Source: an uncultured Oscillospiraceae bacterium
GTDB taxonomy: Bacteria; Bacillota; Clostridia; Oscillospirales; Oscillospiraceae
DNA: 32,341 bases
Direction: 5' to 3'
Assembly: GCA_947626785.1 (NCBI GenBank)
Contig: CANQTO010000034.1
Location: 1 to 32,341 of the forward strand
Part shown: one piece after another, positions 1-32,341 of the stretch
How the letters are laid out: the number at the start of each line of letters is the position of its first letter
Position numbering within the stretch: position 1 is the first letter of the stretch
Program-made: the position numbers and the translations under genes
Notes under the pieces: model-generated
What the model saw: the letters and a program-made list of their open reading frames with translations, nothing else
Told to the model about the DNA's origin: nothing
The model's database searches: none

Positions 1-28
1 ATCCCGCCAGTTTTCCACACAAAAATTC

Positions 29-81
29 GGGGCTGTGAAATCCTGAGCCGTCATCGGCTCTTTTTTAACAGCCCCTTTTTT
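29..81. terminator. Nested double terminator between an upstream plus-strand gene and ackA
   Basis: A small hairpin (stem GAGCCG at 45-50 with CGGCTC at 55-60, then six T at 61-66) lies inside a larger one (GGGGCTGT at 29-36 with ACAGCCCC at 68-75, then six T at 76-81). Both have the form of intrinsic terminators for plus-strand transcription arriving from outside the window. On the minus strand the outer stem is followed by a run of five T (positions 25-21), so it can also end the ackA transcript. Confidence 0.8.
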
Positions 82-95
82 GAGGTTTTGAATTA

Positions 96-1292
96 TCAGC
101 CGATGATGTCGCGGGTATCGCGGGCGATGACCAGCTCCTCGTTGGTGGGGATGACGAAGACCTTGACCTTGGAGTCGGGGGTGGAGATCATGATGTCCTG
201 GCCACGCTTGGCGTTGGCGGCCTCGTCGATACTGACGCCCAGATATCCGAAGTAGGCGGCGATGGAGGCGCGCATGGAGGCGCTGTTCTCGCCCACGCCG
301 GCGGTGAAGATGATGGCGTCCACGCCGTTCATGGCGGCCACGTAGGAGCCGGTCACCTTGGCGACCCAGTAGGCGAACATGTCCAGCGCCAGGCGGGCCC
401 GGTCATTGCCCTGGGCGGCGGCGTTGTCCAGATCCCGGAAGTCAGAGGACACGCCGGAGACGCCCAGCACGCCGGACTTCTTGTTGAGGATGTTCAGCAC
501 TTCGTCGATGCTGAAGCCGTACTTGTTCATGATGAACTGCACGACGCCGGTGTCCAGATCGCCGCAGCGGGTGCCCATAGGCAGGCCCACCAGAGGCGTA
601 AAGCCCATGGAGGTGTCCACGCACTTGCCGCCGTCGATGGCGCAGATGGAGGAGCCGTTGCCCATGTGGCAGGAGATGAGCTTCAGCCCTTCGATGGGCT
701 TGCCCAGCAGCTCCGCGCAGCGGGAGGACACATAGCGGTGGGAGGTGCCGTGGAAACCGTAGCGGCGGATGCCGTCGTTCTGGTAGTACTCATAGGGGAC
801 GGCATACATGTAGGCCTTGCCGGGCATGGTCTGATGGAAGGCGGTGTCGAACACGGCCACCATGGGCACGTCGCCCATGACGGCGCGGCAGGCGTTGATG
901 CCGGTGATGTTGGCGGGGTTGTGCAGCGGGGCAAAGGGGACGCACTCCTCGATGGCGGCCATGACGGCCTCGTCGATGCGCACGGAGCTGGCAAACTTCT
1001 CGCCGCCGTGGACCACCCGGTGGCCCACCGCGTCGATCTCGCTCATGGAGGCGACCACGCCGTATTCGGGGCTGGTGAGCTTGTCAATGACGGCGGCGAT
1101 GGCCTCGGAGTGGGTGGGCATGGGCAGATCCTCGTCAAAGACCGGCTTGCCGCCCACCAGGGGGCTGTGCTTCAAATGCCCGTCGATGCCGATGCGCTCG
1201 CACAGGCCCTTGGCCATGACCTGCTCGGTCTCCATGTCGATCAGCTGATATTTGAGGGAAGAGCTGCCCGCGTTGATCACAAGAATTTTCAT
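96..1292 (-). CDS. ackA: Acetate kinase
   Basis: Cytosolic enzyme that interconverts acetyl phosphate plus ADP with acetate plus ATP; it is the ATP-yielding last step of acetate fermentation. The 398-residue product matches the usual length of about 400. It opens with the family phosphate-binding segment [11 protein letters not shown] and shows the ACK signatures [23 protein letters not shown] and GVGENS. The ATG is preceded on the minus strand by AAAGGA about 8 nt upstream. The usual partner pta is not adjacent: the gene is followed by a terminator and preceded by divergent tmcAL, so it appears monocistronic. Confidence 0.97.
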
Positions 1293-1353
1293 AATTTCGT
1301 TCCTTTCACTTGTAAAGTTGCCGGGATTTCAGTAAAATAGTGGTATCTACACC

Positions 1354-1382
1354 TATAATAATACAAATACGAAAAAACGCAA
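1354..1382. promoter_or_regulatory. Divergent ackA/tmcAL promoter region with overlapping -10 boxes
   Basis: On the minus strand TTGCGT (complement of 1377-1382) and TATTAT (complement of 1355-1360) are 16 nt apart and could serve ackA. On the plus strand 1354-1359 reads TATAAT, a perfect -10, but no good -35 lies 16-18 nt upstream. The two -10 boxes overlap, so the two directions could compete for polymerase. This is inference from consensus only. Confidence 0.45.
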
Positions 1383-1410
1383 GCCTTTTCTTGCATGACC
1401 GCGTTTTTTC
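1371..1410. repeat. Inverted repeat in the tmcAL leader
   Basis: GAAAAAACGC at 1371-1380 is a perfect 10-bp inverted match to GCGTTTTTTC at 1401-1410. An alternative small hairpin inside pairs GCAAG (1379-1383) with CTTGC (1390-1394). The right arm carries six T and ends three nt before the tmcAL ribosome binding site, so a transcript from the -10 at 1354 would carry a terminator-like hairpin in its leader. It could instead be an operator, because it overlaps the ackA -35. Confidence 0.5.
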
Positions 1411-1422
1411 AGCGAGGTGACC

Positions 1423-2625
1423 ATGAAGACCGTCGGGATCGTCTGTGAATATAACCCCTTCCACCTGGGCCACGCCTACCAGCTTAAAAAGAGCCGGGAG
1501 CTGGCCGGGGGGGACGCGGCGCTGGTCTGCGTAATGTCTGAGGACTTTGTGCAGCGGGGGGAGGCCGCGCTGTACGATAAGTTTGCCCGGGCTGAGGCCG
1601 CCTGCCGCTGCGGGGCGGACCTGGTGGCGGAGCTGCCGCTGCCCTGGGCTCTGGCCTCGGCGGAGGGCTTTGCCCGGGGTGCCGTGCAGCTGCTGGGCGG
1701 CTTGGGGGTTGACGCGCTGAGCTTCGGCAGCGAGGCGGGCCAGACGGAGCCCCTGGCCCTGCTGGCCCGCTGCCTGCTGGAGCCGGGGACAGTGGAGGAG
1801 ATCCGGGCCCGGCTGGCCCAAAACCAGACTCTGTCCTTTGCCGCCGCCCGGCAGGCACTGCTTTCAGAGCGGCTGGGCCCCGAGGCGGCGGCTCTGCTCG
1901 ACCGGCCCAACAACATCCTGGCCGTGGAGTACCTGAAGGCCGTCTACAGCCTGGACCTGCCTATGGAGGTCCTGACCGTGCAGCGCCTGGGGGCCGGGCA
2001 CGGTGCGCGGGACGCGGGGCCGGGACCCCGCTCCGCCTCCCAGCTGCGGGAACTGCGCGCCGCGGGAGAGAACATCGACGCTTTTCTCCCGGCCCCGGCC
2101 GCCGAGGTCTTCCGCCGGGAGCGGGAGGCAGGCCGGGAGCTGAGCGACCGCCGGCTTCTGGAGGCGGCGCTGCTCTCCCGGCTGCGGCTGCTCTATGAAG
2201 AAGATTTCGACGACCTGCCGGACGCCGCCGGAGGCCTGGGCCGCCGGATCTTCCGGGCCGTGCAGCGGGAAGGGAGCCTGGACGCCATTGTGGACGCCGC
2301 CTCCGGCAAGCGCTATACCCGCGCCCGGGTCCGCCGGGTCTGCCTCTGCGCCTGCCTGGGGATCGGGGCGGAGATGAGCGCCGGAGCGCCCCCCTATGCC
2401 CGCGTCCTGGCGGCAAGCGGGCGGGGCCGGGAGCTGCTGCGGGAGTTGGACGGCGGGGACCTGCCCCTGCTGACAAAAACCGCCGCCGTGCGGAAGCTGG
2501 GGAAAGAGGCGGAGGGACTTTTTGCCCTTGGGTCTGCCGCCCACGACCTGTATGTGCTGGGCCGGGAAGAGCCCTCTCAGAGACTGGCCGGAGAGGATTG
2601 GCGGCGGGGACCCTTTCTGTCCTGA
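1423..2625 (+). CDS. tmcAL: tRNA(Met) cytidine acetate ligase (YlbM family)
   Basis: TmcAL makes N4-acetylcytidine at the wobble position of elongator tRNA-Met, using ATP and free acetate through an acetyl-adenylate. The 400-residue product begins with the nucleotidyltransferase signature EYNPFHLGH (HxGH at residues 14-17), followed by a segment like MSEDFVQRGEAALYDKFARA that is typical of the family. The length matches the usual size. The ATG at 1423 is chosen over an in-frame GTG at 1417 because GAGG at 1414-1417 is then 5 nt from the start. It is divergent from ackA, a common neighbour of ylbM in Firmicutes. Confidence 0.93.
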   Translation: MKTVGIVCEYNPFHLGHAYQLKKSRELAGGDAALVCVMSEDFVQRGEAALYDKFARAEAACRCGADLVAELPLPWALASAEGFARGAVQLLGGLGVDALSFGSEAGQTEPLALLARCLLEPGTVEEIRARLAQNQTLSFAAARQALLSERLGPEAAALLDRPNNILAVEYLKAVYSLDLPMEVLTVQRLGAGHGARDAGPGPRSASQLRELRAAGENIDAFLPAPAAEVFRREREAGRELSDRRLLEAALLSRLRLLYEEDFDDLPDAAGGLGRRIFRAVQREGSLDAIVDAASGKRYTRARVRRVCLCACLGIGAEMSAGAPPYARVLAASGRGRELLRELDGGDLPLLTKTAAVRKLGKEAEGLFALGSAAHDLYVLGREEPSQRLAGEDWRRGPFLS

Positions 2626-2654
2626 AATCACGTCTGAAAATAGAGAATCTTGCC

Positions 2655-2683
2655 TTTACTTCTTTGCCAAAGTATGATACAAT
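2655..2683 (+). promoter_or_regulatory. Candidate promoter for the prfA transcript
   Basis: TTTACT (2655-2660, 4 of 6 matches to TTGACA) and TACAAT (2678-2683, 5 of 6 to TATAAT) are separated by exactly 17 nt. Transcription would begin near 2690, five or so nt before the first arm of the structured element, so the whole element would lie in the prfA leader. Motif-based inference. Confidence 0.5.
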
Positions 2684-2694
2684 CCTCTGGCCTA

Positions 2695-2970
2695 GGGTGC
2701 CGGGGATCGAACCCGAGTCGCTTCACAGGGACTCTTTCCGGCGCTTTTCGGCTTGTCGTCGTTGCCTTGCGTCAGCAAGGCTGCCTCCTCCGCACCGAAA
2801 ATCACTCGGAAATTTCTCCCTGTGAAGTGCGAAGCAGTTTCTGGCGAGCAGATTTTTTCTCAGGCAAGGAAAAGCCCGCAGGGAATACTTTGTGTATTTT
2901 CAAGGGCTTTGACACAGCATGAGGGAAAATCTGCCGCCAGAAACCGGCTCTGGTTCGATCCCCGGCACCC
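2695..2970 (+). repeat. 276-nt highly structured element in the prfA leader, with tRNA T-arm-like inverted ends
   Basis: The outer arms 2695-2713 and 2952-2970 are perfect 19-bp inverted repeats; the right arm reads GGTTCGATCCCCGGCACCC, like a tRNA T-loop and acceptor 3' strand. Inside are two nested hairpins. The first pairs 2721-2731 with 2817-2827 (11 bp), 2735-2740 with 2807-2812, 2745-2751 with 2795-2801, and is capped by a 7-bp stem with loop GTCA (2764-2781). The second pairs 2837-2846 with 2935-2944 (10 bp), 2848-2856 with 2926-2934, 2871-2877 with 2904-2910 and 2884-2888 with 2894-2898. The prfA ribosome binding site begins 1-3 nt after the right arm. No conserved coding capacity is apparent. 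It is either a structured leader RNA, a stable small RNA, or a MITE-like intergenic repeat. Confidence 0.75.
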
Positions 2971-2983
2971 AAAGGAGCGCGCC

Positions 2984-4057
2984 ATGTTTGAGAGACTGAA
3001 AACTCTGAAAAATCAATATGAGGAGCTCTGCCGCCGGATGGAGGAGCCGGAGACCTACGCGGACCCCGCCCTCTACGCCAAATGCGACAAGGAGGCCCGG
3101 GAGTTGGCCCCCTTAGTGGAGGCCTATGACGCCTATGAGCGGGCCGGGGCGGCTATGCGCTCCGCTCTGGAGCTGATGGAGGATGCGGAGCTGAAGGAGC
3201 TGGCCCAGGAGGAGTTCCAGGAGGCCAAAGCCGAAAAGGAGGCCCTGGAGGAGAAGATCCGGCTCCTGCTGCTGCCTAAGGACCCGCGGGATGAGAAGAA
3301 CGTCATCATGGAGATCCGGGGCGGCGTCGGCGGCGAGGAGGGGATGCTCTTCGCGGCGGACCTGTTTCGGATGTATATGCTGTACGCCGAGTCCCAGGGC
3401 TGGAAGGTGGATGTGGCGAACATCAGCCAGACGGAGCTGGGCGGTATCAAGGAGGTCAGCTTCGTCATCGAGGGCGCGGGGGCGTATTCCCGGCTGAAAT
3501 TCGAGGCCGGAGGGCACCGGGTCCAGCGGGTGCCGGTGACCGAGTCCGGCGGCCGTATCCACACCTCGGCGGCCACGGTGGCCGTGCTGCCCCAGGCCGA
3601 GGAGCTGGACTTCAAGCTGGACGAAAGGGACTTGAAGATCGACACCTTCCGCTCCTCCGGTGCGGGCGGGCAGCACGTCAACAAGACGGAGAGCGCCATC
3701 CGCATCACCCACCTGCCCACGGGGACGGTGGTGGAGTGCCAGGACGAGCGCAGCCAATATAAGAATAAGGACCGGGCCATGCAGATCCTGCGCTCCAAGC
3801 TCTATGAGGCAGAGCAGGCCCGGCAGGCCGCGGCCGTGGCCGCGGTGCGGAAGAGCCAGGTGGGCTCCGGGGACCGGAGCGGCCGCATCCGCACCTATAA
3901 TTTCCCCCAGAACCGGGTGACCGACCACCGCCTGAGCGGAGACAACAAGAATTTCAACATCGCCGGGATCATGAGCGGGGACTTAGACCCGCTGATCGAC
4001 GCGCTGGTCACGGCAGACCAGGCAAGGCGGCTGACAGAGCAGACGGAAGAGGCATGA
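2984..4057 (+). CDS. prfA: Peptide chain release factor 1
   Basis: RF1 recognises UAG and UAA in the ribosomal A site and triggers hydrolysis of the finished peptide. The 357-residue product has the normal length. The catalytic GGQ lies in SSGAGGQHVNKTESAIR, and the codon-reading tripeptide is PVT within RVQRVPVTES, the PxT form of RF1 and not the SPF form of RF2. The start at 2984 is set by AGGAG at 2973-2977; an open frame runs much further upstream but only through the structured leader. The stop overlaps the next start (ATGA). The methyltransferase gene prmC, often next to prfA, is not here. Confidence 0.97.
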   Translation: MFERLKTLKNQYEELCRRMEEPETYADPALYAKCDKEARELAPLVEAYDAYERAGAAMRSALELMEDAELKELAQEEFQEAKAEKEALEEKIRLLLLPKDPRDEKNVIMEIRGGVGGEEGMLFAADLFRMYMLYAESQGWKVDVANISQTELGGIKEVSFVIEGAGAYSRLKFEAGGHRVQRVPVTESGGRIHTSAATVAVLPQAEELDFKLDERDLKIDTFRSSGAGGQHVNKTESAIRITHLPTGTVVECQDERSQYKNKDRAMQILRSKLYEAEQARQAAAVAAVRKSQVGSGDRSGRIRTYNFPQNRVTDHRLSGDNKNFNIAGIMSGDLDPLIDALVTADQARRLTEQTEEA

Positions 4058-5262
4058 AGACAGAGATCATTACCGCGGACCTACAGGCCGCGGCAGATAT
4101 ACTGACAGAGGGCGGCCTGGTGGCTGTCCCCACCGAGACGGTGTACGGCCTGGCCGGGAACGGCCTGAATGAGGCGGCGGTGGAGGAGATCTACCGGGTC
4201 AAGGGCCGGCCGGAGGTCAAGGCCCTGTCCCTGATGGTCCCCGGCCCGGAGGCCATGGAGCAGTACTGCGAGGATGTGCCCCAGGCGGCGAAGGACCTGG
4301 CAAAGCGCTTCTGGCCCGGCCCGCTGACCATCATTTTAAAGTCCAAGCCCCTGGTCCCGGAGATCGTCCGGGCGGGTGGGGCGACGGTGGGCCTGCGCTG
4401 CCCGGACCATGAACTGACGCTGAGGCTGCTGCGCCTGTGCGCGCTGCCTCTGGCGGCCCCCTCCGCTAACCCCTCCGGCGCTCCCAGCCCCAAGACGGCA
4501 GGGGAGGTGCTGGCGTATTTTGACGGGCAGATCGGCGGCGTCATAGACGGCGGGCCCTGCGGGCTGGGGCGGGAGTCCACCATCCTGGACATGAGCCGCG
4601 CCCCCTACCGCATCCTGCGCCAGGGCGCTCTGCCGGAGGCGGACATCGGCGCCGCCCTGACGGAGCGGCTGACAGTGATCGGCGTCACCGGCGGCAGCGG
4701 CAGCGGCAAGACCACGGCTCTGGAGGCCCTGAAGGCCCGGGGGGCCCTGGTCCTGGACTGCGACGCCGTTTACCACGAACTGCTGGAGAGCAGCGAACCG
4801 CTGCTAAGGCAAATCGAGGCGAGCTTCCCCGGCGTGGTGAAGGACGGGGTGCTGGACCGGAAGGCCCTGGGGGCCCGGGTCTTTGCCGATGAGGAGAAGC
4901 TCCTGCGCCTGAACGCCATCACCCACCGGCAGGTGGGAATGGAGGTGGAACGGCGTCTGGAGGCCTGGGCCTGGGCCGGCGGGGAGCTGGCCGCGGTGGA
5001 CGCCATCGGCCTTTTCGAGGGCGGCCTGGACAAACACTGCGCCGCCGTGATCGGCGTCACCGCCCCGGAGGAGGAGCGGGTCCGGCGCATCATGGCCAGG
5101 GACGGCATCAGCCGGGATTACGCCCTGCTGCGCATCCGGGCCCAGAAGCCGGACAGCTATTTTGAAGAGCATTGCAGTCACCTCGCGCGAAACGATGGCG
5201 GCCGGACTCAATTTGCAGATAAAATAAACCGGATCATACAGGAGGTACTGGGGAATGGATGA
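4054..5262 (+). CDS. Fused threonylcarbamoyl-AMP synthase / dephospho-CoA kinase
   Basis: Residues 1 to about 205 are a TsaC/YrdC domain, which makes threonylcarbamoyl-AMP from threonine, bicarbonate and ATP for tRNA t6A37. Its marks are PTETVYGLAG, KGRPEVKALSLMV and PSANPSG. Residues about 208-402 are a complete dephospho-CoA kinase (CoaE, last step of CoA synthesis): P-loop GGSGSGKTT at about 213-221, LDCDAVYHELL, and a C-terminal ERVRRIMARDGIS segment. The reading frame is continuous across the junction with almost no linker. The Sua5 C-terminal domain is absent. The gene overlaps prfA by 4 nt and the aminopeptidase by 8 nt. An in-frame GTG at 4675 preceded by GGAG could also yield free CoaE of 195 residues. 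Each domain call is firm; joint function is inference. Confidence 0.9.
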   Translation: MKTEIITADLQAAADILTEGGLVAVPTETVYGLAGNGLNEAAVEEIYRVKGRPEVKALSLMVPGPEAMEQYCEDVPQAAKDLAKRFWPGPLTIILKSKPLVPEIVRAGGATVGLRCPDHELTLRLLRLCALPLAAPSANPSGAPSPKTAGEVLAYFDGQIGGVIDGGPCGLGRESTILDMSRAPYRILRQGALPEADIGAALTERLTVIGVTGGSGSGKTTALEALKARGALVLDCDAVYHELLESSEPLLRQIEASFPGVVKDGVLDRKALGARVFADEEKLLRLNAITHRQVGMEVERRLEAWAWAGGELAAVDAIGLFEGGLDKHCAAVIGVTAPEEERVRRIMARDGISRDYALLRIRAQKPDSYFEEHCSHLARNDGGRTQFADKINRIIQEVLGNG

Positions 5263-6634
5263 ACTGAGGAGCAAGCTGTTTTATGAGCCGAAAAACGGCT
5301 ATGACCGGATCGACACTCAGGAGCGGTTGGCGCTGGAGGACTACTGCCGGGACTACATGGCGTTTTTGAACGATTCCCGCACAGAGCGGGAGACGGTCCG
5401 CAACGCGATCGCCGCCGCGGAGGAGCGGGGCTTCCGGGCCTATGAGCCGGGCATGGCGCTTACGCCGGGAGCGAAGGTCTACCGGGTGAACCGGGACAAG
5501 TCTCTGCTGTTGGCGGTGCTGGGCAAAAAGCCCCTGAGCGAGGGTGTGGTCATTGCCGGAGCCCACGCGGATTGCCCGCGCCTGGATCTGAAACAGCTGC
5601 CCCTCCATGAGAGCGACGGACTGGGCTATTTCCGCACCCACTACTACGGCGGGATCAAAAAATACCAGTGGCTGACCATCCCCCTGGAGCTCCACGGGAC
5701 CGTGGCCCTGAGGGACGGAAGCACAGTGGATGTGTGCGTCGGCCGGGAGCCCGGCGAGCCCAAGTTCGTCATCACCGACCTGCTTCCCCACCTGGGGGCC
5801 GAGCAGATGAAAAAGCCCGTCAGCGAGGCCTTCACCGGCGAGGGTCTGCAGCTGCTCATCGGCAGCGCCCCCTATGCCGGCGAGGGAAAGGAGCGGGTGA
5901 AGCTTGCGCTGCTCAGCATCCTCAATGATCTGTACGGCATCACGGAGGAGGATTTCCTGTCCGCGGAGCTGGCAGCGGTGCCGGGTTTTGAGGTCTGTGA
6001 GCTGGGCCTGGACCGGTCCATGATCGGCGGCTATGGTCAGGACGACCGGGTCTGCGCCTACGCCTCTCTGAGGGCCCTGCTGGATGTGGAGGCCCCGGAG
6101 CGGACCTGCCTGTGTTTGCTTGCCGACAAGGAGGAGACCGGCTCTGAGGGCGTCACCAGTATGCAGAGCGAATTCTTCGACTTCTTTATGGAGGACCTGT
6201 GCGCCGCCCAGAGCGTGGAGCCCCGGCGCTGCTTCGAGAAGAGCCTGTGCCTGTCGGCGGACGTGAGCGTGGCCTATGACCCTCTGTATCCGGAGGCCTT
6301 TGAAAAGCGCAGCACCGCCCAGCTCAACCACGGAGTCGGGGTGCTGAAATACACCGGTTCCCGGGGCAAGAGCGCTACCAACGACGCCTCCGCCGAGCTG
6401 GTGGCGGAGCTCCGGCGCATCTTTGACGCCAAGGGCGTCGTCTGGCAGATGGCGGAGCTGGGCAAGGTGGACCGGGGCGGCGGAGGGACCATAGCCAAGT
6501 TCATGGCCCGCCGGAATATCGACACCGTCGACCTGGGCACCCCCATCCTCAGCATGCACGCCCCCTTTGAGACGGTCTCCAAGCTGGACAGCTATATGAC
6601 CTATAAGGCGGTCCTCTCGGTTTTCCAAGATTAA
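5255..6634 (+). CDS. M18 family aminopeptidase (aspartyl aminopeptidase type)
   Basis: Cytosolic di-metal exopeptidase that removes N-terminal residues, often acidic ones, from peptides. The 459-residue product shows the M18 metal-site segments in order: AHADCPRLDLK (about residue 102), LADKEETGSEG (about 290), SADVSVAYDP (about 334) and LSMHAPFETVSKLD (about 433). Length fits the family. GGAGG at 5241-5245 precedes the ATG, and the start lies inside the end of the tsaC-coaE gene, implying co-translation. A strong terminator follows 10 nt after the stop, closing the prfA operon. Substrate preference cannot be read from sequence. Confidence 0.93.
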   Translation: MDELRSKLFYEPKNGYDRIDTQERLALEDYCRDYMAFLNDSRTERETVRNAIAAAEERGFRAYEPGMALTPGAKVYRVNRDKSLLLAVLGKKPLSEGVVIAGAHADCPRLDLKQLPLHESDGLGYFRTHYYGGIKKYQWLTIPLELHGTVALRDGSTVDVCVGREPGEPKFVITDLLPHLGAEQMKKPVSEAFTGEGLQLLIGSAPYAGEGKERVKLALLSILNDLYGITEEDFLSAELAAVPGFEVCELGLDRSMIGGYGQDDRVCAYASLRALLDVEAPERTCLCLLADKEETGSEGVTSMQSEFFDFFMEDLCAAQSVEPRRCFEKSLCLSADVSVAYDPLYPEAFEKRSTAQLNHGVGVLKYTGSRGKSATNDASAELVAELRRIFDAKGVVWQMAELGKVDRGGGGTIAKFMARRNIDTVDLGTPILSMHAPFETVSKLDSYMTYKAVLSVFQD

Positions 6635-6644
6635 AACTTGATTT

Positions 6645-6670
6645 CCCCTCCCAATCGGGAGGGGATTTTT
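6645..6670 (+). terminator. Intrinsic terminator of the prfA operon
   Basis: CCCCTCCC at 6645-6652 pairs with GGGAGGGG at 6657-6664 across loop AATC, followed by ATTTTT. It ends 46 nt before the tepA start. Confidence 0.9.
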
Positions 6671-6715
6671 ATATTTGGCGTTCGCTGGATAAACTACACA
6701 GAGAGGTGAACGCAT

Positions 6716-7348
6716 ATGGAAGAGACAGACGAGATCAAGGAGTTAGGCTCCAGCCGGGCGGGGAAGATCCACTGCCTGAGCATCGTTGGGCAGATCGAGG
6801 GGCATCAGCTGCTGCCGGAGGACGCCAAGGCCACGAAATATGAGCACATCCTGCCCCTGCTGGCGGCCATCGAGGAATCCCCGGAGATCGAGGGGCTGCT
6901 GATCCTGCTCAACACCATGGGCGGAGACGTGGAGGCGGGCCTGGCCATCGCGGAGCTCATCGCGGGCATGACCAAGCCCACGGTCTCACTGGTGCTGGGC
7001 GGGGGGCACTCCATCGGCGTGCCCCTGGCGGTGGCGGCCCGGCGGAGCCTGATCGCCCCCTCGGCAGCCATGACCATCCATCCGGTGCGGGTCAATGGGG
7101 TGGTGATCGGCGTGCCCCAGACCTACCACTATTTCGCCCGCATCCAGGAGCGGATCGTGGGCTTCGTGACCGGGCACTCCGGCGTCAGCCGGGAGGACTA
7201 TCTCCGCCTGATGACCAACACCGACGAGCTGGCAAACGACGTGGGCAGCGTCATCTATGGGGAGGAGGCCGTGGCCCTGGGGCTCATCGACAGCCTGGGG
7301 ACCCTCTCCGACGCGCTGTCCTATCTGCACGGGGAGATCGGGCGCTAA
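6716..7348 (+). CDS. tepA: ClpP-like serine protease of the TepA family
   Basis: Product of 210 residues with the ClpP/crotonase fold. The nucleophile motif is GGHSIGVPLA (Ser at about residue 99) and the catalytic His is in MTIHPVR (about 122). This matches the B. subtilis TepA (YmfB) subgroup, which degrades peptides and has been linked to protein export; it is not ClpP itself. GAGGTG upstream at 6703-6708 supports the ATG at 6716. In B. subtilis tepA lies just upstream of spoIIIE, and here ftsK/spoIIIE follows after uppP, which supports the assignment. Confidence 0.88.
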   Translation: MEETDEIKELGSSRAGKIHCLSIVGQIEGHQLLPEDAKATKYEHILPLLAAIEESPEIEGLLILLNTMGGDVEAGLAIAELIAGMTKPTVSLVLGGGHSIGVPLAVAARRSLIAPSAAMTIHPVRVNGVVIGVPQTYHYFARIQERIVGFVTGHSGVSREDYLRLMTNTDELANDVGSVIYGEEAVALGLIDSLGTLSDALSYLHGEIGR

Positions 7349-7404
7349 TTGTGTGTCAGAGCAGTACGGTTGAGCATTTTCCCCAATTCGATAAGCCCAA
7401 GCAG

Positions 7405-7438
7405 GCCCGGCAGAGGTTGTTCTGCCGGGCTTGTTTTT
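7405..7438 (+). terminator. Intrinsic terminator after tepA
   Basis: GCCCGGCAGA at 7405-7414 pairs with TCTGCCGGGC at 7421-7430 (10 bp, 6-nt loop), followed by TTGTTTTT. It separates tepA from uppP. Confidence 0.88.
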
Positions 7439-7459
7439 ACCATAAAGTTGTGTTAGAAT
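7431..7459 (+). promoter_or_regulatory. Candidate uppP promoter
   Basis: TTGTTT at 7431-7436, part of the terminator tail, and TAGAAT at 7454-7459 are 17 nt apart. This would place the start near 7466 and give uppP-ftsK a short leader. The -35 matches only 3 of 6 consensus bases. Confidence 0.35.
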
Positions 7460-7489
7460 ATCATTTACGAGTGCTTTGGGGGGTTGCGT

Positions 7490-8320
7490 ATGTCGATTTG
7501 GAACGCGGTCATTTTGGGTCTGGTGCAGGGGCTGGCGGAGTTTCTGCCCATCTCCAGCTCCGGACACCTGTCGATCCTGAGCAACCTTTTCAGCCTGGCC
7601 GGTACGGAGGAGCACATGTTTTTCGACGTGCTGCTGCACCTGGGGACGCTGCTGTCCATCTGCATCGTCTACTGGGAGGACATCCGGCAGATGTTCTTCG
7701 AGGTGCTGGGCTTTATCAATGTGGGCCCTCTATCCGGGGAGCGGCAGCAGCGCTATCCCGCCGCCCGGCTGTTCTTCATGATCTGCTTGGCGACGCTCCC
7801 TCTCTTCCTGGTCCTGCCTATAAACGACAAGCTGGAGGTCTTATACTATAACAACATCTTCATAGGCCTGGCGCTGATCCTCACCGGCTGCATGCTCTAC
7901 GTGTCCGACAAAATGACCCCCGGCCGGAAGACCGGCGGCAGCATGACCATTCTGGACGCGGTGATCATCGGCCTGTGCCAGTGCGCGGCCACCGTGCCCG
8001 GCCTGTCCCGCTCCGGCACCACCATTACAGCCGGCCTTGCTACCGGGCTTCGGCGGGACTTCGCCGTGAAGTTCTCCTTCCTCCTGTCTGTGCCGGCGGT
8101 GCTGGGGGCCAACATCCTCAGCCTGGTGGACGCAGTCCAGAGCGGGATCGACTGGTCCTGTGTCCCGGCCTACCTGATCGGCACCGCCGTTGCGATGCTG
8201 TCCGGTATCGGGGCCATCAGCCTTTTGAAGTACATCGCCAACAAGGGCAAATTCGGCGGCTTCGCCTATTACTGCTGGGTGGTGGGCGTGCTGTCCATCA
8301 TCCTCTCCATGATCTTCTGA
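7490..8320 (+). CDS. uppP: Undecaprenyl-diphosphatase, BacA type
   Basis: Integral membrane enzyme that dephosphorylates undecaprenyl pyrophosphate so the lipid carrier can be reused in peptidoglycan synthesis; it also confers bacitracin tolerance. The 276-residue product has the UppP N-terminal signature with Gln13 and Glu17 followed by FLPISSSGHL, and the second motif PGLSRSGTT near residue 170, among several hydrophobic helices. The ATG at 7490 is preferred over an in-frame TTG at 7484 because a six-G run at 7478-7483 is 6 nt upstream. ftsK follows 20 nt later, so the two are likely cotranscribed. Confidence 0.95.
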   Translation: MSIWNAVILGLVQGLAEFLPISSSGHLSILSNLFSLAGTEEHMFFDVLLHLGTLLSICIVYWEDIRQMFFEVLGFINVGPLSGERQQRYPAARLFFMICLATLPLFLVLPINDKLEVLYYNNIFIGLALILTGCMLYVSDKMTPGRKTGGSMTILDAVIIGLCQCAATVPGLSRSGTTITAGLATGLRRDFAVKFSFLLSVPAVLGANILSLVDAVQSGIDWSCVPAYLIGTAVAMLSGIGAISLLKYIANKGKFGGFAYYCWVVGVLSIILSMIF

Positions 8321-8340
8321 CACACGAAAGGACAATATCC

Positions 8341-11082
8341 ATGGCACGGAGCAAATCATCTCCCGAGCCTCAGGACGAGGCGAAAAAGAAGAAAAAAAAG
8401 AACGAGCCCGCAGCCGCCGCCCCGAAAAAGAAGAGCGGCGGCCGTGCCGCTTCCTCCAAGAAGAAGCAGGAGGAGAATCTTCCGCCCCCGCCGCCGCCCA
8501 TGCGGCCCATCCGCCGGGAGGTCACGGGCGTGATCTTTTTCCTGCTGGCCTGCTTCATCGTCATCAGCTACTTCAACACGGATGGGACCTTTATCGCCGG
8601 CTTCCGCAAGCTGCTGGCGGGCCTCATCGGCTGGGGCTACTGGCTGTCCGCTCCCGCCCTGTTCATTGCCTCGGTGATGCTGTTGTTCCACGGAGGAAAG
8701 CCCGTGATGCTGCGGGTGACCTCCATCCTGCTGCTGCCTCTGCTCTTCGCGGCGGTGCTGCATCTGCTGATTGGGCCGGTGGCGCCGGAGGAATTTGACC
8801 TGGTGCTGGTCTTAGGGGAGTACTTTGAGGCCGGACAGGCGCTGAAGACCGGCGGCGCTCTGGGCGGTGTCCTGGCCGCCGGGCTGGAAAAGGCATTGAG
8901 CGTGTACGGGGCGGTGCCGGTGCTGCTGGCGCTGATGGCGCTGTTCTTCTTCATCGGCTTCAACGTGAGCCTGTCCTCCCTGCTTGCCAAGGCGGAGGAG
9001 CGCAAGACCCTGCGCTATGAGCCGGAGACCTTTGAGACGGAGCAGCCGGAGCCTGTAAAGGAGCAGCCCAAGTCCAAACGGCGCGGCCTCTCCATCCCGG
9101 AGCTTTTGAAGAGCGACCCCAGCCGGGGCGTTCAGGAGCCGCCGGTCAAGAAAGAGGTCAACGTGGAGCGGGTCAGCCGCTCGGCGCTGACGGATCTCCC
9201 CCTGGGGGAGGACGAGGAGGAGCTCTTCGTGATGGACCGGGGCGGCAAGGCCAGCGAGCCCTATGTGGCCCAGCCTCCGGCCCGCGCTAAGGCCAAGGTC
9301 CGCCGGAAGACTCCCGCGCCGGAGCCCATGAGCGTGGAGGAGGCGGCGAAGATCGCCGGGGTGGAGCCGGTGGATCTCAAGGAAGTGCCGGTGACCGGCC
9401 GGCCCGGTCCCCGGCCCTCCGTGCCGGCGGGCGTGGAGATCTCCGACCCGCCGAAGAACAAGAAGCTCAGCCGCCAGGAGCTGGAGACGGAGGCCAAGGC
9501 CGTGGAAGAGGCCGTGGTGGGCGCCGGGGAGAGCCCGGACTATCAGTTCCCGCCGCTGGAGCTGCTGAAGGGCGGCAGCGGCGGCTCGGTGGACGCCCGG
9601 GAGGAGATCCTGGTCAACCGGGAGCGCCTGGAGGGCGCCATCCACAGCTTCGGCATCAACGCCGCCATCGTGGGCGTGACCCGCGGCCCCACCGTCACCC
9701 GCTACGACATCGAGCTGGAGCAGGGGGTCAAGCTGGCCCGGGTCACCAACCTGGCCGGGGACCTGGCCCTGGCCCTGGGTGTGGTCAACGTGCGCATCGC
9801 GCCCATCCCGGACAAGATCTCCACGGTTGGCATCGAGGTGCCCAACAAGATCGTCAGCCCCGTGTACCTGCGGGACATCATCGAGTCCCCCCGCTTCACA
9901 AACGCCAAGTCCAAGCTCAGCTTTGCCGTGGGCAAGGACATCAGCGGCGAGTGCATCGTGGGCAATATCTCCAAGCTGCCTCACATGCTCATCGCCGGCA
10001 CCACCGGCTCGGGCAAATCCGTGTGCATGAACTCGCTCATCCTGAGCCTGCTGTATAAGGCCCGGCCGGATGAGGTAAGGCTGATCATGATCGACCCCAA
10101 GATGGTGGAGCTGGGCATCTACAACGGCATCCCCCATCTGTACGTGCCGGTGGTGACCGATCCCAAAAAGGCCGCCGGTGCCCTCCAGTGGTCCGTGGTG
10201 GAGATGCTCAAGCGCTACCGCAGCTTCTCTGAGGTGGGCGTCCGGGACCTGGAGGCCTATAACCGCTGGTGCAGTGCCAACGGGGAGGCGACCCTGCCCC
10301 AGGTGGTCATCGTGATCGACGAGCTGGCCGACCTGATGCTGGTGGCCTCCAAGGAGGTGGAGGAGAGCATCTGCCGGGTGGCCCAGATGGGCCGCGCCGC
10401 CGGGATGCACCTGGTCATCGCCACCCAGCGCCCCTCCGCGGACGTGATCACCGGCCTGATGAAGGCCAACATCCCCTCCCGCATCGCCTTTGCGGTCTCC
10501 TCCGCCATGGAGAGCCGCATCATCCTGGACCAGTCCGGCGCGGAAAAGCTCATCGGTATGGGCGATATGCTCTTCTCTCCCGTGGGCAGCGGCAAGCCCA
10601 CCCGCATCCAGGGCGCTTTCGTGTCCGACGAGGAGCGGGAGGAGGTCGTCCGCTTTATCAAGGAGAGCGCCGGCGACAGCCAGCAGAACCGGGAGATCGA
10701 GGAGTATATGAACAAGGCCCTGGAGGACAAGTCCGGCTCCGACAGCAAGAGCGCCAAGGAGGAGGACAGCGCCCTGGGGGACTATGACCCAATGCTGCCC
10801 CAGGCGGTGGAGGTCGTCATCGAGATGGGCTCCTGCTCCACCTCCAGCCTCCAGCGTCGGATGAAGCTGGGCTACTCCCGGGCCGCCCGGATCGTGGACC
10901 AGCTGGAGGAGCTGGGCGTGGTGGGACCCTACGAGGGGGCCAAGCCCCGGGCCGTGGTCATGGATCGGAACGGCTGGCACCAGCTCCAGGTCCAGATGGG
11001 CCTTGCCCAGGACGACGATATGGCCCTGGCCGCCGAGCTGAGCGAGGAAGAGCCGGATTACGAACCGGAAGAAGACGAATAA
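8341..11082 (+). CDS. ftsK: DNA translocase FtsK/SpoIIIE
   Basis: Septum-anchored hexameric ATPase that pumps chromosomal DNA through the closing septum; in spore formers the SpoIIIE form moves the chromosome into the forespore. The 913-residue product has a Lys/Ala/Pro-rich cytosolic start, about four membrane segments (residues 60-210), a charged linker, then the motor domain with Walker A TTGSGKSV (about 556-563) and Walker B VVIVIDELADLM (about 660). A C-terminal winged helix (gamma domain) with SLQRRMKLGYSRAARI follows. AAAGGA at 8327-8332 supports the start. Its neighbourhood with tepA matches the spoIIIE locus of B. subtilis, so it may be the single FtsK/SpoIIIE of the cell. Confidence 0.95.
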   Translation: MARSKSSPEPQDEAKKKKKKNEPAAAAPKKKSGGRAASSKKKQEENLPPPPPPMRPIRREVTGVIFFLLACFIVISYFNTDGTFIAGFRKLLAGLIGWGYWLSAPALFIASVMLLFHGGKPVMLRVTSILLLPLLFAAVLHLLIGPVAPEEFDLVLVLGEYFEAGQALKTGGALGGVLAAGLEKALSVYGAVPVLLALMALFFFIGFNVSLSSLLAKAEERKTLRYEPETFETEQPEPVKEQPKSKRRGLSIPELLKSDPSRGVQEPPVKKEVNVERVSRSALTDLPLGEDEEELFVMDRGGKASEPYVAQPPARAKAKVRRKTPAPEPMSVEEAAKIAGVEPVDLKEVPVTGRPGPRPSVPAGVEISDPPKNKKLSRQELETEAKAVEEAVVGAGESPDYQFPPLELLKGGSGGSVDAREEILVNRERLEGAIHSFGINAAIVGVTRGPTVTRYDIELEQGVKLARVTNLAGDLALALGVVNVRIAPIPDKISTVGIEVPNKIVSPVYLRDIIESPRFTNAKSKLSFAVGKDISGECIVGNISKLPHMLIAGTTGSGKSVCMNSLILSLLYKARPDEVRLIMIDPKMVELGIYNGIPHLYVPVVTDPKKAAGALQWSVVEMLKRYRSFSEVGVRDLEAYNRWCSANGEATLPQVVIVIDELADLMLVASKEVEESICRVAQMGRAAGMHLVIATQRPSADVITGLMKANIPSRIAFAVSSAMESRIILDQSGAEKLIGMGDMLFSPVGSGKPTRIQGAFVSDEEREEVVRFIKESAGDSQQNREIEEYMNKALEDKSGSDSKSAKEEDSALGDYDPMLPQAVEVVIEMGSCSTSSLQRRMKLGYSRAARIVDQLEELGVVGPYEGAKPRAVVMDRNGWHQLQVQMGLAQDDDMALAAELSEEEPDYEPEEDE

Positions 11083-11089
11083 AAGAAGC

Positions 11090-11118
11090 AAAAGGGCCGT
11101 GCTGGATACGGCCCTTTT
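11090..11118 (+). terminator. Terminator-like hairpin between ftsK and mrnC
   Basis: AAAAGGGCCGT at 11090-11100 pairs with ACGGCCCTTTT at 11108-11118 (11 bp, 7-nt loop). The T run is part of the stem, giving a U-rich 3' side. It starts 7 nt after the ftsK stop and ends 16 nt before the mrnC start, leaving no room for a promoter between them. Confidence 0.7.
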
Positions 11119-11134
11119 GTGTGCGGAGAGAACG

Positions 11135-11533
11135 ATGGAAGATTTTATTCCGAATATGAACCTCCAGGAGGTCAATAAGATCAGTCTGCTGGGCCTGGCC
11201 CATGTGGGGGACGCAGTGTACGAGCTGATGGTTCGCTCTCTGCTCTGCTTGCAGGGGCACACAGCGGTCTCCGATCTGCACCGGCTGACGGTGTCCTATG
11301 TGAAGGCCCCGGCCCAGGCCCAGGCCGCCCAGCGGCTGCTGCCGCTGCTGACCGGGGAGGAGCAGGACGTGTACCGCCGGGGGCGCAACGCCAAGGTGCA
11401 CACAGTGCCGCCCCACGCGGAGCTGGCGGAGTACCACGCCGCAACGGGCCTGGAGGCCCTCTTCGGCTGGCTCTACCTCCAGGGGAAGACGGAGCGGCTT
11501 TGTGAGCTGTTCCGGGCCGCCGCGGAGAAGTAG
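11135..11533 (+). CDS. mrnC: Mini-ribonuclease III
   Basis: Mini-III is an RNase III catalytic domain without a dsRNA-binding domain; in B. subtilis it matures the ends of 23S rRNA. The 132-residue product shows the RNase III core signature LAHVGDAVYELMVR and a second acidic-helix region LEALFGWLYLQGK, at the expected length. ATG at 11135 is chosen because GGAGAG at 11125-11130 precedes it; the frame opens earlier but would begin inside the hairpin. The stop codon lies within the ribosome binding site of rqcH, so the pair is probably coupled. Confidence 0.93.
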   Translation: MEDFIPNMNLQEVNKISLLGLAHVGDAVYELMVRSLLCLQGHTAVSDLHRLTVSYVKAPAQAQAAQRLLPLLTGEEQDVYRRGRNAKVHTVPPHAELAEYHAATGLEALFGWLYLQGKTERLCELFRAAAEK

Positions 11534-11543
11534 GAGGACAGCT

Positions 11544-13268
11544 ATGCCATTGGACGCCGTAACGGTCTCGGCCCTGCGGGCCGAGCTGGCCGTCCGCCTG
11601 ACAGGCGGCAAGATCGACAAGGTGCAGCAGCCCGAGCGGGACATGCTGCTGCTGACTGTGCGCTCTCAGGGGGAGAACCTGCGCCTGCTCCTCTCGGCCG
11701 GGGTGGGCAGCGCCCGGGCCCACATCACCTGCGCCGCTTTTGACAATCCCGCCGAGCCGCCCATGTTCTGCATGCTCATGCGCAAGCATCTGGTGGGTAG
11801 CCGCATTATAGACATCCGGCAGCCGGAGATGGAGCGGATGCTCCTCTTCGAGCTGGACAGCCGGGACGAGTTGGGCGTGCCCTCCAAAAAGCAGCTGGTC
11901 GTGGAGATGATCGGCCGGGGCTCCAACCTGATCTTAGTGGGGGAGGACGGGCGGATCATCGACTGCATCCGCCGGGCGGACTTCGGCGAGGAGGCCCAGC
12001 GCCGCCTGCTGCCGGGGATGATCTACCGGCTGCCGCCAGCCCAGAACAAGCTGCCCTTCTTCTCCCAGACTCCGGAGCAGCGCCGGGCCCTGGCGGGCGC
12101 GGCGGACCGGAGCCTGCCCATGGACAAATGGCTGCTGAGCACCTTCTCCGGCCTGTCCCCGCTGCTGTGCCGGGAGCTGACTCACCGCTGCGGCGGGGAC
12201 TGGGAGCGGCTGCCCGCCCAGATGGACGCCCTGGCCGACACGGTGGCGGCGGGGGAGTTCCGACCCTGGCTGCTGAGGCAGGAGGGGCGGCCCATGGACT
12301 TCAGCTTCCTGCCCATCAGCCAGTACGGCAGCGCGGCGGCCCTGGAGAGCTGCGGCAGCTTTTCAGAGCTGCTGGACGAGTTCTACACAGGCCGGGACCG
12401 GCTGGAGCAGCGCCGCCGCCGGAGCCGGGAGCTCCAGCACACGGTAAAGACAGCCCGGGACCGGCTTCAGCGGAAACTGGCCGCTCAGCTGGAGGAGCTG
12501 CGGCAGACGGAGAATATGGAGCAGCTGCGGCGGAAGGCGGAGCTGGTCACCGCGAACCTGTACCGGGTCAAACGGGGAGACCGGAGCCTGGTCTGCCAGG
12601 ATTACTATGAGCCAGACTGCCCGGAGGTCACGATCCCGCTGGACCCCCTGAAGACGCCCCAGCAGAACGCCGCCGCCCTCTTTAAGGATTACCGGAAGAG
12701 CAAGGGCGCCAAGCTCCACTTGACGGAGCTGACGGAGAAAAACAGCCGGGAGCTGGACTATCTCAACAGCGTTTTGGAGGAGATCGGCCGGGCGGAGACG
12801 GAGAAGGACCTGGCCGGCATCCGTGCAGAGCTGGAGGAGACCGGCTATGTCCGCCGTCCGAAGGGGGACAAGGGCCGGAAGACGAAGCCCCAGGCCCCGC
12901 TGCGCTTCGTGACGGAGGACGGGCTGGAGGTGCTGGCCGGGCGGAACAACCGGCAGAACGACGAACTGACCCTGAAAACTGCCCGGCGCACGGACTACTG
13001 GTTCCACACCCAGCGCGTCCACGGCAGCCACGTGATCCTCCGCTGCGACGGCCTGGAGCCCCCGGAGCGGAGCGTCCGACAGGCGGCGGCCATCGCCGCC
13101 TATTATTCCCAGGCCCGGGACGCCGGGAAGACGACTGTGGACTACACTATGGTGCGCTTTGTGCGCAAGCCCTCCGGGGCCCTGCCCGGCAAGGTGATCT
13201 ACACCGAGCAGCGCACGGTCCTGGCGGAGGCGGACGAGGCCCTGGTGGACGCCTTAAGAAAAAATTAA
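11544..13268 (+). CDS. rqcH: Rqc2 homolog RqcH (NFACT family)
   Basis: RqcH binds 50S subunits carrying stalled peptidyl-tRNA and directs addition of alanine tails that mark the chain for degradation. The 574-residue product has the NFACT-N domain (residues about 1-270, with VVEMIGRGSNLIL), a charged coiled-coil middle (about 280-440) and a C-terminal NFACT-R domain with DYWFHTQRVHGSHVILR near 483. AGGAGG at 11532-11537 sets the ATG. At the site matching Asp97-Arg98 of B. subtilis RqcH, the residues here read Glu97-Arg98 (in PEMERML). Also annotated in databases as fibronectin-binding protein. Its end overlaps TTAAG repeats of the next promoter. Confidence 0.93.
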   Translation: MPLDAVTVSALRAELAVRLTGGKIDKVQQPERDMLLLTVRSQGENLRLLLSAGVGSARAHITCAAFDNPAEPPMFCMLMRKHLVGSRIIDIRQPEMERMLLFELDSRDELGVPSKKQLVVEMIGRGSNLILVGEDGRIIDCIRRADFGEEAQRRLLPGMIYRLPPAQNKLPFFSQTPEQRRALAGAADRSLPMDKWLLSTFSGLSPLLCRELTHRCGGDWERLPAQMDALADTVAAGEFRPWLLRQEGRPMDFSFLPISQYGSAAALESCGSFSELLDEFYTGRDRLEQRRRRSRELQHTVKTARDRLQRKLAAQLEELRQTENMEQLRRKAELVTANLYRVKRGDRSLVCQDYYEPDCPEVTIPLDPLKTPQQNAAALFKDYRKSKGAKLHLTELTEKNSRELDYLNSVLEEIGRAETEKDLAGIRAELEETGYVRRPKGDKGRKTKPQAPLRFVTEDGLEVLAGRNNRQNDELTLKTARRTDYWFHTQRVHGSHVILRCDGLEPPERSVRQAAAIAAYYSQARDAGKTTVDYTMVRFVRKPSGALPGKVIYTEQRTVLAEADEALVDALRKN

Positions 13269-13320
13269 GAAAAAATTTTAAGTGTTGCCGGTGGAAATAA
13301 TGTGCCGTCTATGGTACAAT
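13253..13320 (+). promoter_or_regulatory. Promoter of the first lipoprotein gene with TTAAG direct repeats
   Basis: CTTAAG (13253-13258) and ATTAAG (13264-13269) are separated by 5 nt, and TTTAAG follows at 13277-13282. A good -10, TACAAT, lies at 13315-13320, while the -35 window around 13292-13297 has no match to consensus. NTTAAG-N5-NTTAAG is the known recognition pattern of the streptococcal OmpR-family regulator CiaR; a related regulator here is inference. The first two repeats overlap the rqcH stop. Confidence 0.55.
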
Positions 13321-13350
13321 CAATTTCACACTTTCCCTATGGAGGATGCC

Positions 13351-15825
13351 ATGAAAAAGATGAAAACGATCCTAGCCGCCGCGCTGTGCCTGGCGATGCT
13401 CTTCAGCCTGGCGGCCTGCGGCGGAAACAAGACCCCTGAGAAGACGGAGGAGCCGGAGGCCACGGCCACGCCGGAGTACGTCTACCAGGCAGAGTTTACG
13501 CCTCTTGAAATGACGGGAGACGCCAACCTATGGCCCCTGTGCTTTACCGACGAGGGCTTTTACGCCACCAGCTCGCGCTATGTGGATCCGTCTGAGGCCG
13601 ATGAGGCCGCGGAGGAGAACGGCGGCGAGGAGGCCGCCGAAGGGGAGGAAGCTGCCGAGCCGGATGAAGCACCGGTCCTGGGCGGCAGCCTGGCCTATGA
13701 GTACTTCTTCGTCTCCTACGACGGGGAGAAGACGCTTCTGCCCATAGAGACCAGCCCTGTCGCGGAGAACACGGAGAACCGTAAGTATTTCAGCGCGGAC
13801 AACAATATTGCCGCCCTGCTCCCCCAGGAGGACGGGACTCTGCTTGCCATCGAGCAGTGCTTCCTCTCCTATTATGACGGGCCGGACGGCGTGGACGAGA
13901 GCTCCATGGATTTTTACCAGAACTTCTACTCGGAGCAGAGCTACATCCTGCGCCATCTGAACGCCGACGGCACGGAGATCGAAAGCATCCCTCTGACCGC
14001 ACCCGAGGGCGTCTATCTCAGCACCAGCAATGTGGTGATCGACGAAAACGGCAACCTGATCCTGGGCACCAGCGACCAGGAGGGCGGCTGGGGGCTGATC
14101 TCCTTCAGCCCGGAGGGCGAAACCGTCTGGAAGCAGAGCCTGGGCGATTATGTGCAGAGCCTGCTCAAGCTGCGGGACGGCACGGTGGCCGCCGCCAGCT
14201 ACGGCATGAACGGCCTGGAGCTGACGGCTATCGACAGCGCCACCGGCAAATTCACCGAGAGCTATGAGCTGCCCAACGACGCCTGGAACCTGATCCCGGG
14301 CGGCGGCGACTACGATCTCTATTACACCAGCGGCGTGAAGCTCTACGGCTATAAGCTGGGCGCGGAGGAGCCGGACTTCATTCTGGACTGGGTCAGCTGC
14401 GATGTGAACGGCGACAGCCTGGGCACGGTCTATGTGGCCGGGGACGGGACCATCAGCGCCATCGTGAACAACTACCGGGGGTCGGGCTCCCACTTTACCA
14501 TGAGCTATGAGCTGGCCCATATCGCCCAGGTGCCCTATGAGTCCGTCCCCCAGAAGACCCATCTGACCCTGGCCTGCGTCTATGCCAGCTCCGATGTGCT
14601 GAACATGGTGATCGACTTCAACCGCAGCCACGACAACTGCCGCATTGACGTGGTGGACTACTCCGAGTTCAACACTGAGGACGACTACTCCGCCGGCCGG
14701 ACCAAGCTGGAGACAGAGCTGGCCGCCGGGAACGTGCCGGATCTGCTCAGCATGAACGGCCTGCCCTATGAGCAGCTGGCTTCCAAGGGCCTGCTGGAGG
14801 ATCTGTATCCCTATCTGGACGCCGACAAGGACCTGAGCCGGGAGGACTTCTTCGCCAACGTCCTCCAGGCCCTGGAGTCAGACGGCGGACTGTATCAGAT
14901 CTGCTCCACCTTCTCCCTGAACACGATAGCCGGCCCCAAGCAGATCGTGGGCGACCGGAACGGCTGGACCTATCAGGACGTGCTGGACGCCCTGAGCGCC
15001 ATGCCCGAGGGCTGCGAGATCCTCAGCTACGGCACCAGCAAGGACAGCATCCTGCGGACCTGCCTGGCTATGGATATGGAGAACCTGGTGGACTGGAGCG
15101 AGGGCCAGTGCCATTTTGACAGCCCTGAGTTTATCGAGATGCTGGAGTTTGCTGACCGTTTCCAGGACGAGGCCAACTACGACAACTATGACGACACAGT
15201 TGACTCGGACGCCGCCCGCATCGCGGCCGGCAAGCAGCTGCTCGTGGATGTCTACCTCTCCGATTACACCAGCTTCCAGCAGTATGACTACTACTTCGGC
15301 GGCGCGGGCACGGCGGCCTATATCGGCTTCCCCACCTCCGACGGCAGCAGCGGCAGCGCTCTGAGCCTGGATTCCGGCTACGCCATGGGCAAGAACTGCG
15401 CCGATAAGGACGCAGCTTGGGAATTCCTGCGGGGCTTCCTGACCGGCGAAGGGGACTCCTGGGGCTTCTCCGTCAACAAGAAGCTCTTCCAGGAGTACAT
15501 GAAGGACGCCATGACGCCTCACTACCAGACGGACGTCAACGGGGACTATGTGCTGGACGAGGACGGCAACCGGATCGAGGAGAGCTATATGTCGGTGGGC
15601 TTTGGCGGCGGTGAGATGGTCCAGATCTACGCCATGACCCAGGAGCAGGCCGACCAGCTGACCGCCCTGATCGAGAGCACCACCAAGACCATGGAGAGCG
15701 ATGAGCAGGTGGACTCCATGGTGTCCGAGGAGGCCCAGGCCTACTTCAAGGGCCAGAAGAGCGCCGAGGAGGTGGCCAAGCTCATCCAGAGCAAGGTCAA
15801 CATCTACGTCAACGAGCAGAAATAG
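13351..15825 (+). CDS. Large lipoprotein with N-terminal propeller-like region and C-terminal solute-binding domain (paralog A)
   Basis: The 824-residue product starts with a lipoprotein signal (lipobox LAAC, Cys23), so it should be anchored on the outer face of the membrane. After a Glu/Ala-rich acidic stretch (about residues 85-107) comes a roughly 290-residue region rich in short beta-type segments such as IPGGGDYDLYYTSGVKLYGY, resembling a beta-propeller. From about residue 400 an extracellular solute-binding protein type 1 domain follows, ending in the typical tail GQKSAEEVAKLIQSKVNIY. ATG at 13351 has GGAGG at 13341-13345. It is closely related to the gene at 16307. No permease or ATPase lies nearby, so the ligand is unknown and a sensory role is possible. 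Confidence 0.85.
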   Translation: MKKMKTILAAALCLAMLFSLAACGGNKTPEKTEEPEATATPEYVYQAEFTPLEMTGDANLWPLCFTDEGFYATSSRYVDPSEADEAAEENGGEEAAEGEEAAEPDEAPVLGGSLAYEYFFVSYDGEKTLLPIETSPVAENTENRKYFSADNNIAALLPQEDGTLLAIEQCFLSYYDGPDGVDESSMDFYQNFYSEQSYILRHLNADGTEIESIPLTAPEGVYLSTSNVVIDENGNLILGTSDQEGGWGLISFSPEGETVWKQSLGDYVQSLLKLRDGTVAAASYGMNGLELTAIDSATGKFTESYELPNDAWNLIPGGGDYDLYYTSGVKLYGYKLGAEEPDFILDWVSCDVNGDSLGTVYVAGDGTISAIVNNYRGSGSHFTMSYELAHIAQVPYESVPQKTHLTLACVYASSDVLNMVIDFNRSHDNCRIDVVDYSEFNTEDDYSAGRTKLETELAAGNVPDLLSMNGLPYEQLASKGLLEDLYPYLDADKDLSREDFFANVLQALESDGGLYQICSTFSLNTIAGPKQIVGDRNGWTYQDVLDALSAMPEGCEILSYGTSKDSILRTCLAMDMENLVDWSEGQCHFDSPEFIEMLEFADRFQDEANYDNYDDTVDSDAARIAAGKQLLVDVYLSDYTSFQQYDYYFGGAGTAAYIGFPTSDGSSGSALSLDSGYAMGKNCADKDAAWEFLRGFLTGEGDSWGFSVNKKLFQEYMKDAMTPHYQTDVNGDYVLDEDGNRIEESYMSVGFGGGEMVQIYAMTQEQADQLTALIESTTKTMESDEQVDSMVSEEAQAYFKGQKSAEEVAKLIQSKVNIYVNEQK

Positions 15826-15829
15826 TTCT

Positions 15830-16098
15830 TCAAATGCGACCCGCTTCGCTGGGCTCGCATTTGATACTCGCGCTTATCGCAGGGGCTTTGCCCCGTTTGG
15901 TCGGCGCGGCGTCAGAACAAGGCTGCAAAGCCATTTTGCCGCGCAAGCACGCCAAAATCGGCAGGCAGCCTCGTTCTTCCTTACCAAAACCAAAGCGTCT
16001 GCTTTGGTTTTGAGAGGAGGCAGAGCGGCGTAAATGAGCTTTCGGCTTTAGCCGGAAGCGAGTGAATGAAGCTTCTGCCGACGAGGCAAAGCTGCCTC
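15830..16098 (+). repeat. Hairpin-rich element in the 3' trailer of paralog A
   Basis: Five clear hairpins follow one another: TCAAATGCGA 15830-15839 with 15855-15864; GGGGC 15882-15886 with GCCCC 15890-15894; GAACAAGGCTGC 15915-15926 with 15965-15976 (one mismatch) enclosing ATTTTG/CAAAAT; a perfect 12-bp stem 15985-15996 with 16001-16012 and loop GTCT; and GAGGCA 16083-16088 with TGCCTC 16093-16098. A stem at about 16039-16056 adds a sixth. It shares GCGTCAG(AA)CAAGGCTGC with the element before prfA. No plausible protein is seen. The remaining gap to 16306 holds a terminator and the next promoter. Confidence 0.65.
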
Positions 16099-16164
16099 AA
16101 AAACATATTTAATCCTTTTCAACACCTTTGCCCGGATATTCAAAAAGTTTGTTTGCAGTCTGAG

Positions 16165-16196
16165 CAGCGCCGGATGTCGTCCGGCGCTGTTTTTTT
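16165..16196 (+). terminator. Intrinsic terminator of the paralog A transcript
   Basis: CAGCGCCGGA at 16165-16174 pairs perfectly with TCCGGCGCTG at 16180-16189 over a 5-nt loop, followed by seven T at 16190-16196. It implies a trailer of about 340 nt after the paralog A stop. Confidence 0.93.
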
Positions 16197-16208
16197 GCCC
16201 TCCCGCGC

Positions 16209-16277
16209 CTTAAGCAAATCTTAAAGAAGCCTTAAGGCGGCGGCTACTGGGAATCCGTCCGGGGCCTGTGCTACAAT
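16209..16277 (+). promoter_or_regulatory. Promoter of the second lipoprotein gene with three TTAAG-type repeats in 11-nt register
   Basis: CTTAAG (16209-16214), CTTAAA (16220-16225) and CTTAAG (16231-16236) are spaced exactly 11 nt, one helical turn, as expected for tandem binding by an OmpR-family response regulator. TACAAT at 16272-16277 is a good -10; no -35 is recognisable near 16249-16254, which suits an activator-dependent promoter. The distance from first repeat to -10 is 63 nt, against 62 nt at the paralog A promoter. Confidence 0.6.
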
Positions 16278-16306
16278 AAGGGCGCAATAAGACGAGGAGG
16301 ACAAAC

Positions 16307-18703
16307 ATGGATAAAATGAAAAAGCTCCTGGCGGCCCTGCTGGTCCTGGCACTGCTGCCGGGCCTGGCCGCCTGCGGACAGAAGCAGGAGAACGCGCCTG
16401 CTGCGGCCCAGAGCGCCGCACCTCAGGAGGAGGTCTACAGCCCGGCCTTCGCCACGGTCCGGGAGGACGGTGAGAGCATCCTGAACGCCCTGCTGTTTAC
16501 GGAGGACGGGGTCTATGCCCACGCCTATGAGAAGCAGGCAGGGGACGACCAGGAGGAGAATGTGGACCGGCTGTATTTTATCGGCAACGACGGGACCTTA
16601 AAACCTCTCGACAGCTACAGCCCACCTGAACCGGCGGAGGCGCCGGAGGGGGTCCGGGATTTCGAGAGCAGCGGCTCGCTATGCCGTCTGTTCTGGCAGG
16701 AGGACGGCAGCCTCCTGGCCCTGGAGAGGCTCTATACCGCCTGGTACGAGGGCCCGGAGGAGCTGAAAAGGGGAGAGGACGGCTACTGGGACCATGTGAC
16801 CGCCGGGTACAGCTACTTTGTCAGCGTTCTGGACCCGGACGGCAGCCGTCTCCGCTCCGCGAAGGTGGAGGGCCTGGACGGGCTCTATCTCCGGGAGGAC
16901 AACGCGGTCCTGGATGAGAAGGGGCAGATCGTCGTCAGCTATTCGAGCGAGGACTACGGCGTCCTGGCCCTGACGAGAGACGGGGATGTGGCCTGGCAGA
17001 TCAAGTGCGGCAACTATGTGGACCGGGTCAGCAGCCTGCGGGACGGCCGGACCGCCGTTCTGGCCTGGTCGGGCGGCGCCGGGGAGGAGCTGCAGGTGCT
17101 GGACGGGGAGACCGGCCAGGCGGAAGAGACTTATCCGGTGCCCAACGAGGTCTATCAGATGCTCCCAGGCGGTGGGGACTATGACTTCTACTACACCGCC
17201 GGGATCAAGCTTTTCGGCTACAGCTTGGAGCGGGGCGAGGGGTCGCCGGTCCTGGACTGGATCGCCTGCGATGTGGACAGCGGCAGCCTGGACGGGGTGG
17301 ACATCGCCCCGGACGGGACGGTCCGGGGCCTGGTGAACGACTGGGGCCAGGGCGGCGAGGAGGCCAAGTTCAAGACAGAGCTGGTCACCATCACGAAGGT
17401 CCCCGCCGCGGACCTGCCGGAAAAGACGCATTTGACTCTGGCGACTCTGTACGGGACCCAGGACCTGAAAAGAGCGGTCATCGACTTTAACCGGCACAGC
17501 GACCGCTGCCGCATCGACATGCTGGATTACTCCGAGTACAACACCGAGGAGGACTATTCCGCCGGCACCACCAAACTGCTCACCGAGATCATGGCGGGGA
17601 ATATGCCGGATCTTTTACAGCTGGAGTCGGAGCTGCCCTACAATCAGCTGGCCGCCAAGGGCCTGCTGGAGGACCTGTACCCCTGGCTGGACGGCGACCC
17701 TGAGCTGAGCCGGGAGGACTTCTTTGAGAACATCCTCCATGCCATGGAGGAGGGCGGCGGCCTGTATCAGGTCTGCTCTAACTTCTCCGTCGTCACGGCC
17801 ATCGGGGCCAAGTCTGTGGTGGGCGACCGCTTTGGCTGGACCTACGAGGAGCTCTACGAGGCCCTGGACAGCATGCCCGAGGGCTGCGACATCTTTCACC
17901 GGGATGTCACCAAGGAGGACATCCTGCTGATAAGCCTCTTTATGGACCTGGGGAACTATGTGGACTGGGAGAAGGCGACTTGCTCCTTTGACAGCCCGGA
18001 GTTTATCGAGCTCCTGGAGTTTGCCGACCATTTTGCCCTGAACGCCAGCGGAAGCTACGACCCGGAGACCGATTCCGAGTACGGCCGCATTTCCCGGGGC
18101 GAGCAGATGCTGTATATCGCGTCGATCTATGAATTTACGGACCTCCAGGCCAACGAGGCCCTGTTCGGCGGCGAGGGCAGCGTGAGCTACATCGGCTTTC
18201 CCACCGCCGGCGGCAGCTGCGGCAGCGCCATCGTGCTGGACTCGGGCCTTGCTATGAGCAGCCGCTGCGCAGACAAGGAGGCGGGCTGGGAATTCCTGCG
18301 GCGCTTTTTCACCGAGGACTTCCAGTCCGGCCGGGGCTACGGCCTGCCCACCAACCGCCAGGCCTTTGAGAAGGCCCTGAAGGAGGCGGCCACGCCCGAA
18401 TACGAGACGGACGGGGAGGGAAATGTCCTGCTGGATGAAAACGGCGAGCCCATCGAGCGGAGCCGGGGCGGCATGGCCTCCTCGGACGGCCTCAGCGTGG
18501 AATTCTACGCCCTTAGCCAGAAGCAGGTGGAGACCCTGCGGCAGCTCATCTCCCAGCAGGCTCAGAGCGTGCAGGTCAACACCAATCTGCTGGAGCTGAT
18601 CCAGCAGGAGGTCCGGGCCTACTTCGAGGGCCAGAAGACAGCGGAGGAGACGGCCAGGCTCATCCAGAGCAAGGTCAGTCTCTATATCAGCGAACAGAGT
18701 TAA
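16307..18703 (+). CDS. Large lipoprotein with propeller-like region and solute-binding domain (paralog B)
   Basis: Paralog of the gene at 13351, 798 residues, with lipobox LAAC and Cys23 at the same place. The N-terminal half has the same beta-rich pattern (LPGGGDYDFYYTAGIKLFGY) but lacks the acidic insert. The solute-binding half begins near residue 371 with KTHLTLATLYG, shares AVIDFNR, DYSEYNTEEDYSAG, GLLEDLYPWLD and WEFLRRFFT-type blocks with paralog A, and ends GQKTAEETARLIQSKVSLY. GAGGAGG at 16294-16300 precedes the ATG. It has its own promoter and terminator, so the two paralogs are separate units. Ligand unknown; no transporter partners are nearby. Confidence 0.85.
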   Translation: MDKMKKLLAALLVLALLPGLAACGQKQENAPAAAQSAAPQEEVYSPAFATVREDGESILNALLFTEDGVYAHAYEKQAGDDQEENVDRLYFIGNDGTLKPLDSYSPPEPAEAPEGVRDFESSGSLCRLFWQEDGSLLALERLYTAWYEGPEELKRGEDGYWDHVTAGYSYFVSVLDPDGSRLRSAKVEGLDGLYLREDNAVLDEKGQIVVSYSSEDYGVLALTRDGDVAWQIKCGNYVDRVSSLRDGRTAVLAWSGGAGEELQVLDGETGQAEETYPVPNEVYQMLPGGGDYDFYYTAGIKLFGYSLERGEGSPVLDWIACDVDSGSLDGVDIAPDGTVRGLVNDWGQGGEEAKFKTELVTITKVPAADLPEKTHLTLATLYGTQDLKRAVIDFNRHSDRCRIDMLDYSEYNTEEDYSAGTTKLLTEIMAGNMPDLLQLESELPYNQLAAKGLLEDLYPWLDGDPELSREDFFENILHAMEEGGGLYQVCSNFSVVTAIGAKSVVGDRFGWTYEELYEALDSMPEGCDIFHRDVTKEDILLISLFMDLGNYVDWEKATCSFDSPEFIELLEFADHFALNASGSYDPETDSEYGRISRGEQMLYIASIYEFTDLQANEALFGGEGSVSYIGFPTAGGSCGSAIVLDSGLAMSSRCADKEAGWEFLRRFFTEDFQSGRGYGLPTNRQAFEKALKEAATPEYETDGEGNVLLDENGEPIERSRGGMASSDGLSVEFYALSQKQVETLRQLISQQAQSVQVNTNLLELIQQEVRAYFEGQKTAEETARLIQSKVSLYISEQS

Positions 18704-18708
18704 AAGAG

Positions 18709-18752
18709 CAACAGAAGCCCGCCTGCCGGTTCCGGCAGGCGGGCTTCTGTTG
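18709..18752. terminator. Bidirectional terminator, 21-bp perfect stem
   Basis: Positions 18709-18729 pair perfectly with 18732-18752 around TT. It lies between convergent genes: paralog B (plus) ends 5 nt before it and the small unknown gene (minus) ends 10 nt after it. On the minus strand the stem is followed by CTCTTTTAA. Confidence 0.88.
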
Positions 18753-18762
18753 TCGATTAGGT

Positions 18763-19161
18763 TTACATAAAGTGACGGCGCTTGCCGTCGGCGGGGGGCA
18801 CGTAGCCGAATTTGATCTCCGGGCGGATCTCCTTCAGCCGCTCCAGGACCAGGTCCGCGTCCTCCTCCTCATTGAAGATCAGGTTGGCAAATTCCTTTTC
18901 CCCGTGGACCAGGATCAGCCGGTAATAAAAGTAGGCAGGGCTGTCGTCCGGGTGGCACTCGCTGATGCGGATAAAAGCCCGCTCGATGTACTCATAGGGC
19001 ACGTAGTACTTCACGCCCAGGTCCCGGTAATACAGGCAGAGCTTCCCGAGACGCAGGCGCTTGCCGATCTCGGGGCTGGCCTGGTAGTCCGCGATATGCT
19101 CCTCATCCCGGAGGACCGACTTGTCCGGGCCCTTGAATTTCAGTTTGCCGAATCCGAACAT
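18763..19161 (-). CDS. Small cytosolic protein of unknown function, coupled to a PAP2 phosphatase
   Basis: I do not recognise this 132-residue product. It has no signal peptide or membrane segment, starts with a basic Gly/Lys/Phe-rich stretch (MFGFGKLKFKG), and has alternating beta-type strands (YYVPYEYIERAFIRI, AYFYYRLILVHG) followed by an acidic helix (EEEDADLVLERLKEI). The pattern resembles a small PH-like or bacterial PH fold, but that is a guess. GGAGG lies 9 nt upstream of the ATG. The start overlaps the last 22 nt of the PAP2 gene, so translation is probably coupled and the two products may act together. Confidence 0.75.
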   Translation of the reverse strand: MFGFGKLKFKGPDKSVLRDEEHIADYQASPEIGKRLRLGKLCLYYRDLGVKYYVPYEYIERAFIRISECHPDDSPAYFYYRLILVHGEKEFANLIFNEEEDADLVLERLKEIRPEIKFGYVPPADGKRRHFM

Positions 19162-19796
19162 TCGTGCTTTCCTCCCGGTCTCTTTTTCTTCAGGGGATAG
19201 TTATAATAGGCGTCGGGGATGACCCGGGCGATGAACACCGCCAGGATGCCGGCGACCGTGCCCACGATCAGGCCGCCCAGCACATCCGAGGGGTAGTGGA
19301 CCACCAGATAGATGCGGGAGACGCCCATCATGAAGGCGAAGACCAGGGCCAGCCAGCTGACCCGCTTCCGCCCAAGCAGAAACAGAGGCACCATCGAGGC
19401 GAAGGCGGCGGTGGTGTGCCCGGAGGGGAAGCTCATGTCGCTCTCCGTGTGCTGCCCCATCATCTGCCAGAGAGGGTAGAAGAAGCCGTTTACGTCCGCA
19501 TAGGGCCGGGGCCGGGCCACGGCCACTTTGATGAACAGATTGGTGCAGAGCGCCCCTAAAGCCAGGCCGATCAGCATGGCGGTGCCGAAACGGCGGCTTT
19601 TCACGGGGATCATCAGCAGAAGGGACAGAATGATGAGAAAGATCCCGCCCTTACCCATCAGAGAGATCAGCTCCATCAGCGGGCTGAGGACGCCGCCCCC
19701 CAGCTCATAGAACTTATGTACCGCCGCTGTGACGCCCTGGTCAAAGCCGGCGAAGGTCGTGTTGAGCCACTGTGCCGCGGCTGTCATCGTTCCCAT
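19140..19796 (-). CDS. PAP2-family membrane phosphatase
   Basis: Lipid phosphatase of 218 residues with several membrane helices. The three PAP2 motifs are intact: KVAVARPRP, PSGHT (in DMSFPSGHTTAAFA) and SRIYLVVHYPSD. Such proteins dephosphorylate undecaprenyl pyrophosphate or phosphatidylglycerophosphate on the outer membrane face; which applies here cannot be told. The motifs at about residues 100, 145 and 190 and the size are typical. GAGG lies 7 nt upstream of the ATG. The hydrophilic tail ends in a Lys/Pro-rich stretch. Confidence 0.92.
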   Translation of the reverse strand: MGTMTAAAQWLNTTFAGFDQGVTAAVHKFYELGGGVLSPLMELISLMGKGGIFLIILSLLLMIPVKSRRFGTAMLIGLALGALCTNLFIKVAVARPRPYADVNGFFYPLWQMMGQHTESDMSFPSGHTTAAFASMVPLFLLGRKRVSWLALVFAFMMGVSRIYLVVHYPSDVLGGLIVGTVAGILAVFIARVIPDAYYNYPLKKKRPGGKHECSDSAN

Positions 19797-19825
19797 AACA
19801 TTACCTCGTTTATTTTAGATACCCT

Positions 19826-19855
19826 ATTTTAGCACAGGCCGCCTCCTAAAGTCTA
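19826..19855 (-). promoter_or_regulatory. Candidate promoter of the PAP2 operon
   Basis: On the minus strand TAGACT (complement of 19850-19855) and TAAAAT (complement of 19826-19831) are 18 nt apart, matching consensus at 4 of 6 and 5 of 6 bases. The start would be near 19819, about 20 nt before the ATG region. Confidence 0.45.
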
Positions 19856-19943
19856 CCTTTATTTGCATAATTGTCCGCCGCCGGCGCAAAATACCGGTAT
19901 GAGCAGGCCGGGCAGACCCGGCCGGACAGATGGAGGTATGACT

Positions 19944-20861
19944 ATGAAGCGACTGTTGATCTCTTTTATGGCGCTGAGCCTGGCCCTGCTGATGGTCGCC
20001 GGCCTGGCCGGGCCCGGTTACGCCCAGGGCTCCGCCCCCGTGGCGGAGAATCTGGAACTGAACACCTACCGGAACGTGTCCGTGGGCGGGAGCCTGTCGG
20101 CCTTTGACCCGGAGGGGGACGCCCTCCGCTTTGAGATCACCACCCAGCCCATCAAGGGCCGGCTGGAGCTCAAGCAGGACGGCAGCTTTATCTACACTCC
20201 GGACACGGACAAGAAGGGCCGGGACTACTTCGGCTACAAAGCCATCGACACGGAGGGAAACGCCTCCCAGGAGGCCACGGTCATCATCAAGATCGAGAAG
20301 CAGAAGAAGGATGTCTTCTACGCCGATATGGCCGGCCGGGCGGACGAGTACGCCGCCGTGGCGCTCAGCGAGGCGGGACTCTTCACCGGCGAGCAACTGG
20401 GCGGGGTCTACTGCTTCTACCCGGACAAGGCGGTCAGCCGGGGGGAATTTCTGAGCATGTGTATGCTGGTCTCCGGCGAGCCGATGTTCAGCGGCGTCCT
20501 CTCCACCGGCTATGCCGACGATGAGGCCATCCCGGCCTGGATGAAGAACGCCGTGGCCACCGCCGCTCTCTGCGGCGTGGATAACGGCCGGGTGGAGGAG
20601 ACGGGGACAGTCTTCGACGCCGCCGCGCCCATCCGCAAGGCGGAGGCCGCCGCCATGCTGGACCGGGCCCTGAATGTGACCAACATCTCCTATATCCAGC
20701 TGGACGAGAGCCTGGAGACCGCCCAGGCCCAGGCCTGCGTCAACCTGAACGCCCACGGGATCCTGAAGGATACCCAAGCCATGGAGGACGCGCTGACCCG
20801 CAGTCAGGCCGCCCAGATGCTGGCCGCCGCCCTGCGTTTTCAGGAGAACCGGGGACTGTAA
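19944..20861 (+). CDS. Secreted protein with an Ig/cadherin-like domain and S-layer-homology repeats
   Basis: Product of 305 residues. A signal peptide (MKRLLISFMALSLALLMVAG, cleavage probably after AQG near residue 29) is followed by a cadherin-like or Big-type domain (about 30-115; SAFDPEGDALRFEI, GRDYFGYKAIDTEGNAS). Then come SLH-type repeats from about residue 122 (FYADMAGRADEYAAVALSEAG, GYADDEAIPAWMKNAVATAA, NLNAHGILKD), which in Firmicutes bind pyruvylated wall polymers. The start at 19944 is chosen over an ATG at 19938 because GGAGG at 19932-19936 is then 7 nt upstream. It stands alone between the divergent PAP2 gene and a convergent terminator. Confidence 0.85.
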   Translation: MKRLLISFMALSLALLMVAGLAGPGYAQGSAPVAENLELNTYRNVSVGGSLSAFDPEGDALRFEITTQPIKGRLELKQDGSFIYTPDTDKKGRDYFGYKAIDTEGNASQEATVIIKIEKQKKDVFYADMAGRADEYAAVALSEAGLFTGEQLGGVYCFYPDKAVSRGEFLSMCMLVSGEPMFSGVLSTGYADDEAIPAWMKNAVATAALCGVDNGRVEETGTVFDAAAPIRKAEAAAMLDRALNVTNISYIQLDESLETAQAQACVNLNAHGILKDTQAMEDALTRSQAAQMLAAALRFQENRGL

Positions 20862-20862
20862 G

Positions 20863-20898
20863 AAACTTTCCGGCAGAGCACGCTCTGCCGGAAAGTTT
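20863..20898. terminator. Convergent terminator, 17-bp stem
   Basis: Positions 20863-20879 pair perfectly with 20882-20898 around AC. It lies between the SLH gene (plus) and the transglutaminase gene (minus). T runs on either side are short, so efficiency is uncertain. Confidence 0.75.
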
Positions 20899-20916
20899 AC
20901 ATAATCAATATTTAGT

Positions 20917-23067
20917 TTACATAAAACATTTCAGATAGCGGAAGACGAATTTCCGGAAGCGGTTCTGTTCTGCATAGACCTCCTTGGTCATCCCCTCCAG
21001 CAGGGCGCGGCAGGCGGCCAGCTCCTCCCGCCTGACCTCATGGTTGCTGAAGGCGGCCTTCTCGGCGCATTTGGTGATTGCCTCCGGCACAGAGGCCCCC
21101 CAGGCGGAGAGCTTTACCGCCTGCCGGTAGATGGCGACGGCGGCCTTGTGCCCGTCCCGCTGGCGGATGCGCCGCCGTAGCAGGGCCAGGCGGACCAGGC
21201 GCTGAAGGGGGAGCAGGGAAATCAGCAGCAAAACAGCGGCTACGATGCCCAGAGCTCTCCAGGGGATTGAGAAGCCCGCCGGTTCCGGCACGGCCGGGCC
21301 CTCAGGGGAGATGGGGCCTACGGCGGGCCCTGTAGGGCTGCTCTCCGGTGTGGGAATAGGCGTCTCCTCCACCGGCTCCGGGCTTGCTTCAGGGGCGGGG
21401 CTGTCGATGGCAGGGGACACCGGGACCGCCTCCGGCGGCGTCAGGCCGCTCCGGCCGGTGACCTCTACCGGAAGCCAGCCCAGGCCGTCGCTGTAGATCT
21501 CCACCCAGGCGTGGGCGTCTGAGCGGCAGACGTCCGTCCATTCGCCGCTCTCAGCCCGGTAGAGAAAGCCCTCTGTCACCCGGGCCGGGATGCCCAGGGC
21601 CCGGTACAGGGCCGCGGCGGCGGTGGCAAAGTGGATGCAGTAGCCCCGGCGGGCCTCGGTGAGAAAGTACACGGCGTAGTCTTCCGAAGGGTAGTCGCTA
21701 ACGCCCAGGTCATAGGTCCCTGTCCGCTGCACATAGTCCGCCACGGCCTGGATCAGATCGGGAGAGGAGGCGGAGAGCCCGGCTCGTTCGGCCAGCTGGA
21801 GCAGGGCGGTCTCTGTAGCCGCCGGCAGGCGGGTATAGGCCTCATAGGCATAGGCCCGGTAGACCTCTTCCTCCTGCCGCAGCTCCGCCGGGAGAGGGGA
21901 GACCGCCCCCAGGCTGCGGAAGGGGACGGTGTACTCTGTCTGCCCTTCCGACGGGACAAAGCTGTCCGAGGAGGAGGGGAGGGCGCTGTAGTAGGGCAGA
22001 AAGCGATAGGCGGAGGGGGGTTCCAGGCGGAGCTCCAGCTCATGCTCCTCTCCGGCCGCCGCGGAGGCGGCATAGGAGAGGGAAGAGGGGAGCCCCGGTT
22101 CCTCCGCCTCCAGCCAACCCAGGCCCGTGTAGTCCCCGTAGGAGCGGGCACGGAGATACACATAGCCCTCCAGGTCCGTTTTGGCCCGGAGGATCACGTC
22201 GCTCATGCCGGTAAAATCATAGCCGCCGGCCAGCTCCAGGCTGCCGCCGAAGTCCATCTCCTCCGGGAGCGTCGAGGGGGGTGGGGCCTCCAGAACGACA
22301 GTCTCCGGCGTCGCGCCGGGGCGGGGAGAGGGCTCCTCGCCCCGGATCAGCTGCCGGATGCTCCGGCCAAACTCCTCAATGCGGAGGCTGATGGACATCT
22401 CCTCCATGGAGGACACATAGCTCTCCGGCGAGACGGCAAACAGCAGCAGGCCGGTCAGCAGCACAGCCGGAAGAGCCACGGCGAAAAAGACCCGGCCCTG
22501 GTGGCTGTTCACATCGTAGCGTCCGCCGCCGGAGAGCAGCAGGACCCAGAACAGTGTCAGCCCAGCTATGGCCGGGACGCTGGGCTTCCCTGTGACAGCC
22601 AGGCAGAAAAAGACCGGCGGCACCGTCCCGATGAGTGAGAAGAAGATCCGCCCGCCCCGGGAGGTGAGCCCCGTGGAGAGGTAGGAGGCCAGCAGAAAGG
22701 CCAGAAACAGCAGGATCAGGCTGTGGTTCTCGCTGTAGTCTGCGAAGACATAGCGGCTGCCGGGGGAGTAAAAGCGCTGATAGTAGGCCCCGGTGAGCCG
22801 GTCAAAAAAGTCCGAGAGCTGGAGGACCAGTTCCCCGTCATAGGTCCGGTAGGCAATGTACAGAATTAGGGCGGAGAGGGGCAGCCCCAGCAGGATGCCG
22901 TGCCGGAAGTCGGCGGAGATCCACACGCTCAGGCAGATGCAGGCCAGCCACAGGGGCATCAGGCCATCCAGGGTGAAGCCGAAGCAGCCGGCGGCCAGAT
23001 AGGTGAACGAGAAGGTAAAGAGCAGCAGCAGGCCCAGGGTGGACAGGCGGTTGAGGAGACGATTCAT
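20917..23067 (-). CDS. Membrane transglutaminase-like protein (TgpA/DUF3488 type architecture)
   Basis: The 716-residue product has about seven N-terminal membrane helices (residues 1-215), an external part with a transglutaminase-like core, a Pro/Ser-rich linker (about 540-605), one more helix (about 612-635) and a cytosolic tail of about 80 residues. Core residues are Cys in RRGYCIHFATAAA (about 475), His in DAHAWVEIY (about 519), and Glu in GWLPVEVTG where papain-like members have Asp. It is third in a moxR-DUF58-transglutaminase operon and overlaps the DUF58 gene by 4 nt (ATGA). Substrate is unknown; an envelope protease or crosslinking role is the family expectation. Confidence 0.9.
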   Translation of the reverse strand: MNRLLNRLSTLGLLLLFTFSFTYLAAGCFGFTLDGLMPLWLACICLSVWISADFRHGILLGLPLSALILYIAYRTYDGELVLQLSDFFDRLTGAYYQRFYSPGSRYVFADYSENHSLILLFLAFLLASYLSTGLTSRGGRIFFSLIGTVPPVFFCLAVTGKPSVPAIAGLTLFWVLLLSGGGRYDVNSHQGRVFFAVALPAVLLTGLLLFAVSPESYVSSMEEMSISLRIEEFGRSIRQLIRGEEPSPRPGATPETVVLEAPPPSTLPEEMDFGGSLELAGGYDFTGMSDVILRAKTDLEGYVYLRARSYGDYTGLGWLEAEEPGLPSSLSYAASAAAGEEHELELRLEPPSAYRFLPYYSALPSSSDSFVPSEGQTEYTVPFRSLGAVSPLPAELRQEEEVYRAYAYEAYTRLPAATETALLQLAERAGLSASSPDLIQAVADYVQRTGTYDLGVSDYPSEDYAVYFLTEARRGYCIHFATAAAALYRALGIPARVTEGFLYRAESGEWTDVCRSDAHAWVEIYSDGLGWLPVEVTGRSGLTPPEAVPVSPAIDSPAPEASPEPVEETPIPTPESSPTGPAVGPISPEGPAVPEPAGFSIPWRALGIVAAVLLLISLLPLQRLVRLALLRRRIRQRDGHKAAVAIYRQAVKLSAWGASVPEAITKCAEKAAFSNHEVRREELAACRALLEGMTKEVYAEQNRFRKFVFRYLKCFM

Positions 23068-23999
23068 CCCAGCCTCACCTCCCCGCCTGTGACCAGAAAG
23101 ACGCAGCGGGCCATGGACCGGTCAAAGGGACGCGGTTCGCCCAGAGGAGCGGCGAGCAGGCGGCACAGGGCGTCCGCCGCGGCCTCCTCGCTGTCCACCG
23201 TCTCACCGGCCAATTGGTGGGGCAGCTCCCGTTTGCAGAGCTCCAGGGAGAGCCAGAGAAGGGTCTCCAGGCCGCGCTGGGGCTCCTCCTGCCGGGGGAA
23301 GAGCAGATAGATCTCGTTGTTCTCCGGGATCTGGGGCTCCCGGACGATGACCTCGTCGGTCTTGGAGCTGAGCTTCCAGTGAATGCTGTTCACCGAGTCC
23401 CCGGGCCGGTAGGGCCGAAGCTCGTGTTCCTCTGAATAGCCACCCCCGGCCTTGGGCCGCAGACGGACCGCCGCCTGGAGCGCCGCGTCCAGGTCCGGCT
23501 TTCGCTCCGGGGCCTTGGCCCGGGGCAGCACGGTGCAGCGGGCCTGGGCATCGGGAATAAAGCGCCGGGAGAAGAGCCCCAGCAGGTCAAAGCACTCGCA
23601 GGAAGCGACACGGCAGCACAAGAGCCCGCAGTCCCCGGTGGGGAGGGGCAGAAAGCCGTCGCTGGAGAGGATGCTCCGAAATTCGTAGTCCTGAAGCGTC
23701 ATCTCCCCGGTGAAGCGGTTCTCGACCTCGATCTGCACCCGGACCCGGCTCAGGGGCAGCCGGGCACGGGTCTCAAAGCCCAGGCGCAGCTGGGCCTCCG
23801 CGCCTCTCTGACAGCGCTCCGTGGCCGACAGGGACAGGTGCAGGGCCCGCATGGAGGGCAGGGAGAGCAGAAACAGCAGCAGCGGCGCGACGGCCACGGC
23901 GGCCACCAGATAGGGCCCGAACCAGCCCACGTAGGCCAGGCGGAAGACAAACGCTGCCGCGACAGCCGCCAGATAGAGCAAAAAACGGGACAGACGCAT
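23064..23999 (-). CDS. DUF58 domain protein
   Basis: Product of 311 residues with two N-terminal membrane helices (about 4-50) followed by a cytosolic region containing the DUF58 hallmark ELRPYRPGDSVNSIHWKLSS near residue 200. DUF58 proteins resemble vWA-type proteins and accompany MoxR ATPases, probably as adaptors in assembling or activating partner complexes. The start lies 2 nt beyond the moxR stop and its end overlaps the transglutaminase start, so the three genes form one translationally coupled operon. Confidence 0.92.
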   Translation of the reverse strand: MRLSRFLLYLAAVAAAFVFRLAYVGWFGPYLVAAVAVAPLLLFLLSLPSMRALHLSLSATERCQRGAEAQLRLGFETRARLPLSRVRVQIEVENRFTGEMTLQDYEFRSILSSDGFLPLPTGDCGLLCCRVASCECFDLLGLFSRRFIPDAQARCTVLPRAKAPERKPDLDAALQAAVRLRPKAGGGYSEEHELRPYRPGDSVNSIHWKLSSKTDEVIVREPQIPENNEIYLLFPRQEEPQRGLETLLWLSLELCKRELPHQLAGETVDSEEAAADALCRLLAAPLGEPRPFDRSMARCVFLVTGGEVRLG

Positions 24000-24001
24000 G
24001 G

Positions 24002-24946
24002 CTACTTGATGGCGGGGGCCTTGACGGAGGAGAAGAGCTCCTCCAGCAAGGCGGCCCGCTCCGCCTCAGAGCTCAGCTCCTGGGTCCAGATCAGCCGGTG
24101 GCTGATGCAGTCGGAAAAGATGAAGCGCACGTCCTTGGGCAGCACGTAGTCCCGGCCCTGGATCCAGGCTGTGGCCTTAGCCAGGGCCGTCAGAGCCAGG
24201 GAGGCCCGGGGGCTGGCCCCCTGGAGGATGCGCCGGTCCTCCCGGGTCCGGGCGCAGAGGCGCACGATGTAGTCGATCAGCTCATCCTTCACAAAGACCC
24301 GCTCCACCTCCAGCCGCAGGCGGATCAGCTCCTCCCGGCTGACCACCTGGAGCACCGTGTCCATGGCGACGCCCTTTTGCCGGCGGCGGATCATCTCCAC
24401 CTCGTCCTCGTGGGCGGGGTAGCCCATGGAGAGCCGGAGCATGAAGCGGTCCATCTGGGAGTCCGGGAGCATCTGGGTGCCCTTGGCTCCGGTGGGGTTC
24501 TGGGTGGCGATGACCAGGAAGGGCTGGGGCACGGCGTAGGTCTTGCCGTCCATCGTCACTTCCCCCTCCTCCATGGCCTGCAGGAGGGCGGACTGGGTCC
24601 GGCTGGTGGCCCGGTTCAGCTCGTCGGCCAGAAAGAGGTTGCAGAGAACGGCGCCCTTCTGATAAGTCATGGCGCCGGTGTTCTTGTCGTAGATGGAGTA
24701 GCCTGTGATATCCGAGGGCAGCACGTCCGGCGTGAACTGGACCCGGTTATACTCCAGGCCCAGGGCCCGGGACAGGGCCACCGCCAGGGTGGTCTTGCCC
24801 ACGCCGGGGATGTCCTCCATCAGGATATGCCCGCCTGCCAGGACGGCCAGGAGCACCTTGATGATGATCTCGTCCTTGCCCACGATGGCCTTGCCCACCT
24901 CGTGGACGATGGACCGGGCGCTGCCGATGGAATTGATCGCACTCAT
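24002..24946 (-). CDS. MoxR-family AAA+ ATPase
   Basis: Cytosolic AAA+ chaperone-like ATPase of about 314 residues. Walker A is in IPGVGKTTLA (about 45-54), Walker B in LFLADELNRA, sensor-type segment VIATQNPTGAKGT, and a C-terminal AAA lid. MoxR ATPases help fold or activate partners, here most likely the DUF58 and transglutaminase proteins encoded next. The second of two close in-frame ATG codons (24946) is preferred because GGAG on the minus strand is 8 nt from it but only 2 nt from the first (24952). Confidence 0.93.
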   Translation of the reverse strand: MSAINSIGSARSIVHEVGKAIVGKDEIIIKVLLAVLAGGHILMEDIPGVGKTTLAVALSRALGLEYNRVQFTPDVLPSDITGYSIYDKNTGAMTYQKGAVLCNLFLADELNRATSRTQSALLQAMEEGEVTMDGKTYAVPQPFLVIATQNPTGAKGTQMLPDSQMDRFMLRLSMGYPAHEDEVEMIRRRQKGVAMDTVLQVVSREELIRLRLEVERVFVKDELIDYIVRLCARTREDRRILQGASPRASLALTALAKATAWIQGRDYVLPKDVRFIFSDCISHRLIWTQELSSEAERAALLEELFSSVKAPAIK

Positions 24947-24979
24947 ACGCATTTCTCCGAAAGTACAGAAGATGAAAGA

Positions 24980-25028
24980 ATTATATCATCCCGGCGGCGC
25001 GGTTACAAGCTTCTTAAGAAGAATTAAG
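24980..25028 (-). promoter_or_regulatory. moxR operon promoter with upstream TTAAG repeats
   Basis: On the minus strand TTGTAA (complement of 25003-25008) and a perfect TATAAT (complement of 24980-24985) are 17 nt apart. Just upstream, read on the plus strand, CTTAAG (25013-25018) and ATTAAG (25023-25028) form a direct repeat with 10-nt spacing, similar to the repeats at the two lipoprotein promoters. Confidence 0.6.
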
Positions 25029-25062
25029 AAAGCCGAAAGGCGCGAAATAATGCGGCTCTCCC

Positions 25063-25091
25063 TGTACAAGCGGAAATTTATTTGATATAAT
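25063..25091 (+). promoter_or_regulatory. uvrB promoter
   Basis: TGTACA at 25063-25068 (4 of 6) and a perfect TATAAT at 25086-25091 are separated by 17 nt. I looked for a Bacillus-type LexA operator (GAAC-N4-GTTC) between 24953 and 25125 and saw none. Confidence 0.65.
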
Positions 25092-25125
25092 ACTTTTTCA
25101 GAAATCTGGCCATGGAGGCATCAAA

Positions 25126-27090
25126 ATGAACGAGTTTAAGCTGCACGCGCCCTATCAGCCCACCGGCGACCAGCCGGAGGCCATCGAGGCGCTGGTGCAG
25201 GGCATAGAGCTGGGGATCGACGAGCAGGTGCTCCTGGGCGTCACCGGCTCCGGCAAGACCTTCACCATGGCCAACATCATTCAGCGCCTCAACCGGCCCA
25301 CCCTGGTCCTGGCCCACAACAAGACCCTGGCCGCCCAGCTGTGCAGCGAGTTCAAGGAGTTCTTCCCGGAAAACGCCGTGGAGTATTTCGTCAGCTATTA
25401 CGACTACTACCAGCCGGAGGCCTACATCCCCCATACCGACACCTTTATCGAGAAGGACTGCTCCATCAACGACGAGATCGAGCGCCTGCGGCACAGCGCC
25501 ACCTCCAGCCTCTTTGAGCGGCGGGACGTGATCGTGGTGGCCTCCGTATCCTGCATCTACGGCCTGGGGGACCCCATCGACTACGCCAACATGGTCATCT
25601 CCCTGCGGCCCGGCCAGGTCCGCAGCTTTGACGAGCTGCTGCGCAAGCTGGTGGAGATCCGCTATGAGCGAAACGACATCGCCTTTGAGCGCAACATGTT
25701 CCGGGTCCGGGGGGACACGGTGGAGATCTTCCCGGCCTACTCCAACGACAAGGCCATCCGTGTTGAGTTCTTCGGGGACGAGGTGGACCGGATCAGCGAG
25801 ATCAACGTGGTCACCGGCGCTCCCACCCGTATCCTCAACCACGCGGCCATCTACCCGGCCAGCCACTACGTGACCACCAAGGAGAAAATGGCGGAGGCCA
25901 TCGTCCGCATCCGGGAGGAGTGCGACGAGCGGGTAAAGTATTTTGAAAACGCCGGGAAGCTGATCGAGGCCCAGCGCATCCGCCAGCGGACGGATTACGA
26001 CATCGAGATGATGCAGGAGCTGGGTTACTGCACCGGCATCGAGAACTATTCCCGGGTCATCTCTGACCGGGCCCCGGGCAGCCCGCCCATGACCCTGCTG
26101 GACTATTTCCCTAAGGACTTTCTGCTCTTCGTGGACGAGAGCCACGTGACCCTGCCCCAGGTCCGGGCCATGTACCGGGGGGACCGGGCCAGGAAGGAGA
26201 GCCTGGTGGACTATGGCTTCCGGCTGCCCTCGGCTTTTGACAACCGGCCGCTGAAATTTGAGGAGTTTGTCCAGCGCATCCACCAGCGGGTCTACGTCTC
26301 CGCTACCCCCGGCCCCTACGAGCGTGAGCGGGCGGGGCAGATCGCCGAGCAGATCATCCGGCCCACCGGGCTTCTGGACCCGGAGATCTTCGTCCGGCCC
26401 ATTGAGGGCCAGATCGACGACCTGATCGGGGAGATCAACGCCAAGATCGAGCGGGACCAGCGCTGCCTGGTCACGACCCTGACCAAGAAGATGGCGGAGG
26501 ACCTGTCGGAGTATCTGACCAGTTCCGGCATCCGCTGCCGCTATATGCACCACGATATCGGCGCTATCGAGCGGATGGAGATCATCCGGGACCTGCGCCT
26601 GGGGGAGTTTGACGTGCTGGTGGGCATCAACCTGCTGCGGGAGGGCCTGGATATCCCAGAGGTGGGTTTAGTCGCCATCCTGGACGCGGACAAGGAGGGC
26701 TTCCTGCGCAGCGAGACCAGCCTCATCCAGACGGTGGGCCGGGCGGCCCGGAACGCGGAGAGTAAGGTGCTCATGTACGCGGATGTGATCACCCCCTCCA
26801 TGCAGGCCTGCATCGACGAGACCAACCGCCGCCGGGAAAAGCAGATGACCTACAACGCGGAGCACGGCATCGTCCCCAAGACCATCGTCAAGAGCGTCCG
26901 GGACCTGATCGAGATCTCCGCCGACGCCACCGCCGTCACCAAGGCCAACGGCGTCCGGATGACGGAGCGGGAGCGGAAAGAGCTGATCGAGCAGCTGGAG
27001 GGCAAGATGCGCAAGGCCGCTCAGATGCTGGAATACGAGATCGCCGCCCAGTTCAGGGACGAGATCATCCGCCTGCGGGGCGAGAAGTGA
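25126..27090 (+). CDS. uvrB: Excinuclease ABC subunit B
   Basis: UvrB receives damaged DNA from UvrA, verifies the lesion and recruits UvrC for nucleotide excision repair. The 654-residue product is full length: Walker [10 protein letters not shown] (about 39-47), the beta-hairpin region [24 protein letters not shown]-type box [10 protein letters not shown], helicase motif VSATPGPYE, motif VI segment TVGRAARN, and a C-terminal UVR domain (about 620-650). GGAGG at 25114-25118 supports the ATG. The common partner uvrA is not next to it; polA follows after 9 nt. Confidence 0.98.
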
Positions 27091-27099
27091 GGTTTGACT

Positions 27100-29658
27100 A
27101 TGAAACTGATGATTTTGGACGGGAACAGCATCGTCAACCGGGCCTTTTTCGGCGTCCGGATGCTCAACGCCCCGGATGGCACGCCCACCAACGCCGTCTA
27201 CGGCTTCGTCGCTATTTTGCAGCGGCTGCTGGAGGAGCAGAAGCCGGAGGCCCTGTGCGTCAGCTTTGACCTGCCCGCGCCTACCTTCCGGCACAAGAGC
27301 TACGCCGGGTACAAGGCCCAGCGCAAGGGCATGCCCGAGGAGCTGGCGGTGCAGATGCCCCTTTTGAAGGAGCTGCTGGACGATATGGGCGTCCGCCGCT
27401 ACGAGCTGGAGGGCTATGAGGCGGACGATATCCTGGGCACCGCCTCCGCTGTCTGTGAAAAAGAGGGCTGGGACTGCGTCATCGTCACCGGCGACAAGGA
27501 CAGCCTCCAGCTGGTCAGCGACAGGACCAGCGTATGCAACGTAAAGACCCGCATGGGCCAGACGGAGACCATTCTCTACACCCCCCAGGTCTTTGAGGCG
27601 GAATACGGCTTCGGGCCGGAGCGGATGGTGGACCTGAAGGCCCTGATGGGGGACAGCTCCGACAACATCCCCGGCGTCCCCGGCGTGGGGGAGAAGACCG
27701 CCCTGGACCTGCTGCGGCGCTTCGGGACCCTGGACAATATCTACGCCTCCCTGGACACCTTGGATATCAAGGAGGGCGTGCGCAAAAAGCTGCGGGAGGG
27801 GGAGGAGAGCGCCCGGATGTCCTATGAGCTGGCCACCATTGTCCGGGACGCGCCCCTGAGCTTCAAGCCGGAAGAAAACCTCTGGGATCACAACTACACG
27901 GCCGCGCTCTATGGGCTGATGAAGCGGCTGGGCTTCAACAAATTTATCGAGAAGTGGGGCCTGAGCCCGGAGGACGCTCCCTCCCAGGAGAACACAGTCC
28001 CTGCCATGGAGCGGCTGGAGCTCACCGGCGAGGAGGAGCTGGAAAGCTTCCGAAAAGCCGTGGAGAAGGCGGACCTGATCGCCGTCTGGCCCCTGGAGGG
28101 CTTGGACCGGCTGGAGGTCTGCGACGGGGAGCGGGTGTACACCGCCTCCTGGAACCTGCTGGGGGAGGCCTACGACGGCGTACTGCGCCTGGTCTTCGAC
28201 CCGGAGAAAAAGAAGCTGGCCCATGAGCTGAAGGACCTGCTGGGCCTGCTGCTGGAGGAGAAGCTGCCGGCGGAGGGCTTCGTGTTCGACACCGTTCTGG
28301 CCGCCTATCTGCTGGACGCCACCGCCAGCGACTACAGCCTGGGCAGGCTCTCTATGGGCTGGCTGGGCGCAGAGCTGGGCGGGGCAGAGGCCGTCTACCG
28401 GCTGTATGAGCCCCTGTTTGCCAAACTCAAGGAGCTGGGCATGGACGAGCTCTACTTCACCGCGGAGCTGCCCCTCTGCCGGGTGCTGGCGGATATGGAG
28501 CGGAGCGGCTTCTTTGTGGACCGGAAGGCCCTGTACGAGTTCGGAGAGAGCCTGAACGAGGGCATCGCCGCCCTCCAGAGCAGCATCTGGGCCCATGCGG
28601 GCCGGGAGTTCAATATCAATTCTCCCAAGCAGTTGGGGGAGATCCTCTTCGACGAGCTGATGCTGCCCTCCGGGAAAAAGACCAGGACCGGCTGGAGCAC
28701 CAACGCGGACGTGCTGGAAAAGCTCCGGGGCAAGCACCCCATCGTGGACGAGGTGCTGGATTACCGGATGCTGACCAAGCTGAAATCCACCTACGCCGAT
28801 GGGCTGCTGAAGGTCATTTCCCAGGACGGCCGCATCCACACCAATTTCCAGATGACCGTCACCGCCACGGGCCGCCTGTCCTCTACCGAGCCCAATCTGC
28901 AGAACATCCCCGTGCGCAGAAAGCTGGGGGCCCAGATCCGGAATATGTTCGTGGCGGCGCCGGGCATGGTGCTGGTGGACGCGGACTACAGCCAGATCGA
29001 GCTGCGGCTGCTGGCCCACATCTCAGGGGACGAGGCCATGCGGGAGGCCTTCCTCAGCGGGGAGGACTTCCACGCGGTCACCGCCTCCCGGGTCTTCGGC
29101 GTCCCCCTGGCGGAGGTCACGCCGCTGCTGCGCAGCCGGGCCAAAGCCGTCAACTTCGGCATCGTCTACGGCATCTCCGCCTTCTCCCTGGCCCAGGACA
29201 TCGGCGTCTACACCAACGAGGCCAAGGCCTACATGGACGCCTACCTGGAGAAATACAGCGGCGTGCGGGACTATATGAAGGCCATCGTGGAGAAGGCCCG
29301 GGCGGACGGCTATGTGGCGACCATCTACGGCCGCCGACGGTATCTGCCGGAGCTGAAGAGCTCCAACTTCAATATGCGCTCCTTCGGGGAGCGGGTTGCG
29401 CTGAATATGCCCATCCAGGGCACGGCCGCCGACCTGATCAAACTGGCGATGGTCCACGTCTATGAGCGGCTCCGGTCCGAAAAGCTCCGTGCCCGGCTGA
29501 TCCTCCAGGTCCACGACGAGCTGATCGTGGAGTGCCCGGAGGAGGAGGCAGGGACCGTAGGGGAGATCCTGCGGCAGGAAATGGAGCAGGTGGCCCAGCT
29601 CGCGGTGCCCCTGACGGTGGATGTCCACTCCGGCCACTCCTGGGCCGAGGCCCACTGA
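27100..29658 (+). CDS. polA: DNA polymerase I
   Basis: Fills gaps after excision repair and removes Okazaki primers. The 852-residue product contains the 5'-3' exonuclease domain (about 1-290; GYEADDILG, GDKDSLQLVS, GDSSDNIPGVPGVGEKTA), a 3'-5' exonuclease-like domain (about 300-470), and the polymerase domain with motif A DADYSQIELR, motif B RSRAKAVNFGIVYG and motif C LQVHDELIVE. The DxE of Exo I and the Yx3D of Exo III are not visible, so proofreading is probably lost, as in Bacillus-type enzymes. GAGG at 27089-27092 sets the ATG. Placement after uvrB fits joint repair use. Confidence 0.97.
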   Translation: MKLMILDGNSIVNRAFFGVRMLNAPDGTPTNAVYGFVAILQRLLEEQKPEALCVSFDLPAPTFRHKSYAGYKAQRKGMPEELAVQMPLLKELLDDMGVRRYELEGYEADDILGTASAVCEKEGWDCVIVTGDKDSLQLVSDRTSVCNVKTRMGQTETILYTPQVFEAEYGFGPERMVDLKALMGDSSDNIPGVPGVGEKTALDLLRRFGTLDNIYASLDTLDIKEGVRKKLREGEESARMSYELATIVRDAPLSFKPEENLWDHNYTAALYGLMKRLGFNKFIEKWGLSPEDAPSQENTVPAMERLELTGEEELESFRKAVEKADLIAVWPLEGLDRLEVCDGERVYTASWNLLGEAYDGVLRLVFDPEKKKLAHELKDLLGLLLEEKLPAEGFVFDTVLAAYLLDATASDYSLGRLSMGWLGAELGGAEAVYRLYEPLFAKLKELGMDELYFTAELPLCRVLADMERSGFFVDRKALYEFGESLNEGIAALQSSIWAHAGREFNINSPKQLGEILFDELMLPSGKKTRTGWSTNADVLEKLRGKHPIVDEVLDYRMLTKLKSTYADGLLKVISQDGRIHTNFQMTVTATGRLSSTEPNLQNIPVRRKLGAQIRNMFVAAPGMVLVDADYSQIELRLLAHISGDEAMREAFLSGEDFHAVTASRVFGVPLAEVTPLLRSRAKAVNFGIVYGISAFSLAQDIGVYTNEAKAYMDAYLEKYSGVRDYMKAIVEKARADGYVATIYGRRRYLPELKSSNFNMRSFGERVALNMPIQGTAADLIKLAMVHVYERLRSEKLRARLILQVHDELIVECPEEEAGTVGEILRQEMEQVAQLAVPLTVDVHSGHSWAEAH

Positions 29659-30104
29659 TGGAGCTTAGGATCGTCGACGCGGAGCCGCGGCATCTGGCCC
29701 AGCTCGTCAAGTTGGAGCATAGCTGCTTTTCCCTGCCCTGGACAGAGCAGCAGCTTTTAGGACAGCTGCGGGACGACATGCACGAGTTTTTGGCGGCGGA
29801 GGGCCCGGAGGGGGCGCTGCTGGGCTATGTGGGCATGACCTGCGTTCTGGACGAGGGCTATATCTCCAACGTGGCGGTGGACCCGGCCTGCCGCCGGCAG
29901 GGCATCGGGGACCGGCTCATCGAGGCCATGCTCCGCCGGGCGGAGGAGCGGGAGCTGGCCTTCGTGACCTTAGAGGCGCGGCAGAGCAATCTGGCCGCCC
30001 TCCGGCTCTATGAAAAACACGGTTTTGTCCCGGTGGGCAGGCGGAAGAACTACTACGATCTGCCCCGGGAGGATGCCGTTCTGATGACAAAATATTTGAA
30101 ATGA
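29658..30104 (+). CDS. rimI: Ribosomal protein S18-alanine N-acetyltransferase
   Basis: GNAT-fold acetyltransferase of 148 residues, the family length. The acetyl-CoA loop RRQGIGDRL (about 79-87), the beta4 segment ISNVAVDPACR and the C-terminal EARQSNLAALRLYEKHGF are typical of RimI, which acetylates the N-terminal alanine of S18. The start overlaps the polA stop by one base (TGATG), so the two are coupled. It precedes tsaD, as in the common tsaB-rimI-tsaD order, but tsaB and tsaE are missing here. Specificity within GNATs is inferred from context. Confidence 0.88.
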   Translation: MELRIVDAEPRHLAQLVKLEHSCFSLPWTEQQLLGQLRDDMHEFLAAEGPEGALLGYVGMTCVLDEGYISNVAVDPACRRQGIGDRLIEAMLRRAEERELAFVTLEARQSNLAALRLYEKHGFVPVGRRKNYYDLPREDAVLMTKYLK

Positions 30105-30113
30105 GGGTCTGTT

Positions 30114-31115
30114 TTGCGTATTTTAGCCTTTGAAAGCACCTGTGATGAGACTGCCGCCGCCATCGTGGAGGACGGGCGGCGGGTCCTGACCGACCAGATC
30201 TTTTCCCAGGCGGAGCTCCACGCGGTATACGGCGGTGTGGTGCCGGAGATCGCCTCCCGCTGCCATGTGGAGTCCATCTCCCTTTTGGCAGAGCGGGCCG
30301 TCCAGGCCGCCGGGATGGAGAAGAGGGACCTGGACGCGATCGCGGTGTCCTATGCCCCCGGGCTCATCGGGGCCGTGCTGGTGGGGGTGAACTTCGCCAA
30401 GTCCTGCGCCCTGGCGCTGAACAAGCCGCTGATCCCCGTCCACCATATCCGGGGCCACATCGCGGCAAACTACCTGGCCTATCCGGAGCTGGAACCGCCC
30501 TTCCTGTGCCTGGCCATCTCCGGCGGCAACACCCTGCTGGTGGATGTGCGCGGTTACACGGATATGAAGATCCTGGGCGCCACCCGGGACGACGCGGCAG
30601 GGGAGTGCTTTGACAAGACGGCCCGGGTGCTGGGTCTGCCCTATCCGGGGGGCCGCCCCATCGACCTGCTGGCCCAGGGCGGGGACGACAGCCGCTACGT
30701 CTTTCCTATCTCCCACGTGGACGGAAACCCCTATGACATGAGCTTTTCCGGGCTGAAGACGGCGGTCATCAACCTGGTGCACAACACCCAGCAGAAGGGA
30801 GAGGAGCTGGACAGGGCCTCTCTGGCCGCCTCCTTCACTAAGGCTGTCAGCGACAGCCTGGTCCCCCGGACCATCCAGGCCGCCCGGGAGCTGGGCCGGG
30901 ATAAGATCGCCGTGGCCGGCGGCGTGGCTGCCAACTCCCGCATCCGGGCGGATTTCCAGCGGGCAGCCGAGGAAAACGGCCTCAAGCTCTACATCCCGCC
31001 GCTGAAGCTCTGCGGGGACAACGGCGCTATGATCGGCGCTCAGGCCTATTATGAATACCTGGCCGGCGTGCGGGCCGGGAGCGATCTGAACGCATACGCG
31101 ACTATGGACATATAG
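30114..31115 (+). CDS. tsaD: tRNA N6-adenosine threonylcarbamoyltransferase
   Basis: TsaD transfers the threonylcarbamoyl group from TC-AMP to A37 of ANN-decoding tRNAs, completing t6A. The 333-residue product has the Kae1/TsaD metal motif VHHIRGHIAANYL (HxxxH), the N-terminal ESTCDETAAA, and the C-terminal VAGGVAANSRIR and GDNGAMIG segments. It starts with TTG at 30114, supported by GAGGG at 30103-30107 (6 nt) and by the start of homology at MRILAFES. The TC-AMP it uses would come from the TsaC domain encoded at 4054. Confidence 0.96.
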   Translation: MRILAFESTCDETAAAIVEDGRRVLTDQIFSQAELHAVYGGVVPEIASRCHVESISLLAERAVQAAGMEKRDLDAIAVSYAPGLIGAVLVGVNFAKSCALALNKPLIPVHHIRGHIAANYLAYPELEPPFLCLAISGGNTLLVDVRGYTDMKILGATRDDAAGECFDKTARVLGLPYPGGRPIDLLAQGGDDSRYVFPISHVDGNPYDMSFSGLKTAVINLVHNTQQKGEELDRASLAASFTKAVSDSLVPRTIQAARELGRDKIAVAGGVAANSRIRADFQRAAEENGLKLYIPPLKLCGDNGAMIGAQAYYEYLAGVRAGSDLNAYATMDI

Positions 31116-31129
31116 GAGACAGGGAGACC

Positions 31130-31840
31130 ATGCCTGGGAAAGAGACAAAGAACGATACGCCCCATAAAGGCCACCGTGACCGGCTTCGCAGCCGTTTTAT
31201 CGAACATGGTCTGGAGAGCTTCAACGAGATCAACGCCCTTGAGCTGCTTTTGTTCTATGCCATCCCCCAAAAGGATGTGAATCCTATCGCCCATGAGCTT
31301 CTGGACCGATTCGGCTCTCTGGACGGGGTGTTTGCGGCCTCTCATCAGGAGCTCTGTTCCGTCAAAGGGATCAAGGACGGGACTGCGGCTCTGATCCGCC
31401 TGGTGCCGCAGATCCTGCGTAAGAGCAAGGTCGCTGTGGCCAATGAGATGAAGACCATCCGCAGCACCAAGGATGCCGGAAACTATCTGCTGCCCCGCTT
31501 TATGAATGAAGAGGACGAGGTGCTGTACATGGTCTGCCTGGATACCCAGAAGCGGGTCATCAGCTGTACCGAGATGGGCCGGGGAGTGGTCAACGCGGTT
31601 AGCGCCAACATCCGCAAGCTGGTGGAGACCGCGCTGAAGCAGAAGGCCAGCTCCGTCATTATCGCCCACAACCACCCGGACGGTGTCGCTCTTCCTTCAG
31701 CGGAGGACGACGCGGTGACCAAGCAGCTCCGCTCTGCCCTGAGTCTGGTAGATATCCAGCTGACGGACCACATCATCGTAGCGGGCGACGACTATGTCTC
31801 CTACCGGGATTCCGGGATGTTTGACCTGTTCCGCTGGTAA
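31130..31840 (+). CDS. radC: RadC family JAB/MPN domain protein
   Basis: Product of 236 residues with an N-terminal helix-hairpin-helix region (about 20-100; ALELLLFYAIPQKDVNPIA, LCSVKGIKDG) and a JAMM metalloprotease-like domain, with Glu in TEMGRG and the metal motif HNHPDGVALPSAEDD. Named for a reported DNA repair phenotype that was later questioned; the actual activity is unknown. A ribosome binding site (GGGAG at 31122-31126 or AGGAG at 31114-31118) precedes the ATG. It starts 14 nt after tsaD and closes the uvrB-radC run. Confidence 0.92.
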   Translation: MPGKETKNDTPHKGHRDRLRSRFIEHGLESFNEINALELLLFYAIPQKDVNPIAHELLDRFGSLDGVFAASHQELCSVKGIKDGTAALIRLVPQILRKSKVAVANEMKTIRSTKDAGNYLLPRFMNEEDEVLYMVCLDTQKRVISCTEMGRGVVNAVSANIRKLVETALKQKASSVIIAHNHPDGVALPSAEDDAVTKQLRSALSLVDIQLTDHIIVAGDDYVSYRDSGMFDLFRW

Positions 31841-31910
31841 AAAGATGGATTATGTAAATCAGAATATGTAATCAAATTGTCATCAATTCTTGCCTGACCA
31901 TCGGATGAAG

Positions 31911-31942
31911 GCCCGGATTTTCCCGAAAGAAGCGGGCTTTTT
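31911..31942 (+). terminator. Probable terminator after radC
   Basis: GCCCG at 31911-31915 pairs with CGGGC at 31933-31937, followed by TTTTT at 31938-31942. The stem is short and the loop long (17 nt), so this is a weak call. Confidence 0.5.
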
Positions 31943-31954
31943 CCTGCCTGGGGG

Positions 31955-31984
31955 TGTTGAAAACTCTGTTGAAAATGTTGATAA
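31955..31984. other. Three DnaA-box-like direct repeats in an AT-rich gene-free stretch
   Basis: TGTTGAAAA (31955-31963), TGTTGAAAA (31967-31975) and TGTTGATAA (31976-31984) stand in one direction; the last differs by one base from the DnaA box TGTGGATAA. The surrounding 31841-32234 is AT-rich compared with the neighbouring genes and contains no plausible gene. Whether DnaA binds here is unknown. Confidence 0.4.
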
Positions 31985-32069
31985 CTCTTTGGAGAATAAT
32001 TTTCACTTTCGATTATGTAACTTTTTGAAGCAAAATTTTATCCGCCAAAAAGTTCGGAAATTTTAAAGG

Positions 32070-32102
32070 AAAGAGAAACGATTTGCCAAATGGTTCTCTT
32101 TT
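32070..32102 (+). other. Hairpin with T run in the radC-tRNA gap
   Basis: AAAGAGAA at 32070-32077 pairs with TTCTCTTT at 32094-32101, with ATTT/AAAT pairing inside and a final T run. It could be a weak terminator or the end of a small RNA; no clear promoter was found in front of it. Confidence 0.3.
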
Positions 32103-32190
32103 GGATGATGGGAACGCTTGAGATTTTCCAATCGGAAACAAAATAATACAGAGCGTGATATTCTCGGAAAAGAAGACGGCGTTTTTTTCG

Positions 32191-32219
32191 TTGACTTCTT
32201 TGGCCGCTTATGTTAAACT
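32191..32219 (+). promoter_or_regulatory. Promoter of the tRNA-Thr gene
   Basis: TTGACT at 32191-32196 (5 of 6) and TAAACT at 32214-32219 (4 of 6) are 17 nt apart, placing the start about 10 nt before the mature tRNA. Confidence 0.7.
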
Positions 32220-32234
32220 GTTAAACGTTCAAGC

Positions 32235-32310
32235 GCTGGAATAGCTCAGTCGGTAGAGCAGCTGATTCGTAATCAGCAGGTCGCGTGTTCGAGTCACGTT
32301 TCCAGCTCCA
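32235..32310 (+). tRNA. tRNA-Thr (anticodon CGT)
   Basis: A full cloverleaf of 76 nt with encoded CCA: acceptor GCTGGAA/TTCCAGC, D stem GCTC/GAGC, anticodon stem GCTGA/TCAGC with loop TTCGTAA, T stem GCGTG/CACGT with loop TTCGAGT, discriminator T. The anticodon CGT reads ACG (Thr). The 31 nt after it include GCGG-AATA-CCGC, possibly the start of a terminator that is cut by the window end. Confidence 0.97.
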
Positions 32311-32341
32311 AAGGAGCCTGTAAACCGCGGAATACCGCAGT

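Follow-up and report, generated by a model that had tools for sequence, protein, structure and literature searches.

A probable mobile repeat of nested palindromes between the promoter and the ribosome binding site of prfA in an uncultured Oscillospiraceae bacterium

The prfA locus and the element upstream of the gene

The window, that is, the whole stretch of DNA analysed here (32,341 nucleotides; contig CANQTO010000034.1 of assembly GCA_947626785.1, from an uncultured Oscillospiraceae bacterium), carries the gene for peptide chain release factor 1, prfA, and a 276-nt element (2695–2970) that lies between the prfA promoter and the prfA ribosome binding site. The features of the locus are as follows.

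2655..2683, plus strand: native prfA promoter, with −35 TTTACT at 2655–2660, −10 TACAAT at 2678–2683 and a spacing of 17
2693..2694, unstranded: TA at the left end of the element; the right end has AA (2971–2972), where many other copies have TA
2695..2723, unstranded: left arm of the outer palindrome (terminal inverted repeat), 29 nt, 90% complementary to 2942–2970
2719..2829 (limits approximate), unstranded: inner hairpin module 1 (hp1), family consensus TTTTCGGCGCTTTT / AAAATCACTCGAAAA
2828..2836 (limits approximate), unstranded: mini hairpin with GCGAAGC between hp1 and hp2; copies differ in the loop
2837..2945, plus strand: inner hairpin module 2 (hp2), covariance model R1, 114.8 bits, the window copy itself being part of that model's alignment
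2942..2970, unstranded: right arm of the outer palindrome, in which GTTCGATCC (2953–2961) resembles a tRNA T-loop
2973..2977, plus strand: prfA ribosome binding site AGGAG, two bases past the end of the element
2984..4057, plus strand: prfA, peptide chain release factor 1 (ATG at 2984; TIGR00019, 497 bits, E = 2.5e-149)

The promoter-like pair, the element, its two multi-segment inner hairpins and the identity of the downstream gene had been proposed in a sequence-only reading of this DNA, and all were borne out, with coordinates correct to within a few bases. The element starts 12 nt downstream of the −10 hexamer and is closed by a perfect 19-bp stem (2695–2713 with 2952–2970), confirmed both by complementarity and by the predicted fold. 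As that reading had it, the stem ends at the ribosome binding site, with AGGAG starting two bases later. Folding of 2684–2983 as RNA gave a minimum free energy of −168.6 kcal/mol, far more stable than dinucleotide shuffles of the same segment (−105.2 ± 5.6 kcal/mol, n = 200), none of which reached the native value (0/200; z = −11.4). Besides the two large hairpins, the interior holds the tiny GCGAAGC hairpin. In the window copy, hp1 and hp2 face each other in inverted orientation, and unpaired GCAG (2878–2881) and CAAG (2901–2904) in hp2 flank GAATACTTTGTGTATT (2883–2898). The order GCAG–stem-loop–CAA can be read by eye in hp2 and in the reverse complement of hp1, and it recurs in both modules of several other copies but not of all (for example, not L069). 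The sequence-only reading had named no leader or riboswitch family of this form before prfA. In the Rfam scan, no family was found at the element at gathering score, the sole match in the whole window being a tRNA (32235–32307), and a lax threshold added four sub-threshold matches at the element, the best with E = 0.21.

Open frames cross the element. One of them runs on into prfA (2753–4057, a 434-aa ORF from TTG 2753), and automatic start calling could therefore extend prfA upstream through the repeat. Directly after prfA, one frame (4054–5262) encodes an L-threonylcarbamoyladenylate synthase (Sua5/TsaC) fused to a dephospho-CoA kinase (CoaE).

Empty sites, dispersed copies and their ends

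Of 40 genomes, the source genome included, 35 gave a prfA match, and the loci of 29 of the 34 relatives were examined. The element was upstream of prfA in none of these 29, two of which hold just 179 and 103 nt of upstream sequence; BLAST matches there were short (longest 48 nt, best E = 0.003). Among 19 same-genus loci, 13 have the promoter pattern TTTACW-N17-TAnnnT upstream of prfA. In the nearest relative (G018), whose prfA protein is 87% identical to that of the window, the element-free upstream region reads TTTACA-N17-TAAAAT-CCTCTGGCC-CTCAAGGAGACAAGCC-ATG, and its window counterpart reads TTTACT-N17-TACAAT-CCTCTGGCC-(TA + element)-AAAGGAGCGCGCC-ATG. Because the element-free locus has the same promoter and ribosome binding site, both belong natively to prfA, and the element came to lie between them by insertion. 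The empty site of G018 has diverged from the window sequence, and a duplicated target is not readable there; the same genome carries one full and one partial copy of the element at other places.

Searched with the prfA element region, the source genome yielded 21 matches at E ≤ 0.01, a number that includes self-matches and single arms. Near-full copies lie at C82 (278 nt, 95%), C1 (251 nt, 95%) and C48 (250 nt, 91%), and a copy at C12 is split by an insert. Those at C54 and C14 (L006, L007) are mosaics, which have hp2 in common with the prfA element and carry another outer palindrome. The apical motif GAATACTTTGTGTATT occurs 17 times in this genome (16 exact; reversed control, 0), and some of these occurrences are members of single-hairpin families with other ends. 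We also observed that the two mosaics have a different first hairpin, whose apex resembles the hp2 core in inverted form, and that the sequence beside the C82 copy (L002) has, by eye, the look of a group II intron at its 5′ end.

Relatives of the element extend well beyond the source genome. At E ≤ 1e-5, 36 of 99 genomes matched, in 5 of 33 genera (source genome included); copy numbers in this search are lower bounds, with about 7 candidates scored per genome. A scan of GTDB contigs for an exact pattern returned 43 stretches, the titles of which name Oscillospiraceae, Ruminococcaceae, Clostridiales, Eubacteriales or uncultured Clostridia and, in one case, Lachnospiraceae, and many of which refer to Lapin (rabbit), goat or roe deer samples. 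The hp2 covariance model (R1, built from 34 copies) was then applied across the class at E ≤ 1e-6, with E-values that are rough, and matched 53 of 291 genomes drawn from Clostridia, in 37 of 181 genera (source genome included); under the strict filters applied, the other 238 gave no match. It found 12 places in the source genome and several copies in many matched genomes, the per-genome counts being lower bounds at 13 (13 candidates scored), where 7 genomes stand. In seven hp2 loci from outside the order (GC 0.32–0.44), GCAG was retained in 7/7, and the CAAG position read CAAG in four and CGAG in three; four of the seven, in which the core motif was found by script, also show hp1-like and arm sequences by eye. 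The retained GCAG and the hp1-like and arm sequences mark these distant loci as relatives, and not as any long hairpin. The conserved unpaired bases inside hp2 are the main feature that a passive MITE interior would not explain. Carriage of the element by phages or plasmids was considered and rejected, as no viral contig had an exact match to two element patterns, and plasmid and phage records yielded one partial relative each (a Vescimonas replicon and a putative phage scaffold).

The ends of the copies are sharp. Four copies in genome G061, the query L129 and its matches at three other places, were reported as 100% identical, and all four are cut off at the element ends to within one base, with unmatched flanks; judged from these sequences, a relative of the element has apparently moved recently in this genome. 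Element-free counterparts exist for both flanks of L129, that of the left flank elsewhere in G061 (85% over 162 nt) and that of the right flank in G013 (74% over 355 columns), but both have diverged, so a target duplication is not readable in them. When TA is counted within 3 nt of an element end, 41 of the 55 full-length copies have it at the left, 38 at the right and 32 at both; these are raw counts with no chance level attached. TA could be part of the palindrome itself, the prfA copy has it on the left side only, and no duplication longer than TA recurs at the element ends among the copies compared. When copies were excised in silico, 19 of 24 junctions lay in an open frame of at least 150 codons, against 96% of 120 control positions; this DNA is GC-rich, which makes the test uninformative on how many copies are intergenic. 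At one locus (L228, G021:C53), the left TA of a relative may, by eye, belong to the TAG stop codon of the gene upstream, and the right end adjoins the apparent ribosome binding site of the next gene. The MITE-like repeat that the sequence-only reading had named as its alternative has thus gained an empty site, scattered copies and sharp ends, but the target-site duplication that it had asked for was not established.

Pairing on both strands and modular forms

Of 77 related loci, 60 have a clear outer stem and 17 have none. Five of the 60 fall outside 265–295 nt, which leaves 55 copies, and removal of L164 by hand and thinning of copies at least 92% alike left an alignment of 34 with a mean column identity of 67%. 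RNAalifold predicted 80 pairs for these copies, 62 of them with at least one double change. In this structure 95.3% of cells are paired, against 73.0% when shuffled and at most 48.4% with slid partners; sliding the partners also lowers the covariation score, from 0.580 to at most 0.117. The structure derives from the same alignment and is favoured over its slid versions, but the gap is large nevertheless. The outer arms differ between copies yet co-vary.

A structure that is maintained as RNA should tolerate G-U pairs on its own strand more than A-C. When the alignment was folded on both strands, the consensus energies were −107.3 and −103.5 kcal/mol, and the 74 pairs predicted on both contained 58 G-U and 55 A-C cells. 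The pairs predicted on a single strand (6 on plus, 5 on minus) are rich in the G-U of that strand, and the totals are alike (plus, 124 G-U and 58 A-C; minus, 118 G-U and 67 A-C), cells being counted singly and not as independent events. The equality of G-U and A-C is evidence against selection on one RNA strand, and the pairing in this family shows no strand preference. Covariation, which had been suggested as a check for a leader RNA, proved very strong; as it came with neither linkage to prfA nor strand preference, it did not discriminate.

The outer arm also occurs with other contents. Allowing up to three mismatches, the arm AGSTGACGGGAGTCGAACC was found 41, 19, 19 and 33 times in four rabbit-gut genomes, against 2, 4, 1 and 1 for the reversed control, and some of these matches are not elements (the recurrent L303 match is a tRNA-Gly(TCC) gene). 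Twenty stretches from these genomes, picked mostly by arm spacing and thus giving no frequencies, contain bare palindromes of 30–50 nt (L289–L293, L295, L304, L306), a single example with one hairpin (L307), three with two hairpins (L294, L305, L308) and larger ones in which hp1 encloses further hairpins (L296–L301), as well as two tRNA-like matches (L302, L303). Among singleton arms, several fold back over an even shorter length, about 31 nt in the shortest (L326). Bare, one-, two- and three-hairpin forms have the same kind of ends. Separately, single-hairpin relatives with other outer arms (AGGAAACGCTGAATAAATCG..., TACTRATnnn...) and TA beside many ends were observed at L010, L011, L015–L018 and L078, and one genome (G103) holds 25 arm matches of such relatives, a number of them forming 161-nt units.

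Interpretation and comparison with known systems

Taken together, the dispersal, the sharp ends, the empty sites, the near-identical copies in G061, the modular build and the co-varying arms without strand preference point to a mobile repeat, and we consider it very probable that 2695–2970 is one copy of a non-autonomous, MITE- or REP-like nested-palindrome DNA repeat of Clostridia. In this model, the element would have landed next to a TA in the stretch that separates the native prfA promoter from the ribosome binding site. The outer palindrome would be recognised in trans by a transposase or recombinase, which would join it to TA targets, and hairpin modules inside the palindrome would be lost, gained or swapped between families. 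Arm complementarity may be kept at the DNA level, through templated quasi-palindrome correction and/or recognition of the folded DNA. On the other side of the balance stand three observations: the profiles and stretches searched gave no autonomous element or partner enzyme; a TA duplication is not proven, the prfA copy having a left TA only and both empty sites having diverged; and GCAG persists in all seven distant loci, which a passive MITE interior would not need.

An incidental effect of such an insertion would be a prfA mRNA that begins with a hairpin of about 276 nt, ending two bases before AGGAG, and this may change mRNA stability or translation. The inserted repeat could since have been co-opted in this species as a 5′ UTR stabiliser or translational damper of prfA. 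The element would indeed form the 5′ end of the mRNA if the promoter at 2655–2683 is used, but among the loci examined it sits at prfA in the source genome only, and other copies lie beside other genes; we regard co-option as unlikely, though it is the best placed of the alternatives.

Less probable again is a REP/REPIN-like element that an HUH (Y1) enzyme would process in the form of folded single-stranded DNA. The two inverted hairpin modules, GCAG before the apical stem and kept in all seven distant hp2 loci, the lack of a long target duplication and a Y1_Tnp profile match in 6 of 11 high-copy genomes are consistent with it. Against it, Y1_Tnp gave no match in the source genome (99% complete) or in G061 (73% complete), the genome with the identical copies; GCAG lies deep inside the element; and the outer ends, read by eye, carry no GTAG-type tag. 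The DDE_3 (IS630) profile matched 2 of the 11 high-copy genomes and not the source genome. A scan of 16 transposase loci for the element gave one weak hp2-like match (L350), and neither DDE_3 nor Y1_Tnp was retained as a mobilising partner, both lacking a match in the source genome and nothing convincing appearing at the 16 loci. The L350 match itself is a hairpin at 332–415 (24.9 bits); its contig also carries a Y1 transposase, and a gene nearby looks, by eye, like rpsJ. In 20 stretches around mostly unpaired arms from four genomes, no partner arm with up to four mismatches lay beyond about 300 nt, and no autonomous element was seen there or in a reading of four unpaired arms; a few arms with five mismatches lie 1.5–2.6 kb away.

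We also weighed, and think improbable to a similar or slightly greater degree, that the T-arm and 3′ acceptor strand of a tRNA such as tRNA-Gly gave rise to the outer palindrome, or that selection made the palindrome resemble them, and that tRNA-related machinery moves it, for example an integrase that targets tRNA genes. In 31 outer arms, some still related after a crude redundancy filter, mean T-arm scores were 11.3/14 (right) and 11.1/14 (left), against 8.5 for shuffled arms. T-stem pairing in the right arms was 111/155, against 88.9 under permutation (reached in 0/5000), and in the left arms 103, against 92.3 (reached in 52/5000), values that permutation overstates because the arms are partly related. 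By eye, L305 and tRNA-Gly(TCC) disagree at 2 of 21 positions, and of four arms read from other orders, three contain GTTCAA. Several families lack the likeness (L006, L007, Vescimonas, L015–L018), and the best match of an outer arm to 32 distinct own tRNAs, taken from 30 of 41 matches and their neighbours, was 20/24, much of which is the universal T-loop. Among the rabbit-gut arm matches with three mismatches, L303 is a tRNA-Gly gene and L302 was not called as a tRNA, and the loci scanned at unpaired arms (6 and 12) held no tRNA. Origin from a particular own tRNA gained no support, the match being no better than the shared T-loop explains; the T-loop likeness of many outer arms is kept as a lead.

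The favoured proposal of the sequence-only reading, a dedicated cis-acting prfA leader (attenuator, riboswitch or autoregulatory) or a processed stable RNA, drew on the location between promoter and ribosome binding site, the very stable fold and the strong covariation, but is now highly improbable given 0/29 relatives' prfA loci with the element, homologues at many other loci, empty sites, wobble pairs without strand preference and no Rfam match at gathering score.

Beyond the mobile repeat at prfA, we tentatively suggest, as a conjecture that may well prove wrong, a class-wide Clostridia superfamily of modular mobile elements, in which hairpins are nested in a T-arm-like outer palindrome and conserved unpaired motifs sit in co-varying stems, on either strand. 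The folded DNA would be recognised by a host or mobile enzyme, and the elements would persist as evolving per-genome populations that grow by hairpins inside hairpins. The reading as a mobile repeat removes a candidate riboswitch-like leader, and it indicates that a strong fold with covariation, the usual evidence of RNA function, can arise from a mobile palindrome. Counting G-U against A-C on both strands is a cheap control for such palindrome-driven covariation. The element family is both widespread and structurally elaborate; our literature search found no such repeats for Oscillospiraceae or Clostridia, and the MITE and REP papers it found treat other groups.

Like MITEs, the element is short, dispersed and has no recognisable gene, with terminal inverted repeats, sharp ends and TA beside many of them. 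Unlike MITEs, its outer arms vary by subfamily rather than fit the ends of one transposase, and it holds nested conserved hairpins, with no partner IS found in the stretches and profiles searched. MITEs derived from IS630/Tc1-mariner elements have TA at their ends; TA ends are common to both, but DDE_3 occurs in just 2 of the 11 element genomes searched and not in the source genome. REP/REPIN sequences with their RAYT (TnpA-REP) share with the element short palindromes, inverted module pairs, bare and compound forms and within-genome families. REPs characteristically have GTAG at their end (PMC3733652), whereas the element has its GCAG in the interior and measures 276 nt, and the source genome has no Y1_Tnp match. 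Mitochondrial repetitive or double-hairpin elements are potentially mobile, form single, double or multiple hairpins and show complementary substitutions between copies (PMC2800124); by description rather than by sequence, they share the mobile multi-hairpin form with the element, but they are organellar and not bacterial. By form, then, the element is a variant of dispersed palindromic and MITE-like repeats, and the class-wide, structured and nested family is the part of interest.
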